From the NCBI RefSeq assembly GCF_018449525.1, contig NZ_JAAVUS010000003.1, positions 496,001 to 560,000 of the forward strand: a stretch of 64,000 bases of DNA, given 5' to 3'. The position numbers and the translations under genes were made by a program. Origin of the DNA: Bradyrhizobium sp. dw_78 (GTDB lineage Bacteria > Pseudomonadota > Alphaproteobacteria > Rhizobiales > Xanthobacteraceae). Below the pieces are notes generated by a model. The model had not been told where the DNA came from and did no database searches. It saw nothing but the letters and a program-made list of their open reading frames with translations. This document shows positions 1 through 64,000 of this stretch, one piece after another; position 1 is the first letter of the stretch, and every line of letters begins with the position of its first letter.

Positions 1-2741
1 TTGGATTTCTAAACCAGAGCGGCGGCGTCTTGAACGCAAGTGCTCCGGTCATTATAGGCAACTCAGGCACCGGCACCTATAACATGAGCGGCGGCGCCGC
101 GAATTTCGGCGCCGGCCTGAAGATCGCTGTTCTCGCGGGATCGGTCGGCACGGTCAACCAGACCGGCGGTCTGCTGAGGATATCCGGTGGCAACCTCGTC
201 GTCGGCGGCGCCGGTGTCGGGACATATAATCTGAGCGGCGGCGTCCTGCAGGCCGGCGGCGTCAACGGCATCACCGGCACCGGCAACCTGAACCTTGGAG
301 GCGGCACGCTTCAGGTCGTCGGCTCCGCCTTGACCACAAACATTGCTACGGGCCTGACGGGCGCGAACTCCACCATCGACACCAACGGCTTTGGCGCAAC
401 GTGGAATGGGGGGCTGTCCGGCGCCGGGGGATTCGTAAAGGCCGGCGCGGGCATTCTGACTCTCGCTGGAACCGACACCTACGCCGGCGCGACCGCCATC
501 AACGCCGGCACGCTGCAGGCCGGTGCGGTGAACGCGTTCTCTCCGAACAGCGCCTTCACGATCGCGCCCGGCGCGACGCTTGACCTCAATAATTTCAACC
601 AGACGATCGGCTCGCTCGCCGGTGCGGGCGAGGTCGTGCTGGGCTCGGCTAATCTGACGACCGGCAACAACAACACCAGCACCACCTTCTCGGGCGACAT
701 CGTCGGCGCCGGCGGGCTGGCCAAGATCGGTTCGGGCATCCTCTCCCTGACCGGCGCGAACACCTATGCCGGCGGCACCATCGTCAACGGCGGCTTCATC
801 AACTTCAATTCGATCGGCAATTTCGGCTCAGGGCCGATCATCCTTGACGGCGGCGGGCTGCAATGGGCTTCGGGTAACACTGCCGACATCTCCCCGAAGC
901 TCGGCGCGTTTGGCTCAGGCGGCGCGACGTTCGACACCAATGGCAATGATGTCACGCTCGCCGCCGCCATGTCCGGCGTCGGGGGGCTGACTAAAGTCGG
1001 CGCCGGCACGCTGCTCCTGTCCGGCACCAACACCTATTCAGGCAGCACCACCATCAACGGTGGCACACTCGAAGTGGAGGGCGCGATCGGCGATACCAGC
1101 AGCGTGGCGGTGAACTCCGGCGGCACATTATCCGGTACCGGCATTATCGATCCGGCAATGACGACGATCGCCGGCGGCGGCACGCTGGCACCCGGGACCC
1201 CCGGCGGCTTCGGCACGCTGACGATCAACGGCACGCTCCTGTTTGAAGCCGGCAGTAACTTTGCGATCAATATCGGTCCGGGTGCAGGCAACAATTCCCA
1301 GTCGGCGGTGATCGGATCGGCCACGCTCGGCGGCAATGGCACCGTGGCGGTGACGCCGCTGCTCGGGCGCTATGATGGGGCAGTCTATCAGATCCTGACC
1401 ACGACGGCGGGATTGGGCGGGATATTCGCCGGGCTCGGCGTCAACGGGGAGTTTGTCGGCAACATCGCGCTCGACTATGCGCGCGATCCCGGCGATGTCG
1501 ATCTGGACGTTTCCGGCACCTCGCTGCTGGCGGCGCCCGCGGGGGCCAATCAGAATCAGCTGCATGTCATCAATGGCATCAACAACGGGATCCTCAATGG
1601 TCCCGCCAATTCGCCGCTGCCGGCGCAGTTCCAAAGCCTCGGCAATCTCCCGGGTCCTTCGCTGCTGAACGCGCTGACACAATTGGACGGCGAGGCCGGT
1701 ACCGGCGCCGAGCGGGCGGCGTTCCAGTTGACCAACGGGTTTCTGACGTTGATGCTCGATGCATCCGTCAATGGACGCTCCAACATTGGCGGCGGAGGCG
1801 GGCCGGCCATGGGCTTTGCGCCAGAGACCCAGACAAACCTGCCGCCCGATATGGCGCTTGCCTATGCCTCGATCCTCGGCAAGGCGCCGCCGAAACAAAG
1901 TTTCGAGCAGCGCTGGACGGCCTGGGGTTCGGCCTATGGCGGTGGCAATATCGCCAATGGCAATCCGACGACCGGTTCCAGCAATCTCAACACGAGCACC
2001 TACGGCTTTGTCGGCGGCGCAGATTATCACGTGTCGCCCAACGCCACCGTCGGCTTTGCACTCGCCGGCGCCGGCACCAATTGGAGCCTGGCCAATGCAC
2101 TCGGCACCGGCAGGAGCGACGCCTTCCAGGTCGGAGCCTACGGCATCGACCGGTTCGGTCCGGCCTATATTGCCGCCGCGCTCTCCTTCGCCAATCATTG
2201 GTTCACCACGAACCGCACCGCGTTCGGCGATCAGTTGACGGCGAAATTCGACGGCCAGAGCTACGGCGCGCGCCTTGAAGGCGGCTACCGCTATGCGGTG
2301 CTGCCGACGCTGGGCGTGACGCCGTATGGCGCTTTGCAGTTTCAGGATTTCCACACCGCGCCCTACAGCGAAAGCGATGCGACCGGGGGCGGCTTCGGGC
2401 TCGCCTACAATTCCCTCAATGCGACCGATGTGCGCAGTGAACTGGGCGCGCGTTTTGATTCTCCGATGCTGCTCGATGGCAAGCCGCTGCTCCTCTACGG
2501 CCGCCTCGCCTGGGCGCACGACTTTGTCAGCAATCCGTCCCTGAGCGCGGCGTTCGAAGCGCTGCCCGGCTCAAGCTTTACGGTCGATGGCGCGCCGATC
2601 CCACATGACTCGGCGCTCACCACCGTCGGCGCGCAGCTCTTCCTGTCTGCCAATTACTCGCTGCTCGCCAAGTTCGACGGCGAATTTGCTCCAGATTCGC
2701 AGACCTATGCCGGCTCAGGCACGCTGCGCTACACGTGGTAA
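1..2741 (+). CDS. Autotransporter, 3' part (5' end outside the window)
   Basis: The reading frame is open from the first bases of the window, so the gene starts upstream; a TTG at 30 is not the real start. The visible part is about 913 residues. The N-terminal two thirds is a Gly/Ala/Thr/Asn-rich passenger. It contains at least three autotransporter-associated beta-strand repeats of the form GAGTLLLSGTNTYSGSTTI-NGGTL (near 440-530, 720-800 and 990-1080 on the DNA). The last ~265 residues (from about 1900) look like the autotransporter beta-barrel and end in the outer-membrane signature LRYTW. The protein is expected to insert in the outer membrane (type V secretion) and display or release the passenger. 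The passenger's function cannot be read from sequence. Confidence 0.9.
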   Translation, partial: GFLNQSGGVLNASAPVIIGNSGTGTYNMSGGAANFGAGLKIAVLAGSVGTVNQTGGLLRISGGNLVVGGAGVGTYNLSGGVLQAGGVNGITGTGNLNLGGGTLQVVGSALTTNIATGLTGANSTIDTNGFGATWNGGLSGAGGFVKAGAGILTLAGTDTYAGATAINAGTLQAGAVNAFSPNSAFTIAPGATLDLNNFNQTIGSLAGAGEVVLGSANLTTGNNNTSTTFSGDIVGAGGLAKIGSGILSLTGANTYAGGTIVNGGFINFNSIGNFGSGPIILDGGGLQWASGNTADISPKLGAFGSGGATFDTNGNDVTLAAAMSGVGGLTKVGAGTLLLSGTNTYSGSTTINGGTLEVEGAIGDTSSVAVNSGGTLSGTGIIDPAMTTIAGGGTLAPGTPGGFGTLTINGTLLFEAGSNFAINIGPGAGNNSQSAVIGSATLGGNGTVAVTPLLGRYDGAVYQILTTTAGLGGIFAGLGVNGEFVGNIALDYARDPGDVDLDVSGTSLLAAPAGANQNQLHVINGINNGILNGPANSPLPAQFQSLGNLPGPSLLNALTQLDGEAGTGAERAAFQLTNGFLTLMLDASVNGRSNIGGGGGPAMGFAPETQTNLPPDMALAYASILGKAPPKQSFEQRWTAWGSAYGGGNIANGNPTTGSSNLNTSTYGFVGGADYHVSPNATVGFALAGAGTNWSLANALGTGRSDAFQVGAYGIDRFGPAYIAAALSFANHWFTTNRTAFGDQLTAKFDGQSYGARLEGGYRYAVLPTLGVTPYGALQFQDFHTAPYSESDATGGGFGLAYNSLNATDVRSELGARFDSPMLLDGKPLLLYGRLAWAHDFVSNPSLSAAFEALPGSSFTVDGAPIPHDSALTTVGAQLFLSANYSLLAKFDGEFAPDSQTYAGSGTLRYTW

Positions 2742-2953
2742 GCGCTGTGCCGTCCCTTCAAAAAAGAGCGAATATCTTGGACGGCCTCTGCGGAGTGGGA
2801 CGCTGGTTCGCGTGGAGAGCATGCGTTGAAAACAAGGTACTGGCGCCCGCTCGGATTTAATCAGGGAACGGAGGTCCGTTGGCGGCCGCGAAACCCTGCA
2901 TCCCGTCATGCCCGGGACCGCCGCCAAGGACTGGGGCAAGTAATTCGGGCGGC

Positions 2954-3730
2954 TTACGTTGTAAGAGATGCCAGGGGAACGTTGAGCGCGTAGACAAAAC
3001 CGCTGGGCTCGTAGGTCAGCTTGACCTCGCCTTTCAACTGCCTGCCGAGTGTTTCGATCAGGCGGGTGCCGAAACTTTGCCTGGTCGGGGCCTGCACCAC
3101 GGGGCCGCCGTGTTCTTTCCAGAAGAAATGCAGCCGTAATGCCGGTTCATCCAAACTCCAGGCAATCTCGACGCGGCCGGCGGGCACCGACAAGGCGCCA
3201 AACTTCGTGGTGTTGGTGCAGAGCTCATTGAGAGTCATCGCGATTGCAATGACCGCCCCCGAGGTGATCTGAATATCCGGCCCTTTGATCGAGAATTTCG
3301 AAACGGCCGGATTGTCAAAAGCCTCGGTTGCGCCCTGGACGATTTTCCGCAGGCTTGCGCTGGTCCATTGTGCCCTCAGAAGAAAATCATGAGCCCGGCC
3401 AAGCGCCAACAACCGGCCTTCGATCGCGTGCTGGGCATGCTCGATGCCGGGAGCCTGGCGGAGGCTTTGGGAGACAATCGCGCTCACCGTCGCAAGCGTA
3501 TTCTTGATGCGGTGGTGGAGTTCTTCCACGATCAGCTTTTGCAGCTTGTCGGATGATTCGCGCTCCTTGGCCTCGATGCCGGCGTGGGCAAGAAGAACAT
3601 GGGCGTTGACCTCGGCCTGGGTCAGCAGCAGCCGGAGACTGGCATTTTCTGCCTCCAGAATTTCCTTGGAACGCGTCGGATCTGCATCCATCAAATCGGA
3701 GGCCGGTCGGTTATGGTCAGTTTTGGGCAT
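2954..3730 (-). CDS. Sensor histidine kinase, HWE/HisKA_2 family
   Basis: 258 residues. Residues ~20-65 form a short probable coiled coil. The phospho-acceptor box LHHRIKN follows (His72/73), then an ATPase domain with an N-box (LNELCTNTTKFGAL) and the W-x-E of HWE kinases (FWKEHGGP). The C-terminal FGTRLIETLGRQLKGEV is typical of the family's G-box region. There is no transmembrane segment and no PAS or GAF sensor domain, so input probably comes from a partner protein. It lies 78 bp downstream of a single-domain response regulator on the same strand, its likely partner. No clear Shine-Dalgarno precedes the ATG. Confidence 0.85.
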   Translation of the reverse strand: MPKTDHNRPASDLMDADPTRSKEILEAENASLRLLLTQAEVNAHVLLAHAGIEAKERESSDKLQKLIVEELHHRIKNTLATVSAIVSQSLRQAPGIEHAQHAIEGRLLALGRAHDFLLRAQWTSASLRKIVQGATEAFDNPAVSKFSIKGPDIQITSGAVIAIAMTLNELCTNTTKFGALSVPAGRVEIAWSLDEPALRLHFFWKEHGGPVVQAPTRQSFGTRLIETLGRQLKGEVKLTYEPSGFVYALNVPLASLTT

Positions 3731-3808
3731 ATTTGGAGAATATCACCGTCGATCCGGTTTCGCCCATATCTTTAGCGGATCCAGACCCGGATGGGACCGG
3801 CCGCGACG

Positions 3809-4195
3809 TCAGGCCGGGCCCATCATATTCTGCATTTCGGCAGCCATTTTGCCTGATTCCAGCGGTTTGGCGAAAAATCGGCTGCCGGTCGGCATATCGT
3901 TCCCCGACAACTTCAGTTGTCCGGACACAAGGATGATTTTGATCGCCGGCCAATGCTTGGAAACTTCGTGCGCCAGCTGAAGCCCGTCCATGCTGCCAGG
4001 CATCTGGACGTCGGTGAACAGCAACGCGATATCGGCCCTGGACTTGAGCACAGCAAAAGCCTCGTCGGCATCGACGGTTTCTATCGAAGAATAGCCGGCA
4101 TCTTCGACCATATTGACCGCTTGCATGCGCAGCAGCATCTCATCTTCAACAACGAGCACAATTTGCGGCGTTGCAGAGGGACGCAGAGCCATCAT
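3809..4195 (-). CDS. Single-domain response regulator (CheY-like receiver)
   Basis: 128 residues consisting of one receiver domain. The acidic pocket is VEDE near residues 16-19, the phospho-acceptor Asp lies in LLFTDVQMPG, and the conserved Lys is in FFAKP. There is no output domain, so it should act by protein contact or as a phosphate relay or sink. It is the first gene of a probable two-gene unit with the HWE kinase downstream. Two tandem ATGs are present; the first has a GAGG about 8 bases upstream. The target is unknown. Confidence 0.88.
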   Translation of the reverse strand: MMALRPSATPQIVLVVEDEMLLRMQAVNMVEDAGYSSIETVDADEAFAVLKSRADIALLFTDVQMPGSMDGLQLAHEVSKHWPAIKIILVSGQLKLSGNDMPTGSRFFAKPLESGKMAAEMQNMMGPA

Positions 4196-4510
4196 GAACG
4201 AACCTCGTTAGGCAACATACCAAATATCCCTTCTATTTGGCGGTGCGCCGTCACGGTCCCCGGCTCCCAGGACAGAGCATGATTGCTCCCTGGCTTCGCA
4301 ATCCAACACAGGCATTTCATCCGGCATCGACTGGGATCATGCTCTCATCACTCCAGTTTGAGCATGATCTCCGGGCCAATGTGTTCCGCATTTGTCGCGC
4401 GGGAAAACCGGTTTTCATTTCGCGCAAACCGGGCCTTCCGGGTCCGGATCATGCCCAGATGATCGTTCGCAGTGAGAACTCCCAAACGCGCAACGCGCGG
4501 CAGCGCCGCC
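4196..4510. repeat. Intergenic stretch with GAGCATGATC...GGATCATGCTC palindromic repeats
   Basis: No gene seen. The stretch holds two copies of a dispersed inverted repeat whose ends read GAGCATGAT and ATCATGCTC or a close variant (about 4276-4341 and 4363-4457). Related copies lie near 13951-14001 and 26824-26900. They look like REP/MITE-like elements of the Bradyrhizobium group rather than regulatory sites of one gene. Confidence 0.6.
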
Positions 4511-4648
4511 CTATCTGGTCGCGATCGGAAGCTTGGCCTCTTCTTCGGTGAGCAGCTTCAAGAGCAGTTGCCGGTGGGTTTCGTTCTTGGCCAGAGCCAA
4601 TTGCCTTCTGTAAATGATCAGGTTTTCGCAGCGCATAAATTCTTCCAT
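4511..4648 (-). CDS. Small hypothetical protein (45 aa)
   Basis: A short reading frame of 45 residues, beginning MEEFMRCENLIIYRRQLALA and ending LPIATR. The support is a strong Shine-Dalgarno, GAAGGAGGGCACG directly before ATG. The product is charged, helical and Leu/Lys/Glu-rich, with no signal or membrane segment. I recall similar short proteins in Bradyrhizobium genomes but cannot verify that here. It lies among other small minus-strand genes (4791-5000, 5156-5383). Function unknown. Confidence 0.6.
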   Translation of the reverse strand: MEEFMRCENLIIYRRQLALAKNETHRQLLLKLLTEEEAKLPIATR

Positions 4649-4702
4649 CGTGCCCTCCTTCAAGGGATTTGTCTGTTCTGGGTTTGCAGCAAGGAAAGTT
4701 CT

Positions 4703-4796
4703 GTAGCGTTTTCGAGCGAAGTGGATTGAAGAAAACGCGTCAAAACAAAGGTGAGAATCCGGTTCTGATTCAATCAGAACCGATATGGTTCTAGGT
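4703..4796. repeat. Family-A palindromic repeat (GCGTTTTCGAG ... AAAACGCGTCAAAACAA)
   Basis: The element starts GCGTTTTCGAGCGAAGTGGA, runs through GAAAACGCGTCAAAACAAA and ends in the hairpin GGTTCTGATT-c-AATCAGAACC. Related copies occur near 9467-9560, 17935-18068, 21662-21785, 48226-48330, 59270-59372 and 59592-59680. Most sit just after stop codons. This copy overlaps the stop codon of the neighbouring 69-aa gene. Confidence 0.75.
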
Positions 4797-5000
4797 TGGC
4801 CGAGCTCGCAATTCGCCGCGGAGCCAGCCCCCTATCTCGGCCAAATTCAGCGGATCAGGAAGTCCCACCTCGCGCTGATAGACCGGACCGGGAGCAGGGC
4901 ATTCGAACATTCGGCCCTCAACGCCGAAAAGATCGCTGGTGATATGCGCCGGGGCGGTTCCTGTCTGGCCCTTAGGGGAGGGCAATTGCTGGTTGGTCAT
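4791..5000 (-). CDS. Small hypothetical protein (69 aa)
   Basis: 69 residues starting MTNQQLPSPKGQTGTAPAHI and ending LRARPT. An AAGG lies about 9 bases before the ATG. The protein is Pro/Gly-rich and soluble, with no recognised domain. Its stop codon falls inside a family-A palindromic repeat, so the last residues may have been recruited from the repeat. It is moderately supported: codon use looks coding, but the frame is short. Confidence 0.5.
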   Translation of the reverse strand: MTNQQLPSPKGQTGTAPAHITSDLFGVEGRMFECPAPGPVYQREVGLPDPLNLAEIGGWLRGELRARPT

Positions 5001-5155
5001 GGTGTTTCGCCTTGATCAGGCGGGAGCGCAACACTCTCAGTCACCGATAGATGCCGAAGGCGGGACGGTGATGTTAGAACTATGCGCCACTCATGATCGG
5101 AAAGCGACATAATTCCTCATGGGAATATGGGCCGCTGCGCCTTTAAGGAAGAAAT

Positions 5156-5383
5156 CTACCCTAATGGGGAGCGTATCTTGGTCGCAGCATCGTAAATCAT
5201 GACCTGCAACATCGGAAACCTTTGAAACAGGTCGGCCCCGGCTTCTTGGGCGGCCTTTTCATCATGGTAGTGAGCCTTGAAATGACCATCAACGACCAGC
5301 GAGAAGCCCTCGGCAGGCGCGACATCCGCCCTTTGAATGTTTCTCGGCTGAGTTTCTTCGGCTAGTGAAATTGTTTTCTTCAT
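5156..5383 (-). CDS. Small hypothetical protein (75 aa)
   Basis: 75 residues starting MKKTISLAEETQPRNIQRAD and ending ATKIRSPLG. A GAGGCG lies 5-10 bases upstream of the ATG. The middle contains FSLVVDGHFKAHYHDEKAA followed by EAGADLFQRFP, a layout resembling small helix-strand proteins of unknown function in rhizobia. No signal peptide or membrane segment. It is likely a real gene because of its ribosome-binding site and balanced amino-acid composition. Function unknown. Confidence 0.6.
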   Translation of the reverse strand: MKKTISLAEETQPRNIQRADVAPAEGFSLVVDGHFKAHYHDEKAAQEAGADLFQRFPMLQVMIYDAATKIRSPLG

Positions 5384-6030
5384 GTGGCGCCTCGCATTGC
5401 TGTGTTCCTAAAAAGGCGGCCCGGCGTCCGGGGCAAACGAGCCTGCGGTTCATCGGATGCCTTGATGGGATGTTTTAATTCGGTGTCGTGATCGGATGTC
5501 TCGGGAATCCGCGGCATTCGCTAGCCGGCACCAAGTCGGTCCCGCGACATTGGTTCCCGCGAGAGTGTCACGTCGGCTGACGAAAAGGGGATACAATCAT
5601 GAGCTTATCACGTTAACGTCATCACATCCGTTGTTTGCCGGATTTTCATGAAGCGGCCTGTCCGAGACGCATCGCTTAGCGCCGCTCATCGAGGATGAGG
5701 TTCCGGTATCGGCTGTACGAAAATTGAATTGGGAAACCATTCCACCGGCGTCGTCCCGGACAAGTGAGCATAGCGAATGCGATCCGGGACCGATAACCAC
5801 GGATGCTCGTGTTGTGGAAAGCCAGCGCAGCAGTTCTTCCTGCCGCGGGTACCGGTAGTTATGGGCCCCCGCGTGCGCGGGAGCGACATTCGAAAGATTG
5901 CACCCACACGCCCCATTGGCCCGCAAGGCGTCGCTTCCGGCCCGGTGATGGCGCGCCCGAAACCCCTTTTTCTGCGCGTCATTGCGGCATTTCCCATTGT
6001 CCCGAAAACGCTCTATGGTGCCGCCCGGCT
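5384..6030. other. Long intergenic region upstream of thrC with decayed repeats
   Basis: No protein gene is credible here; reverse frames that cross it are shadows of thrC and its leader. Around 5750-5810 there is a GTCCCGGACAAG...CGATCCGGGAC inverted repeat of the family that elsewhere reads CGTCATTCCGGGGC. Around 5862-5890 a second short palindrome (CCCCGCGTGCGCGGG) is visible. The thrC promoter follows at 6031. Confidence 0.5.
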
Positions 6031-6059
6031 TTGTCATCGGAAAATGACAATTGTATATT
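6031..6059 (+). promoter_or_regulatory. Probable sigma-70 type promoter of thrC with overlapping palindrome
   Basis: TTGTCA (6031-6036), a 17-base spacer and TATATT (6054-6059) match the housekeeping promoter at 5/6 positions in each box. A perfect inverted repeat TTGTCAT-cggaaa-ATGACAA (6031-6050) overlaps the -35 box and spacer and could be an operator. The predicted transcription start is near 6066, leaving a ~38-base leader that contains the GGAGGG ribosome-binding site at 6094-6099. Confidence 0.55.
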
Positions 6060-6103
6060 AATATCAAAGGCTTATGAGAATAAAAAAGCCTTTGGAGGGC
6101 GGT

Positions 6104-7522
6104 TTGACGCAGTACATTTCGACCCGGGGCGAAGCCCCGGCCCTGGGCTTCTGTGACGTGATGCTGACCGGGCTTGCCCGCGACGGCGGCCTCTACGTGC
6201 CGGAAACGTGGCCGCAGCTTGCACCGCAGACCATCGCCGGATTCTTCGGCCGGCCCTATTGGGAAGTCGCGGTCGATGTTCTCAGGCCGTTTGCCGGCGG
6301 TGAAATCTCCGACGCCGATCTCGGCCGCATGGCCAATGAGGCTTACGCCACGTTCCGTCATCCCGCGGTGGTGCCGCTCGACCAGAGCGGTCCCAATCAA
6401 TTCGTGCTGGAGCTGTTTCACGGTCCGACCCTTGCGTTCAAGGACGTGGCGATGCAGCTGATCTCGCGGCTGATGGATCATGTGCTGGCCCAGCGGGCGC
6501 AACGTACGACCATCGTCGTTGCGACCTCGGGCGATACTGGCGGCGCCGCGGTCGAAGCCTTCGCTGGCCTCGACAATGTCGATCTGATCGTGCTGTTTCC
6601 GCATGGCCGGATCTCCGACGTGCAGCGGCGGATGATGACAACGACCGGCGCCGGCAACGTCCATGCGCTGGCGGTCGAGGGGACCTTCGACGATTGCCAG
6701 GCGATCGTGAAGGGATTGTTCAATCATCACGCGTTTCGCGACGCGGTTGCGCTGTCGGGCGTGAACTCGATCAACTGGGCGCGGATCGTCGCCCAGGTGG
6801 TCTATTATTTCACCGCGGCGGTCGCGCTCGGCGCGCCGGCGCGGACGGTGGACTTCACCGTGCCGACCGGGAATTTCGGCGATATCTTCGCCGGTCTTGT
6901 CGCCAAGCGCATGGGTCTGCCGGTGCGCTGGCTGCGGATCGCCTCCAACGTCAACGATATTCTGCCGCGCACGCTCAAGACCGGTATCTACGAGGTGCGC
7001 GAGGTTCACGCCTCGGCCTCGCCGTCGATGGATATTCAGGTTTCCTCGAATTTCGAACGGCTGTTGTTCGAGGCCAGCGGCCGCGATGCGGGCATCGTCC
7101 GCGCGCTGATGGCGTCGCTGCAGCAATCCGGGCGGTTCGTGTTGCCCGACGCGATGCTGGCGGCGATCCGCGCCGAATTCGACGCCGGCCGAGCCGATGA
7201 GACCGAAACCGGCGCCGCGATCCGTGCTGCGTGGCGCGAGGCCGGCGATCTGGTCGATCCCCATACCGCGGTGGCGCTGGCGGTGGCGGACCGCGACACT
7301 GCGGATTCCATGGTCCCCAATATCGTGCTGTCGACCGCGCATGCCGCGAAATTTCCCGACGCGGTGGAGGCCGCCTGCGGCGTGCGTCCGCAATTGCCGG
7401 CCTGGCTCGAAGGCCTGATGACGAAGCCCGAGCAGATCAAGGTCATGAAGAACGATCAGGTTGAAGTGGAGCGGTTCGTGCGGTCGGTCAGCCGTGCCGC
7501 GAAGCAAGGAGTTGCCGGATGA
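6104..7522 (+). CDS. thrC: Threonine synthase
   Basis: PLP enzyme that converts O-phospho-homoserine to threonine. From the TTG at 6104 it has 472 residues, the usual size for the longer bacterial threonine synthases. Family hallmarks are the N-terminal YISTRGEAPALGF, LARDGGLYVPE, the PLP-lysine motif GPTLAFKDVAMQ (Lys113), TSGDTGGAA and PTGNFGDIFAG. An in-frame ATG at 6074 would lengthen the protein by ten residues, but it lies only a few bases from the predicted transcript start. GGAGGG (6094-6099) is placed for the TTG. Its stop overlaps the start of the M16 peptidase gene (ATGA), so the two are probably cotranslated. Confidence 0.95.
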   Translation: MTQYISTRGEAPALGFCDVMLTGLARDGGLYVPETWPQLAPQTIAGFFGRPYWEVAVDVLRPFAGGEISDADLGRMANEAYATFRHPAVVPLDQSGPNQFVLELFHGPTLAFKDVAMQLISRLMDHVLAQRAQRTTIVVATSGDTGGAAVEAFAGLDNVDLIVLFPHGRISDVQRRMMTTTGAGNVHALAVEGTFDDCQAIVKGLFNHHAFRDAVALSGVNSINWARIVAQVVYYFTAAVALGAPARTVDFTVPTGNFGDIFAGLVAKRMGLPVRWLRIASNVNDILPRTLKTGIYEVREVHASASPSMDIQVSSNFERLLFEASGRDAGIVRALMASLQQSGRFVLPDAMLAAIRAEFDAGRADETETGAAIRAAWREAGDLVDPHTAVALAVADRDTADSMVPNIVLSTAHAAKFPDAVEAACGVRPQLPAWLEGLMTKPEQIKVMKNDQVEVERFVRSVSRAAKQGVAG

Positions 7523-8808
7523 GCGTCGATGTCACCAAGCTTCCCTCCGGCCTCACGGTCATTACCGACACCATGCCGCATCTCGAGACCGCGGCGCTCG
7601 GGGTGTGGGCCGGCGTCGGCGGCCGCGACGAAAAGCCGGACGAACACGGTATCTCGCATCTGCTTGAGCACATGGCGTTCAAGGGCACTGCGCGGCGCAG
7701 TTCGCGCGAAATCGTCGAGGAGATCGAGGCGGTCGGCGGCGATCTCAATGCCGGTACCTCGACCGAGACCACGGCCTATTACGCGCGGGTGATGAAGGCG
7801 GATGTGCCGCTGGCGCTCGACGTGTTGTCCGACATTCTCACCAATCCCTCTTTCGTGCCGGACGAACTGGAGCGGGAGAAGAGTGTCATCGTGCAGGAGA
7901 TCGGCGCCGCGCAGGATACCCCCGACGACGTGGTGTTCGAACATCTCAACGAACTCTGCTATCCGGACCAGCCGATGGGCCGCTCGCTGCTCGGAACGGC
8001 AAAGACCCTGAAGGGCTTCGACCGCGATACGCTGCGCGGCTACCTTTCGACGCATTATCGCGGCCCCGACATGGTGGTGGCGGCGGCCGGCGCTGTCGAC
8101 CACAAGCGGGTGGTTGAGGAAGCGGCCGAGCGGTTTGCCAGTTTCGATGCGACGCCCGCCCCGAAGCCGCAACCGGCGATGTTCGGCAAGGGCGGTTCGC
8201 GCGTGGTGCATCGTGAACTCGAGCAGGCGCATCTGACGCTGGCGCTCGAGGGCGTGCCGCAAACCGACCTGTCGCTGTTTTCGTTGCAGGTCTTCACCAA
8301 CACGCTCGGCGGCGGAATGTCGTCGCGGCTGTTCCAGGAGGTGCGCGAGAAACGCGGGCTGTGCTACTCGATCTATACTTTCCACGCACCCTATGCCGAT
8401 ACCGGCTTTTTCGGGCTTTATACCGGCACCGATCCCGCGGACGCGCCGGAGATGATGGAAGTGATCGTCGACGTCATCAACGAATCCGTCGAGACCTTGA
8501 GCGAGGCGGAAATCGCGCGCGCCAAGGCGCAGATGAAAGCCGGGCTGTTGATGGCGCTGGAAAGCTGCAGCTCGCGCGCCGAGCAGCTGGCGCGCCACAT
8601 CCTGGCCTATGGGCGTCCGCTGACGGTGGAAGAACTGGTCGCCCGGATCGATGCCGTAAGCGTGGAATCGACGCGGAATGCCGCGCGCGGCCTGTTGTCG
8701 CGCAGCCGTCCGGCGGTTGTCGCGCTTGGCAGCGGCAGGGGTCTGGACACGGCGGTGTCTTTCGCGGAAGGATTGACCAGATCGAAGGCCAAAGCCCGCC
8801 TTCACTAA
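7519..8808 (+). CDS. M16 family zinc peptidase (mitochondrial processing peptidase-like)
   Basis: 429 residues. The inverted zinc motif HLLEH is at residues 47-51 (GISHLLEHMAFKGT), with the third-ligand region around ELEREKSVIVQEI about 75 residues later. The C-terminal half contains the conserved substrate-binding segment SRLFQEVREKRGLCYSIY. The length fits single-subunit bacterial homologues of the mitochondrial processing peptidase beta subunit. There is no signal peptide, so it is probably cytoplasmic. It overlaps thrC by four bases. I recall the thrC-M16-GNAT order as common in rhizobia, but a functional tie to threonine synthesis is not known. Confidence 0.93.
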   Translation: MSVDVTKLPSGLTVITDTMPHLETAALGVWAGVGGRDEKPDEHGISHLLEHMAFKGTARRSSREIVEEIEAVGGDLNAGTSTETTAYYARVMKADVPLALDVLSDILTNPSFVPDELEREKSVIVQEIGAAQDTPDDVVFEHLNELCYPDQPMGRSLLGTAKTLKGFDRDTLRGYLSTHYRGPDMVVAAAGAVDHKRVVEEAAERFASFDATPAPKPQPAMFGKGGSRVVHRELEQAHLTLALEGVPQTDLSLFSLQVFTNTLGGGMSSRLFQEVREKRGLCYSIYTFHAPYADTGFFGLYTGTDPADAPEMMEVIVDVINESVETLSEAEIARAKAQMKAGLLMALESCSSRAEQLARHILAYGRPLTVEELVARIDAVSVESTRNAARGLLSRSRPAVVALGSGRGLDTAVSFAEGLTRSKAKARLH

Positions 8809-8868
8809 CAGGCGCGCCTGCACGGCGGGCTGTTGCGCGGTGGCCGGTCTGACATCGGGAGGCATGTC

Positions 8869-9456
8869 ATGGCGTTGTTTCGTTTACCATCCAGCGGAAC
8901 GGCCGCACTCGCCCCGCGTGGTCAGGGCCTGTTGCTGCGTGCGCCGCAGATGTCCGACTTTCTGCAATGGGCGCAGTTGCGCGAAACCAGCCGGAACTAT
9001 CTGACTCCGTGGGAGCCGATCTGGCCGTCCGACGATCTGACCCGCTCGGGATTCCGCCGGCGTCTGCGCCGTTATGCCGAGGACATCGCCGCCGACCGGT
9101 CCTATCCGTTTCTCATCTTCCGCGAATTCGACGGCGCCATGATCGGCGGCGTCACGCTCGCGAATGTTCGCCGCGGCATCGTGCAGGCGGGCACCATCGG
9201 GTACTGGGTCGGGCAGCCTCATGCGCATCGCGGCTACATGACGGCGGCGCTGCGCGTGCTGCTGCCCTCGCTGTTCGGTGAACTCAATCTGCACCGCGTC
9301 GAGGCGGCCTGCATCCCCTCCAACGCGCCGTCGATCCGGGTGCTGGAGAAATGCGGCTTTTCCCGCGAGGGGCTGGCGCGGCGCTATCTGTGTATCAACG
9401 GCGTCTGGCAGGACCATCTGCTGTTCGGCCTGTTGCACGAGGATTTTCGCGGTTGA
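8869..9456 (+). CDS. GNAT family N-acetyltransferase (RimJ-like)
   Basis: 195 residues from the ATG at 8869, preceded by GGGAGG at 8858-8863; the in-frame TTG at 8833 has no such site. GNAT features are the N-terminal LLRAPQMSDFLQWAQLRETS, the acetyl-CoA region VGQPHAHRGYMTAALRVLL, and NAPSIRVLEKCGFSREGLARRYLCINGVW. The last is typical of RimJ/RimL-type enzymes that acetylate ribosomal-protein or other N-termini. It probably belongs to the thrC-M16 unit, with a 60-base gap. The substrate is not predictable. Confidence 0.88.
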   Translation: MALFRLPSSGTAALAPRGQGLLLRAPQMSDFLQWAQLRETSRNYLTPWEPIWPSDDLTRSGFRRRLRRYAEDIAADRSYPFLIFREFDGAMIGGVTLANVRRGIVQAGTIGYWVGQPHAHRGYMTAALRVLLPSLFGELNLHRVEAACIPSNAPSIRVLEKCGFSREGLARRYLCINGVWQDHLLFGLLHEDFRG

Positions 9457-9466
9457 GCAGGATTTG

Positions 9467-9560
9467 CAGCGTTTTCTAGCGAAAGCCTGCCCCGGACTTT
9501 GGATAGCGGGGTGGATTCCGGTTTGCGCGAAGAAAACGCGTCAAAACAAAATGCTAGAGC
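9467..9560. repeat. Family-A palindromic repeat
   Basis: The copy begins GCAGCGTTTTCTAGCGAAAG and contains the CCCCGGACTTTGGATAGCGGGG hairpin variant. It ends GAAGAAAACGCGTCAAAACAAA. It starts about ten bases after the GNAT stop codon. Confidence 0.7.
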
Positions 9561-9699
9561 CGGTAGGGGATTTAGATACCCGAAATAAGAGCCCAGATCC
9601 GGTGCCTTGGGTTCGCCGCCATTGCGGCGTAGGGCCCCGGAAACCGACGATTGAGTGATGAGAGAATTAGGTGCGTTTCATGGGAAAAGGACAGTGGTC

Positions 9700-10359
9700 A
9701 TGACCGGCCGGGCAGGCAGGTATCGGACGATCGCGATCTTGGGCGCAGCCGGTTTGGCTATCGGTTGCAGCCTTGTGGTTTCGCCGGCGTCGGCGCAGTC
9801 GATCACCGATCGCATCAAGGGTCTGTTCGGCGGAAAACCGGACGCGCCGCCAGCGCAGGAATCGTCGCCGGGGGCGCCGCCCGCGAACCAATCGGATAAT
9901 ATTGTCGACTGCCCGCCGGTCAGTATTCGCGCCGGCGCGTCGACCTTTGCGGTGGGATTGCCGGGCAAGGACGCGACCGGCAGTGATTTGCGCTATCAGG
10001 CCTCGATCACCCGCACCGCGCGCGACTGTACGATTAACGGCGGCGAGGTCACGGCGCGGATCGGTATCCAGGGGCGCGTCATCGCCGGACCGGCCGGGGC
10101 CCCGGCGACCGTCGAGGTTCCGATGCGCGTCGCCGTGGTTCAGGGCGGCATCACCGAAAGCACCATCGCCACCAAGGCCTATACGACGACGGTGCAGATG
10201 TCGGAGGACGGCTCGGTGCCGTTCACGCTGGTCGCCGACGACCTAGTCTATCCGCTGCCGCCGGGCGCTACCGGGGATTCCTACATCTTCTATATCGGCT
10301 TCGATCCGCAGGCCCTGGCACCGGAGCCGAAGCCGCGGGCGGCCAAAAAGAGGAAATAA
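9700..10359 (+). CDS. Exported hypothetical protein
   Basis: 219 residues from the ATG at 9700, preceded by AAAGGA; an upstream in-frame start at 9655/9658 would add 14-15 residues and blur the signal peptide. The N-terminus has a positive stretch (GRAGRYR), a hydrophobic core and a signal-peptidase site at SPASAQS, so the product is probably periplasmic. An alternative lipobox-like AIGC lies inside the core but fits poorly. The mature part has a Pro/Ala-rich linker and then a beta-rich region with one Cys pair (VDCPP and RDCTI). The C-terminus is basic (RAAKKRK). No family recognised. Confidence 0.75.
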   Translation: MTGRAGRYRTIAILGAAGLAIGCSLVVSPASAQSITDRIKGLFGGKPDAPPAQESSPGAPPANQSDNIVDCPPVSIRAGASTFAVGLPGKDATGSDLRYQASITRTARDCTINGGEVTARIGIQGRVIAGPAGAPATVEVPMRVAVVQGGITESTIATKAYTTTVQMSEDGSVPFTLVADDLVYPLPPGATGDSYIFYIGFDPQALAPEPKPRAAKKRK

Positions 10360-10392
10360 AAAAGCCGGCGCGATGGTCTCGCGCCGGCTTTT
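10358..10392. terminator. Bidirectional rho-independent terminator
   Basis: The stem is GCCGGCGCGA (10364-10373) with TCGCGCCGGC (10379-10388) around a 5-base loop. It is followed by TTTT and preceded by AAAAAA. It lies between the convergent exported-protein gene and atpF and can serve both. Confidence 0.85.
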
Positions 10393-10411
10393 GCTGAAGT
10401 CGTTGAATTCG

Positions 10412-10897
10412 TCAGTTCAGCTTGTGGCCGACTTCCGCGATGCCTTTGGCGAGCAGGTCGTCGGCGACCTGGCCCTTCACCGACTGCGACAGGATCGAGG
10501 AGGCGGCCGCAACCGCCGCGTTGGCCGCGGCTGACCGGACATCGGCGATCGCCTGCGCTTCGGCCAGCGCGATCTTGCCCTCGGCGGTCTTGGTGCGCCG
10601 GGCGACGAAATCTTCCATCTTGATCTTGGCTTCGGCGGCGATCCGCTCGGCCTCGGCCCTGGCCGCGGCGATGATGTCCTGCGCCTCGCGTTCCGCGCTG
10701 GCGCCGCGGGTTTTGTAGTCCGCGAGCAGCTTGGCGGCTTCGTCCTTGAGGCGGCGCGCGTCGTCGAGTTCGGCCTTGATGCGGTCGCGGCGGTGGTCCA
10801 GCGCCGTCAATACCGTGCGGTGTACGCCGACATAGACGAACACGATCATCAGGATGACGAAGGCGACGGCAACCCAGAATTCCGGTTCAGCGAACAT
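10412..10897 (-). CDS. atpF: F0F1 ATP synthase subunit b
   Basis: 161 residues. One N-terminal membrane helix ([20 protein letters not shown]) is followed by a long charged helix rich in Ala/Glu/Lys/Arg ([20 protein letters not shown] and on). This is the peripheral stalk subunit that links F1 to subunit a. The C-terminal [16 protein letters not shown] should contact delta. It is the last gene of the F0 operon, 5 bases after the b' gene, and is followed by the bidirectional terminator. Confidence 0.95.
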
Positions 10898-10902
10898 CTA
10901 AC

Positions 10903-11457
10903 CTATCCCTTCAAGGACGCGTCGACGGCGCTGTTCACCGACTGGGTATCGGGCTGCAAACCGGTCAGCTGCCGCACGATCGCGGAAGCCGCATCCGCAG
11001 CGATGCCGCGGACATTGCTCATCGCCGCCTCGCGGGTCGCGGCAATGGTCTTTTCCGCCCCGGCCAGCTTGAGCGACAGCTTCTCTTCCAGGGTCTTGCG
11101 CTCGGCTTCCGATGCCGCGTTGAGCTTTTCGCGGGTTTCCGCGCCGATCGCCTGCGCCCGGGAACGGGCGGAGGCAAGCTCGCTCTCATAGGCCTTCAGC
11201 GCGGCGTCGGACTGGTCCTTCAGCTTTTGCGCCTCGGCCAGATCGCCGTCGATGGCGTTCTGGCGTTCGTCGAGCAGGCCGCCGACGCGCGGCAACGCGA
11301 TCTTCGAGGCGATCAGATAGAGCGCCACGAACGCAATCGCCAGCGACACCAGTTGCGAGGCAAAGGTGTCCTTCTGGAACGGCGGAAACGGATGTTTTTG
11401 GCCGTCGGCTTCGGTGTGGGCGGTCGTGCCCGTGGCCTCGCCATGACTCTCAGCCAT
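10903..11457 (-). CDS. atpF2: F0F1 ATP synthase subunit b' (second stalk subunit)
   Basis: 184 residues. A hydrophilic N-terminus ends in [16 protein letters not shown] single membrane helix ([20 protein letters not shown]) and a long coiled-coil stalk with [20 protein letters not shown] follow. Photosynthetic bacteria and many alphaproteobacteria encode divergent b and b' proteins that form a heterodimer; this gene and atpF fit that pattern. It is within the atpI-B-E-F2-F operon. Confidence 0.94.
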
Positions 11458-11530
11458 TGGCTTCTCCTGTCCGGCTTAGCGCGCATTCCCTGAAGAAAAC
11501 GCGCAGGCAAGTCTCAGAGTGCAACAAGTC

Positions 11531-11758
11531 TCAGAGCGCGAAAAGGAGCAGCAGCGCGATCAGCAGCGAGAAGATGCCGAGCGCTTCGGTCACGGCGAAG
11601 CCGAAGATCAGGTTGCCGAACTGGCCCTGGGCTGCGGAAGGATTGCGCACCGCGGCGGCGAGATAGTTGCCGAAGATGATGCCCACGCCCGCGCCGGCGC
11701 CACCCATGCCAATGCAGGCAATACCAGCGCCAATGTACTTCGCGGCAATCGGATCCAT
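11531..11758 (-). CDS. atpE: F0F1 ATP synthase subunit c
   Basis: 75 residues forming two membrane helices joined by the polar loop RNPSAAQGQ, the standard c-subunit hairpin. The proton-carrying carboxylate is Glu58 in [16 protein letters not shown] Gly-rich first helix ([18 protein letters not shown]) allows tight packing of the c-ring. It is positioned between atpB and the b' gene, as usual in alphaproteobacteria. Confidence 0.97.
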
Positions 11759-11799
11759 GAAACGAACTCCCTAGTTGAGGTTTGGTGAAGAGGGCCGGA

Positions 11800-12543
11800 T
11801 CAGTGGCCCGGATGGATAGCATCGTTGATATAGATGCAGGTGAGGATGGTGAAGACGTAAGCCTGCAGGAACGCGACCAGCAGTTCGAGCGCGGTCAGCG
11901 CGATTACCATGCCCAGCGGCAACACGGCGCCAAAGTAACCGGCAATGCCGAGGCCCGCCAGCAGCGGAATGAAGCTTGCGAACACCGCCAACGCGATATG
12001 GCCCGCGAGCATGTTCGCGAACAGACGCACCGAGTGCGAGATCGGTCGCAGGAAGAACGAGAACACCTCGATGAACACGACCAGCGGCAGGATGAAGATC
12101 GGAATGCCCGAAGGAACGAACAGTTTGAAGAATTTCAGGCCGTTCTTGTAGAAACCGTAGATCAGCACCGTCAAGAACACCACCATCGCGAGTGTCGCGG
12201 TGACGATGAGGTGGCTGGCGATCGTGAAATTGTAGGGAATAACCCCGACGATGTTCGACACCGCGATGAACATGAACAGCGAGAACACCAGCGGAAAGAA
12301 TTTCATTCCATCCTTGCCGGCCGTCGATCGGATGGTGTTGGCGACAAATTCGTAGCTGATTTCCGCGATCGACTGCAGGCGGCCAGGCACCAGCTGCCGG
12401 CCCGCGCCGATCATCAGCAGCGAAATCAGCGCCACCGTGCCGAACATGTAGGCCGAGGAATTGGTGAAGGCGATCTCCTGATTGCCGATATGGCCAATCG
12501 TAAAGATCTTTTCGATATTGAACTGTTCGATCGGATCGATCAT
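11800..12543 (-). CDS. atpB: F0F1 ATP synthase subunit a
   Basis: 247 residues with at least five hydrophobic helices. The essential arginine is Arg173 in ISHSVRLFANMLAGH, the motif that faces the c-ring carboxylate in proton transfer. The early EKIFTIGHIGNQEIAFTNSS is the alphaproteobacterial N-terminus. The gene lies downstream of atpI and 41 bases upstream of atpE. F1 subunit genes are not in this window, consistent with separate F0 and F1 operons in these bacteria. Confidence 0.97.
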   Translation of the reverse strand: MIDPIEQFNIEKIFTIGHIGNQEIAFTNSSAYMFGTVALISLLMIGAGRQLVPGRLQSIAEISYEFVANTIRSTAGKDGMKFFPLVFSLFMFIAVSNIVGVIPYNFTIASHLIVTATLAMVVFLTVLIYGFYKNGLKFFKLFVPSGIPIFILPLVVFIEVFSFFLRPISHSVRLFANMLAGHIALAVFASFIPLLAGLGIAGYFGAVLPLGMVIALTALELLVAFLQAYVFTILTCIYINDAIHPGH

Positions 12544-12614
12544 CCGCGTGGCATCTCTAAGGTACCGCCGGCCACGCCGGCGCTCTGCAATTCAATTCGT
12601 CCGGCTTTTCGCCC

Positions 12615-12992
12615 TTAACGGCCGCTTCTGCCCGGAACCACGCCCGCCGATCTCACCAGGTTGACCACGCCGGCGACGAAGCCGACCAGGACAAACACGA
12701 TGAGCCCCCAGGGCGAAGTCGACAACAAGTGGTCGAAACCCCAGCCAATCAGCGCTCCGACAATGACGCCGGCGATCAACTCCGAGGAAAGCTGGAAACC
12801 GCGCGCCATCGCCGAGGCTCTGGCCGACCCGTCTCCGCTTCCAGATCCGGGTTGGTCAGTCTTGGCTTGGCGGCTGCCGCGAATTTGGGACAACCGGTGA
12901 TCCAGACTTCCGAGCCTTGCGGAAAGCGCAGCCTCGTCGGACGACGATGTATCGCGATTTCCGTTTCCGCCGTCGTCGGTGCCTTCAGCCAT
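12615..12992 (-). CDS. atpI: AtpI-type protein of the ATP synthase operon
   Basis: 125 residues from the ATG at 12992; a 5' extension to a TTG at 13049 is possible but looks untranslated. The N-terminal half is polar (DDGGNGNRDTSSSDEAALSA and ARLGSLDHRLSQIRGSRQAK). The C-terminal half has two membrane helices with ELIAGVIVGALIGWGFDHLL and PWGLIVFVLVGFVAGVVNLVR, the AtpI/AtpZ signature. It is thought to help assemble the c-ring or to transport Mg/Ca. First gene of the F0 operon. Confidence 0.9.
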   Translation of the reverse strand: MAEGTDDGGNGNRDTSSSDEAALSARLGSLDHRLSQIRGSRQAKTDQPGSGSGDGSARASAMARGFQLSSELIAGVIVGALIGWGFDHLLSTSPWGLIVFVLVGFVAGVVNLVRSAGVVPGRSGR

Positions 12993-13279
12993 GCTGCGCA
13001 GACCCGAAACGATGCCGCGTTGGTGGAAATGACGCCCCGTCACCCTCAAAAGCCGCGCGGACCATACTTACCGCCTCCAATCAAGTCAAGATTGCGTGGT
13101 AATAAGCTAGTATATTGATTTGGCTGAATTTATTGGACAAAATTCGGCGCTGTCACAAGGCTGCCGCCACGCTGCGGCAGTGATCGCGCGGCGGATCGAT
13201 CTTGCGCCCCATGGGCGGGTCTGTTGGGATGCATCGAAGCGTTTCAGATGCTTATCACCAATCCTTTTCGGGAAGCCGC

Positions 13280-13903
13280 ATGCCGCGTCAGGTCGACTAT
13301 TATTTCTCGCTTCAATCTCCGTGGGCCTATATCGGACACGCCTTGTTCCGGGAGGTCGTCGCTACCTACGATCTTGAGGTGAATCACAAGCCGGTGGTGT
13401 TGGTCGATCTGTTTTCGGAAACCGGCGGGCTGCCATTGCTCAAGCGCCATCCGGTGCGGCAGCGCTACCGGATGGTCGAGTTGCAGCGCTGGCGCGACAA
13501 ACGCGGCCTGAAATTTCATTTGCAACCGGTACACTGGCCGTTCAATGCGCGGCTGGCCGACGGCGTCGTGATCGCAGCGATCGAGGCCGGCCACGACCCC
13601 GATCCGTTGCTGCGGCGGGTCTATCCGGCGGTGTGGGAGGATCAGCTCAACCTTGCCGATCCCGCGGTGCTGGCCAGGTTGGCCGACGATTGCGGGCTTC
13701 CCGGCAGCCAATTGGTCGAACGCTCCGGATCGGACGCGATCAGCGCGGCCTATGAGCAAAATCGCCAGGATGCGCTGACGGCCGATGTGTTCGGCTCGCC
13801 GGCCTATGTGCTCGACGGCGAGGTATTCTGGGGGCAGGACCGGATCGAATTGCTGGCGGATGCGTTGAAATCGGGCCGGGCGCCCTATCGTTCGCAGGTC
13901 TAG
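13280..13903 (+). CDS. 2-hydroxychromene-2-carboxylate isomerase-like protein (DsbA fold)
   Basis: 207 residues starting MPRQVDYYFSLQSPWAYIGH, with GGGAAG a few bases before the ATG; upstream in-frame starts lack support. The family is the kappa-class GST/DsbA-like isomerases. It shows the N-terminal F-S-L-Q-S-P-W-A-Y motif with serine in place of redox cysteines, and the C-terminal cis-proline loop DVFGSPAYVLDGEVFWGQDR. It may act in aromatic catabolism or as a glutathione-linked isomerase; no degradation genes flank it, so the substrate is open. Confidence 0.85.
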   Translation: MPRQVDYYFSLQSPWAYIGHALFREVVATYDLEVNHKPVVLVDLFSETGGLPLLKRHPVRQRYRMVELQRWRDKRGLKFHLQPVHWPFNARLADGVVIAAIEAGHDPDPLLRRVYPAVWEDQLNLADPAVLARLADDCGLPGSQLVERSGSDAISAAYEQNRQDALTADVFGSPAYVLDGEVFWGQDRIELLADALKSGRAPYRSQV

Positions 13904-13904
13904 A

Positions 13905-14003
13905 GCAGGATGACTTTTCTTCGAATCGTCATCCAGCTCTAACTTTCTATTTGAGCATGATCTTTTCGGAAAACCGGTTTCCACTTTTCCGGATCATGCT
14001 CTT
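13905..14003. repeat. GAGCATGATC-type palindromic repeat
   Basis: An imperfect hairpin AGAGCAGGATGACttttcttcgaatcGTCATCCAGCTCT at the gene end is followed by GAGCATGATCTTTTCGGAAA and TTTTCCGGATCATGCTC as near-perfect inverted arms (13953-14001). The element lies between two plus-strand genes and supplies the false upstream extension of the next reading frame. Confidence 0.65.
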
Positions 14004-14040
14004 GTACAAGGAGCGTGCAGCTTTAACGCGGAGCACTTCC

Positions 14041-14568
14041 ATGATGACAGCCGCGCCGCCTTCGAAATTGGTCGCCATCGCTGCGGCCGCGGTGATGATG
14101 TTTGGCCTCGGACGCGCCAGCCATGCCGCGGGGCAGCCGGCGCCCGATACCGAGAATGGCCGTTATACGCTGTCGCCGGTCGCCGATGGCGTGATCCGGC
14201 TCGATACCCGGACCGGTGCGGTGTCGAATTGTGCCAACAACGGAACCGGCTGGGCCTGCTATCTTGTGCCCGACGAACGCGCGGCGTTCGACGATGAAAT
14301 CGGCCGGCTGCAATCCGAAAACGACAAGCTTAGACAACAACTGGCGGAACGCGAGCCGACCGTCTCGGGCAAGATCGACGAGGCGCTGCCGAAATCGGAC
14401 ACGCTGAAGAAGCCCGAGCCGCAAGCGGGCGATAGCTCGCGCAAGATCGAAATTCCGCTGCCCAGCGACCGCGACATGGACCACATGATGTCGTTTCTGG
14501 AGCAGGCCTGGCGGCGGCTGGTCGACATGGCCAATCGGATGCAGAAGGACGTCAGCGGCAGGATTTGA
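14041..14568 (+). CDS. Exported hypothetical protein with coiled-coil segment
   Basis: 175 residues from the ATG at 14041, preceded by GGAG; the longer frame back to 13951 is only repeat sequence. The N-terminus (SKLVAIAAAAVMMFGLGRASHA) is a signal peptide. Residues ~45-80 read GRYTLSPVADGVIRLDTRTG then CANNGTGWACYLVPDERAA, with a likely disulfide pair. A short Glu/Leu-rich coiled coil (DDEIGRLQSENDKLRQQLAE) and an acidic, Met-rich tail follow. This resembles small periplasmic proteins of unknown role in rhizobia. The next start codon follows within 80 bases, so cotranscription with the YjbQ gene is likely. Confidence 0.75.
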   Translation: MMTAAPPSKLVAIAAAAVMMFGLGRASHAAGQPAPDTENGRYTLSPVADGVIRLDTRTGAVSNCANNGTGWACYLVPDERAAFDDEIGRLQSENDKLRQQLAEREPTVSGKIDEALPKSDTLKKPEPQAGDSSRKIEIPLPSDRDMDHMMSFLEQAWRRLVDMANRMQKDVSGRI

Positions 14569-14646
14569 CGAACACCGGGGTTGCTGCGATCTCCCCGCAT
14601 GGAATCGGAATTCCAGCGTTCACCGCGACGACATCGAGAGAGCTTC

Positions 14647-15120
14647 ATGATTTCATCCAGGCCCGCCACCCGCACCGCGCTGTCGACGGTCGCAGCAAAC
14701 GTCATCGTGTCGTCGCGCTTGACGATCCAAACATCCGGAGCCGGCTTTACCGATCTCACGGGTGAGGTAGTGAAATTTGTGAACGACGCGCGCGCCCGTG
14801 AAGGGGCCGTGACGCTGTTCATCCGTCACACTTCAGCGTCGCTGACGGTCCAGGAAAATGCCGATCCGTCGGTGCTGCGCGACCTGATGACGGCGCTCGA
14901 CCGCTTTGCGCCCGAGGATGCGGGATGGAGCCACGACACCGAAGGTCCCGACGACATGCCCGCGCATGTCAAGACCATGCTGACCGCGACATCGCTGCAG
15001 GTCCCGGTCCTGAACGGTGAACTCGCGCTGGGGACGTGGCAGGCGATCTACCTGATCGAGCATCGCGCCCGGCCGCACCGGCGCGAGGTGGTGCTGCAAT
15101 TTGCCGGAAGCGCCGGCTGA
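14647..15120 (+). CDS. YjbQ family protein (UPF0047)
   Basis: 157 residues from the ATG at 14647, with GAGAGAG upstream; in-frame starts at 14581 and 14599 are weaker. The core is the YjbQ fold: VTLFIRHTSASLTVQENADP, DLMTALDRFAPEDAGWSHD, DMPAHVKTMLTATSLQVPV and GTWQAIYLIEHR. Family members have weak thiamine-phosphate synthase activity in vitro; the physiological role is uncertain. The conserved His residues of RHTS, SHD, AHVK and EHR are present. Confidence 0.9.
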   Translation: MISSRPATRTALSTVAANVIVSSRLTIQTSGAGFTDLTGEVVKFVNDARAREGAVTLFIRHTSASLTVQENADPSVLRDLMTALDRFAPEDAGWSHDTEGPDDMPAHVKTMLTATSLQVPVLNGELALGTWQAIYLIEHRARPHRREVVLQFAGSAG

Positions 15121-15128
15121 AACCAAAT

Positions 15129-15152
15129 CGGCCGCGGATCGCTCCGCGGCCG
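15129..15152. terminator. Hairpin between convergent genes
   Basis: The stem CGGCCGCGGA / TCCGCGGCCG with a 4-base loop (TCGC) lies between the YjbQ gene and the convergent MHS transporter. No strong T-run follows on either strand (ATTT on the minus side). It is a possible weak bidirectional terminator. Confidence 0.5.
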
Positions 15153-15190
15153 GTTGCCGGTGAATCGAATAGATCCGCGTTCTCAGGACC

Positions 15191-16879
15191 TCAGACGTTG
15201 CTGATGTCGACGTCCTTGGTCTCGGGAATGAAGATCATGCCGATGACAAAGGTCATCGCCGCGATCACGATCGGATACCAAAGGCCCGCGTAGATATTGC
15301 CGGTCGCCGCGACAAGTGCGACCGCGATCGGCGGTAGCAGGCCGCCGAACCAGCCATTGCCGATATGATAGGGCAGCGACATGCCGGTATAGCGGATGCG
15401 GGTTGGGAACAGTTCGACCAGCGCCGCGGCAAGCGGCGCATAGACCATCGTCACCAGGATCGCGAGATAGGTGAGGACGGCGATCAGCAGCGGCGTGTTG
15501 ATCTCGGCCGGGTTGGCGCCCTTGATCGGATAGCCCGCCGCGCCGACCGCGTTGGTGACGGCCGTGGTGAACGCTCCGCGCTGGGCGGCGAAGGTCTTGG
15601 CGTCAAGCGATGCCCCGTTGACGGAGTCGAACGACTTGTCGCCGACCGTCACCTTGGCGAGGCTGCCGGGCGTACCGTTCTCCATCTTGAAGTTCACCGA
15701 CGAGGCGATTAGCGCGTTGCGCGCCACGTCGCAGGAGCTCGTGAACACGCGCCCGCCGACCGGATCGAACAGCAGATGGCAATCGGCGGGATCGGCGGTA
15801 ACCGTCACCGGTGCGCTGGCCAGCGCCTTCTCCAGCGCCGGGTTGGCGGCGTGGGTGAGCAGGCCGAATGCAAAGTGATAGGTCAGGGCGCCGAGCAGGC
15901 AACCGGCCAGGATGATCGGCTTGCGGCCGATTTTGTCGGACAGCCAGCCAAACAACACGAAGCCGGCGGTCGCGATCGCCAGCGCCACGATCACCGCGAT
16001 ATCGGCAGCGTTGGCCGGCACCTTGAGCGTGCTGACGAGGAAGATGCGGGCATAGAACTGGCCACCGTACCAGATCACGGCTTCGCCGGCGACGAGGCCG
16101 AGCAGCGAGAACAGCGCGATCCTGCCGTTGGTCCAATTGCCGAAGGCTTCCGTCAGCGGCGCCCTGGAGCGCGTGCCTTCGTCCTTCATCTTCTGGAACA
16201 TGGGCGATTCCGACAATTGCAGACGGATCCAGATCGAAATGCCGAGCAACAGGATCGACAGCAGATAGGGAATGCGCCAGCCTCCGGAAAGTCCGGTCGC
16301 CGCGAAGGAGTCGGGGCTCATGCTGTTGCGCACCACATAGACGGCGATCAGCGACAGGAACAGGCCGACGGTCGCCGTCGTCTGAATCCAGGATGTGTAG
16401 AAGCCGCGCCGGCCATGAGGCGCATGTTCCGCGACGTAGGTCGCCGCGCCGCCATACTCGCCTCCAAGCGCGAGCCCCTGCAGGCAGCGCAGGAAAATCA
16501 GGATCGCGGGCGCCAGCCAGCCGATGCTGTCATAGGCCGGCGTCAGGCCGACTAGGAAGGTCGAAAGGCCCATGATGGTGATGGTGACGAGGAAAGTATA
16601 TTTGCGTCCGACCAGGTCGCCGACCCGGCCAAACACCAGCGCGCCAAACGGCCGTACCAGGAAGCCTGCGGAAAACGTCAGCAACGCGAAGATGAATTGC
16701 GTATTGGCGTCGAACGCCGAATAAAAGGCTTTGCCGATCTGTGCGGCGGTCCAGCCGTAGAGATAGAAATCGTACCATTCGAAAACGGTGCCGAGCGAGG
16801 AAGCGAAAATGACCTTTCGCTCTTCAGCCGTCATTCCACCGGTGCGGGCTTCGCGGCCCGCTGCTGCTGCCATTGTCAT
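15191..16879 (-). CDS. MFS transporter, metabolite:H+ symporter (MHS) type
   Basis: 562 residues from the ATG at 16879, with GGGGAG 8-12 bases upstream; the longer frame beyond it is untranslated leader. Features are the MHS N-terminus SSLGTVFEWYDFYLYG, loop motif GRVGDLVGRKYTF, QGLALGGEYGGAATYVAEH and the C-terminal IPETKDVD. About 12 membrane helices are expected, with import of an organic acid likely. A ~100-residue hydrophilic insert between late helices (from about VTVTADPADCHLLFD to VGAAGYPIKGANPAE) holds two cysteines and is longer than in classic members. The substrate is unknown. Confidence 0.9.
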   Translation of the reverse strand: MTMAAAAGREARTGGMTAEERKVIFASSLGTVFEWYDFYLYGWTAAQIGKAFYSAFDANTQFIFALLTFSAGFLVRPFGALVFGRVGDLVGRKYTFLVTITIMGLSTFLVGLTPAYDSIGWLAPAILIFLRCLQGLALGGEYGGAATYVAEHAPHGRRGFYTSWIQTTATVGLFLSLIAVYVVRNSMSPDSFAATGLSGGWRIPYLLSILLLGISIWIRLQLSESPMFQKMKDEGTRSRAPLTEAFGNWTNGRIALFSLLGLVAGEAVIWYGGQFYARIFLVSTLKVPANAADIAVIVALAIATAGFVLFGWLSDKIGRKPIILAGCLLGALTYHFAFGLLTHAANPALEKALASAPVTVTADPADCHLLFDPVGGRVFTSSCDVARNALIASSVNFKMENGTPGSLAKVTVGDKSFDSVNGASLDAKTFAAQRGAFTTAVTNAVGAAGYPIKGANPAEINTPLLIAVLTYLAILVTMVYAPLAAALVELFPTRIRYTGMSLPYHIGNGWFGGLLPPIAVALVAATGNIYAGLWYPIVIAAMTFVIGMIFIPETKDVDISNV

Positions 16880-17263
16880 CGTTCGCTCCCCGAGTTCATT
16901 AATTCGTTTGTATTGTTGTATATGGCTGCCTTCACGCGCCGGATTTGGACCCAGATTAGCGTGAGGCGATTTGCCACGGTAACATCGCGGTGAAATCCGG
17001 CGAATACGACTTTCGGCGTTTCGCACGGCCCTGTCTGTCAAAGCGATGCACATCCATGCATCACGGGCGCTCCTGGATAGCGCTCTCGGGCCTGCTGTGT
17101 TGCAGCGCACAAAACGACGTGGATTAACTGCTTTGCCGCAGAGCAACATTGCGCGCTTGCATGCGGCTGCGGGGCAGAGGACAATCGGTGAAAGAAAAAA
17201 GCTGGTGTCGCCGGAATTGAGGGAGCGGCCAAGGCCCATGCCGGAGCGTCTCGTAAGAAAGAA
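16880..17263. other. Divergent promoter region, no gene
   Basis: 384 bases between the minus-strand MHS transporter and the plus-strand response regulator. It contains an A/T-rich patch at about 16898-16925 that could hold the transporter promoter, and the short palindrome GATGCAcatccaTGCATC at about 17044-17061. No open frame here looks coding. Confidence 0.5.
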
Positions 17264-17932
17264 ATGACTGCAAGCACCCACCTCATCATTGCCGATGATC
17301 ATCCGTTGTTCCGCGATGCGTTGCGGCAGGCGGTAGCCGGCGTTGTAAGCTCCGCGAAGATCGATGAAGCGGGGTCGTTCGAAGAATTGACCTCGTTGCT
17401 CGAGCAGGATTCGGACGTGGATATGGTGCTGCTGGATCTGTCGATGCCGGGGATCAGCGGCTTTTCGGGATTGATCTACCTGCGTGCGCAGTACCCGGCG
17501 ATTCCGGTGGTGATCGTGTCGGCCAGCGACGATGGCGGCACGATCCGCAGGTCGCTGGATTTCGGGGCCTCGGGATTCATCCCCAAGCGGTTCGGCGTCG
17601 AGACCCTGCGCGACGCGATTCTGAAAGTCATGGAAGGCGACGTCTGGGTGCCGCCGGATACCGATTTGTCTTCCGCGGCGGACCCGGACATGAGCCGCCT
17701 GCGCGACCGGCTGGTGACGCTTACGCCGCAGCAGGTGCGGGTGCTGATGATGCTGTCGGAGGGGCTGCTCAACAAGCAGATCGCCTATGAGCTCGGCGTG
17801 TCGGAGGCGACGATCAAGGCGCATGTCTCCGCGATCCTGCAAAAGCTCGGCGTCGAGAGCCGCACCCAGGCCGTGATCGCCGCGGCCAAAATCGCCGGCG
17901 GCCAGTGGAAGCAGGACGCTCCGTCGGCGTAA
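17264..17932 (+). CDS. NarL/LuxR-type response regulator
   Basis: 222 residues. The receiver domain spans residues 5-120 with acidic pair D11/D12, phospho-acceptor Asp58 (MVLLDLSMPG) and Lys in FIPKRF. The LuxR helix-turn-helix spans ~150-210 (LTPQQVRVLMMLSEGLLNKQ, then IAYELGVSEATIKAHVSAIL). It should be a DNA-binding transcription regulator. It converges on a hybrid kinase with a membrane transporter domain; the closeness suggests they form one signalling system. Target genes may include the divergent MHS transporter upstream. Confidence 0.92.
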   Translation: MTASTHLIIADDHPLFRDALRQAVAGVVSSAKIDEAGSFEELTSLLEQDSDVDMVLLDLSMPGISGFSGLIYLRAQYPAIPVVIVSASDDGGTIRRSLDFGASGFIPKRFGVETLRDAILKVMEGDVWVPPDTDLSSAADPDMSRLRDRLVTLTPQQVRVLMMLSEGLLNKQIAYELGVSEATIKAHVSAILQKLGVESRTQAVIAAAKIAGGQWKQDAPSA

Positions 17933-17934
17933 CA

Positions 17935-18068
17935 ATAATTTCGAGAGCCCGGTTCTGACCGAATCAGAACCGAAGCTCCAGATTGTTGTTTTGACGCGTT
18001 TTCTTCACGCGAACCGGTTCCCGCCCCGCTATCCAAGTCCGGGGCAGGCTTTCGCCCGAAAACGCTTT
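17935..18068. repeat. Family-A palindromic repeat between convergent genes
   Basis: The copy is in inverted orientation: CGGTTCTGACCGAATCAGAACCG hairpin, then TTGTTTTGACGCGTTTTCTT, and a second hairpin GCCCCGCTATCCAAGTCCGGGGC. It fills the space between the response-regulator and hybrid-kinase stop codons and may act as a transcript end. Confidence 0.75.
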
Positions 18069-18069
18069 A

Positions 18070-21000
18070 TTATTCCGCCGCCGCCATCCGCCGGGCGCGC
18101 CACTGCCCGATCAGGGCGCGCAAGGATGCCGGCTTGACCGGTTTGTTCAGCACCGCGATTTGCTCTTCCCGCGCCGCCGCCCTGACATGCGGACTGCGGT
18201 CCGCCGTGATCAGGATCGCCGGCAGGCTTTCGCCGAAGCGGCGGCGGATGTCGCGGATGGCGGCAAGGCCGTTGCCGCGGTCGAGATGATAGTCCACCAA
18301 CAGTCCGGTGACCCGGCCGCCGGCGGCGTCGATCGCCTCGATGGCGGCGTCGGGATCGGCGACCGCGATGACCTCGGCGTCCCAGGCCGTCAGCAGCGTC
18401 CGCATGCCGTCCAGGATCGCCGCATCGTTCTCGATGCAGACGATCAGGGTGCCGCTCATCGGCGCCTTGGAAAGCGGCGTGGCGCTGGTGACAGCGGCGG
18501 TATAATTGACGGCTTTTGCGGTCGGCACCGTCACCGAGAAAAGCGAGCCGCCGCTGACATTGGAATCGAGTGCGATGCCGTGGTTGAGGACGCGGGCGAG
18601 GCGTTCGACGATCGACAGCCCCAGGCCCAGGCCGCGGGCGATCCGCGCGCCCTGTTCCAGCCGGTGAAACTCCTTGAAGATCTCGCCGCGCTTGAGTGTG
18701 GGAATGCCGACGCCGGTATCGTAGATGCAGATCTGCAGCGATTGTCCGCGGCGCCGGCAGCCGATCATGACGCGTCCGCGCGGCGTGTACTTGATGGCGT
18801 TGGAGATCAGGTTTTGCAGCAGCCGCCGCAGCAGCAGCCGGTCGGATTCGACCGGCAGCGAACATGGCACGAAGGTCAGCTTCAATCCCTTGGCCCGCGC
18901 CATCGGCGCAAATTCGATTTCGAGCGAGCGCATCAGGTCGCCGATCTTGAAGCTTGTGACCGACGTCGTCATGGCGCCGGCGTCGAGCCGGGAGATATCC
19001 AGGAGCGCGCCGAGAATTTCTTCGATGGCTTCGAGCGAATCATCGATGTTTTGCACCAGCCGCGAATCCTCGCCGCCGGTTTGCCGCTCGACCAGGCTGG
19101 TCACATAGAGCCGCGCCGCATTCAGCGGTTGCAGGATGTCGTGGCTTGCCGCCGCCAGGAAGCGCGTTTTCGAGATGCTGGCGTCCTCGGCGGCGCTCTT
19201 GGCCAGCGCGAGCTCCGAATTCAGGCGCGTCAGTTCCTCGGTGCGGTCGCGCACGCGTTTTTCCAGCGTCGCGTTGGCGCGCTCCAGCGCTTCGGCGGCC
19301 TCGAACGAGGGCGTGACGTCGGTGAAGGTGATGACCAGGCCGCCGCCCGGCATCCGGTTGGCGCGCACTTCGATCACCAGGTGACGATCCGGAAGACGTT
19401 CCAGATAAGGCTCGCCCTGGCGGGTGTAGGCGGTCAGGCGCCGCTCCACCAGCTCCCGGCTGTCGCCGAAACCGGGAGGGCTGACCGCGCCCATGAATTC
19501 GAGAATCTCGCGCAGCGGAATCCCGAGCTGAACGAGGTGGGGCGGCAGGGCGAGGATCTCGCCGAATTGCCGGTTGGAGCAGATCAGCTGCAGGTCGGCG
19601 TCGAACACGGCGATGCCCTGCCGCACATGGTTCAAAGCGGTCTGAAGGATCTCGCGGTTGAAATGAAGCGCGGCGTGGGCGTCATCGAGCAGCTTGAGCG
19701 CGGCCTTGGCGGAGACGGTACGTTTGCGCAACAGCAGCGACATTACCAGGCGCGAGGAGGCCGCCCCGATCGAGGAGGCGATCAGGTGTTCGGCGTGCTG
19801 CAGCAGTTCGAAGTCGGCCGGCGCGGATGGTTCGAGAGAGAGAGCCGAAAAGCTTTCGAATGCGTGGCGGGACCGCTCGGGGCCCAGATACTGCGCCACG
19901 GTGGTCTGAATGTCCTGAACGGTGACCGTGGAGCGCCAGCGCCGGAGCGTCGGCGTGATCGGCGTCAGCGCCCGCGGCACGAACAGATCGGCCTGCACCA
20001 GTTCGATCGAGGTCGGCCGGCGCATGAGCGACAGCACCACATAGGCCAAGATATTGAGCGAGAGGCTCCAGAGCGCGCCATGCAGAAGCGGCGGCAGATC
20101 GGCGCCGAACAGCGCCTGCGGCCGCAGCGCCTCGATCCCGAACGGGCCATGTTGCAGCAGCAGAAGGCCGGCCGTATTTCCTTCCAGGAAGCTCGGTAGG
20201 AACAGCGTATAGGTCCATACGGCGATACCGACCAGCATGCCGCCGATCGCGCCGGCGGCGGTCGAGCGGCGCCAGAACAGGCCGCCGAAGAACGCCGGCG
20301 CGAGCTGCGCGACGGCTGCAAAGGACAACAGTCCGATCGCCGCCAGCTGGGCGTTGCCGAGCGCGTGATAATAAAAATAGGCCATCACCATGATGGCGAA
20401 GATCGCGAAGCGGCGCACGCTGAGCAGGAAGTCGCCAAAATCCTTCCGCCCGCCGCGCGCTTCGCCGCCGCGTTGCAGCACCAGCGGCAGCACGATGTCG
20501 TTCGACACCATGATCGAAAGCGCGACGCATTCCATGATCACCATCGCGGTCGCCGCCGACAGGCCTCCGATAAACACGGCGACGCTGAGCAGCGGCGCAT
20601 GGCCCTCCATCGGCAGCGCCAGCACATACATGTCGCTGTCGACTGCGCCGAACGGGAACAGCACAAGACCCGCGAGCGCGATCGGGATCACGAACAGGTT
20701 GATGGCGACGAGATAAAGCGGAAACAGCCAGCGCGCCCGTCCGACTTCGGCATCGCCTGAATTCTCGACCACGCTGACGTGAAATTGCCGCGGCAACATC
20801 AGGATCGCGCAAAACGACAGCAGTACCATGGTCAGGAAATTGCCGATCGACGGCACATAGCCGATCGCCCGCACCGCTTCCGGCGTCTTCATCGCCCGTT
20901 CGATCAATTCCGCGGGGCTGAACATCCAGAAGGTGACGAAGGCGCCGGCGGCGAGAAAGGCCACCAGTTTCACGATCGATTCGGTGGCGATCGCGAGCAT

Positions 21001-21570
21001 CAGGCCGTGTTGATGCTCCGTCGCATCGGTCTGGCGGGTGCCGAACAGCACCGCGAAGGCGGCCATCGCGATCGTCACCATCAACGCGATGTCGCCGACC
21101 AGCGGAATCGTGGAGAACGCCTGGTCTTCGCTGAGGATCGTCTCCAGCGACGACGCCACCGCCTTGAGCTGCAGCGCGATATAGGGCACCGATCCGATGA
21201 TCGCGATCAGGGCGACGGTCGCGGCGACGGCCTGGCTCTTGCCGTAACGCGCCCCGATGAAGTCGGCGATCGAGGTGATGTTCTGCGATTTGGTCAGCTG
21301 GATCACCCGGCGCAGCAGCGGCGTGCAGAAGGCGACCAGCAGGATCGGGCCGACATAGATCGCGAGGAAGTCGACGCTGGTGCGGGTGGCGAAGCCGACC
21401 GAGCCGAAAAACGTCCAGGACGTGCAATAGATGGCGAGCGACAGCGGGTAGATCAGCGCGCCGGCGCGGCCGCGCTGCGCCGCCGACAGGCGGTCGCCGC
21501 GGCTGGCCACGAAAAACAGGAACCCGATATAGCCGAACGCGGCTGCAATCACGCCCCAGTCGTGCAGCAT
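18070..21570 (-). CDS. Transporter-fused hybrid histidine kinase (SSS-PAS-HisKA-HATPase-REC)
   Basis: 1166 residues. Residues ~1-560 are a sodium:solute-symporter-like membrane domain with about 13 helices (IYCTSWTFFGSVGFATRTSV; YGKSQAVAATVALIAIIGSV). A PAS domain (~640-760) comes next, then a dimerisation box with the phospho-His in RFLAAASHDILQPLNAARLY, an ATPase domain (GVGIPTLKRGEIFKEFHRLE; GLGLGLSIVERLA) and a C-terminal receiver with Asp in GLLVDYHLDRGN. Related proteins are the NahK/ErcS-like and CbrA-like kinases. Nutrient sensing through the transporter part is inferred from CbrA. It converges on the NarL-type regulator at 17264. Confidence 0.92.
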   Translation of the reverse strand: MLHDWGVIAAAFGYIGFLFFVASRGDRLSAAQRGRAGALIYPLSLAIYCTSWTFFGSVGFATRTSVDFLAIYVGPILLVAFCTPLLRRVIQLTKSQNITSIADFIGARYGKSQAVAATVALIAIIGSVPYIALQLKAVASSLETILSEDQAFSTIPLVGDIALMVTIAMAAFAVLFGTRQTDATEHQHGLMLAIATESIVKLVAFLAAGAFVTFWMFSPAELIERAMKTPEAVRAIGYVPSIGNFLTMVLLSFCAILMLPRQFHVSVVENSGDAEVGRARWLFPLYLVAINLFVIPIALAGLVLFPFGAVDSDMYVLALPMEGHAPLLSVAVFIGGLSAATAMVIMECVALSIMVSNDIVLPLVLQRGGEARGGRKDFGDFLLSVRRFAIFAIMVMAYFYYHALGNAQLAAIGLLSFAAVAQLAPAFFGGLFWRRSTAAGAIGGMLVGIAVWTYTLFLPSFLEGNTAGLLLLQHGPFGIEALRPQALFGADLPPLLHGALWSLSLNILAYVVLSLMRRPTSIELVQADLFVPRALTPITPTLRRWRSTVTVQDIQTTVAQYLGPERSRHAFESFSALSLEPSAPADFELLQHAEHLIASSIGAASSRLVMSLLLRKRTVSAKAALKLLDDAHAALHFNREILQTALNHVRQGIAVFDADLQLICSNRQFGEILALPPHLVQLGIPLREILEFMGAVSPPGFGDSRELVERRLTAYTRQGEPYLERLPDRHLVIEVRANRMPGGGLVITFTDVTPSFEAAEALERANATLEKRVRDRTEELTRLNSELALAKSAAEDASISKTRFLAAASHDILQPLNAARLYVTSLVERQTGGEDSRLVQNIDDSLEAIEEILGALLDISRLDAGAMTTSVTSFKIGDLMRSLEIEFAPMARAKGLKLTFVPCSLPVESDRLLLRRLLQNLISNAIKYTPRGRVMIGCRRRGQSLQICIYDTGVGIPTLKRGEIFKEFHRLEQGARIARGLGLGLSIVERLARVLNHGIALDSNVSGGSLFSVTVPTAKAVNYTAAVTSATPLSKAPMSGTLIVCIENDAAILDGMRTLLTAWDAEVIAVADPDAAIEAIDAAGGRVTGLLVDYHLDRGNGLAAIRDIRRRFGESLPAILITADRSPHVRAAAREEQIAVLNKPVKPASLRALIGQWRARRMAAAE

Positions 21571-21661
21571 TGCTGCTTGCTCCTTCGCGCACCCTACTTT
21601 TGAACCTAGCGCTTTGCCTGGACCCAGGCGACAGCGAATTTCTTAATGGAATTAAGAAATT

Positions 21662-21785
21662 AGAGCGTTTTCAACCGAAGCCTGATCTGGACTTGATCCG
21701 GGGTGGATGCCGGTTCGCGTGAACAAAACGCGTCAAAACAACAATCCGGAGATTCGGTTCCGATTCAAACAGAACCGATCATGCT
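21662..21785. repeat. Family-A palindromic repeat
   Basis: The copy starts GAGCGTTTTCAACCGAAGCC and contains AACAAAACGCGTCAAAACAA. It ends with the degenerate hairpin GGTTCCGATTcaaacAGAACC. It sits between hemA and the hybrid-kinase start, so the kinase promoter must lie between it and 21571 or inside it. Confidence 0.7.
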
Positions 21786-21843
21786 TTCAGGGGCGCCGTT
21801 AAGCCGGATGCGGGCAGGATAGGTTCGACCGCGAGAGACGCGG

Positions 21844-23073
21844 CTATTCGGCCGCGAGCGATTTCTCGTTAAGCGGCAGGTCGAGGCGCTCCCAGACCTG
21901 CAACAGCGCTTCGGCCAATTGGTCGATCAGCCCGTCGTCATGATAGGGCGAGGGGGTGATCCGCAGCCGCTCAGTGCCCTTGGCGACCGTCGGATAGTTG
22001 ATCGGCTGGATATAGATGCCGTGTTCTTCCAGAAGGATGTCGCAGGCCCGCTTGCAGCGCTCGGGGTCGCCGACGAACAGCGGCACGATATGGGTGTCGC
22101 TCGACATCACCGGCAGGCCGGCGCCCGTCAGGATCGCCTTGACGCGGGCGGAGCGGTCCTGGTGGCGCTCGCGCTCCCAGTTCGAGGTCTTGAGATGCCG
22201 GATCGCGGCGGTCGCGGCCGAGCAGATCGCCGGCGGCAATGCGGTGGTGAAGATAAAGCCGGGGGCGTAGGAACGCACGGCGTCGATGATATCGGCGCTG
22301 GCGGCGATATAACCGCCGAGGCAGCCAAAGGCTTTGGCCAGCGTGCCTTCCAGGACATCGATGCGGTGCATCACGCCGTCGCGCTCGGCGATCCCGCCGC
22401 CGCGCGGACCGTACATACCGACCGCATGAACCTCGTCGACATAGGTCATGGCGCCATAGCGCTCGGCCAGATCGCAGATCTTCGCCAGCGGCGCGACGTC
22501 GCCGTCCATCGAATACAGGCTTTCGCAGGCGATCAGTTTCGGCCGGTCGGGCCCGGCGGCGCGCAGCAGTTCTTCAAGATGCGCCACGTCGCTGTGGCGG
22601 AAGATCTGACGCTCGCAACCGGCCTGGCGAACGCCTTCGATCATAGAATTGTGGTTGAGCGCGTCCGACAGGATCAGGCAGTTCGGAATGAGCTTGGCAA
22701 GGGTCGCGATGCCGGTCTGGTTCGAGACATAGCCCGAGGTGAACAACAGCGCCGCGTCCTTGCCGTGCAGGTCGGCCAGTTCCGCCTCCAGCTGCACCAG
22801 CGGATGATGGGTGCCGGCGATATTGCGGGTGCCGCCGGCGCCGGTTCCGACCCGGGTTGCGGTCTCGACCATCGCGCCGACCACCTTGGGGTGCTGGCCC
22901 ATGCCGAGATAGTCGTTGGAACACCAGATCACGACGTTGCGCGAACCGCTCGGGGAATGCCATGTCGCATGCGGGAACCGGCCTGCGATCCGCTCCAGAT
23001 CGGCGAAAACCCGGTAACGCCGCTCCTCATGCAGGCGAGAGAGGGCGGCGCTGAAAAATTGGCTGTAATCCAT
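21844..23073 (-). CDS. hemA: 5-aminolevulinate synthase
   Basis: 409 residues. This PLP enzyme condenses glycine and succinyl-CoA, the first committed step of haem synthesis by the C4 (Shemin) route of alphaproteobacteria. Signatures are [42 protein letters not shown], the PLP-contacting Asp213 in [12 protein letters not shown] and the PLP-lysine Lys247 in EGTLAKAFG. The length is the bacterial standard. A perfect FNR/FixK-type box lies ~140-150 bases upstream of the start, so induction at low oxygen is likely. Confidence 0.97.
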
Positions 23074-23212
23074 GGCGGAAACCTGGAAACGGGGCTTTGG
23101 CCGGAGCGGCGAGCCTCTTTTTAGAGCTTTTCCAGCTTTAATGTCGAGCCGAAATCAGTTTTCGACCGCGCCCTCAACGGGAGGCCGGGTTGCCCGCAAC
23201 GCGCATCAAGAA

Positions 23213-23226
23213 TTGATCGCGATCAA
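23213..23226 (-). promoter_or_regulatory. FNR/FixK-type box upstream of hemA
   Basis: TTGATCGCGATCAA is a perfect match to the FNR/FixK consensus TTGAT-N4-ATCAA. It lies 140-153 bases upstream of the hemA start and 41 bases after the stop of the MBL-hydrolase gene, so hemA is the only sensible target. hemA in Bradyrhizobium is known to respond to oxygen through the FixLJ-FixK2 route. Confidence 0.75.
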
Positions 23227-23266
23227 TGTGATGGCTCCGGTTTGATTGTTGTCGTTATTGTTTGAG

Positions 23267-24328
23267 TCAGGTGGTTCTGAACCGGAGCACGCCTTCGGTC
23301 GCCTCGGATGTCAGCCGTCCCTCGACCAGCATGTAATTGACATGCGCAATCAGTTCGCCGGCAGCAAAGCCCATCTGGTGCGGATCCAGCACGTGCTTGT
23401 GGAACACTACGGGCACCAGTTGCGCCGAGGTCTGCGGAACTTGCCGGCAGGCGTCGGCGATCAGCCGGCAGCGCTCCTCGTGATGATCGGCCAGTTGCTT
23501 GATGCGCGTTTTCAACCCGTAGAACGGCACGCCGTGGCCGGGCAGCACCAGCACATCATAGGGCAGGGTGGTGGTCAGGCTCGCCAGCGAAGCCAGATAT
23601 TCGCCGAGCGAATTCTGGTCGGGTTCGACCGCCCAGACGCTGACATTGGGCGAGATCTTGCTCAGCACCTGGTCGGCGGCGAGGAACAATTTGTCGGCGG
23701 CGCAATACAGCATCACCTGGTCCAGCGCGTGACCGCCGCCGGTGATGACCTTGAAGCGCCTCGTGCCGATGCAAACTTCGTCGCCATGCGAGATGCGGCG
23801 ATAGGACGGCGGCAGGACCGAAACCCGCTTCAGATACTCCTGGCCGCTGCCGAGCAGCTTGTCGGTCAGGCTCTCATCCATGCCGTGGCGCCGGAAGAAC
23901 AGCCGCTGCGCGGTGCGGCGCTCCTCGGTGCCGCGATTCTGGTGATAGACCGATTGCAGATATTCGACCTGCGACATCTGGAACGGGCAGCCGAAGCGCT
24001 CGACGATCCAGCCGGCGAGGCCGACGTGATCGGGATGGGAGTGGGTCACGATCAGCCGGCTGATCCTCACATGCCGAAGCGGGCCCTCGAACAGCGTGGT
24101 CCAGGCGGCGATCGACTCTTCATTGCCGAAGCCGGAATCGACCATCGTCCAGCCGTCGCCATCGGCCAGAAGATAGATGTTCACATGGTCGAGGCGGAAC
24201 GGCAGCTTGAGCCGGACCCACAACACGCCCGGCATCACCTCGACGACCTGATCCGGGCCGGGATGATTTTCCCAAGGGTATCGCAGTGCTTCCGCTGAAG
24301 AGTGAACCGTGTCGGTTTTTGAATTCAT
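23267..24328 (-). CDS. MBL-fold metallo-hydrolase
   Basis: 353 residues. The metallo-beta-lactamase metal motif H-x-H-x-D-H is at residues 96-101 (IVTHSHPDHVGLAGW). Further His residues are in TGGGHALDQVML and VLPGHGVPF, which complete a two-metal site. The C-terminal ~100 residues form a helical domain (ADHHEERCRLIADACRQVPQ) seen in the subgroup often named by homology to lactonase or LACTB2-like enzymes. It ends 41 bases before the hemA FixK box. The substrate is unknown. Confidence 0.9.
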   Translation of the reverse strand: MNSKTDTVHSSAEALRYPWENHPGPDQVVEVMPGVLWVRLKLPFRLDHVNIYLLADGDGWTMVDSGFGNEESIAAWTTLFEGPLRHVRISRLIVTHSHPDHVGLAGWIVERFGCPFQMSQVEYLQSVYHQNRGTEERRTAQRLFFRRHGMDESLTDKLLGSGQEYLKRVSVLPPSYRRISHGDEVCIGTRRFKVITGGGHALDQVMLYCAADKLFLAADQVLSKISPNVSVWAVEPDQNSLGEYLASLASLTTTLPYDVLVLPGHGVPFYGLKTRIKQLADHHEERCRLIADACRQVPQTSAQLVPVVFHKHVLDPHQMGFAAGELIAHVNYMLVEGRLTSEATEGVLRFRTT

Positions 24329-24461
24329 CGCATCATCGGCTTAACGTCACAATCCGCAGCGCGCCAGCCCGAAAAAACATCGCGGCTTGAGTAAAAGACA
24401 GCAGGCAGCGCGGTTTTGCCGCCAATTCCGTCCATCCATGCAAGGCCGTCATTCCAGCACC

Positions 24462-26606
24462 CTACGCCGCGCGTATGTTGGTGAGGAACGTGTCGATTTC
24501 CGCGCGCAAAACCTCGGCCTCGCGGCGAAGCGCACCCGACGCGTTCAGCACCTCATTGGCGGCTGTTCCGGCCTCGGCGGAGGCGGTGGAGACGCCGACA
24601 ATATGGCTCGAGACCTCGCCGGTGCCGCCGGCGGCGTGCTGGATGTTGCGGGCGATCTCGCGGGTCGCCGCGCCCTGCTCCTCGACCGCCGCGGCGATCG
24701 CGGTGGTCACCTCGTTGATCTCGCCGATGGTGCTGCCGATGCTGCGGATCGCGCCGACGGCGGATTCCGTCACCGCCTGCATGCTGGCAATCTGCGAACG
24801 GATTTCGTCGGTGGCTTTCGCGGTCTGGCTGGCGAGATTCTTCACCTCCGAGGCGACCACTGCAAAGCCGCGGCCGGCTTCGCCGGCGCGCGCGGCTTCG
24901 ATGGTGGCGTTCAGTGCCAGCAGGTTGGTCTGCGAGGCGATGGTCTGAATCAGATCGACCACGACGCTGATGCGGGCGGCGTTGTCGGCAAGGCCCTGCA
25001 TGGTGGCGTCGGTGGCGCCCGCTTCATCGACGGCCTTGCGGGCGATATCCGCCGAGGTGACGACCTGGCGGCCGATTTCGGTGATCGACGACGACAATTG
25101 CTCGGTTCCGGCGGATACCGTCTGCACGTTGACGGAGGTCTCCTCCGCGGCCGATACCACCGCGCTCACCAGCGCGCTGGATTGACCGGCCGTCGCCGAC
25201 ATGGATTCCGCCGCGCTTTGCATCGAACTGGCCGAGTTCTGCAGGCCTTCCAGCGCGCCGCGGACGGCGGCTTCGAAGCCGGCAATCTGCGCCTCCATGC
25301 GGGAAGCGCGTTCCGCCTTGGCGGCGCGGTCCTTGTCCTGGTCGGCGCTGAGCGCACGCGCCTCGATCATGCCCTTGCGAAAGACTTGCAGCGTCTCCGC
25401 CATCGAGGCGATCTCGTCGCGCTGGTCGCTCTGATAGATCTCCGCCGCGAGATCGCCGCCGGACAGAAGCTGCATCGAGCGTTGCAGGCCGTGAATCCGG
25501 CGCAGGATGTTGCGGCCGACATAGAGCCAGACGAACAGGATCGATCCGGCGAGCGTAAGGACGCCGAGCGCCAGCATGATGGTGGTGGCGAGGGAAATCT
25601 CCTGTCGCGCCTGCGTGGCCGAGGCGTCGGTTTCCTGCTGCACCCCGTCGACGAGCTGCTGCACGTTCACGCCGAGGCCGGCATTGAGCTTGCCGGTTTC
25701 TTCGAGAATCTGATCGCCGTGGTCGTTGGCGTCGAGTTCCTTCTGGCGGATTGTGAAGACGCCGGTCTTGCCTTCTCCCAGCGCCAGCAATTTCTGTGCG
25801 GCGTTTCCGAGCGCAGTGGCGTCCGGACCTTTCGGCAGCATCTCGAGATTCGATGTCAGAAGCTGCCTGGTGTCCCCGAATTCCTTTTCGATCGCCCCGA
25901 GCGTGTCGCGGCTGCTGGCTGAAAGCGCGGCGATCATCTGCGACGCGGCGAGATGACCGCTGGCGATGACATGGCCAAGCTGGTCGACGGTTCGCGCGGC
26001 CTCCGTGGCGTCGTCGATGGAAAGGTTCGCGGAGACGAGGACGGCATTGATCTCGCTTTGCGCATCCATCATCGCCGGGCTCGCGGCGGCCACAAAGCCG
26101 GCCTGCGCGCTGCGCAGCGCGGCGTATTGCTTGTCATGCAGGGCGGCAGCCTCCAGCCGGTCGCGGGCGGCCGAGCGCAGGCTCTCGATGGTGTCGTCGA
26201 TATGCTTGACGGTCTCGCCCAGGGACGCGACGACGGTCTTGTCGGCGCCAAGCCGGGCGATCTCGCCGAGCTTGGCGAGGGCCGTCTGCTGGGTTTCCTT
26301 CATTTTTCGGGTGCGTTGGTCGAGCATTTCGGTGTTGCGCGAGGCCAGCAGCGCCGGGCCATGGCTGGCGAGGCTGGCGCTCTGGGCCGCCAGCTGGAGG
26401 CTGGCGGCGAGGCGCGGAATATCCCGCCCGCTCAAAGCGGTCATTGCGCCGCCGAGCTGCCGCAGTGCCAGACCCGCGCCGGCGCTGATGACGATGGCCA
26501 TGCCCGCGATGACGACAAAGGCTGCGAAGAGGCTGCCCCTGATGCCCCATTGCGGGCGGAAGAAACCAAAAAAAGACTGGCGAGGGGGTGTGTATTGTTG
26601 AGCCAT
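24462..26606 (-). CDS. Methyl-accepting chemotaxis protein
   Basis: 714 residues from the ATG at 26606 (AAGGCAG upstream); the longer frame is leader. Layout: first membrane helix at ~20-45 ([20 protein letters not shown]), a long helical periplasmic sensor, second helix at ~355-380 ([20 protein letters not shown]), HAMP, and the signalling hairpin ([40 protein letters not shown]). It relays ligand binding to CheA. It lacks a C-terminal CheR-tethering pentapeptide. The ligand is unknown, and no che genes are nearby. Confidence 0.93.
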
Positions 26607-26823
26607 GCGTTCTGCCTTGCCCGTGCGTTCATCCCAAGGATGAAATACCGGGGCAGTATCGCGTCGCCGAGTTAATAAAATTTCGAAATCCAGCGGTTTT
26701 TGCGCAATTTTGCATATGCGCGGCGTTCCGCGACGGCGAATCAGATCCGGGCGAGGACGGAGGTTCGTAAACAAAACGTTTCAAACGGAATGAGAGCCCC
26801 TGGTCCGAAGCTCTTTACACCAG

Positions 26824-26900
26824 AGCATGATCGTTTCGGAAAACCGGCGCCCACCCATCGGGGCGTAGCCCGAGGGCATGCTTTTTCCGGATCATGCTCC
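26824..26900. repeat. GAGCATGATC-type palindromic repeat
   Basis: The ends read GAGCATGATCGTTTCGGAAA and TTTTTCCGGATCATGCTCC, with an internal GGGGCGTAGCCCGAGGGC. It is a copy of the family at 13953-14001. Confidence 0.65.
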
Positions 26901-26941
26901 AGGCTCGAAACCACAGGCGCGAAACTATAAGGCCCGAAAAC

Positions 26942-26970
26942 AAAAAGGCCGGCGCGAGGCCGGCCTTTCC
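26942..26970 (-). terminator. Rho-independent terminator of the outer-membrane protein gene
   Basis: On the minus strand AAAGGCCGGC pairs with GCCGGCCTTT around a 5-base loop (26944-26953 / 26959-26968). TTTTTGTTTT follows. It lies 20 bases after the stop codon at 26990. Confidence 0.85.
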
Positions 26971-26989
26971 GTCAATCGATTGGAGGCGA

Positions 26990-27709
26990 TCAGTACTTCG
27001 CGACGACCGGGCCACCCCAGTTGAAGCGATAGTTGATGCCGGCCTTCACAGTATGCTCGTCGTCGTGGAACCGGTTTCCGACGATGTCGGCGGGGCCGCT
27101 GGTGAAGGTGCCGCTGCCGAAATTGTAATACTGGTATTCGATCTTCGCGGACCAGCTGGGCGCGAACATATATTCGACGCCGCCGCCGACCGTGTAACCG
27201 TCACGATGGTTGCCGTCGGTGGTGAAGGCCACCGGCACGCCGCCAGAGAAGGCGTTGATATGATCGCCGTCCTTGAAGGCATAACCGCCCTTGGCGTAGA
27301 TCAGTGCCGGTCCGATGGCGTAGCCGATGCGGCCGGTGACCGATCCGAGTTCGTCGTTCTTGGAGGTCACAAGCGTGCCACCGGGAAACAGAACGCCGTT
27401 GTTGTTGCTGGTCAGCCAGCTGTATTCGGCTTCGATACCGACCACCCAGTTCGGTGCGAACTGATAGTCTGCGCCGCCCTGGACACCGCCGAGGAAGCGG
27501 CCGTCGCTGCCGCTGCCGGACAGGCTGTTGTTGCCGTCGAACGCACCGCCGATGTGGCCGCCGATATAGAAGCCGGTCCAGTTATAGATCGGGGTCGGCG
27601 CATAGGCCGGCGCCTTGGTGTAGGGGCGCGCCGCGAGGTCGGCTGCAAGTGCTGGCGCGGTCGCGCCGAGGGCGACGAGAGCCACAGTGGCGAGTAGGAT
27701 CTTTTTCAT
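26990..27709 (-). CDS. Outer-membrane beta-barrel protein (Omp25/Omp31-like)
   Basis: 239 residues from the ATG at 27709 with GGAGAA upstream. The N-terminus MKKILLATVALVALGATAPA is a signal peptide, cleaved at ALAAD. The mature protein begins LAARPYTKAPAYAPTPIYNW and TGFYIGGHIGG, the hallmark of the rhizobial/Brucella Omp25-Omp31 group. It has alternating strands (GVEYMFAPSWSAKIEYQYYN) and a short turn-rich end, KAGINYRFNWGGPVVAKY. An eight-stranded barrel is expected. It is followed by its own strong terminator, so it is probably monocistronic and well expressed. Confidence 0.92.
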   Translation of the reverse strand: MKKILLATVALVALGATAPALAADLAARPYTKAPAYAPTPIYNWTGFYIGGHIGGAFDGNNSLSGSGSDGRFLGGVQGGADYQFAPNWVVGIEAEYSWLTSNNNGVLFPGGTLVTSKNDELGSVTGRIGYAIGPALIYAKGGYAFKDGDHINAFSGGVPVAFTTDGNHRDGYTVGGGVEYMFAPSWSAKIEYQYYNFGSGTFTSGPADIVGNRFHDDEHTVKAGINYRFNWGGPVVAKY

Positions 27710-28052
27710 TGGTCTTGTTCTCCAACTGATCATTTGAGATTAGCCGCGTGTCGGCTCCATCTATGGCGCGCACTTAGACAGGTTTTGAATAAAAAGCTGT
27801 CACCCATTGGTCACACCAAGCGAGAACCCAACCTGTTGGGACACAACAAATTTTCGTGTTTAATAAGGCCTAAATGAAAGCTAAAAGAAGCCTTAATTGG
27901 CACCTTTAGCGCATTAATTAGGCTCTTGTTCACGCCGCAATAACGCCCTTGTGAAGCCGTCCTCAAGTTACGCCAGGACGGCCGCTTGCGGCCAGGACGG
28001 TTCTTTAGATTTCATCGAAAACCGGGGGGCGCTGGGCGCGCGCGGGCGCGAA
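27710..28052. other. A/T-rich intergenic region upstream of the omp gene
   Basis: No gene. The stretch 27780-27950 is clearly more A/T-rich than its surroundings and should hold the omp promoter on the minus strand. A hairpin GGCCGCttGCGGCC sits at about 27978-27991, flanked by the direct repeat GCCAGGACGG. It could end transcripts of the TetR gene. Confidence 0.5.
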
Positions 28053-28685
28053 TCATTTTGCGAAATGCGACAGGAACATCTCCACCGCGGCCTGGACATG
28101 CTCCTGCATCTCGGCGGGACTTATCGGGGCGGGGGGCTGACCGATCAGGCAATGCAGGTGATAATAAGAGATCACAGCGCCCAGAAACAATTTGGCGGCG
28201 AGACGCGGATCCGGGCAATGCAACTGCCCGCGCTGCGTCGCCGCCCGCAGATAGGCCGTTACCCGCTTGAGCGTGGTTCCTGGTCCCCGCTCATAGAAGA
28301 TCGCCGCCAGGTCAGGCGCCCGGTGTGCGTCGGCTATAATAATGTGGAAAAGCGAAGATCCTTCGCCCTTGGTCAGGAGCTGCATCAGGCTCATGCCGAG
28401 CTCGAACAGCGCCGCTGCCGGCGGCTCGTCCCGTGCGAGCGCGCTTTGCGGGCCGGCAACCTTGGCCGCCTTGGCGCTGATCAATTCTTCGAACAGGGCT
28501 TCCTTGCTGGAAAAATGCCGGTAAAGCGTCTCCTTGGAGGCTTCCGCCTCCGAGGCGATCATCTGCATCGTCGTATCGGCAAATCCGTGCTTCAGAAACA
28601 GACGCTCGGCCACTTTGGCGAGTTCCTCTCGCCGCTTTTCTCCCCGGGGAACCCTGCGAACGGTCTTGGCTTTTGTCTCTGCCAT
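28053..28685 (-). CDS. TetR family repressor of the adjacent efflux operon
   Basis: 210 residues. The N-terminal DNA-binding domain is RREELAKVAERLFLKHGFAD followed by MQMIASEAEASKETLYRHFS (residues ~18-62). The C-terminal ligand domain is helical. It is divergent from the EmrA-type gene, with 128 bases between the starts. Control of that operon is inferred from this layout and from a small inverted repeat at the presumed transcription start (28744-28758). Confidence 0.9.
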   Translation of the reverse strand: MAETKAKTVRRVPRGEKRREELAKVAERLFLKHGFADTTMQMIASEAEASKETLYRHFSSKEALFEELISAKAAKVAGPQSALARDEPPAAALFELGMSLMQLLTKGEGSSLFHIIIADAHRAPDLAAIFYERGPGTTLKRVTAYLRAATQRGQLHCPDPRLAAKLFLGAVISYYHLHCLIGQPPAPISPAEMQEHVQAAVEMFLSHFAK

Positions 28686-28711
28686 TGAATTTCTTGGATA
28701 ACCTGCGCTGG

Positions 28712-28758
28712 TTGACTCGGCTTGCCCGAATTTTATAGTGCGTACCGATGAGTTCGGT
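28712..28758 (+). promoter_or_regulatory. Promoter and possible operator of the EmrAB-type operon
   Basis: TTGACT (28712-28717), a 16-base spacer and TATAGT (28734-28739) form a good housekeeping promoter. Transcription would start near 28746, on top of the first in-frame ATG (28748). This argues for translation from the ATG at 28814. ACCGA-tgagt-TCGGT (28744-28758) is a small inverted repeat at the start site, a possible TetR operator. Confidence 0.5.
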
Positions 28759-28813
28759 TAAGTCTCCGGTTTCTTCGCCGGCTCCGGCACATACGCCCAA
28801 AGAACGGGATGCG

Positions 28814-30004
28814 ATGACCGACACTGATACCGACCATGATGCCGCAAGTCACGAAGATGCAAAGCGGCCCGCGGGGAAAACTCCGCAATCCGCCGCCCCC
28901 GAAGCCGAAAATTCCGGCGGCGGCAACAAGACCGACGATCCTGAACAGGCTGAACAGGAAACGCGGAAGAACCGCCGGCCGCTGGTCGTCACGATCGGCG
29001 CGATCGTCGTCGGCGCGCTGGTGATCAGCGGCATCGCCTATTGGTTCGAAACCCGCAATCAGGAAAGCACCGACGACGCCTATACCGACGGCCGCGCCGT
29101 CAACATCGCGGCGCAGGTCGCCGGCACCGTCGTTTCCCTCGACGTCAACGACAACCAGTTCGTCAAGAAGGATCAGGTGCTGATCCATATCGATCCGCGG
29201 CAATACATCAACGACCGCGAACAGGCGGAAGGCGCTTTGGCGACGGCGAAAAGCCAGTATGAGGGGCAGCAGCTCGGCGCCGAGATTGCGCGCAAGAATT
29301 TTCCGGCCCAGCTCGGGCAGGCGCAGGCGCAACTGGCGAACGCCAAGGCCAACCTGGCCAGGGCGCAGGCCGACTACGATCGTCAGCAAAACCTGCCCAA
29401 GCTGGCGACGTCGCAGCAGGATATCGACGCCGCCACTGCGGCGCTCAAGCAGGCGCAGGCGCAGGTGATGCTCGCGGAAGCGCAGGTCACGCAGAATTCG
29501 CCGGTCCCGCAGCGAATCGGGCAGACCGATACCGAAGTCGGGCAATTGAAGGGGCAGGTCGAGCAGGCCCAGGCGCGGCTCGACCAGGCCAATCTCAATC
29601 TGTCGTGGACGGAGGTCAGGGCGCCGCAGGACGGCTGGATCACCAAGCGCAACGTGGAAGTCGGCAACTACATCGCCGCGGGCCAGCAGATCTTCTCGAT
29701 CGTCGCGCCCGAAGTCTGGGTGACCGCGAATTTCAAGGAGAGCCAGCTCGCTTATATGCGGCCGGGGCAGCCGGTCCGAATCAAGGTCGACGCTTATCCG
29801 TCGCTGGACCTGCGCGGCCATGTCGACAGCATCCAGCTCGGCTCGGGCTCCAAATTCACCGCCTTTCCGCCGGAAAACGCGACCGGAAATTTCGTCAAGG
29901 TGGTGCAGCGCGTGCCGGTCAAGATCGTGATCGATTCTGGCCTGGATCCGAAGCTCCCGTTGCCGCTTGGCATTTCCGTCGGGCCGACGGTCACCGTCCA
30001 GTGA
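28814..30004 (+). CDS. EmrA-type membrane fusion protein (HlyD family)
   Basis: 396 residues from the ATG at 28814; the in-frame ATG at 28748 would add 22 residues but coincides with the predicted transcript start. A hydrophilic, acidic N-terminus (~55 residues) precedes one membrane helix (LVVTIGAIVVGALVISGIAYW). Then come the lipoyl/barrel region (DDAYTDGRAVNIAAQVAGTV), a long alpha-hairpin (KSQYEGQQLGAEIARKNFPA to RLDQANLNLS) and WTEVRAPQDGWITKRNVEVG. It joins the inner-membrane pump to the outer-membrane channel, both encoded immediately downstream. Confidence 0.9.
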   Translation: MTDTDTDHDAASHEDAKRPAGKTPQSAAPEAENSGGGNKTDDPEQAEQETRKNRRPLVVTIGAIVVGALVISGIAYWFETRNQESTDDAYTDGRAVNIAAQVAGTVVSLDVNDNQFVKKDQVLIHIDPRQYINDREQAEGALATAKSQYEGQQLGAEIARKNFPAQLGQAQAQLANAKANLARAQADYDRQQNLPKLATSQQDIDAATAALKQAQAQVMLAEAQVTQNSPVPQRIGQTDTEVGQLKGQVEQAQARLDQANLNLSWTEVRAPQDGWITKRNVEVGNYIAAGQQIFSIVAPEVWVTANFKESQLAYMRPGQPVRIKVDAYPSLDLRGHVDSIQLGSGSKFTAFPPENATGNFVKVVQRVPVKIVIDSGLDPKLPLPLGISVGPTVTVQ

Positions 30005-30017
30005 GCGAGGCAGGCAA

Positions 30018-31604
30018 GTGAGCGATACCGGCGCAGCGGCGGCGCAAGCGGACGCGGCCTGGAAGCCAGCGTACAATCCCTGGCTGATCGCGGTGTCGGT
30101 GACGCTGGCGGCGTTCATGGAGATCCTCGACACCACGATCGTCAACGTGGCGCTGCCGCACATCGCCGGCAGCCTTTCCGCCAGCAGCGACGAGGCGACC
30201 TGGGCGCTGACGTCCTATCTGGTCGCCAACGGCATCGTGCTGACGATTTCGGGCTGGCTCGGCGACCTGTTTGGCCGCAAGCGCTATTTCATCATCTGCA
30301 TCGCGATGTTCACGGTGTGCTCGTTCCTTTGCGGCATCGCCGACAGCCTCACCCAGCTCATCATCTTCAGGCTGGCGCAGGGCTTCTTCGGCGGCGGCCT
30401 GCAGCCGAACCAGCAGTCCATCATTCTCGATACTTTTCCGCCCGCCAAACGCAGCGCGGCTTTCGGCGTCACCGCGATCGCAACCGTGGTCGCGCCGGTG
30501 CTCGGGCCGACGCTTGGCGGCTACATCACCGACCAGGCGAGCTGGCGCTGGATTTTCTTTCTCAACATCCCGGTCGGCATGCTGGCGGTGTTCCTGGTCT
30601 CGATTCTGGTCGAGGATCCGCCGTGGGAGAAAAACAAGAAGAGACGCGGCATCGACTATATCGGCCTGTCGCTGATCACGCTGGGGCTCGGCGCGCTGCA
30701 GATCATGATGGACCGCGGCGAGGACGAGGGCTGGTTCGAATCCAGTTTCATCTGGGTGATGGCCCTGATTGCCTTCCTGGGTATTCTTGGCGCGATCGGA
30801 TGGCTGCTCACCGCCGCAAAGCCGATCGTCAATCTGGCCGTGTTCAAGGACCGCAATTTTGCCGCCGGGTGCATCCTGATCGGCGCAATGGGAGCGATCC
30901 TGTATGCGAGCGCCGTCATCATTCCGCAATTTGCCCAACAGACCCTGCAATACACCGCGACCTGGGCCGGGCTTGTGCTGTCACCCGGCGGCGTGGCAGT
31001 CATCGTGCTGATCCCGATGGTCGGTAAGTTAATGACGGTGGTGCAGACCCGCTACGTCATCGGCATCGGCTTCATGATCATGGGCGGGGCGCTGTTGTTC
31101 TCCAGCACGATCACGCCAAATGTCGATTTTCGCACGCTGGTGATGATGCGCACGGCGCAGACCGCCGGTCTCGCCTTCCTCTTTGTTCCCATCAGCACCG
31201 TGGCCTATATGACGCTGCCGCGGCGGCTCAACGGCGATGGCGCTGCCTTGTTCTCGATGTTCCGCAACGTATTCGGCTCGATCGGGATTTCATTGTCGAC
31301 GGCGCAGATCACGCAACGCTCGCAGGTGCATCAGACCTATTTGTCGCAATGGGCCAGCCCGTTTCATGCGCCGTACCAGGCCCTGATCGCCACTTACGAA
31401 CAGGCGTTGCGTTCGATGGGCCGCGTCGGTGTCGCTGCGCATGACGTCGCGGTCGGACGCGTCTACCAGGTCTTCCGGACCCAGGTGACGGTGCTGGCCT
31501 ATTCCGACGTGTTCTATTATTGCGCGATCGTTGCGTTTATCGTGGCGCCGTTCTGTTTGTTCCTGTCGCCCAAGATCGGCGGCGCCCGCGGTGGGGCCCA
31601 TTGA
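30018..31604 (+). CDS. EmrB-type MFS efflux pump (DHA2 family, 14 helices)
   Basis: 528 residues from the GTG at 30018, with a GAGGCAGG just upstream; the frame runs farther back into the previous gene. DHA2 signatures are MEILDTTIVNVALPHIAGSL, GWLGDLFGRKRYF, RLAQGFFGGGLQPNQQSII and WRWIFFLNIPVGMLAV. It is a proton-driven export pump for drugs or other hydrophobic compounds. It lies 13 bases after the fusion-protein gene and overlaps the outer-membrane gene by one base, a tight operon. Confidence 0.93.
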   Translation: MSDTGAAAAQADAAWKPAYNPWLIAVSVTLAAFMEILDTTIVNVALPHIAGSLSASSDEATWALTSYLVANGIVLTISGWLGDLFGRKRYFIICIAMFTVCSFLCGIADSLTQLIIFRLAQGFFGGGLQPNQQSIILDTFPPAKRSAAFGVTAIATVVAPVLGPTLGGYITDQASWRWIFFLNIPVGMLAVFLVSILVEDPPWEKNKKRRGIDYIGLSLITLGLGALQIMMDRGEDEGWFESSFIWVMALIAFLGILGAIGWLLTAAKPIVNLAVFKDRNFAAGCILIGAMGAILYASAVIIPQFAQQTLQYTATWAGLVLSPGGVAVIVLIPMVGKLMTVVQTRYVIGIGFMIMGGALLFSSTITPNVDFRTLVMMRTAQTAGLAFLFVPISTVAYMTLPRRLNGDGAALFSMFRNVFGSIGISLSTAQITQRSQVHQTYLSQWASPFHAPYQALIATYEQALRSMGRVGVAAHDVAVGRVYQVFRTQVTVLAYSDVFYYCAIVAFIVAPFCLFLSPKIGGARGGAH

Positions 31605-33142
31605 TGAAGTTCAGAACGCTCAGGAATCTGGCGGCCGCGATCGGCTCTTCCGCCCTGCTGGCGGGTTGCATGGTGGGTCCCGATTTCGTCCAGCCTGATT
31701 CGCATCTTCCCGAAGCGACGTTCCAGGGCGACAAGGGCAAACCGGTCGCCGATTCGAAATTGCCGGCGCCGACCGATCCGATGTGGTGGCGGGTGTTTCG
31801 CGATCCGGTCCTGACCGGTCTCGAACGGCAGGTGGCGGCCGCCAATCTCGACGTCCGCACCGCGACGCTGCGCCTGGCCGAGAGCCGTTTCCAGCGCGGC
31901 GTGGCCGCCGCCGCCCAATTCCCGTCGTTCAACGGCGATGCGAAATATACCCGCGAGCTCTACAGCCAGAACGGCATCGTCAGCCTGCTCACGCCCTTGG
32001 CGCCTCCCGGTTTCAGTGTCGGCGCGATCAACGACTACAATACCGGCTTCGATGCGTCGTGGGAGATCGACCTCTGGGGCAGGGTCCGCCGGCAGGTCGA
32101 AGCCGCCGACGCCAGCGTCGATCAGGCCGCCGACCAGCGCCGCGACGCGCTGGTATCGAGTCTTGCCGAACTCGCCAGGGATTATATCCAGCTTCGCGGC
32201 GTGCAGACCCAGATCAGGATCGCCAACGACAATCTGAAGGTCGACCGCGATACGCTGGCGCTGGCGCAGGCGCGGCAGCAGCGCGGATTGCAGAACGGCC
32301 TCGATGTCGAGAACGCGGCGGCCCAGGTCGAAGCCGTGCGCGCGCAAATTCCGCAACTGCAACAGCAGGAATCCGAATATATCAACGCGCTCAGCTTCCT
32401 GCTGGACCAGCCGCCGGGCACGCTGCGTAGCGCGCTCGCGGCGCAGCCGTCGGTCCGTACCGGGCCGCCCCGCATTCCGCTCGGCATTCCCTCCGAACTG
32501 GCCCGCCGTCGTCCGGATATCCGGGCCGCGGAAGACCAGTTGCACGCGGCAACCGCGACCATCGGCGTCGCCGTCGGCGACTTTTATCCGAGCGTGCAGT
32601 TCAATGGCTCCGTGGGCTTCGATTCGCTCAATGTCAGCAATCTCTACAAGCCGCATTCGCTGCAATATAATTTCGGGCCTAGCGTGACGTTACCGATCTT
32701 CGCGGGTGGCCGGTTGCGCAACACGCTCGAATTGCGTGAGGCGCAGCAGCAGGAGGCAGCCATCGGCTATCGCAAGACCGTGCTGCAAGCCTGGCACGAG
32801 GTGGTCAATGCGCTGGTCGCGCACCGGCTGGAAATGAGCCGCCGTGAACGGCTGCATGCGCAGGCCGATCACGCGCGCGCCGCGCTGGACCTGGCCCGCG
32901 CGCGCTACAATGAGGGCGTCACCGAATTCCTGACCGTGCTCGATGCGGAGCGCACACTGTTGCAGGCCGATCAGCAATATGCCGCCAGCACCACCAGTGT
33001 CTCGCTCGACCTGGTGCAGTTGTTCAAGGCGCTGGGCGGCGGCTGGGAGACCGAATTCCCAGACGTGCCGTCGGAAACCACGGCCGCCGGAACCGTTCCG
33101 GTCGCCGCCTTCGAGGCCGCGACAGCGCCGGCGGCGCAGTAG
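31604..33142 (+). CDS. Outer-membrane efflux lipoprotein (NodT/OprM family)
   Basis: 512 residues from the ATG at 31604, which overlaps the preceding TGA. The signal peptide ends in a lipobox (LLAGC, residues ~18-22), so it is a lipoprotein. Two outer-membrane-factor repeats follow: DPMWWRVFRDPVLTGLERQV with NLDVRTATLRLAESRF, and later PSELARRRPDIRAAEDQLHA. A long helical barrel includes RARYNEGVTEFLTVLDAERT. It provides the exit duct for the EmrA/EmrB pair. The gene is followed directly by a truncated repeat and the foreign island. Confidence 0.92.
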   Translation: MKFRTLRNLAAAIGSSALLAGCMVGPDFVQPDSHLPEATFQGDKGKPVADSKLPAPTDPMWWRVFRDPVLTGLERQVAAANLDVRTATLRLAESRFQRGVAAAAQFPSFNGDAKYTRELYSQNGIVSLLTPLAPPGFSVGAINDYNTGFDASWEIDLWGRVRRQVEAADASVDQAADQRRDALVSSLAELARDYIQLRGVQTQIRIANDNLKVDRDTLALAQARQQRGLQNGLDVENAAAQVEAVRAQIPQLQQQESEYINALSFLLDQPPGTLRSALAAQPSVRTGPPRIPLGIPSELARRRPDIRAAEDQLHAATATIGVAVGDFYPSVQFNGSVGFDSLNVSNLYKPHSLQYNFGPSVTLPIFAGGRLRNTLELREAQQQEAAIGYRKTVLQAWHEVVNALVAHRLEMSRRERLHAQADHARAALDLARARYNEGVTEFLTVLDAERTLLQADQQYAASTTSVSLDLVQLFKALGGGWETEFPDVPSETTAAGTVPVAAFEAATAPAAQ

Positions 33143-33207
33143 AGCGTTTTCGAGTGGGAACAGTAGCCGCTAGCGCAGGCTAGCTAGAATGCGAAAGTGT
33201 CCTCGCA
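33143..33207. other. Left junction of the restriction-modification island
   Basis: Right after the efflux gene the sequence starts like a family-A repeat (AGAGCGTTTTCGAG) but breaks off at about 33156 into unrelated, A/T-richer sequence. That break is the likely left edge of the inserted segment. No copy of the tRNA-Thr 3' end was found here by eye. Confidence 0.5.
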
Positions 33208-33600
33208 CTAAGTCAGGAAACTGCGCACGGTCAAAGCCACGTGCTCGAGATCTTTGAGCTGACATTCCCAAACTGTCAGCACTTTCCATCCCAGCTGCTT
33301 AAGCTCGTCTTCGACCCGCGCATCTCTGACCTGGTTATTCAACAGTTTCTTTCCCCAATACTCCCGTCTCGATTTCGGCGCTCTCGCCGCGGGGCACCCG
33401 CCATGTGAATGCCAGAAGCATCCATGAACAAAGATCACGGACCGCCTGGATCTGAATACGAGGTCGGGGCGGCCGGGAAGGCCCTTGCCGTGAAGCCGAT
33501 AGCGATAGCCGAGTGAATGCACGAGCCTTCGGAGCGCAAGTTCTGGCCCGGTATCGCGAGAGCGAACTGCTCGCATTATCTCAGAGCGGTCCATCGTCAT
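33208..33600 (-). CDS. vsr: Very short patch repair endonuclease
   Basis: 130 residues from the ATG at 33600 (a second ATG is at 33594; GGAAG upstream). Vsr features are DRSEIMRAVRSRDTGPELAL, catalytic Asp46 in GLPGRPDLVF, and FVHGCFWHSHGGCPAARAPK with the zinc-binding His/Cys cluster. It nicks at T:G mismatches made when 5-methylcytosine deaminates, so it is the usual companion of a cytosine-5 methyltransferase; one is encoded 1.5 kb away. Codon use is more A/T-rich than the flanking chromosome. It is transcribed away from the 92-aa gene, with a 100-base gap. Confidence 0.93.
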   Translation of the reverse strand: MTMDRSEIMRAVRSRDTGPELALRRLVHSLGYRYRLHGKGLPGRPDLVFRSRRSVIFVHGCFWHSHGGCPAARAPKSRREYWGKKLLNNQVRDARVEDELKQLGWKVLTVWECQLKDLEHVALTVRSFLT

Positions 33601-33700
33601 CGAGCTTCCAAAGGCTGATAGGAGGGTCAAGCGCCGCAGGCGATTAACAACCCCCAATAACGTGCTTATAGTGACAGTCAATATTGGCTAGGAGCGTTGA

Positions 33701-33979
33701 ATGCTTTCTGAGGACTTTCGTGCATTTTTGCAAACCAAATTTCGGGGGGGCTCGTCAGGAAAGCCTCTCACGAGCAAAGCCGCCGGCGACGCCGTATCGC
33801 GCTGCAAAAAATATGAGCGGATTACCAGCTCCCGTTTACCGGAAAACCTGAACAATTCAATTAAGCTCGAACAGGCACTGCGTAAGCTCGATACGTACGA
33901 GCTGGAAACCTACAGCAAAACTGACATGCGAGCGGCCTTAAAGAAGTATTTTAAGTTTCTAAGCGCAACGTTCAAATGA
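33701..33979 (+). CDS. Hypothetical protein (92 aa) of the restriction island
   Basis: 92 residues, beginning MLSEDFRAFLQTKFRGGSSG. It is all-helical and basic, with SKAAGDAVSRCKKYERITSS in the first half and KTDMRAALKKYFKFLSATFK at the end. The arrangement faintly resembles the SAM-like core-binding domain of tyrosine recombinases, but no catalytic part is present. It is convergent with the putative restriction gene and overlaps its end by 8 bases, and is divergent from vsr. Roles as a control or accessory protein of the system are possible but unproven. Low GC supports acquisition with the island. Confidence 0.7.
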   Translation: MLSEDFRAFLQTKFRGGSSGKPLTSKAAGDAVSRCKKYERITSSRLPENLNNSIKLEQALRKLDTYELETYSKTDMRAALKKYFKFLSATFK

Positions 33980-35057
33980 CCTCCAGCATCTGGTGAATGC
34001 GGTGCTCGTCGCTCACGACGGGAAATTTATTAGCCAAGGCTTGGTAGGCTTCTGCGGAAACAATAATGGACGTCGCCTTTACTTCAAACACCCAGTCAGG
34101 GTTGGGGGTAGACGCGCTTGGCGGATTAGTCTCCAGAATTGCTTTACTCACGATCTCCGTATCAAGGCTTCCCAATTTATGCCGCAAAAACGAAGCCGTC
34201 ACATGCGTCAGCCAAATGCGATACTTGCCGGGGCTGAGCTCCTCTCCCTGCACGACGAAATGGCACAGATTTGGATCGTCAGGAGTAGGCACAGTGAAGT
34301 AGGGCTGGATCTTAGCTCCGGCCTCGGTGGTGATAGAAAACTCCTTCACCTTGGTCTTTGCGTTATAGACCCAAAGGTTCTTGCTCTTCTTCCTTGGGCC
34401 GCCTCCACCACTTTCGCTCCACTCGGCATAGTAGTCGGTCGGCTTTGGCTTCGACATTGGTTGCTCGAAGTAGAGAAAATCAACCAAACTCTCTTGCCAG
34501 AGAAACCACCCAATGCGCATGTCTGGCTCCCGCGCGGAATAGGCATCGGAGACCGGCTGGGGTTGCTCTGACAGACGCTTGGCGGCTACTTGAGGCTTCA
34601 TGTCGGGGAAGATTTGCAGGATACGCTTCACTGCCTGTTCGCGAGTGATCTGCTTATGATTGTACTCGTCGGCGATGCGCACGAGCGAGGTTCTCTCGTC
34701 GATGAGAGCCGCGTATTGCGCAAGAACATCTCTCGCTGCTTCGGTCGCATCCTTAACTGCGGGTATTCTGATAGAGCGCGTACCTGCCGGATGCATGATG
34801 CGAGTGCCACACGCCGACAATATGCTCTCCCTTGACCGTCGGCAGATCATCTTCTGCTCGACGCCGAGGTTGCCATGCGTCACATCGATATTGAGATTGC
34901 TCCAGCCCGCAGCGGGTATGCCTTTTGCGGCTGCGTACACCGCAGTCCAATCATTCTCCTCAAATTTCCGGCCCATCATCGTAGCGACTTGGGCTGCAAG
35001 ATACTTATGAGCTTTTACAAACTCATCTTTTGAGAAAACCGGGAGGGTATCAGGCAT
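33972..35057 (-). CDS. Probable type II restriction endonuclease (unrecognised family)
   Basis: 361 residues. I do not recognise a named family. NIDVTHGNLGVEQK carries an Asp58-x8-Glu67-x-Lys69 pattern like the PD-(D/E)xK nuclease active site. The middle contains IGWFLWQESLVDFLYFEQPM and a Lys-rich GGGGPRKKSKNLWV. A second FEVKATS occurs near the end. Its start overlaps the methyltransferase stop by 8 bases, the tight coupling expected of a restriction enzyme and its protecting methylase. Endonuclease function is inferred from that context and the motif, not from homology. Confidence 0.65.
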   Translation of the reverse strand: MPDTLPVFSKDEFVKAHKYLAAQVATMMGRKFEENDWTAVYAAAKGIPAAGWSNLNIDVTHGNLGVEQKMICRRSRESILSACGTRIMHPAGTRSIRIPAVKDATEAARDVLAQYAALIDERTSLVRIADEYNHKQITREQAVKRILQIFPDMKPQVAAKRLSEQPQPVSDAYSAREPDMRIGWFLWQESLVDFLYFEQPMSKPKPTDYYAEWSESGGGGPRKKSKNLWVYNAKTKVKEFSITTEAGAKIQPYFTVPTPDDPNLCHFVVQGEELSPGKYRIWLTHVTASFLRHKLGSLDTEIVSKAILETNPPSASTPNPDWVFEVKATSIIVSAEAYQALANKFPVVSDEHRIHQMLEVI

Positions 35058-36420
35058 ATTTCAGCTCCGGCAGAGGACTAACCTCAATTCCCATGGCTCG
35101 CGCGATAGCTTCACCTACGGCCTTCGCAAGTACAGGAGGTACGGCGTTGCCGATCTGAAACGCTCTCTCCATTCTTGTGCCAGCCAGGTACCAAGTATCG
35201 GGAAAGGTCTGCAATGCCAGCAACTCGTCGTCTGTAAGGTACTCGTGCTCGACAAAGACCGGAGGCGTATCGCCTTGACGGCGACCTTGGGTGTGCCACT
35301 GTTGACGCGCCAGCTGTTCAGGAGGCACTCCTAGAGGGGCGATCGCAAGTTTCGCGGATTGATGAGCGCCAACAGTAGGAGCAATCCGGTCAAGCGGCCA
35401 TGTGACTGGTTCATCGTGTGGCCTAACCACATTCTTGACCCAAAGAACGGCTGTCCTCTCGTTCAGCTTGCCGTACTGCCAGTGGCCGCCCTTCCATAGG
35501 GTGTCCTTAACCGTGGCCCACGGAAGGAGCTTGCTTGCAAATAGCTGAAGTTGGCTCTTTGGCGCCTGACTATGTGTTGGCTCAGGCCAGGAAAACGCCT
35601 CCCCATCTCGCGAGCCGACGATGAATATTCGTTCTCTGCTCTGTGGGGCGCCAAAATCCGCTGCATTCAGCAACTTGAATTTGCATGAGTAGCCGATACG
35701 CTCGAACTCGTTGAGAATGATCTCTAGCGATCCCCCCCGCACGGCGCGGCTCTCAAATTTCAGCGCCCCTCCACACTGCGAGCACTTTCCTAAGTCGCCC
35801 GCTTGTGTTCCTCTTAACTCGAAAGGCAAAAGCGTTAACGCACTGCACTTCGCGCAGCGGCTCGCCTCAACATCAGTCGAAGTCTGAGCTAGGCCCTTTA
35901 CATTCTCAAACAAGAACCATCGCGGCCGAATTTCGTCTACGAGCCTTACAAACTCCAAAAACAAACGCCCATCGTCCACGGTCACAGTTTCACGCTTGCC
36001 GGATCTTGAGAACGGCTGACACGGCGGACCGCCAGCCATCAGATCTAACTCTCCTCTTTTGATCGCGGCTTGGGACAGAACTCGATCCTTTGAGAGCTGC
36101 CTGACGTCGCCTTCAGCAATGACCGCATCGACGAGGAAATCATCTCTGGCTTCCCAAGCGCGTTTGCCTCTCGCAAGGAGGGTCGAGTGAGCATTAGGGG
36201 AAATTCTCTGATGGCACCGTTTCTCTAGCTCCAATGCAAACCAATGATCGAAGTTTATGTCCCGCGACCTGAGAGAGCGATTGATGCGAAGGGTTTCACA
36301 TGCGTGGGGCGCAAATTCGCTAGCAAGCACGGTCCGAAAACCAGCCTGCTCAAGACCGATGTCCAGCCCCCCCGCGCCTGCAAACAGCGAAACCAGTGAC
36401 GGTCGATTTCCCCCTGCCAT
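35050..36420 (-). CDS. DNA cytosine-5 methyltransferase
   Basis: 456 residues with the m5C motifs in order. These are motif I SLFAGAGGLDIGLEQAGF (9-28), the catalytic PCQ with Cys134 in GGPPCQPFSRSGKRE, ENV in FLFENVKGL (171-178), QSRERIFIVGS (260-270), and motif X FQIGNAVPPVLAKAVGEAIA near the end. Between the ENV and QxRxR motifs there is an insertion with C189-x2-C192 and C213-x2-C216, which looks like a zinc ribbon. The target domain (~275-400) defines an unknown recognition site. The gene is cotranscribed with the putative nuclease. GC is lower than in the flanks. Confidence 0.93.
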   Translation of the reverse strand: MAGGNRPSLVSLFAGAGGLDIGLEQAGFRTVLASEFAPHACETLRINRSLRSRDINFDHWFALELEKRCHQRISPNAHSTLLARGKRAWEARDDFLVDAVIAEGDVRQLSKDRVLSQAAIKRGELDLMAGGPPCQPFSRSGKRETVTVDDGRLFLEFVRLVDEIRPRWFLFENVKGLAQTSTDVEASRCAKCSALTLLPFELRGTQAGDLGKCSQCGGALKFESRAVRGGSLEIILNEFERIGYSCKFKLLNAADFGAPQSRERIFIVGSRDGEAFSWPEPTHSQAPKSQLQLFASKLLPWATVKDTLWKGGHWQYGKLNERTAVLWVKNVVRPHDEPVTWPLDRIAPTVGAHQSAKLAIAPLGVPPEQLARQQWHTQGRRQGDTPPVFVEHEYLTDDELLALQTFPDTWYLAGTRMERAFQIGNAVPPVLAKAVGEAIARAMGIEVSPLPELKYA

Positions 36421-36439
36421 CAGTGACTTCTTTCTCGCA

Positions 36440-37009
36440 TCAAACGCAAATTAGTGAACATAGACGATTAACGGGTCGAACGGGGCTTATCCAGTAAAGC
36501 ATCAGAGCTGCCCACAGGCGTGATTGCCAATCCCATATCCAAAAACACGTATAAGTAGCGACAGGCCAAAGAATGGTAGGGGCGCCAGCTTTCAGAAAGC
36601 GGTCGATAGCCCCGAGGCCAAATTTTCCTTGCTGTGCGAGGCGGTTCTGTCGAGCGACCGCCAGCCAGCTCTCTTTTGTCAGGCCGGGGGTGTCCTCGAA
36701 TCCCTGTGCGAAAGTGCGGTGGAGGATGCCCAACAACGCCGCCACTTGCTTGGCTGTCAGCGGCTTTGGCCTGTCTCGCAAAGCCCTGAGCTGCCGTTCG
36801 ACCTCTGCGGCGACCTCCGTATATTTCGCCTTGGCGGGTGTCCGGTCAGCGGTGCGAAGCGAGATGCTGATGTGGGTCTTGTACCAGCCAGGTGGCCGTC
36901 GCCCTTTGGGGAGCTTTTCTAGGATGGCCCTAACATCTGCCGGGATCGTGCGGTAATACCAATTGTCGGTGCCTTCTCTTTTGCTCGGGGAAGCCATTCT
37001 CAAAACCAT
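36440..37009 (-). pseudogene. Truncated tyrosine-type integrase (N-terminal part only)
   Basis: About 189 residues from the ATG at 37009. The N-terminus (ASPSKREGTDNWYYRTIPAD, then HISISLRTADRTPAKAKYTE) matches the arm-binding region that begins many island integrases. A helical stretch (LTKESWLAVARQNRLAQQGK) continues. From roughly residue 140 the sequence becomes Trp-rich and unlike an integrase, and the R-H-R-Y catalytic domain is absent. This indicates a deletion or frameshift. The position immediately next to the tRNA-Thr 3' end is the standard site for such a gene and explains how the island arrived. Confidence 0.65.
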
Positions 37010-37090
37010 AGATGCAGCATCCCTGTGTATCAGGGAGCGGCCCGAAAACCACAAGCCTTTCAATAGGCTATTGATATTTCAAGAAAAAAA

Positions 37091-37165
37091 TGGTGCTGCC
37101 AGACAGGATTGAACTGTCGACCTCTCCATTACCAATGGAGTGCTCTACCACTGAGCTACGGCAGC
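37091..37165 (-). tRNA. tRNA-Thr (anticodon GGU)
   Basis: On the minus strand GCTGCCG...TGGCAGC forms the acceptor stem, and CTCCA-TTGGTAA-TGGAG the anticodon stem-loop with anticodon GGT (reads ACC). GTTCAATC is in the T-loop, and CCA is encoded. Its 3' end abuts the integrase fragment, so it is the likely attachment site of the restriction island. The short palindrome CAATAG-g-CTATTG lies 18 bases beyond the 3' end. Confidence 0.95.
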
Positions 37166-37431
37166 ATGCCCCGGATCACGAGAATCGGCCGACAGGCCCG
37201 GACAAGGCGCGCGATCCTTGCCACAAGCCCCCCTTTCGCGCAAGCGCAGGCGCGGTTTCCAGCCATCAAAAACGGTCCCCGCGCCCCGCGGCCGCTTTCA
37301 GGCGATCACGGCCTCGAATCCGGCCCGAATTTCCGGCCGTTCGGCGGCCGCTCGCCGCCAGGCCTTGATTTCGCCCATCGGTCTATTGTTCCGATGCTAT
37401 TGTTTCGGAAGGCGATGCGGACGGGTTCGAG

Positions 37432-37650
37432 ATGAAGGATGACGGCGACAAAAAATATGAGGGGCAGGCCGTGGCTCCCGCCAAGGCTCCGGTAAGGGAT
37501 TCGCGGCAGGACCGGCTCAAGCTGGCCTTGCGCGAAAATCTCAAGCGGCGGAAATCGCAGGCGAGAGGACGGGGCGAGGCCGCGACCGCATCTTCCAATA
37601 TCGATGACCTCTCGCCATATGACGACGGCGGCAAGAAGCCGGGCGAATAG
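37432..37650 (+). CDS. Small basic hypothetical protein (72 aa)
   Basis: 72 residues beginning MKDDGDKKYEGQAVAPAKAP. A basic helix (RQDRLKLALRENLKRRKSQA) and an acidic/Ser tail follow. The LKLALRENLKRRKSQARGR core is one I recognise as recurrent in rhizobial genomes, as a short protein of unknown function often placed near murA. Here murA is 6 kb downstream. No signal or membrane segment. An inverted repeat TTCCGA-N10-TCGGAA (37389-37410) precedes it and could be a control site. Confidence 0.7.
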   Translation: MKDDGDKKYEGQAVAPAKAPVRDSRQDRLKLALRENLKRRKSQARGRGEAATASSNIDDLSPYDDGGKKPGE

Positions 37651-37725
37651 CCGGGCCGGCCGGCGACGGATTCTCTCTTCCTTCCCTGATAGCGTAAACA
37701 TCGGCGATGTGAGACGGAGGCGAGC

Positions 37726-39429
37726 GTGAGTATCCCGGCAGCCAACAAAACGATCGCACCGCCCGCCGCGTCATTCCCGCGTCATGAGCAGACCTTCCCG
37801 GTGCTGACGCCGGAAGAAATCACCCGTATGCGCCGGTTCGGCGCGGTCACGACCTATAAGGACGGCGAAAAACTGTTCGAGACCGGCGAGCCGGGGCCGG
37901 GCATGTTCGTCATCCTGTCCGGCCATGTCGCGATCACCCAGCGCGATGGACTTGGCCATGTCACGCCGGTCATCGACCAGGGGCCGGGCCAATTCCTCGG
38001 CGAGATCGGCCAGCTCTCGGGCCGCATCGCGCTGGTCGACGGCTACGCCGAAGGCGATGTCGAAACGCTGCTGATCCCGCCGGAGCGCCTGCGTGCGCTT
38101 CTGGTCGCGGAAGCCGATCTAGGCGAACGCATCATGCGGGCTTTGATCCTGCGCCGCGTCAACCTGATCCAGGGCGGCGTCGGCGGACCGGTGCTGGTCG
38201 GCGCTTCGAATTCGAGCGGTATCATCCGGTTGCAGGGATTTCTCCGGCGCAACGGCTATCCGCATCACCTGCTCGATCCGGTCAAGGACCATGACGCCGC
38301 GGAACTGATCGCGCGTTATTCGCCGCTGCCGGCGGATTGGCCGCTGGTGGTCACGCCGGACGGCACCGTGCTGCGCAACCCGGGCGAATCCGAGCTTGCG
38401 CATGCGATGGGCATGGTCCGCCCGCTCGCCAAGAACAAGGTCTACGACGTCGCCGTCGTCGGCAGCGGCCCGTCCGGATTGTCGACCGCGGTCTATGCCG
38501 CGTCCGAAGGCCTCAGCGTTGCGGTATGCGATGCGCGGGCGTTCGGCGGGCAGGCCGGCGCCAGCGCGCGCATCGAGAATTATCTGGGCTTTCCGACCGG
38601 AATCTCGGGTCTGGCGCTGACCGCGCGCGCCTTCAACCAGGCGCAGAAATTCGGCGCCGAGATCATGATCCCGGTCCAGGTAATGTCGCTCGATTGCTCG
38701 CGCGAGGACGGCGCCTTCGGCCTGAAGCTCGACGACGGCGACCTGTTGCGCGCCAGGTCGATCGTGGTGGCGAGCGGGGCGCGTTACCGGCGGCCCGGGA
38801 TTGCACGGCTCGCCGATTTCGAGGGCCGCGGCGTCTGGTATTGGGCCTCCCCGATCGAGGCGCGGCTATGCGCCGAGCAGGAGGTGGTGCTGGTCGGCGG
38901 CGGCAATTCCGCCGGACAGGCCGCCGTATTCCTGTCGGATCACGCCAAGCGGGTACACATGGTGATCCGCGGTGGCGGCCTTGGCGCCAGCATGTCGCGC
39001 TATCTGATCGAGCGCATCGAGGCGGCCTCGAATATCGAACTGCTGTTCAATACCGAAGTGGTCGCGCTCGAAGGTACGACGGAATTGTCGCTTGAGGGCG
39101 TGCGCCTGCGCAGCCGGCTGTCGGGAGAAGAGCGCGGCATGGACATCCGCAATTTGTTCCTGTTCGTCGGCGCCGATCCTGCCACCGGCTGGCTCGACGG
39201 CTGCGGCGTCGTGGTCGACCGCGGCGGTTTCGTGGTGACCGGCGCGCAGTGCAACAGGGCGATAAGCGATCCGGCCTCCGCGCTGGAAACCTCGGTGCCC
39301 GGCGTGTTCGCCGTCGGCGACGTGCGGTCCGGATCGGTGAAACGAGTTGGCGGCGCGATCGGCGAGGGTGCGCAGGTGGTGGCGGCCTTGCATGATTTTC
39401 TTGGCCGCGCACAGAAGCCGGCGCTCTGA
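37726..39429 (+). CDS. Cyclic-nucleotide-binding, thioredoxin-reductase-like flavoprotein
   Basis: 567 residues from the GTG at 37726 (GGAGGCGAGC upstream). Residues ~25-140 are a cNMP-binding domain with a phosphate cassette around FLGEIGQLSGRIALV (Glu93, Arg100). Residues ~150-235 look like a thioredoxin/glutaredoxin-fold segment without CxxC. Residues 240-560 are an FAD/NAD(P) reductase core (GSGPSG at 246-251; VGGGNSAGQAAVFLSDHAK; FLFVGADPATGWL). The place where thioredoxin reductases carry CATC reads VWYWASPIEARLC (369-381), so the classical dithiol is missing. The next gene encodes a UBP-type zinc finger. The substrate is unknown. Confidence 0.9.
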   Translation: MSIPAANKTIAPPAASFPRHEQTFPVLTPEEITRMRRFGAVTTYKDGEKLFETGEPGPGMFVILSGHVAITQRDGLGHVTPVIDQGPGQFLGEIGQLSGRIALVDGYAEGDVETLLIPPERLRALLVAEADLGERIMRALILRRVNLIQGGVGGPVLVGASNSSGIIRLQGFLRRNGYPHHLLDPVKDHDAAELIARYSPLPADWPLVVTPDGTVLRNPGESELAHAMGMVRPLAKNKVYDVAVVGSGPSGLSTAVYAASEGLSVAVCDARAFGGQAGASARIENYLGFPTGISGLALTARAFNQAQKFGAEIMIPVQVMSLDCSREDGAFGLKLDDGDLLRARSIVVASGARYRRPGIARLADFEGRGVWYWASPIEARLCAEQEVVLVGGGNSAGQAAVFLSDHAKRVHMVIRGGGLGASMSRYLIERIEAASNIELLFNTEVVALEGTTELSLEGVRLRSRLSGEERGMDIRNLFLFVGADPATGWLDGCGVVVDRGGFVVTGAQCNRAISDPASALETSVPGVFAVGDVRSGSVKRVGGAIGEGAQVVAALHDFLGRAQKPAL

Positions 39430-39446
39430 CAAATGGGGGTGAATGA

Positions 39447-39755
39447 ATGGCCAGGCACTGCGCCCATATCGCCGGCATCCGCGAGGTCACGCCGAGTGCG
39501 CTCGGTTGCGAGGAATGCCTGAAAAGCGGCAGCGCGTGGCTGCATTTACGAATCTGCCGCAGCTGCGGTCACGTCGGCTGCTGCGACGATTCTCCCAACA
39601 GGCACGCGACCAAGCATTTCCACGCCACCGGGCATCCGATCATCGAAGGCTATGATCCGCCGGAAGGGTGGGGCTGGTGCTATGTCGATGAAGTGCTGTT
39701 CGATCTGTCGGACCGGAAGACACCGCACAACGGTCCGATCCCGCGCTATTATTGA
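39447..39755 (+). CDS. UBP-type zinc finger protein
   Basis: 102 residues: one ZnF-UBP domain and little else. The Cys/His ligands are in CAHIAGIREV, LGCEECLKSGS, RICRSCGHVGCCDDSPNRHA and KHFHATGHPII. The C-terminus is WGWCYVDEVLFDLSDRK. In eukaryotes this domain binds the free C-terminus of ubiquitin; the bacterial role is unknown. It begins 17 bases after the flavoprotein gene with GGGGGTG upstream, so the two are cotranscribed and probably work together. Confidence 0.9.
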   Translation: MARHCAHIAGIREVTPSALGCEECLKSGSAWLHLRICRSCGHVGCCDDSPNRHATKHFHATGHPIIEGYDPPEGWGWCYVDEVLFDLSDRKTPHNGPIPRYY

Positions 39756-39908
39756 GCAAACCTCGCGCGTGCAGCGACGAGCTTGGCGCAGTTTGTGACA
39801 AGTTTGCAAAAAATCCGGGCATCGCACCTACGCATTGACCGGCGCCGCGTGTGGCTATTTGTCATCGAGGGTCGTAACATTCGCCGTCCTTCAAACGGGG
39901 AGTGCATC

Positions 39909-40412
39909 ATGGTCCTGGGTATGAGCTTGTCTGCCTTCACGATGGTCCATGTGATCATCAGCCTGATCGGTATCGTCTCCGGCGTCATCGTCATGTTCGG
40001 AATGCTCGGCTCGCACCGCATGCCGGGCCTCACCGCCATATTCCTGCTGTTCACGATCCTGACCAGCGCGACCGGCTTTCTGTTTCCGTTCACCAAGCTG
40101 TTGCCGTCGCACATGATCGGCATTCTCTCGCTGGTGCTGCTGGCGATTGCGTGCATCGCGCTTTACGGCATGAATCTCTCCGGCGTGTGGCGCTCGATCT
40201 ATGTCCTCACCGCGATGGCCTCGCTGTACCTGAACGTCTTCGTGTTGATTATCCAGGGCTTCCTCAAGGTGCCCGTGCTGCATGCGCTGGCGCCGAGCGT
40301 GCCGCCGGCCGAGCCGCCGTTCGCCGTCGTTCAGGGCATTGTGTTGCTGTTTTTCGTCATTGTGATCGTCGGCGCGGTGCGCCGTTTCCGTCCCGCTGCT
40401 ACATTCGCCTGA
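39909..40412 (+). CDS. Small integral membrane protein, unknown function
   Basis: 167 residues from the ATG at 39909 (GGGGAG 6-11 bases upstream). Four to five hydrophobic helices are visible: [80 protein letters not shown] and [20 protein letters not shown]. It should reside in the inner membrane. No catalytic motif seen. It precedes an alpha/beta hydrolase gene by 68 bases on the same strand. Confidence 0.8.
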
Positions 40413-40480
40413 CTGCGTATCTCAAATCATGTCGCGCGAGAGCGCGGCAGCTTCGTTTTACCAAGCAGGAGACCTCGCCA

Positions 40481-41305
40481 ATGCCCACGATCAAGACCAA
40501 GGACGGCGTCGAAATCTATTACAAGGATTGGGGCGGCGGACAGCCAATGGTGTTTTCGCACGGCTGGCCGCTGTCGGCCGATGACTGGGACGCGCAGATG
40601 CTGTTTTTCCTGGATCACGGCTATCGCGTCATCGCCCATGACCGCCGCGGCCACGGCCGATCCACCCAGACCGGCGACGGCCATGACATGGATCATTATG
40701 CCGACGACCTTGCCGCTTTGACGGCGCATCTCGATCTGAAGAACGCCATCCACGTCGGTCATTCCACCGGCGGCGGCGAGGTGGCGCACTATCTGGGACG
40801 GCACGGCGAGAGCCGGGTGGCGAAGGCGGCGTTGATCAGCGCGGTGCCGCCGCTGATGGTGAAGACCGCGGCCAATCCAGCCGGCCTTCCCAAAGAAGTA
40901 TTTGACGGACTCCAGGCCCAACTCGCGGCCAATCGCTCGCAATTCTATCGCGCACTTCCGGAGGGGCCCTTCTATGGCTACAACCGGCCGGGCGCAAAAG
41001 CCTCGGAAGCCATCATCGCGAACTGGTGGCGTCAGGGGATGATGGGCGGCGCCAAGGCGCATTACGACGGCATCGTCGCCTTCTCACAGACCGATTTCAC
41101 CGACGATCTCAAGAAGATCACGGTGCCGGTGCTGGTGATGCATAGCGAAGACGATCAGATCGTTCCTTACGTCGCTGCCGGACCATTGTCGGCCAAGTTG
41201 CTGAAGAACGGCACGCTGAAGACCTACAAGGGCTTTCCGCACGGCATGCCCACCACGGAAGCGGCCACGATCAACGCCGACCTGCTCGCCTTCATCAAGG
41301 GATAA
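40481..41305 (+). CDS. Alpha/beta hydrolase (non-haem chloroperoxidase-like)
   Basis: 274 residues from the ATG at 40481, preceded by GGAGA. The fold's triad is complete: nucleophile Ser in [15 protein letters not shown], acid Asp in [10 protein letters not shown], and His in [12 protein letters not shown]. The oxyanion region is [16 protein letters not shown]. The close similarity to cofactor-free haloperoxidases/perhydrolases is typical; the natural substrate is probably an ester or lactone. No signal peptide, so it is cytoplasmic. Confidence 0.92.
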
Positions 41306-41326
41306 CGTCACCGCTGGAGCGGGCGA

Positions 41327-42022
41327 TCATTCAAGGATCGCCCGTATCGCAGCGAAGACCCGTTTCGCCATCGCGTCCGGCTTTTCGCGCGCGCCTTCGG
41401 CTGCCCAGCTCTCGCCCCCGATCCGCATCGCGCCGGTCGCGATCATGGCGACCAGCCGGGCCTGAAGCCGTTCCGATTTGCGGCCTGCGCGCTTGACGAG
41501 CGCGTCCGCCAGGGCGCGTTCGAACTTCTCGTATTTGACCTGGTCGCGCGCCTGCAGGGCGGGATTATCGTGTTTGAGCCGGGCGATCGCCATCGCTTCG
41601 TCCGCGTCAAACTGCCGGGCCACGGCGGCAATCGCGTTTTCCGCGGCGGTCAGCATGGATTCCGTGGCGGGCCGCGCGGCGACCGCGGCAATCAAATCCG
41701 CCGTGCTTTCCTCATGCCAGGCGAACACTACGTCTTCCTTCGACGCGAAGTAATGGAAAAAGCTGCGGCGGGAAATATCCGCCGCAGCCGCGATGTCGTC
41801 GAGCGTGGTGGCTTCAAACCCGCGTTCCAGGAACAACGCCATCGCCGCCCGGGTCAGCCGTTCGCGGGTCTGCTGCCGCTTCCGTTCCCTCAGCCCGGTC
41901 GCCACCGCGCCGGATGCGGATTTTGCCTTTTGCGGCTTGGACTTAGCCGGGCTGGATTTGGCCAGGCTGGGCTTGGCAAGCTTGGGCTTGGCGCGCCTGC
42001 GCGCGGCAACGGCCGTCTTCAA
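41327..42022 (-). CDS. TetR family repressor with Lys/Ala-rich N-terminal tail
   Basis: 231 residues from a TTG at 42022, preceded by AGAGGTG; no ATG gives a complete DNA-binding domain. Residues ~2-45 form a low-complexity basic tail with repeated K-P-x-L-A-K and S-x-P-A-K-S units, like a histone H1 tail. Then comes the TetR helix-turn-helix (RERLTRAAMALFLERGFEAT, LDDIAAAADISRRSFFHYFA). It is divergent from an SDR gene, and the 87-base gap contains a perfect 13-base palindrome, the probable operator. Confidence 0.87.
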   Translation of the reverse strand: MKTAVAARRRAKPKLAKPSLAKSSPAKSKPQKAKSASGAVATGLRERKRQQTRERLTRAAMALFLERGFEATTLDDIAAAADISRRSFFHYFASKEDVVFAWHEESTADLIAAVAARPATESMLTAAENAIAAVARQFDADEAMAIARLKHDNPALQARDQVKYEKFERALADALVKRAGRKSERLQARLVAMIATGAMRIGGESWAAEGAREKPDAMAKRVFAAIRAILE

Positions 42023-42042
42023 AATTTCACCTCTTGCAAAAT

Positions 42043-42055
42043 TGCACTGAGTGCA
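42043..42055. promoter_or_regulatory. Palindromic operator between TetR and SDR genes
   Basis: TGCACTGAGTGCA is a perfect inverted repeat (6-base arms around one base) placed 21 bases before the TetR start codon and 55 bases before the SDR start. It fits a TetR site controlling both directions. Confidence 0.6.
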
Positions 42056-42109
42056 TATTTGGGACCGGCGGACGGGGTCCGCACGAATCGATTGCAGGGA
42101 GATATAAGC

Positions 42110-43048
42110 ATGACCGGCTGGACTACCGCAGACATTCCGCCCCAGAACGGCAGGACCGCCGTGATCACCGGCGCTACCGGCGGCCTCGGCTATGAAACTG
42201 CGCTGGCGCTCGCCGGCGCCGGCGCGACGGTGGTGCTGACCGGCCGCAACGAGGTGAAGGGCCGCCGCGCGCTCGATCAAATTCGCAGCAAATTTCCGGG
42301 CGCCAAAATTGCCTATGAAGACCTCGATCTGGCGCGGCTGGCGTCGGTGGCCGATTTCGCCAGGCGTTTCGCCGCCACGCACGATTCGCTGGATCTTCTG
42401 ATCAACAACGCCGGTGTGATGGCGCTGCCGAAGCGGCAACAGACGGCTGACGGTTTCGAGATGCAGTTCGGCACCAATTATCTCAGTCATTACGCGCTCA
42501 CGGCCCGTCTGCTTCCCCTGCTGCGCCGCGGCGATCGTCCGCGCGTGGTCAATCTCTCCAGCCTCGCGCACCGTTCCGGAGTGATCGATTTTGACGATCT
42601 GCAGGGTGCAAAATCCTATGACCCCTTCAAGGCCTACTGCCAGTCGAAACTGGCGATGCTGATGTTCGCACTCGAACTGCAGCGGCGCAGCAATGCCGCG
42701 GGTTGGGGATTGCTGAGCAACGCCGCGCATCCCGGCTACGCGCTCACCGATCTGATCGCCAACGGTCCGGGCAGCGGGGGCTTGATGGGGCTGTTCGGCA
42801 AGATCCTTCGCCCCATTGCCAGTCATTCCGCCGCCGAAGGCGCGCTGCCGACGCTGTTCGCCGCAACGTCGCCGCGCGCGGAGCCGGCCGGTTATTATGG
42901 CCCGAACTGGTTCTACGAGTTGAAGGGACCGCCGGAGCCGGCCAAGATCATGCCGCGGGCGAAAGACGCCGCTGTGGCGGCGCGGCTCTGGGATGTGTCG
43001 GCCGTTCTGACCGGCGTCTCCTTCGATTCTGCCGCGGTTGCGGCCTGA
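42110..43048 (+). CDS. Short-chain dehydrogenase/reductase
   Basis: 312 residues from the ATG at 42110 with GGGAGA upstream. The SDR NAD(P)-binding motif is TGATGGLG; NNAG is in LLINNAGVMALPK, the catalytic Ser in NLSSLAHRSG and Y-x3-K in AYCQSKLAM. The length and motif spacing resemble retinol-dehydrogenase/WW-oxidoreductase-like members. It is probably repressed by the divergent TetR protein and cotranscribed with the epimerase-like gene 32 bases downstream. Confidence 0.9.
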   Translation: MTGWTTADIPPQNGRTAVITGATGGLGYETALALAGAGATVVLTGRNEVKGRRALDQIRSKFPGAKIAYEDLDLARLASVADFARRFAATHDSLDLLINNAGVMALPKRQQTADGFEMQFGTNYLSHYALTARLLPLLRRGDRPRVVNLSSLAHRSGVIDFDDLQGAKSYDPFKAYCQSKLAMLMFALELQRRSNAAGWGLLSNAAHPGYALTDLIANGPGSGGLMGLFGKILRPIASHSAAEGALPTLFAATSPRAEPAGYYGPNWFYELKGPPEPAKIMPRAKDAAVAARLWDVSAVLTGVSFDSAAVAA

Positions 43049-43080
43049 ATCCGTAACGCGACCACGCAACGGAAAGTCGG

Positions 43081-43740
43081 ATGAAGGTCATCCTGTTCGG
43101 CGCGACCGGCATGGTGGGGCAGGGCTGCCTGCGCGAATGCCTGCTCGATCCCGGCATTGAAAGCGTGCTTGCCGTTGGCCGCGGCCCGACCGGCCAGCGT
43201 AACGCAAAACTGCGCGAAATCCGGCACGACAATTTTCTGGATTATTCCGGAATCGAATCCGATCTCGCCGGATATGACGCCTGCTTTTTTTGCCTCGGCG
43301 TCAGCTCGGTCGGCATCGACGAAGCGCGCTACCGGCAGGTGACCCACGATATCACGCTCGCCGCGGCGACGACGTTGTCGAGGCTCAACCCGGGCATGGT
43401 CTTCGTCTACGTCACCGGGCGCGGCACCGACTCCACCGGGCAAGGCAGCCTGATGTGGGCGCGGGTCAAGGGCGAGACCGAGAACGATCTGCTCAAGCTG
43501 CCGTTCAAGGCCGCCTATATGTTTCGCCCTGCGGCGATCCAGCCGCTGCACGGCATCCGGTCGAGGACCGCCTGGTATCAGGCGATCTATGTCGCGGCGG
43601 CGCCGCTGTTCGGTCTGCTGAAGCGCGTCGCCCCGAAATACGTCACGACCACCGAACGGATCGGACGCGCCATGATCAAGGTGGTGCGCGACGGTTATCC
43701 GAAACCGGTGCTGGAGAGCGAGGATATCAATCGCGTTTAA
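43081..43740 (+). CDS. NAD(P)-binding epimerase-like protein
   Basis: 219 residues. A Rossmann N-terminus ([20 protein letters not shown]) identifies an atypical short-chain reductase of the NAD-dependent epimerase/dehydratase group. [35 protein letters not shown] and [12 protein letters not shown] match the small HTATIP2/YbjT-like proteins. Y-x3-K is not evident, so it may bind cofactor without classical catalysis. It follows the SDR gene with a 32-base gap and is likely under the same TetR control. Confidence 0.85.
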
Positions 43741-43901
43741 CCGCGCCGTCATTCCGGAACCGCCCGACAGGTTGGCGCCGCTTCGGAATGACCGTTCGGC
43801 GAGGGGCGCCCCCGATCCCATTAAATAGCCACAGATTTCAAGGCTTTTGCCGTAACCTTGTTGGCCCTATAGTTCGGGCCATTGCAACAGCAGGATTCGG
43901 C

Positions 43902-45191
<1,290 letters not shown>

Positions 45192-45265
45192 ACTTCAGCG
45201 CGTCTTCGGCAAAAGTGGATGCCGGTTTTGCGGATAGACTAGGCGCCAATTTTCAGGTGAGGCCG

Positions 45266-45700
45266 GTGGCGAGCCAGCTCAAATTGATTGCCCTCGACGC
45301 CGACGATCTTGCCGTCATTTCCGCGCATGTTCAGGACGCTAGCGTTCAGGTTTCCGATATCGTCTGGCGGCACGGCGAGAAGCGGCTGGTGATCGGGATG
45401 CGCCGGCTGGACTGGGAGCCGTCCCTGGCCAAGGAACCCGCCTCGCAACGCCTGATGTCGGCGCTGCGGTTTGATCGCGTGCTGTCATGCAAGTCGCGCA
45501 ATATCGATCTGGGAGCGCCGGAGACGGAACTGGAGCTGTTGGGAATCGAATTTCAGCCGGGTGAGGCGCCCGGCGGCAGCATCCTCCTGATGTTCATGCA
45601 TGGCGGGGCGCTGCGGCTGGATATCGAATGTCTCGAATGCGAACTGGTGGACCTCGGCGCCGACGATCTCGGAACCGCGCTGTCCGGGCTGGATGTGTGA
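45266..45700 (+). CDS. DUF2948 family protein
   Basis: 144 residues from the GTG at 45266 (GGTGAGG upstream). It starts VASQLKLIALDADDLAVISA and contains RLVIGMRRLDWE, RFDRVLSCKSRNIDL and LRLDIECLECELVDLGA. This family is almost confined to alphaproteobacteria and regularly sits between murA and hisD. Function unknown. An upstream start at 45188 would overlap murA and has no binding site. Confidence 0.88.
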   Translation: MASQLKLIALDADDLAVISAHVQDASVQVSDIVWRHGEKRLVIGMRRLDWEPSLAKEPASQRLMSALRFDRVLSCKSRNIDLGAPETELELLGIEFQPGEAPGGSILLMFMHGGALRLDIECLECELVDLGADDLGTALSGLDV

Positions 45701-45716
45701 CTTCTTGACCTCAAAA

Positions 45717-45802
45717 CGTCATTCCGGGGCGCTCGCATTAGCGAGCAAGCCCGGAATATCGAGATTCCGGCTTCGCTGCTTTCGCATCGCCCCGGAATGA
45801 CG
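45717..45802. repeat. 86-bp inverted-repeat element (CGTCATTCCGGGGC)
   Basis: The ends CGTCATTCCGGGGC and GCCCCGGAATGACG are perfect 14-base inverted repeats enclosing ~58 bases with internal GCTCGCattaGCGAGC. Related elements are at 60850-60965 and, shorter, at 43747-43795. This is a MITE-like family common in Bradyrhizobium. It lies between the DUF2948 gene and hisD. Confidence 0.8.
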
Positions 45803-45901
45803 GTACGCAATGACGGGTTCACCCAGCCGGCCCCAGAAGGGTTGACGGCGGTGGGTCGCCGCGCCATTGAGCAGGGTGCCATACTAGCCCGGAAAGCCAC
45901 C

Positions 45902-47197
<1,296 letters not shown>

Positions 47198-47204
47198 ACC
47201 GGTC

Positions 47205-47708
47205 ATGACCAAGCCGCCCCCCGTTGACGATTCGAACAATCGTATCGTTGCGGTGACGCTCGACGAGGAGTCGATCGGACGTTCCGGCCCCGACATCGAG
47301 CATGAGCGCGCGATCGCGATCTACGATCTGGTCGAAAAGAACCTGTTTTCGCCGGCTGGCGCCGATAACGGGCCGTTCACCCTGCATCTCGGCATCACCG
47401 GCAGCCGGCTGATGTTCGACATTCGCCGCCAGGACGGCACGCCCGTGGTGGCGCATCTGTTGTCGCTGACGCCGTTCCGGCGGATCGTGAAGGACTATTT
47501 CATGATCTGCGACAGCTATTATCAGGCGATCCGCACCGCGACGCCGGACAAGATCGAGGCCATCGACATGGGCCGCCGCGGCATCCACGACGAGGGGTCG
47601 CGCACGCTGCAGGAGCGCTTGAAGGGCAAGGTGCGAGTCGATTTCGAAACCGCCCGCCGGTTGTTCACGCTGATCTGCGTGCTGCACTGGAAGGGCCAGG
47701 ACGGATGA
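47205..47708 (+). CDS. UPF0262 family protein
   Basis: 167 residues from the ATG at 47205. It contains [60 protein letters not shown] and [20 protein letters not shown], the UPF0262 signature found after hisD in alphaproteobacteria. Function unknown. It is in the hisD operon, 7 bases after hisD and 42 bases before the phosphatase gene. Confidence 0.92.
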
Positions 47709-47750
47709 CGGGACGCATGATCGTTCTCCGGCCGTGGGTAGCGTGACCGC

Positions 47751-48218
47751 ATGGCGGCGTTGTCGCGCGCGCGTGTTCCGCAGTCCGTGCTGTTCGTGTG
47801 CGGCCTGAACAGCGTGCGCTCGCCGATGGCGGAAAGCCTGCTGCAGCGGATGTTTCCGCAGGCGCTCTATGTCAGGTCCGCCGGCGTCAGGAAAGGCGAG
47901 ACCGATCCGTTCGCGGTCGCCGTGATGGCGGAACTGGGCCAGGACATTTCCGGCCACAGGCCGATGACGTTTGAAGAACTGGACGACTGGGAAGGGCTCA
48001 ATTTCGACCTCATCATCACGCTGTCGCCGGAGGCCCATCACAAGGCGCTGGAACTGACGCGCACCCTGGCCGCCGATGTCGAATACTGGCCGACCCAGGA
48101 TCCCACCGGGGCCGAGGGCAATCGCGAGCAGAAATTAGAAGCCTATCGCGAGGTCTGCGACGGCCTGCTGCTGCGGATCCGCAAGCGCTTTGCCAAGGCC
48201 GGGGTTGCGAGCGGGTAG
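47751..48218 (+). CDS. Low-molecular-weight protein-tyrosine-phosphatase-like protein
   Basis: 155 residues. The phosphate-binding loop C-x5-R is CGLNSVRS (Cys17-Arg23), and the general acid Asp is in WPTQDPTGAEG. It belongs to the LMW-PTP/ArsC-like group that sits between UPF0262 and maf in alphaproteobacteria. The substrate is unknown: phosphotyrosine or arsenate are both possible, but its conserved neighbourhood suggests a housekeeping role. It is followed by a perfect palindrome. Confidence 0.9.
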   Translation: MAALSRARVPQSVLFVCGLNSVRSPMAESLLQRMFPQALYVRSAGVRKGETDPFAVAVMAELGQDISGHRPMTFEELDDWEGLNFDLIITLSPEAHHKALELTRTLAADVEYWPTQDPTGAEGNREQKLEAYREVCDGLLLRIRKRFAKAGVASG

Positions 48219-48225
48219 CTGCCAG

Positions 48226-48330
48226 CTAGAGATTCGGTTCTGATTGAATCAGAACCGAATCTCTAGTTTGTTGTTTTGACGCGTTTTCTTCACGCGAACC
48301 GGTATCCACTTCGCTCAAAAACGCTCTAAT
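48226..48330. repeat. Family-A repeat with a perfect 41-base palindrome
   Basis: 48226-48266 is a perfect inverted repeat with 20-base arms and one central base (CTAGAGATTCGGTTCTGATT, G, then its reverse complement). TTGTTTTGACGCGTTTTCTT and the half CCACTTCGCTCAAAAACGCT follow. It begins eight bases after the phosphatase stop codon. The perfect arms suggest that this is the youngest or best-preserved copy in the window. Confidence 0.8.
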
Positions 48331-48560
48331 AACCCGGTCATAAAAGCGTATCGCGAATCTGCCAATTCAGCGAATTCTTGATGGGGACGGGTGGCGCCGG
48401 AGCGCCGGAGGAACGGGGCAGCAGGCTGACGCCGGACTGCAACCTCTTCGCCGCAACCTGACCCCGGAGAGAGCGGAGATGCTTGCGGTTGTGTCAGGCA
48501 AGCCCTTCCGATAGTTTCCGCGCGCGTTCAGTCCCCACATCCTTTCCCAGCAAAATCCGC
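48331..48560. other. Gene-free stretch before maf
   Basis: Together with the repeat this leaves 342 bases without a gene between the phosphatase gene and maf. In many alphaproteobacteria this slot holds infA (IF-1); none of the three forward frames encodes an IF-1-like protein here. No other feature was recognised. Confidence 0.55.
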
Positions 48561-49184
48561 ATGCTTGGCCGCCCCAAAATCGTTCTTGCTTCCGGTTCGC
48601 CGCGACGGCTCAGCCTGCTCAACCAGGCCGGCATCGAGCCTGACGCCTTGCGCCCGGCCGATGTCGATGAAACGCCGCGGCGGGCGGAATTGCCGCGCGC
48701 CTGCGCCAACCGGCTGGCCCGCGCCAAGGCCGACGCCGCGCTCAAATCGGTGCAACTCGACGACGAATTGCGCGGATCGTTCATCCTCGCGGCCGACACC
48801 GTGGTCGCGGTCGGCCGCCGCATCCTGCCCAAGGCCAATCTGGTCGACGAAGCCTCGCAGTGCCTTCGGATGCTGTCCGGGCGCAATCACCGCGTCTACA
48901 CCGCGATCTGCCTGGTGACGCCCAAGGAGGCCTTTCGCCAGCGCCTGGTGGAGACCCGCGTGCGCTTCAAGCGCCTCAGCGAGGATGATATCCAAGCCTA
49001 TATCGGCTCCGGCGAATGGCGCGGCAAGGCTGGCGGCTACGCCGTGCAGGGCATCGCCGGATCGTTCGTGGTCAAGATGGTCGGCTCCTACACCAATGTC
49101 GTCGGCCTGCCGCTGTACGAGTCGATTTCACTGCTCGGCGGCGAGGGCTTTCCGATCCGTTTCGGCTGGTTGAATGCCAGCTAA
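48561..49184 (+). CDS. maf: Maf-like nucleotide pyrophosphatase
   Basis: 207 residues from the ATG at 48561. Maf motifs are [20 protein letters not shown], the Asp/Thr pair in [29 protein letters not shown], and [20 protein letters not shown] followed by [12 protein letters not shown]. The family hydrolyses non-canonical nucleoside triphosphates such as dTTP/UTP or modified forms to monophosphates. It overlaps the yacG start by 11 bases. Confidence 0.94.
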
Positions 49185-49404
49185 GCCGCGAGGCGCGGGC
49201 CGCTCCGGCAAGGGGGCAGCCGGCCGGTCCGCCGGGCCGCCAACCAAGGCCTCGGCGAAAACTTGCCCGATCTGCGGCAAACCCGCTTCCGAAGCCACGC
49301 TGCCGTTTTGTTCTCCGCGCTGCCGGGACGTCGACCTGAACCGATGGCTGTCCGGCTCCTACGCCATTCCCGGCCGTCCGGAAGATGACGAAGAGGCGGA
49401 ATAA
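49174..49404 (+). CDS. yacG: DNA gyrase inhibitor YacG (zinc-ribbon protein)
   Basis: 76 residues. After a basic, low-complexity N-terminus the zinc knuckle is [20 protein letters not shown] (C-x2-C-x15-C-x3-C), followed by [17 protein letters not shown] and an acidic tail. This is the standard YacG pattern. YacG binds GyrB and blocks DNA binding by gyrase. It overlaps maf by 11 bases, implying coupled translation. tRNA-Phe follows 101 bases later. Confidence 0.93.
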
Positions 49405-49505
49405 GCGTTATTTCCGTGTTATTTGGCGATATTGCCGGACGGGTGGACAGGGCGGTCCGACCTCACTATAAACCGCCCGCTCCGGGGCCTTCGGCGTCCC
49501 GAAGT

Positions 49506-49581
49506 GCCCAGGTAGCTCAGTTGGTAGAGCATGCGACTGAAAATCGCAGTGTCGGTGGTTCGATCCCGCCCCTGGGCACCA
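49506..49581 (+). tRNA. tRNA-Phe (anticodon GAA)
   Basis: GCCCAGG / CCTGGGC form the acceptor stem, and TGCGA-CTGAAAA-TCGCA the anticodon arm with anticodon GAA. TTCGATC is in the T-loop. The discriminator is A, followed by an encoded CCA. Its place after yacG is conserved in alphaproteobacteria. Confidence 0.96.
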
Positions 49582-49924
49582 TTTTCCGGTCATCTGGAAT
49601 CGCGTTTCACGGCTGATGAAGCTCCGTGTGGCTTCCGAAAATTGCCGCGACGGCTCTGTCGGAGCAATTTTGATACGCACCCCATGCGTTTCTGGCACTA
49701 CCGAAAGACGCATTTATAGCGTTTTCAAGTGATGCCGGATGCCGATTCGCATGACGGCGGTGCCGTCAAGGCAGGCTTCGTCGACTGCGGTCTTCCGTCC
49801 ATCAGGAGCGAAAAGGCTCCGGTGACGGCGAGGGATCGGGGGGCTTTACAGGTTTTGCAAGCTGCGCGCATGGTTCCAGCGGAAACCGACGTGACGCGCG
49901 GTCAAAGGGGAGTTCTTGGGTTCA
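49582..49924. other. Intergenic region after tRNA-Phe, no gene
   Basis: It holds a degraded family-A repeat start (TATAGCGTTTTCAAGTGATG, ~49717-49745). The AGGGGAG ribosome-binding site of the MFS gene is at 49906-49912. No integrase or attachment-site duplication of the tRNA end was seen. Confidence 0.5.
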
Positions 49925-51274
49925 ATGTCGTCTGTTGCTGTGGAAACGTCTATCGCCGCGCCGGTCAATCCACGCTCCCGCGTGATCCTCGCCAGCCTCA
50001 TCGGCACCACCGTCGAGTTCTACGATTTTTATGTCTATGCGACAGCGGCGGTGCTGGTTTTCCCTCATTTGTTCTTTCCGGCCGGCAACGACAGAACGGC
50101 GTTGCTGGCGTCGTTCGCGGTGTTCGGCGCGGCAATGATCGCCCGGCCGCTCGGCGCGATCTTTTTCGGACATCTCGGCGACAAGCGGGGCCGCAAGATC
50201 ACGCTGGTCGGCGCGCTGTTGACGATGGGGATCGCGACTTTCCTCATCGGCCTGCTTCCGACCTATTCCGTCGCTGGCTGGTTCGCTCCCGCATTGCTGG
50301 TTCTGCTGCGCCTGGCGCAAGGATTTGCGCTCGGCGGCGAGTGGAGCGGCGCGGCGCTGGTGGCCACGGAAAATGCGCCAAAGGGCAAGCGCGCGATCTT
50401 CGGGACTTTTCCGCAACTCGGCGCACCGCTCGGTTTCGTCATCGCCAACGGCCTTTTTTTGATGATCGCGGCGATCTTGCCGTCCAACGATCCATCGCGG
50501 CCGTCGGATGCTTTTCTCGCCTGGGGATGGCGCATTCCATTCCTGTTCTCGGCGGTGATGGTCATCGTCGGTTTGTGGGTCCGCCTGAATCTCGTTGAAA
50601 GCAAAGCATTCGAACGAACCGTGAGGACGGGGCAGGTTCACAAGGTGCCGCTCGCTGCGGCGATCAGGACTTACTGGAAGGAACTGATCCTCGGCACCTT
50701 CTACATGCTGGCCACCTATGTGCTGTTCTATCTGATGACCACGTTTTCGCTCAGCTACGGGCGTGCGGCGGTCAACGGCGCGCTGCCCGGCCTCGGCTAT
50801 GACTACCGAACGTTCGTCCTGATGATGATCGTCGGCGTGGTGTTCTTCGGAATCTTCACGCTCCTTTCCGGTCCCTGGGCCGATCGATGGGGACGCCGCA
50901 AGACGCTGATCTGGATCACGGTCGCCATCGCCATCTTTGGTGTGGTCTGGGTGCCGATGCTGGCGGCCGGCTTTGCCGGCGTCATGGCGTGGCTGATTCT
51001 TGGGTTCGCCCTCATGGGCATGACGTTCGGACCCATGGGCGCTCTGCTTCCCGAACTGTTTCCGGCGAATGTCCGCTACACGGGCTCGGGCATTTCATAC
51101 AATGTCTCGTCGATCCTGGGTGCCGCCGTGGCTCCTTTCATCGCGGTCGCGCTTTGGAGCGCCGGCGGTGGAAGTCCGTTCCTGGTCGGCATCTATCTTT
51201 CCGCCATGGCGGTTCTGACGTTGCTGGCGCTGCTGATCGGCAAGGAAACAAAGGACGTCGATATCGACGCGTAG
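49925..51274 (+). CDS. MFS transporter, metabolite:H+ symporter (MHS) type
   Basis: 449 residues from the ATG at 49925; a TTG at 49916 lies only three bases from the AGGGGAG and is the alternative. MHS features are SLIGTTVEFYDFYVYATAAV, GHLGDKRGRKITLVGAL, LRLAQGFALGGEWSGAALVA, the central WADRWGRRKTLIWITV, LLPELFPANVRYTGSGISYN and the C-terminus KETKDVDI. Twelve helices are expected. It lacks the large insert of the relative at 15191-16879. The likely substrate is a small organic acid or betaine. Confidence 0.92.
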   Translation: MSSVAVETSIAAPVNPRSRVILASLIGTTVEFYDFYVYATAAVLVFPHLFFPAGNDRTALLASFAVFGAAMIARPLGAIFFGHLGDKRGRKITLVGALLTMGIATFLIGLLPTYSVAGWFAPALLVLLRLAQGFALGGEWSGAALVATENAPKGKRAIFGTFPQLGAPLGFVIANGLFLMIAAILPSNDPSRPSDAFLAWGWRIPFLFSAVMVIVGLWVRLNLVESKAFERTVRTGQVHKVPLAAAIRTYWKELILGTFYMLATYVLFYLMTTFSLSYGRAAVNGALPGLGYDYRTFVLMMIVGVVFFGIFTLLSGPWADRWGRRKTLIWITVAIAIFGVVWVPMLAAGFAGVMAWLILGFALMGMTFGPMGALLPELFPANVRYTGSGISYNVSSILGAAVAPFIAVALWSAGGGSPFLVGIYLSAMAVLTLLALLIGKETKDVDIDA

Positions 51275-51551
51275 GGATTAAGCGGCAACAGAGCTCGCGT
51301 GGCGAGGGGGAGCTGTCTCCCATTTTTCTTCAAGAAGTTAAGCCCTTGCAGGCAAGTATGCTTGCTCGACTGTTCGGCACGGGTAGGCAAAATGCCGGAT
51401 CTGGTGGTACGTCCAATGGAGCGCGCTTGTTCGCGGCTTTCTCTCCGCGTGCGGTGGATTCCTGCCGATGTGCGCGATAACTTAATTTACCGAGCGCTCC
51501 ACTTTCCGCTGGGCGGGACGATGCTCTCCTGAACATTCGGAGGCCGGCGCC

Positions 51552-51896
51552 GTGAAGACCATTGCACTTCTGTTCGGACTAAGTGTTCTTTCAACACCGG
51601 CGCTTGCACAAACCATCAGCGCCACCGAAGCTTCAGCGCATGTTGGTGAGACAGTCACCGTAAGAGGCGTGGTCGATGAGGTGCATACCACCGGGCGCGG
51701 TACCACGTTTCTGGACCTCGGCGGTACGTATCCGGACGAGGCCTTTACCGGCGTCATATTTTCGGAAGATGCGGGAGCGTTTCCGAACGCACAGTCGCTT
51801 GAAGGCAGAACCGTTGACATCAGGGGCCCTGTGCAACTCTATCACGGCAGGCCCGAAATTATCTTGCGGTCGGCCACTCAGCTGAAGCCGGAATGA
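51552..51896 (+). CDS. Small exported protein with probable OB-fold
   Basis: 114 residues. The signal peptide MKTIALLFGLSVLSTPALAQ is cleaved after ALA. The mature ~94 residues are beta-rich: VGETVTVRGVVDEVHTTGRG, TTFLDLGGTYPDEAFTGVIF, EGRTVDIRGPVQLYHGRPEI and ILRSATQL. This order resembles small bacterial OB-fold domains related to nucleic-acid-binding modules. It should be periplasmic; the ligand is unknown. GGAGG precedes the start by about seven bases. Confidence 0.75.
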   Translation: MKTIALLFGLSVLSTPALAQTISATEASAHVGETVTVRGVVDEVHTTGRGTTFLDLGGTYPDEAFTGVIFSEDAGAFPNAQSLEGRTVDIRGPVQLYHGRPEIILRSATQLKPE

Positions 51897-52022
51897 CGTG
51901 GCTTCGGCCGTTGCCGTCCGTGATGTGCTGCGAAATAGGCAGCACATTGAGCAAATTTGCTGCTTCGCGACGGCTGCGCGGATATGCGATCAATGCGGGG
52001 AACCGCACAGGACGCCGCCGCG

Positions 52023-53549
52023 ATGGACCAGGACGGATCGAGAGACGCGAAGGCCCCGATATCGAGGGATCGGACCGCCCGTTCGGGAAACCGCGCCGAT
52101 CTTGCCGCTCTCAGCGCCCGCGCGCGGGCCGATCTCGCCAGCCTGAGTTATCCCACGACGGGCTGGGTCACCAGGTCCACCACCAGATCCGGCATGCCGG
52201 TCCATGCCGTGGTGATCGTCGGTGGCGGACAGTCGGGTCTTGCGATTGCCGCCGCCCTGCGGCGCGACGGTGTCGAGGATGTCGTCATCCTCGACAAGTC
52301 GCCTGCCGGCCGGGAAGGCGTCTGGGACGATTTCGCCCGCATGGAGGAATTGCGGACGCCGAAGGCGCTCAACGGCATGGAATTCGGCTGCCCCAGTCTT
52401 TCGGTGCAGGCCTGGTACAGCGAAACCTACGGGGCCGACGCCTGGGCCGCGCTGGACCGCATTCCGCGATTGGACTGGGCGGATTATCTCCGCTGGTATC
52501 AGGCGACTCTCGAGATCAAGATCGAGAACGATACCCTGGTGACGGACATCCGCGCCGCGACGGGGGAGCCCGGCCTCTTGGAGGTGGTTGCCCAGGCCGG
52601 CGCGCGGACGGTGCTATGGACCGCGCGCACGGTCGTTATCGCGTCGGGCTTCGACGGTGCGGGCGCGTGGCGCGTGCCTGCCCTTGTCAGCGACTCGCTG
52701 CCGCGCGACCGCTACAGCCATAGCAACGGACCGGTCGATTTCGCGCGGCTCCGGGGCGCCAGAATTGCCATTCTCGGCAATGGAGCGTCGGCGTTCGACA
52801 ATGCCAATGCGGCGCTCGCCGCAGGTGCTGCGCGGGTCGATCTTTGCTTCCGCCGCGACAGGCTGCCGCGATTCAACCCGCATCGTTATCTCGAGACCGC
52901 CGGAACGATGACGCACTTCTCCCGGCTCGATCCCGCAATACGCTGGCGCGTGGCGCGCTATATGCGGCTGGTCGATCAGCCGCCGCCTCCGCGGGGTTTC
53001 CGGACAGCGCTGGCCCATCCCGATTTCCATCTGCACCCGGCCTGTCCCTGGCTCTCCGTGGCGCTGCAGGGAACGGAGGTCGCCGTGGAAACCCCGCAAG
53101 GGCGGCTGTTGTGCGACCATCTGCTCTGCGCGACCGGCCTTGTCGTCGATCTTGCTGCGCGCCCCGAACTGAGTTCGCTCGCCTCGCAGATCGCGCTGTG
53201 GCGCGATCGCTACCAGCCGGAGCCCGACGAGGCCGACGAGCGGCTTGGCGCCTATCCGTTCGTCGCGCCCGACTTCAGCTTTGATCCGCGCGACGAAGCG
53301 TCGGCCTGGGTCAGCCGGGTTTTCTGTTTCAATTTCGCCAGCGCCGTCAGCCACGGTCCGCACATGACCTCGATCAGCGGGCATAGGCATGCGCTGCCGC
53401 AGCTGGTGCGCGGCGTGACCGGCCGTCTCTTCGAGCAGCAGGCCGGCAGCTTTCTCGGCCGGTTCATCGATTACGCCGACCCCGACCTCGATGTGCCGCT
53501 CGACTTCGAATTGACCCATGCCGCCCCGTTCACCTCTGGCCAGAAATGA
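52023..53549 (+). CDS. FAD/NAD(P)-binding oxidoreductase (HpyO/flavin monooxygenase-like)
   Basis: 508 residues from the ATG at 52023; the longer frame from 51957 has no binding site. The FAD motif GGGQSGLAIAAALRR lies at ~65-80, the NADPH motif ILGNGASAFDNANAALAAGA in the middle, and CATGLVVD in the C-terminal FAD contact. This layout is that of class B flavin monooxygenases and of the flavoprotein HpyO. The next gene, 7 bases on, is AllA-like, so the pair may act in purine or ureide breakdown. No other purine genes are present, so this is uncertain. Confidence 0.82.
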   Translation: MDQDGSRDAKAPISRDRTARSGNRADLAALSARARADLASLSYPTTGWVTRSTTRSGMPVHAVVIVGGGQSGLAIAAALRRDGVEDVVILDKSPAGREGVWDDFARMEELRTPKALNGMEFGCPSLSVQAWYSETYGADAWAALDRIPRLDWADYLRWYQATLEIKIENDTLVTDIRAATGEPGLLEVVAQAGARTVLWTARTVVIASGFDGAGAWRVPALVSDSLPRDRYSHSNGPVDFARLRGARIAILGNGASAFDNANAALAAGAARVDLCFRRDRLPRFNPHRYLETAGTMTHFSRLDPAIRWRVARYMRLVDQPPPPRGFRTALAHPDFHLHPACPWLSVALQGTEVAVETPQGRLLCDHLLCATGLVVDLAARPELSSLASQIALWRDRYQPEPDEADERLGAYPFVAPDFSFDPRDEASAWVSRVFCFNFASAVSHGPHMTSISGHRHALPQLVRGVTGRLFEQQAGSFLGRFIDYADPDLDVPLDFELTHAAPFTSGQK

Positions 53550-53556
53550 GATCGCC

Positions 53557-54060
53557 ATGAGCACCGTTACCAGCACTGTTGAAACCGTCACCGTTCCGGT
53601 CGCCGAATTGACGCCGGAAGCTTTCGCGCCCTATGGCTCCGTGATCGTGCCGATGGAGGACGGCGTGCCGTTCGGTTCGGCGGATGCGCAACTTGATCTG
53701 TCCGGCGGCACGCCCCGCTTTTACGCGATGCGTATTCCGGCCCGCGGCCTGACGATCAGCCGCATCACCCGGCACAAGGCCGTCACCCAGGCCCTGGCCT
53801 CCGTGGGCGGAAATAGCTGGTATCTCGGTGTCGCCCCGCCCGGGGCGGCGGACGTTCCGGCGTTCGAGGCCATTCAGGTGTTCCGCGTTCCGGGCACGGT
53901 CGCCGTCGCGCTCAAAAAGGGCACCTGGCATGCAGGGCCGCTTTTCGAGGGCGAGGCACAGAGTTTCTTCAACCTTGAATTGGCCGATACCAACATCGTC
54001 GACCACGATACCTGCGACCTTGCGAAACATTACGGCCGGATTCTCGGCCCGGTCGGCTGA
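53557..54060 (+). CDS. Ureidoglycolate lyase-like protein (AllA family)
   Basis: 167 residues from the ATG at 53557. It has LTPEAFAPYGSVIVPMEDGV, SRITRHKAVTQALASVGG, WYLGVAPPG, FRVPGTVAVALKKGTWHAGP and ELADTNIVDHDTCDL, the cupin-like pattern of AllA/ureidoglycolate hydrolase proteins. If canonical, it releases urea from ureidoglycolate to give glyoxylate. It is cotranscribed with the flavoprotein gene and ends convergent with a TetR gene. Confidence 0.85.
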   Translation: MSTVTSTVETVTVPVAELTPEAFAPYGSVIVPMEDGVPFGSADAQLDLSGGTPRFYAMRIPARGLTISRITRHKAVTQALASVGGNSWYLGVAPPGAADVPAFEAIQVFRVPGTVAVALKKGTWHAGPLFEGEAQSFFNLELADTNIVDHDTCDLAKHYGRILGPVG

Positions 54061-54084
54061 GACCGCCGCACGCGGCCTTAACGC

Positions 54085-54726
54085 TTACGCGATGGTCCGG
54101 CGCTGCTCGATGCCTTTGTGCGTCGTGTCCTTGCGTTTCGCCTTCGGCTTTTTCTCGAACGATTCGATGACGGTGCGCGCGGTGTGGATGAATTCGGCGC
54201 TGGGGCCTTTCCGGCCCGCGGTCACGCGGCAGACCCGCGCGCCTTCCAGAAGCAGCGTGAGCGTGTCGGCGAGCGCCTCGGATTGAACGACGCCGGCGGC
54301 GCGGCACAGCGCCGCCAGGCGGTCGCGGTGATGGATCTTCAATTGTTCGATCAGTTTTCGGGCCGGATGATTGTCCTCCGTCAACTCGACGGCGACATTG
54401 GCGAGATCGCAGCCGCGGCCGTCCGCGCTGACGCATTCGGCCGCGCGCATCAGCCAGTCGTCCAGCTGGGCCTGCGAATCGCCCGGATGGTCGCGCGCGA
54501 TCTCCTGCCACATCGTCTCGCCTTCCGCCGCGACGGTCCGCACATAGGCGAGAATGAGTTCGTCCTTGGATTCGAAATGCCGGTAGAGCGTCATCTTGTT
54601 GGTGCCGGCCGCGTCGGCGATGGTGTCGACGCCGACCCCGCGAATGCCGTGCCGATGAAACAGCTCGCGCGCCGCGGCGATAATGCGTTCGCGCGGCCGG
54701 ACGATTGCGGCAGGGACCCCGGACAT
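54085..54726 (-). CDS. TetR family repressor of the RND efflux operon
   Basis: 213 residues. The DNA-binding domain is RERIIAAARELFHRHGIRGV then DTIADAAGTNKMTLYRHFES (residues ~12-52). The C-terminus is basic (KKPKAKRKDTTHKG). It is divergent from the RND pump gene, and the 167-base gap holds two near-identical palindromes around GTTACC-N4-GGTAAC, one covering the -10 box. It therefore most likely represses the pump. Confidence 0.9.
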   Translation of the reverse strand: MSGVPAAIVRPRERIIAAARELFHRHGIRGVGVDTIADAAGTNKMTLYRHFESKDELILAYVRTVAAEGETMWQEIARDHPGDSQAQLDDWLMRAAECVSADGRGCDLANVAVELTEDNHPARKLIEQLKIHHRDRLAALCRAAGVVQSEALADTLTLLLEGARVCRVTAGRKGPSAEFIHTARTVIESFEKKPKAKRKDTTHKGIEQRRTIA

Positions 54727-54762
54727 TTCACGTCCCCTTGCGGGTTTTCATGGCACCACTAC

Positions 54763-54814
54763 TTGACCTAAATGTTACCGATCGGTAACATGGCCTGTTA
54801 CTGATGGGTAACAT
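54763..54814. promoter_or_regulatory. RND operon promoter with two TetR operators
   Basis: TTGACC (54763-54768), a 17-base spacer and TAACAT (54786-54791) form the promoter. Operator 1, ATGTTACCGATCGGTAACAT (54772-54791), is a perfect 20-base palindrome over the spacer and -10. Operator 2, CTGTTACTGATGGGTAACAT (54795-54814), matches it at 17 of 20 positions, with centres 23 bases apart. Confidence 0.75.
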
Positions 54815-54828
54815 CGCGGCGTACTTAA

Positions 54829-54881
54829 CGTCAAGACACCGAATATCAAAACACCAAACATCAAGACATCGAACGTCAAGG
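54829..54881 (+). repeat. Tandem 15-base repeats in the RND operon leader
   Basis: Three imperfect 15-base units (CGTCAAGACACCGAA, TATCAAAACACCAAA, CATCAAGACATCGAA) and a partial fourth (CGTCAAGG) lie between the operators and the start codon. The unit length preserves reading frame, but the ATG at 54804 that would read them lies inside operator 2. I treat them as untranslated leader. Confidence 0.75.
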
Positions 54882-54893
54882 TCGGAAAGCTTC

Positions 54894-57800
54894 ATGGTCA
54901 ATTTCTTCATTCACCGTCCGATCTTCGCATCGTCCATTGCCGTGATCATGGTGCTGGCCGGAGCCATCTGTTATTTCCTGCTGCCGGTTTCACAATTTCC
55001 GGACATCACGCCGCCGCAGGTCGTGGTCAGCGCGACCTATCCGGGCGCGAGCGCGCAAGTCGTCGCCGATACGGTGACCACGCCGCTTGAACAGCAGATC
55101 AACGGCGTGCAGGGGATGACGTATATGTCGTCCGCCAGTTCCAATGACGGCTCGTCCACGATCACGATCACCTTCGATGTCGGCTACCCCTTGAGCATTG
55201 CCGCGGTCGACGTACAAAACCGCGTGGCGCAGGCCGCCGCTTCGCTGCCGCCGATCGTCAACCAGGCTGGCGTCATCATCAAGAAGCAGAATCCCAATTT
55301 CGTGCTGATCGTGAACCTGGTCTCGCCGGATCGCTCGGTCGATCCGGTCGCGCTCAGCAATTACGCCTATTTGCAGGTGGTCGATCCCTTGAAGCGCGTG
55401 CCCGGCGTCGGCGACGTGCAGATTTTCGGCGAGCGGCGCTATTCGATGCGGGTCTGGCTCGACCCGGACAAGCTCGCCAAGCTCGGCATCACCGCCGTCG
55501 ATGTGCAGAACGCCGTGGCCGAACAGAACGTCCAGGTCGCAGCCGGCAAGATCGGCGAGTCGCCGTCGCCTCCCGGCACGGCGTTCGAGATGCAGGTCAA
55601 CGCCACCGGGCGTTTGAGCGATCCCGAGCAGTTCAAGGACATCATCGTCCGCTCCGATCCCGCGACCGGCTCGATCGTGCGGCTGCGCGACGTCGCCCGC
55701 GTCGAACTCGGCGCGTTGCAATATTCCTCCACCGCCGTGTTCGGCGCCGACCCGACCGTGGTGCTCGGCGTGTTCCAGATGCCGGGCTCGAACGCGCTCG
55801 ACCTGCAGCAGCACGTCAAGGACAAGATGGAGGAGCTGTCCAAGCGGTTCCCGAAGGGGATCGCTTATGCGATGCATTACGACACCACGCGGTTCGTCTC
55901 GGCGGCCAAGCGTGACGTGATCATCACGCTGGTCGAGGCGCTGATCCTCGTCGTGCTGGTGGTCTTTATTTTCCTGCAGAACTGGCGGACCACGCTGATT
56001 CCGACCATCGCCATCCCGGTGTCGCTGATCGCGACGCTCGCGGTGATGGAGATGATGGGCTTTTCGATGAACATGCTGAGCCTGCTCGGCATGGTGCTCG
56101 CGATCGGGCTCGTCGTCGACGACGCGATCGTGGTGGTCGAAAACGTCGAGCGGCAGCTGGAAAACGGCCTGCCGCCGCTGCGCGCCGCGCAGGCGGCGAT
56201 GGCCGAAGTGACGGGGCCCATCATCGCGACGACCGCGGTGCTGATGGCGGTGTTCGTTCCGGTTGCCTTCATCCCCGGCGTGGCCGGCCGGCTCTACAAT
56301 CAGTTCGCGCTGACGGTCGCGATCTCGGTCGGTATCTCCGCGTTCAACTCGCTGACCTTGAGCCCGGCCTTGAGCGCCGCGTTGCTGCGGCACCGGCCGC
56401 CGCCCAATTTTGCGCCATTCCGCTGGTTCAATCAGGGGTTCGACTGGCTCTCGCATAGTTACGCCGGCATGGTGCGCGGCCTGATCCGGCTGCGCTGGGC
56501 GATCCTGGGCCTGTTCGTGGTGGTGTTGGGGGCGACCGTCTATTTGTCGCAGCGCATTCCATCGAGCTTCCTTCCCGTGGAAGATCAGGGCTACTTCTTT
56601 GTCGTGATCCAGCTTCCGGACGGTGCGTCGCTGCAGCGGACCGACGAGGTTGCCGAGAAGGTCCGCCAGGTCCTGCAAAGCACGCCGGGCATCGACATCG
56701 TCGGTTCGATCACCGGGCTCAACTTCCTCACCAACGCGTCGCAGTCAAACTCGGCGGTGGAGTTCGCGATCCTGAAGCCTTGGGACGAGCGGCCGCCTTC
56801 GCAGAGCGCCATGCGCCTGGTTGCGGAAGTGCGGCCGAAATTGCTGGCGATCCCCGAGGCGATGGCGCTCAGTTTCGACCCGCCCTCGATTCCGGGTCTC
56901 GGCACCATGGGCGGATTCGAATTCCAGGTCGAGGATCTGACCGGGCGAGGCGCCTTCGCGCTGAACGAGGCCACGCAAGCCCTGATCGCCGAGGCGCGGA
57001 AGCAGCCCGAGCTCAATCCGATGCAGCTGTTCTCGTCGTTCTCGACCTCGACGCCGCAGTACAACTATGACCTCGACCGTACCAAGGCGAAGCTGCTCGG
57101 TCTCAACATCCCCGACGTCTTCAACACGCTGCAGATCTTCCTCGGCTCGCTCTACGTCAACGACTTCAACCTGTTCGGCCGCACCTTCCGCGTGACGTTG
57201 CAGGCGGATACCGACCGGCGCGCCGCGGCCAGCGATCTGTCGCGGCTCTATGTGCGCAATGCCAGCGGCGGCATGGTGCCGCTGAGTACGCTCGGCCAGT
57301 TGAAGCCGATCGTCGGTCCGGAGACCGTGCCGCATTACAACAATTACGGTTCGGCCCTGATCAATGGCGGGCCCGCGCCCGGCTACAGTTCGGGGCAGGC
57401 GGTCACCGCCATGGAGCGGGCCGCTGCGATCGCGTTGCCGCGCGATTTCGCGTTCGAATGGACGGGCATCACCTTCCAGGAATTGAAAGCGGGATCGATC
57501 GCCACCATCGTCTTCATCCTGGCGATCGTGTTCGTGTTCCTGATCCTGGCCGCGCAATATGAGAGCTGGTCGATGCCGTTCATGGTGCTGTTCGCGGTGC
57601 CGCTGGCGTTGTTCGGCGCGTTCCTGGCGCTGTTCGTGCGGGGTCTGCAGACCGACGTCTATTCGCAAATCGGCTTCGTGATGTTGATCGGATTGTCGGC
57701 CAAGAACGCCATTCTGATCGTCGAGTTCGCCAAGCGGCGCCGGCTGGAGGGATTGAGCATCGTGGATGCGGCGATGGAAGCCGCGCGGCTGCGGCTCCGT

Positions 57801-58055
57801 CCGATCCTGATGACGGCGTTTGCGTTCATCCTGGGCGTCGTGCCCTTGATGATCGCCACCGGCGCCGGCGCAGCGAGCCGCCAGTCAATCGGGACGACGG
57901 TGTTCGGCGGCATGCTGGCCGCGACCATCCTCACCCTTTTGTTTGTTCCGGTCTTCTACGCCGTCATCGAAGGCCTGCGCGAACGCGGTCACAAGCACGG
58001 GCATGAGCACGAATTGGGTCACGCGCCGGTCGTCGAAGCGGCTCCGGCGGAATAG
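54894..58055 (+). CDS. RND multidrug efflux pump (HAE1 family)
   Basis: 1053 residues from the ATG at 54894 (GGAAAG upstream). The N-terminus MVNFFIHRPIFASSIAVIMV, periplasmic VSATYPGASAQVVADTVTTP, helix-4 acidic pair in GLVVDDAIVVVENVERQL, and LIGLSAKNAILIVEFAKRRR are classic AcrB/MexB features. Twelve helices and two large periplasmic loops are expected. It exports hydrophobic drugs using the proton gradient. The adaptor gene lies downstream rather than upstream, and no outer-membrane channel gene is adjacent; another locus, such as the NodT-type gene at 31604, may supply it. Confidence 0.96.
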   Translation: MVNFFIHRPIFASSIAVIMVLAGAICYFLLPVSQFPDITPPQVVVSATYPGASAQVVADTVTTPLEQQINGVQGMTYMSSASSNDGSSTITITFDVGYPLSIAAVDVQNRVAQAAASLPPIVNQAGVIIKKQNPNFVLIVNLVSPDRSVDPVALSNYAYLQVVDPLKRVPGVGDVQIFGERRYSMRVWLDPDKLAKLGITAVDVQNAVAEQNVQVAAGKIGESPSPPGTAFEMQVNATGRLSDPEQFKDIIVRSDPATGSIVRLRDVARVELGALQYSSTAVFGADPTVVLGVFQMPGSNALDLQQHVKDKMEELSKRFPKGIAYAMHYDTTRFVSAAKRDVIITLVEALILVVLVVFIFLQNWRTTLIPTIAIPVSLIATLAVMEMMGFSMNMLSLLGMVLAIGLVVDDAIVVVENVERQLENGLPPLRAAQAAMAEVTGPIIATTAVLMAVFVPVAFIPGVAGRLYNQFALTVAISVGISAFNSLTLSPALSAALLRHRPPPNFAPFRWFNQGFDWLSHSYAGMVRGLIRLRWAILGLFVVVLGATVYLSQRIPSSFLPVEDQGYFFVVIQLPDGASLQRTDEVAEKVRQVLQSTPGIDIVGSITGLNFLTNASQSNSAVEFAILKPWDERPPSQSAMRLVAEVRPKLLAIPEAMALSFDPPSIPGLGTMGGFEFQVEDLTGRGAFALNEATQALIAEARKQPELNPMQLFSSFSTSTPQYNYDLDRTKAKLLGLNIPDVFNTLQIFLGSLYVNDFNLFGRTFRVTLQADTDRRAAASDLSRLYVRNASGGMVPLSTLGQLKPIVGPETVPHYNNYGSALINGGPAPGYSSGQAVTAMERAAAIALPRDFAFEWTGITFQELKAGSIATIVFILAIVFVFLILAAQYESWSMPFMVLFAVPLALFGAFLALFVRGLQTDVYSQIGFVMLIGLSAKNAILIVEFAKRRRLEGLSIVDAAMEAARLRLRPILMTAFAFILGVVPLMIATGAGAASRQSIGTTVFGGMLAATILTLLFVPVFYAVIEGLRERGHKHGHEHELGHAPVVEAAPAE

Positions 58056-58070
58056 AACAGGAAGACATCC

Positions 58071-59219
58071 ATGCGAAACTGGAAAATCTGGCTTGGCGGC
58101 ACAGCCCTCGTTGCCGTGGCTGCCATCGTCGTCATCACCTCGTACCAGAGCGGACCGGAGCTGGCGTCGGCGGCAGCCCCTTCGGGGCCGCCGGCCATGC
58201 CGGTCCCGGTGGCCGCGGTCGTGAAGCGGAACTTGCCGGTCTATCTTGAATATTCGGCGCGTACCGAATCCATTCGTGAAGTCTCGCTGCAGGCCAAGGT
58301 GGGTGGTTACATCCAGTCGCAGCCGACCGCCGACGGCGCGGACGTGAAGGAAGGCGATCTGCTTTATAAGATCGACGATCGCGACTATCTCGCCGCGCTC
58401 GATCAGGCCAGGGCGCAGGCCCAGCGCAACGTCGCGGCGCTTGAATATGCGCGGTCGAATTTCAGGCGCGGCGACGAGCTGGTCAAAACCGGCTTCCTCG
58501 CCAAGGACAATTACGATCAGCGCGCCAGCACGCTCGGGCAAAGCGAGGCTTCCGTGGCCCAGGACAACGCTGCGGTGCATACCGCGGAGATCAATCTGGC
58601 TTACACGGAAATCCGCGCGCCCTTTTCCGGCCGCCTCGGCCGCAACCGCGCGCCGGTCGGCACACTGGTCGGCGGATCGGGCCTGACGCTCAACACGCTG
58701 GTCCAGCTCGATCCGATCTACGTCACCTTCAATCCGAGTGAACGCGAGCTGGCCGACATTCAGGCCGCGCGCGAAGCCGGCACGGTCACCACGAAAATCT
58801 CGATGCCGGACGATCCAAAGGTCAGCTACGACGGCGAGCTGACGTTCATCGACAACACCGTCGATCGCTCGACGGGCACGATCACCGCGCGCGCCACGGT
58901 CGCGAATCCGAAATTCACGCTGCTGCCCGGACAATATGTCCGCATCCGCGTCCATGTACGGGACGAGCCCAACGCGATGCTGGTGCCGCAAACGGCATTG
59001 GGTTCGAGCCAGCTCGGCAAATACGTCTTTGTCGTCGGCGCCGGCAGCAAGGCCGAGCAGAAGCTGGTCACGCTCGGTCCGACCGATGGCGATTCCGTCA
59101 GCGTCACCGGCCTTGCCGAAAACGACAAGGTGATTATCGGCAATCTGCAGAAGATCGGCCCCGGTTCGCCGGTGCTGCCGCTGCCGCCGAAACAAGCCGC
59201 CAACGACGTGAAAGGCTGA
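58071..59219 (+). CDS. RND efflux periplasmic adaptor (HlyD/AcrA family)
   Basis: 382 residues. A membrane anchor or signal (WKIWLGGTALVAVAAIVVIT) is followed by the lipoyl half-motif REVSLQAKVGGYIQSQPTAD, a short alpha-hairpin (ALDQARAQAQRNVAALEYAR; FAK-type QSEASVAQDNAAVHTAEINL) and AYTEIRAPFSGRLGRNRAPV. The beta-barrel and membrane-proximal domain include FIDNTVDRSTGTITARATVA. It has no lipobox cysteine. It starts 15 bases after the RND gene and completes the inner part of the pump. Confidence 0.93.
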   Translation: MRNWKIWLGGTALVAVAAIVVITSYQSGPELASAAAPSGPPAMPVPVAAVVKRNLPVYLEYSARTESIREVSLQAKVGGYIQSQPTADGADVKEGDLLYKIDDRDYLAALDQARAQAQRNVAALEYARSNFRRGDELVKTGFLAKDNYDQRASTLGQSEASVAQDNAAVHTAEINLAYTEIRAPFSGRLGRNRAPVGTLVGGSGLTLNTLVQLDPIYVTFNPSERELADIQAAREAGTVTTKISMPDDPKVSYDGELTFIDNTVDRSTGTITARATVANPKFTLLPGQYVRIRVHVRDEPNAMLVPQTALGSSQLGKYVFVVGAGSKAEQKLVTLGPTDGDSVSVTGLAENDKVIIGNLQKIGPGSPVLPLPPKQAANDVKG

Positions 59220-59269
59220 GCGGCTGATCAGGAGCGGCCGCGGGCAGGCTCTCTGCCTCCTGCGGCGCT

Positions 59270-59372
59270 ATAGCGTTTTCGAGCGAAGTGGCTTCCGGTT
59301 CGCGTGAACAAGACGCATCAAAACAAAAGAGGTGAGCCTCGATTTTTGATTCCATCAGAACCGAAAAGGTTC
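59270..59372. repeat. Family-A palindromic repeat
   Basis: It starts TAGCGTTTTCGAGCGAAGTG, includes GCATCAAAACAAAAGAGGTG and ends with a degenerate GGTTCT hairpin. A second, shorter copy is at 59592-59680 (GGCGTTTTCGCGTGAGGAAA ... CATCAAAATAAA), so the 64-aa gene between them is flanked on both sides. Confidence 0.7.
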
Positions 59373-59383
59373 CTGGGAAATCG

Positions 59384-59578
59384 CTACCCGTTATATTCGG
59401 TGAATTTCTTGTAGATCCAGCGCCGTCCGTCGTGCCGGCGCCACACCTGGCCCATCAACAGCCGCCCTGTGATGGAGCGTCGGGGAATGATCGTGTTCCA
59501 CAAATGCCAGACTTCGGCCCAGGCGGGTTTCGGGCTGAGGCCCAGCATTCGAAGCCCTTCGCGGCTTTCGGTTTGCAT
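59384..59578 (-). CDS. Small hypothetical protein (64 aa)
   Basis: 64 residues from the ATG at 59578 (MQTESREGLRMLGLSPKPAW); the in-frame start at 59623 lies inside a repeat. It is Trp/Arg-rich: EVWHLWNTIIPRRSITGRLL, WRRHDGRRWIYKKFTEYNG. The composition and the conserved W-R-R-H-D-G-R-R-W-x-Y-K-K motif look like a real family, which I recall from Bradyrhizobium as a short protein of unknown function. Flanked on both sides by family-A repeats. Confidence 0.65.
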   Translation of the reverse strand: MQTESREGLRMLGLSPKPAWAEVWHLWNTIIPRRSITGRLLMGQVWRRHDGRRWIYKKFTEYNG

Positions 59579-59591
59579 GACGTGTCCAATC

Positions 59592-59680
59592 CATGGCGTT
59601 TTCGCGTGAGGAAAACGCATCAAAATAAACGTGGTGAGCTTGGTATTGACGCCGCTAGAACCGAGAAGGTTCTGATGGGT
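59592..59680. repeat. Family-A palindromic repeat, short copy
   Basis: Core GGCGTTTTCGCGTGAGGAAA followed by ACGCATCAAAATAAACG and a decayed GAACCGAGAAGGTTC hairpin. It lies directly upstream of the 64-aa gene start and may contain its promoter. Confidence 0.6.
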
Positions 59681-59812
59681 TGTCGGACGGCATAGAAGCG
59701 TCCGGCGGCTTGGCTCATCGAAATTAGGATGGAAAATATCCCGCGCCTGCGGGGGCGCAATCGAAGCCTTGCCTTAACCTAACCGGTCAACCTTAACCGG
59801 GCGGCGCTTCAT

Positions 59813-60826
59813 CTATTCCGCTGTCCGCGCCCTTCGTCCCTCGATCGGATAGGCCGGATCGTTAAAGCCTGGTGTCGAGGGATGACCGCTGACGACAAGG
59901 CGATCGATCAGCGCTTCGTCCTCGGCGGTGAAGCGATAGTCGAGCGCGCGCAGGTAGTCGTCCCATTGCTCCTCGGTGCGCGGGCCCGCGATCACGCCGC
60001 TGACGAAGGAAGAGTTCAGCACCCATGCCACCGCGAATTGACCGGCGGTGATACCCTTTGCCTCGGCGTGCCGCTTGATCTCCTGCGCGAGCTTGAGCGA
60101 TTCCGGCCGCCACTCGGTCTGCATCATGCGGGTGTCGTGGCGGCCGGCGCGCGTCTCCTTGTCGGGCGCGGCATCGGGGGCATATTTGCCGGTGAGCACG
60201 CCACGCGCCAGCGGGCTATAGGGAACGATACCGAGGCCGTAATAGCCGCAGGCCGGAAAGTGCTCGACCTCCGGCATGCGGTTCATCGCGTTGTAATAGG
60301 GCTGGCTGACCACCGGACGGTCGATGCCGAGGTGATCGCAGATGTTGCAGATTTCGGCGACGCGCCAGGCCCGGTAGTTCGAGACGCCGAAATAGCGCAC
60401 CTTGCCCTGGCGCAGCAGGTCTCCCATCGCGCGCACGGTCTCCTCGAGCGGCGTCGAATGGTCTTCCTTGTGCAGGTAATAGATGTCGATGTAGTCGGTG
60501 CCGAGCCGCTTCAGGCTTTCCTCGGCGGCTTGCAACACCCAGCGCCGCGACAGTCCCCCGCGATTGGGATCGTCGCCCATCTGGTTGGCGAGCTTCGTGG
60601 CCAGGATCCAGCCTTGCCGGCTGTTGGAGACGGCGCGGCCGACCACCTGCTCGGACTGGCCGCCATTATAGACATCCGCGGTATCGATGAAATTGATGCC
60701 GGCCTCGCGCGCTTTGGCCACGATCCGCGAGGAGGTGGCTTCGTCGGTCGGCCCGCCGAACATCATGGTGCCGAGGCAGATCGGCGATATCTTCAGGCCG
60801 CTGCGGCCGAGTGAGCGATAGTGCAT
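59813..60826 (-). CDS. Aldo/keto reductase
   Basis: 337 residues from the ATG at 60826, with GGAGG eight bases upstream. The catalytic tetrad is Asp48, Tyr53 (FIDTADVYNGG), Lys78 (LATKLANQM) and His in YYLHKED. The NADPH-binding end (SGVIAGPRTEEQWDDYLRAL) is typical of YghZ/YajO-like AKRs. It reduces aldehydes or ketones with NADPH; the substrate is unknown. It stands alone between repeats. Confidence 0.93.
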   Translation of the reverse strand: MHYRSLGRSGLKISPICLGTMMFGGPTDEATSSRIVAKAREAGINFIDTADVYNGGQSEQVVGRAVSNSRQGWILATKLANQMGDDPNRGGLSRRWVLQAAEESLKRLGTDYIDIYYLHKEDHSTPLEETVRAMGDLLRQGKVRYFGVSNYRAWRVAEICNICDHLGIDRPVVSQPYYNAMNRMPEVEHFPACGYYGLGIVPYSPLARGVLTGKYAPDAAPDKETRAGRHDTRMMQTEWRPESLKLAQEIKRHAEAKGITAGQFAVAWVLNSSFVSGVIAGPRTEEQWDDYLRALDYRFTAEDEALIDRLVVSGHPSTPGFNDPAYPIEGRRARTAE

Positions 60827-60849
60827 CGGGTGGTCCTCCAAATATCGGT

Positions 60850-61085
60850 CGCCATTCCGGGATGGTGCGTCAGCACCAGACCTCAGATGCGCAATTGCGC
60901 ACCGGGGAATCCCGAACTCAGCTTCTGGATTCCGGGTTCGCGCTGACGCGTGCCCCGGAATGACGGGGCTGGACAGGCAAGAAGAATAGCGGTCGTAAGC
61001 CGTTATTGCGAGCGCAAGCGAAGCAATCCAGCGTGAGCAGCAAAGATTCTGGATTGCTTCGTCGCTTATGCTCCTCGCCATGACG
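60850..61085. repeat. Two adjacent inverted-repeat elements
   Basis: 60850-60965 is a copy of the CCATTCCGGG...CCCCGGAATGACG family. 61001-61085 is a different element with ends CGTTATTGCGAGCGCAAGCG and CTCCTCGCCATGACG and inner arms AAGCAATCCAG / CTGGATTGCTT. The second is a widespread alphaproteobacterial repeat, expected to form a long hairpin after the thioesterase gene (which ends at 61093 on the minus strand). Confidence 0.75.
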
Positions 61086-61092
61086 AAGACTG

Positions 61093-61518
61093 TCAGGAAT
61101 CCTTCTTCAATATCTTGAACACGCCGTTGGCCGTGATGATGGTGCGGCCCTGCACGGTCACTTCCGCATTCATGAAAATGAGGCTGCGCGTGGTGCGGAC
61201 CACGCGGGGCCGCGTCATCAGGATCTCGCCGATCTTGCCGCTGTCGATGAAATGCACGTCGAGCTGAACCGTCGCCAAGGTCGGATGGCCCGACACGTAG
61301 CGGGCGGTCATGCCGCAGGCGCGATCCGCGAATGTCATCAAGAGCCCGCCCTGGACCAGGCCTCGGCGGTTATGATGCTTGTCCTGCGCGACCAGCGCAT
61401 ATTCATGTACGCCGTCCACTGCCCGCTGCCAGAGCGGTCCGACCAGGTTGAGGAAGCCCGTGGTTTCGACCAGCGACCAGCCGTCGGATCTGAGCTTTTC
61501 CGCGGTCGCGTCCGTCAT
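61093..61518 (-). CDS. Hot-dog fold thioesterase (PaaI family)
   Basis: 141 residues from the ATG at 61518 (GGAAAG upstream); an ATG at 61563 has no such site. The single hot-dog domain carries the motif HHNRRGLVQGGLLMTFADRA, with the Asn, Gly-Gly and Asp positions of PaaI-type thioesterases. It is followed by TVQLDVHFIDSGKIGEILMT. It probably hydrolyses acyl- or aryl-CoA thioesters. It is divergent from the Nudix gene, with 79 bases between starts. Confidence 0.88.
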   Translation of the reverse strand: MTDATAEKLRSDGWSLVETTGFLNLVGPLWQRAVDGVHEYALVAQDKHHNRRGLVQGGLLMTFADRACGMTARYVSGHPTLATVQLDVHFIDSGKIGEILMTRPRVVRTTRSLIFMNAEVTVQGRTIITANGVFKILKKDS

Positions 61519-61597
61519 GTCAGGGCTTTCCGTCTCGATTGCCGATGCGAGGTTTCCGGTCATTTCATCAATCGCCGGCGTGGTGTAGTCAAGCTGG

Positions 61598-62230
61598 ATG
61601 ACCCGGCCATTCGATGATACCACCCGGCGGAATATTGCAGAGCTTTGCGCGGCGTTCACGCGCCTGCCTGTGGCCGAACCGGCGCCCACGCTGAAGCGGG
61701 CCGCGGTGGCGATCGTCCTTGTCGAAGCGGATGACGCGGCGGAAGGAACGGCCTTCATGCTGACAAGGCGTGCCGCCGGCCTGCGTACCCACCGGGCGCA
61801 ATGGGCCTTGCCGGGCGGGCGCTGCGACGAGGGCGAGACACCGATCGCGGCGGCACTGCGCGAGCTGCATGAAGAGCTCGGCCTTGAACTGAAGCCCGCG
61901 CATGTGCTCGGCATGCTCGACGATTATCCGACCCGGTCGGGCTATCTGATCACGCCGGTCGTGCTGTGGGCGGGCAAAGGCGCGGTGATCTCGGCCAACC
62001 CCGAGGAGGTCGCCTCGGTGCATCGGATCGCGCTCGCCGATATCGAACGAAGCGATGCTTTCGATTTTACCGCGATTCCGGAAAGCACGGGGCGCGTGAT
62101 CCGGTTTCACCACGCCGGCCGGCTCATCCACGCCCCGACCGCGGCGTTGATCTATCAGTTTCGCGAAGTGCTCGCCGGCCGCGAGACCCGGGTTGCCGAA
62201 CTGGAGCAGCCGGTCTTCGCCTGGAAATAG
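61598..62230 (+). CDS. Nudix hydrolase (CoA pyrophosphatase-like)
   Basis: 210 residues. The Nudix box G-x5-E-x7-R-E-L-x-E-E-x-G-L is complete (GGRCDEGETPIAAALREL followed by HEELGL). The upstream AFMLTRRAAGLRTHRAQWAL is the CoA-pyrophosphatase (YeaB/NUDT7-like) signature. The expected reaction is cleavage of CoA or acyl-CoA to phosphopantetheine and ADP. The divergent thioesterase gene suggests a shared role in CoA turnover, by inference. Confidence 0.9.
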   Translation: MTRPFDDTTRRNIAELCAAFTRLPVAEPAPTLKRAAVAIVLVEADDAAEGTAFMLTRRAAGLRTHRAQWALPGGRCDEGETPIAAALRELHEELGLELKPAHVLGMLDDYPTRSGYLITPVVLWAGKGAVISANPEEVASVHRIALADIERSDAFDFTAIPESTGRVIRFHHAGRLIHAPTAALIYQFREVLAGRETRVAELEQPVFAWK

Positions 62231-62363
62231 CCATCGCGGTTTCGAGCGAAGGCGCTTCTGGTCTGCGTCGGCAAAACGCGTCGAACAGGAATGAGACAAA
62301 AAGACGTCGTGTTCCTTGCGGTTCCGGGGCTGACTTGCGCGCAGCCCTTGCTACAAGGGCCGC

Positions 62364-63560
62364 ATGGCGTTCCCTGCGATTCGCTTCCACCAATATCTCG
62401 CGCTCGCGCTGCTGCTAACCGTGCCGAAGGCAAGCGCGATGGATACAGCCGCGCTGCGGCCGGCAACTGCGGACGCGATGGCGCAGGCGGTCTCCCCGCA
62501 GGCGATCTCGGACTATCGCCGCAAGCTGCAGGAATATCAGCAAGCGCGCGCCGCGTTCGATCAGGAGGCGTCCGATTATTGGAGCGCGATCGCCGACAAG
62601 CGGCGCGGGCGTAACGCCAAGCGGCGTGAGCATCTGCCGATCGATCCCGACGATTATGTGCTGACGCAGCCGCCGGTCTATAATGGGCCGAAACGGCCGA
62701 TAAACCCGTTGCCTGAGCAAGAGCCGGAGCGGCCGCCGCGCGAACGCAAATATATTCCGGTCGTGGCCGATCTCCTGAAGGCCGCGGCGGAACAATTCCA
62801 GTTCAGGCCGCAACTTCCGGCGAGCGAAACCGAATTCAAGCGGGCCTATGCCCGCTACGCGGCGGCGGCGGGGCTGACGCGCGAGCAGGCGGTGCGGGTC
62901 TATTCGTTCGAGACAGGCGGCACCGGCAATTACGATGTGCAATCGGGAATCGAGCACGGCGGCTCGCGCGCGATCTCCACCGCGATCGGCTATAACCAGC
63001 TCCTCACCACCAACAGCGTCGAACTGATCGCCGAGCAGGGGCCTGAACTCATCCGGGCGCTCACGGCAAAGGCTGCGCCACTATCCGGCCCGGCGCGCCG
63101 GGCGATCGATTACAAGCTTGCGGTGTTGAAGCGGATGGTGGCGCTGGCGCGCTCGGTGCCCGACGATTGGTCGGCGCATGAGAAGCTGGCGGATACGCCG
63201 CAGGGCTGGGCGATGCATGCGATGGTGCTGGATATCGATGTCGGGCCGATGCTGCAAACCCACAAGCTCTTGACGTCGGTGATCTTCGCGCGCGCCAAGG
63301 GCTATGCTCGTCCGCTGACCGCCGCCGAACTGGAAATGATGAACCTGACCGGTGACGGCACCGGCCTTGACATGGTGACGATGCCGCAGGCCCTGCGCGA
63401 ACGGGTGCCGACCTCGAATTTCTTCCAGCGCAGCGGCTACGAACGCAATCCGGTGGCGATCCGCCACAACACGGTGGCGAAACTGCTCGCAGTTACTGAC
63501 AGCAGGATGGACAGCAACAGCAATCTGCCGGGCGCGCGTGAACTGGCGGCGTCGTTTTAA
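62364..63560 (+). CDS. Exported protein with possible lysozyme-like core
   Basis: 398 residues. The signal peptide (HQYLALALLLTVPKASA) is followed by a helical linker (SDYRRKLQEYQQARAAFDQE), a Pro-rich segment (QEPERPPRERKYIPV) and a helical domain. That domain includes REQAVRVYSFETGGTGNYDV, IEHGGSRAISTAIGYNQLLT and a long C-terminal part with DWSAHEKLADTPQGWAMHA. The spacing of Glu in FETGG and the later G-Y-N-Q-L-L recalls the catalytic Glu and G-x-M/Y-Q motif of transglycosylases. A cell-wall role is therefore suggested, not shown. Confidence 0.7.
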   Translation: MAFPAIRFHQYLALALLLTVPKASAMDTAALRPATADAMAQAVSPQAISDYRRKLQEYQQARAAFDQEASDYWSAIADKRRGRNAKRREHLPIDPDDYVLTQPPVYNGPKRPINPLPEQEPERPPRERKYIPVVADLLKAAAEQFQFRPQLPASETEFKRAYARYAAAAGLTREQAVRVYSFETGGTGNYDVQSGIEHGGSRAISTAIGYNQLLTTNSVELIAEQGPELIRALTAKAAPLSGPARRAIDYKLAVLKRMVALARSVPDDWSAHEKLADTPQGWAMHAMVLDIDVGPMLQTHKLLTSVIFARAKGYARPLTAAELEMMNLTGDGTGLDMVTMPQALRERVPTSNFFQRSGYERNPVAIRHNTVAKLLAVTDSRMDSNSNLPGARELAASF

Positions 63561-63610
63561 TGATTTTGCCTTTTTACCCTCTCCCCCAAGGGGAGAAGGG
63601 AAACAGCGTT

Positions 63611-63916
63611 TTACTCCGAGCCGAACATGAACTTGCCGCTGCCTTCAAGGTACGGGCCGCTCCGCATGTAGAGTTGCCCGTTCTGGCCGATGAAGAACAG
63701 CGTGCCCTTCGGCACCTTCCTGGCCCCCTTCAACAGCGCGGCCGCGTTGTTGGTCCCCATCTTGTAGGCAAAGGTCTTGCCGTCCTTGCCGTAGCCGTAA
63801 CCCATGTCCGGGCTGAGCTCCCAGGGAACAGGCGCCGCGGCTTGCGCGAAAGCCGTCGTTGTCAGCGCGGTCAATGCGCCCGCGAGCAAAAGGGTTCTGG
63901 TCGTCAGTCTCGTCAT
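63611..63916 (-). CDS. Small exported hypothetical protein
   Basis: 101 residues from the ATG at 63916 (GGAGGG six bases upstream). A signal peptide (RTLLLAGALTALTTTAFAQA) is cleaved near AFAQ. The mature protein is Gly/Tyr-rich: LSPDMGYGYGKDGKTFAYKM, LLKGARKVPKGTLFFIGQNG, YMRSGPYLEGSGKFMFG. It should be periplasmic. No family recognised. The 84 bases upstream to the window end should contain its promoter. Confidence 0.8.
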   Translation of the reverse strand: MTRLTTRTLLLAGALTALTTTAFAQAAAPVPWELSPDMGYGYGKDGKTFAYKMGTNNAAALLKGARKVPKGTLFFIGQNGQLYMRSGPYLEGSGKFMFGSE

Positions 63917-64000
63917 GCGTCCCTCCAAGCAGCCGGTTCGAAAATCTGAAATGGCGGCCCGCCTATTTCTGAACAAATCACGAACATCATTAGCCCGTCA

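Follow-up and report, generated by a model that had tools for sequence, protein, structure and literature searches.

An island of about 4 kb beside a tRNA-Thr gene probably encodes a type II restriction-modification system consisting of an m5C DNA methyltransferase (MTase), a 361-aa cutter and the mismatch endonuclease Vsr, and the family of the cutter appears to have exchanged its MTase partner in the course of its history. We assign this reading a rough probability of 0.82. The island lies in a window of 64 kb, by which we mean the whole stretch of DNA analysed. The m5C MTase would mark a fixed site on the host DNA, and the 361-aa protein would cut this site where the mark is missing. Cutting would be carried out by a PD-(D/E)xK-type core (residues about 1-270), to which a single-chain tandem ribbon-helix-helix (RHH) domain (residues 278-361) may add DNA binding. 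The gene for Vsr lies downstream in the same orientation, and its product would mend T:G mismatches left by deamination of 5-methylcytosine. The usual partner of the family, a zinc-ribbon amino-MTase, is predicted to methylate the exocyclic amino group of adenine or cytosine; amino-MTase and m5C MTase may have been exchanged for one another while the site was presumably kept. Homology, gene neighbourhood, the catalytic signature, predicted folds and a conflict in the endonuclease tree form the computed basis of this reading, in which cutting and methylation are predicted. The features concerned are the following:

33200..37066 (edges approximate), no strand: low-G+C acquired island from the efflux gene to tRNA-Thr, based on G+C and gene content of relatives
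33208..33681, minus strand: Vsr mismatch endonuclease, likely start ATG 33600 or 33594 (TIGR00632 140.9 bits, cut-off 97.85; PF03852 95.6 bits)
33701..33979, plus strand: 92-aa orphan ORF of no credible family, convergent with the endonuclease gene and overlapping its end
33972..35057, minus strand: 361-aa protein of an unnamed family, predicted to be a type II restriction endonuclease from homologues, MTase neighbours and the model
33975..34226, minus strand: C-terminal tandem RHH domain of the endonuclease, residues 278-361, predicted strand-helix-helix twice
34527..34658, minus strand: helical insert of the endonuclease, based on alignments; model helices 139-149 and 155-160
34851..34958, minus strand: signature of the predicted active site of the endonuclease, E34, D58 and E67-x-K69, based on a 40-row alignment
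35050..36420, minus strand: m5C DNA methyltransferase, 456 aa (PF00145 201.5 bits; TIGR00675 177.9 bits, cut-off 100.65)
36440..37063, minus strand: N-terminal integrase remnant, 207 aa (PF20172 DUF6538 34.7 bits, cut-off 27)
37091..37165, minus strand: tRNA-Thr (ggt), with the island on its 3' side (ARAGORN)

An island next to tRNA-Thr

The G+C content at 33200-37060 is 54.8% compared to 63.3% in the left and 64.0% in the right flank, and the lowest-G+C tile of the window (3,860-base tiles, step 250) starts at 33251. In the presence/absence comparison proposed by an earlier sequence-only reading of the window, the 361-aa gene was missing from all 35 same-genus genomes examined; the tRNA-Thr stretch, sought separately, was present in 22 of 22 such genomes. 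A relative with a close match to the efflux gene (85% identity) carries about 3 kb of different genes between this gene and tRNA-Thr. Based on the low G+C content, the absence of the 361-aa gene from the same genus and the other genes in this relative, we regard the island as acquired. At the far edge of the island, a search for an att-like direct repeat matching the 3' end of tRNA-Thr was negative.

The sequence-only reading had described an A/T-richer block of about 4 kb between the efflux gene and tRNA-Thr, holding a truncated integrase, the m5C MTase, the 361-aa and 92-aa ORFs and Vsr, and both the G+C drop and the gene positions agree with this description. Its overall proposal, a horizontally acquired type II system with an unrecognised nuclease and Vsr, is supported as well, in each case by computation. 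The integrase is indeed broken: only PF20172 passed its cut-off, which leaves an N-terminal fragment, and no Pfam match to the catalytic domain was obtained. DUF6538 marks the N-termini of tyrosine integrases. Among 384 other genomes of the class sample, none had a homologue of the 92-aa ORF; the sole partial match, on a plasmid, spans 38 residues (E 0.004), and the product of the ORF has no evident role.

The 361-aa protein and its relatives

Searches of Pfam, NCBIfam, PADLOC, PHROGs and PDB sequences with the 361-aa protein gave matches at E 0.1 or worse only. Profiles of 3 and of 40 homologues returned no credible PDB match, those to ArfB and VP8* being short and in unrelated proteins, and neither SfiI nor BglI was among the PDB-sequence matches at E <= 10 with the single sequence or the 40-row profile. 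When the genome collection was scanned with the single sequence, no relative was recovered; a 3-row profile search of this collection revealed 48 bacterial loci with homologues (not including L052, a duplicate of L038). Further homologues occurred on one plasmid and in one jumbo phage. In many phyla, the homologues adjoin DNA MTases. As the sequence-only reading had held, the putative nuclease was unrecognised, and it matches no family in the libraries searched, but its own family is not peculiar to the island. The 40-row alignment comprises the window protein and those of 39 of the 48 loci; the split or truncated proteins of L006, L012, L041, L046, L047, L048, L049 and L050 were excluded, as was, inadvertently, the intact one of L027. 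According to the alignments, a helical insert at about residues 134-177 is confined to the subclade of the window, L004, L005 and the plasmid copy L002.

The homologues also bear on the possibility of a decaying island, with genes that are still open and a system that no longer works in the host. The integrase is truncated, a frameshift splits the homologue on plasmid pGX1, and the homologues in L049 and L006 are fragmented, as would be expected of decay. The MTase, the endonuclease and Vsr, however, are ORFs of normal length with conserved motifs, and an endonuclease without selection would be expected to break. We therefore consider a remnant unlikely.

The AlphaFold model of the 361-aa protein has a pLDDT of 92.2 and a pTM of 0.89. 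Invariant in all 40 rows of the alignment are G29-R30-K31, E33, E34, D36, W37, E67, K69 and H89-P90, and D58 is kept in at least 90% of the rows; the family conserves the acidic residues of the PD-(D/E)xK superfamily and the lysine of its D/E-x-K motif. Among 993 chains aligned to the model, the top two were the restriction endonucleases SfiI (2ezv_B; Z 5.8, rmsd 4.9, 157 aligned) and DpnI (4kyw_A; Z 5.8, rmsd 4.2, 135 aligned), where all Z scores are below 8 and may, according to the tool, reflect a common arrangement. Foldseek with the whole model gave no match in the PDB at E <= 0.001 and one in a viral library, where the protein matched is 270 aa long, uncharacterised and from an uncultured tailed phage (E 1e-6; TM 0.38 and 0.48, rmsd 11); absence from these structure-search outputs does not exclude BglI or other restriction and RHH families. 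Taken together, the MTase neighbours, one fusion to an MTase, the conserved signature and, at a modest Z, the top two structural matches make a type II restriction endonuclease from an unnamed family the most likely identity of the protein.

At the C-terminus, strand-helix-helix was predicted twice in one chain, both in the whole-protein model and in a model of the domain alone. When 541 chains were aligned to the latter, ranks 1-8 were occupied by TraY (six entries, confirmed by sequence) and then DndE (two entries). TraY of the F plasmid reached Z 4.6-5.2 (80-90 aligned of 98) and DndE Z 3.0 and 2.7, followed by KH domains and others (Z 2.5) and VirC2 (Z 2.4). Two RHH units in one chain are described for TraY and DndE in excerpts of PMC12117103 and PMC10853773. 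With the domain alone, Foldseek found nothing in the PDB at E <= 0.001. None of the 40 members matched a Pfam RHH family with HMMER filters that drop weak matches, and profile alignment of the two units showed no significant sequence repeat (E 0.22).

RHH proteins are often repressors, and the predicted tandem domain would also suit a DNA-binding regulator of the MTase operon, which would bind the promoter and not cut. We regard this as very unlikely, as a repressor would not need a large N-terminal domain with invariant E33, E34, E67 and K69, the best structural matches of this domain are SfiI and DpnI, and the gene mostly follows the MTase gene instead of preceding it. Even less probable is a modification-dependent enzyme like DpnI, which cuts methylated DNA and shares the top structural rank with SfiI where the catalytic part is concerned: such an enzyme would attack the DNA methylated by the MTase of its own operon, SfiI matches equally well, and the 361-aa protein has, unlike DpnI, an adjacent MTase gene and an RHH-like C-terminus in place of a winged helix.

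Methyltransferase partners and Vsr

For a type II endonuclease, the reading that we prefer, the partner in the window is the m5C MTase. It carries PPCQPF, ENV, QSRER and GNAVPP motifs, the first two and the last of which align with homologues, and its target-recognition stretch is conserved among these. A zinc-ribbon-like CxxC...CxxC insert at residues 189-216 was found in 9/9 homologues covering that stretch. The best PDB match, M.HaeIII, aligned in the shared motifs only, and since the target-recognition domain of M.HaeIII lies between them, this alignment does not allow the recognition site to be inferred. The MTase and 361-aa genes, both on the minus strand, overlap by 8 bases (35050-36420 and 33972-35057), as had been pointed out before, which suggests that the two are probably translated together.

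An MTase gene was present in the locus stretch of 45 of the 48 genome loci, and L041, L046 and L048 end at a contig edge. The partner was a zinc-ribbon amino-MTase in 36 loci and an m5C MTase in 9. The type II pairing proposed from the sequence thus stands in that an MTase adjoins the nuclease, but the commoner partner in the family is the amino-MTase and not the m5C enzyme. In the 39 loci with an aligned endonuclease, with starts as set in the analysis, the MTase gene shares 4 bases with the start of the endonuclease gene in 15, and in another 21 the two are at most 26 bases apart; in L010, both are fused into one 947-aa protein. No MTase lies directly upstream of the listed endonuclease copy in L005 and L051. 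This copy of L005 is full-length, and a second, truncated copy adjoins an m5C MTase. The jumbo phage has the nuclease and no detectable MTase, which indicates that members of the family do not always go with a modification enzyme.

A single clade of all m5C-paired endonucleases was rejected in a 41-row tree (p-AU 0.0067) and in a 37-row tree without long branches (p-AU 0.0012), the plasmid copy L002 being left out of the endonuclease tree. The starred branches force one partner change in the former and two in the latter. Likewise, the window endonuclease is 55.5% identical to that of the amino-paired L032 and 45.3% to that of the m5C-paired L035, the MTase of which is 59.1% identical to the window MTase. 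The rejection of a single m5C-paired clade indicates that the partners have been swapped.

Vsr enzymes repair T:G mismatches left by deaminated 5-methylcytosines. The Vsr gene follows the endonuclease gene in two other loci, both of the m5C kind, and L013 repeats the order MTase-endonuclease-Vsr, which supports the role of Vsr as a repair partner put forward in the sequence-only reading. Counting the window and the plasmid, Vsr occurred in 3/11 m5C loci and in 0/36 amino loci (Fisher p 0.010). Without the window, where the idea originated, the counts are 2/10 and 0/36 (p about 0.04, calculated by hand); several contigs of both partner kinds end less than 1 kb past the endonuclease. Vsr homologues also occur in other related genomes (23 of 59), which weakens the idea that Vsr is a private part of the window system.

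Relation to known systems

SfiI, a type IIF enzyme related to BglI, resembles the 361-aa protein in its structural match (Z 5.8, tied best) and in an active site of E, D and D/E-x-K. Its predicted E55 and D79, as given in an excerpt of PMC548270, have the same spacing as E34 and D58. The gap from D to E differs, with 8 residues here and 20 in SfiI; moreover, the match stops at model residue 269, short of the RHH domain, and no sequence similarity to SfiI was found. NruI/Sbo13I were considered as members of the same family and dropped by eye, as the N-terminal NruI peptide in an excerpt of PMC2890505 is dissimilar. TraY and DndE share with the C-terminal domain two strand-helix-helix units per chain, but they are DNA-binding proteins that, judging also by their lengths, lack this nuclease core, whereas the 361-aa protein joins an RHH pair to an endonuclease-like core. 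Other m5C restriction-modification systems with a Vsr gene likewise combine m5C MTase and Vsr in one cluster; here, however, the endonuclease is of an unnamed family, the members of which are more often paired with an amino-MTase.

In the literature searched, we found no description of a restriction endonuclease with an RHH domain or of a swap between m5C and amino-MTase partners of such an enzyme. We lean slightly towards a family outside the libraries searched, in which an SfiI-like core is joined to a single-chain RHH domain, the target has been kept while the MTase was replaced at least twice by a non-homologous one (exocyclic amino versus cytosine C5), and Vsr joins only the version that generates T:G mismatches. 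If it cuts as predicted, the protein would extend a well-studied class of enzymes by an architecture of nuclease core and tandem RHH. If correct, the partner exchange would offer a natural comparison of one endonuclease guarded by two unrelated chemistries, and one could test how such systems change their modification enzyme while the host survives, and whether the choice of 5-methylcytosine comes at the price of a mismatch-repair partner such as Vsr. According to an excerpt of PMC13092281, PD-(D/E)XK and RHH are among the three commonest domain families in uncharacterised predicted defence clusters of E. coli.

Island layout and acquisition

The most economical reading of the island is a putative type II restriction-modification system whose predicted endonuclease belongs to a family outside the libraries searched. 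The island has a G+C content of 54.8% versus 63-64% in its flanks, and the minimum of the window (3,860-base tiles, step 250) falls in the tile starting at 33251.

Features of the island and its boundaries
37091-37165: tRNA-Thr; island boundary opposite the efflux gene
36440-37063, minus strand: integrase remnant; first in transcription order, N-terminal domain alone over the cut-off
35050-36420, minus strand: cytosine-C5 (m5C) methyltransferase; second in order, over the curated cut-offs
33972-35057, minus strand: gene of the 361-aa predicted endonuclease; third in order, 8-base overlap with the methyltransferase gene
33701-33979, plus strand: 92-aa ORF; opposes the minus-strand genes
33208-33681, minus strand: Vsr; last in order, over the curated cut-off
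End at 33142: efflux gene; island boundary on this side

Neither the 361-aa nor the 92-aa protein gave a credible match in the family libraries, the top match of the latter being a PHROG at E 0.037. The m5C methyltransferase bears a CxxC...CxxC insert between its ENV and QSRER motifs (35773-35856, minus strand), which also occurs in all nine homologues covering that stretch and, to our knowledge, is unusual in small m5C methyltransferases.

Comparison with other genomes indicates that the island was acquired and is not ancestral. The endonuclease gene is single-copy in its own genome and was found in none of 35 same-genus and 24 more distant relatives, nor in any of 384 other genomes sampled from the same class. 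The tRNA-Thr stretch was present in 22 of 22 same-genus genomes in a separate search. Only one relative, G015, matches the efflux gene closely (85% identity), and there about 3 kb of other genes separate this gene from the tRNA. A flanking repeat was looked for at the island, and none was found.

Predicted structure of the endonuclease

The case for a nuclease rests on how a modest structural match fits both a conserved signature and the gene neighbourhood. The AlphaFold model, built on a 40-row alignment, reached a pLDDT of 92.2 and a pTM of 0.89. In a second-look structural alignment, SfiI and DpnI came out on top with a modest Z of 5.8 each, followed by TraY chains (Z 4.5-5.0) and then a row at Z 3.3; for all values below 8, the tool warns that they possibly reflect just a common arrangement. 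Within the 40-row alignment, E33, E34, E67 and K69 never vary, and at least 90% of the rows keep D58. The resulting E34-D58-E67-x-K69 parallels E55-D79-D100-x-K102, the residues predicted for SfiI in PMC548270.

When modelled alone, the C-terminal 98 residues retained two strand-helix-helix units (pLDDT 82.3). The best matches of this domain were six PDB entries of TraY (Z 4.6-5.2), whose identity was checked by sequence (18 chains across the six entries have the TraY sequence), and then DndE in two (Z 3.0 and 2.7); KH domains and others (Z 2.5) and VirC2 (Z 2.4) followed. According to published descriptions, TraY is a ribbon-helix-helix (RHH) dimer within one polypeptide (PMC12117103) and DndE consists of two RHH repeats (PMC10853773).

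None of the papers found in literature searches describes the endonuclease family. As REBASE often names putative enzymes from gene neighbourhood and was outside that comparison, the novelty of the family is relative to the resources used.

Family distribution and methyltransferase partners

A tblastn search yielded two homologues, one on a plasmid (Komagataeibacter pGX1, broken by a frameshift) and the other in a phage (Sinorhizobium jumbo phage Phosso). A profile of these two and the window protein recovered 48 loci from 84,980 species genomes, a lower bound because the scan relied on two short peptide patterns. The same profile found one viral contig, L052, which was left uncounted because its gene order and alignment scores equal those of locus L038. 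Among the hosts given in the records are Pseudomonadota, Chloroflexota, Acidobacteriota, Ignavibacteriota, Verrucomicrobiota, Bacillota, Nitrospirota, Bacteroidota, Myxococcota and a cyanobacterium. pGX1 is a 5.5-kb mobilizable plasmid with seven annotated genes that bears the m5C methyltransferase-endonuclease pair, with the endonuclease in two overlapping frames (L002:3112-4312). The endonuclease and a zinc-ribbon amino-methyltransferase also occur together in L027, whose record bears the title Escherichia coli strain E69. Its endonuclease DNA matched none of the collected complete E. coli genomes, and its accession is absent from the annotated collections; the record may be misnamed.

A relative of the amino-methyltransferase of locus L008 was found in 36 of the 48 loci and a relative of the window m5C enzyme in nine; in the other three (L041, L046, L048) the contig stops at the endonuclease. 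Among 39 loci with an aligned endonuclease, the methyltransferase gene shares 4 bases with the start of the endonuclease gene in 15, and in a further 21 the distance is within 26 bases. The remaining three are Nostoc L010, where both are fused into a single 947-aa protein, L051, where the methyltransferase is convergent with the endonuclease, and L005. Two endonuclease copies share the L005 contig (L005:3-7092): a truncated one adjoining an m5C methyltransferase, by which the locus was scored as m5C, and a full-length one at a distance of about 4 kb, past a transposase-like gene. The 323-aa ORF ahead of the full-length copy matches no Pfam family.

All six amino-methyltransferases scanned exceeded the PF01555 cut-off. 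Among 38 ORFs, the full-length ones have three CxxC each (four in L037) and DPFxGSG ahead of DPPFGxNINY, except, by the pattern used, L033 and L040. HTH_3 near the N-terminus passed the Pfam cut-off in two of the six (L043, L051), with L027 just under it, and may represent a built-in expression controller.

On the endonuclease tree (41 rows), the m5C label needs three changes, one of them forced by the starred branches alone, and a single clade of the nine m5C-paired rows was rejected (p-AU 0.0067). Without the long-branched L044, L045, L051 and L003 (Phosso), the same constraint gave a p-AU of 0.0012 and the starred branches forced two changes; here, the window falls in a 99/98 clade of 14 amino-paired and four m5C-paired rows. 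Pairwise identities agree with the tree in pointing to partner exchange: the window endonuclease is 55.5% identical to that of amino-paired L032 versus 45.3% to that of m5C-paired L035, with whose methyltransferase the window enzyme shares 59.1% identity. The m5C methyltransferases of different phyla are highly conserved in the sequence surrounding their target-recognition region, which is consistent with one shared site.

Vsr and compact family members

A Vsr gene adjoining the endonuclease was found in three loci, all with the m5C enzyme: the window, L013 and L049, where it is a partial ORF. It occurs in 3 of 11 m5C loci (nine genome loci, the window and the plasmid) versus 0 of 36 amino loci (Fisher p 0.010), or 2 of 10 versus 0 of 36 without the window (about p 0.04, by hand arithmetic); as the loci have a common ancestry and some contigs of either kind are short, this association is suggestive. 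Homologues of Vsr were found in 23 of the 59 other related genomes as well.

In the 469-kb phage Phosso, a compact member lies between tRNA-Ile and tRNA-Arg genes (L003:2005-2805), and the phage genome gave no PF01555 or PF00145 match, that is, neither methyltransferase family. The Phosso protein and the second compact member, from Rhodovulum (L051), are 53% identical. Both align only as far as the first RHH unit, which suggests that compact members may dimerise to complete the RHH domain. The only match at E <= 0.001 in a viral structure library was A0A6J5LH57, an uncharacterised 270-aa protein of an uncultured tailed phage, whose length is in line with the compact members.
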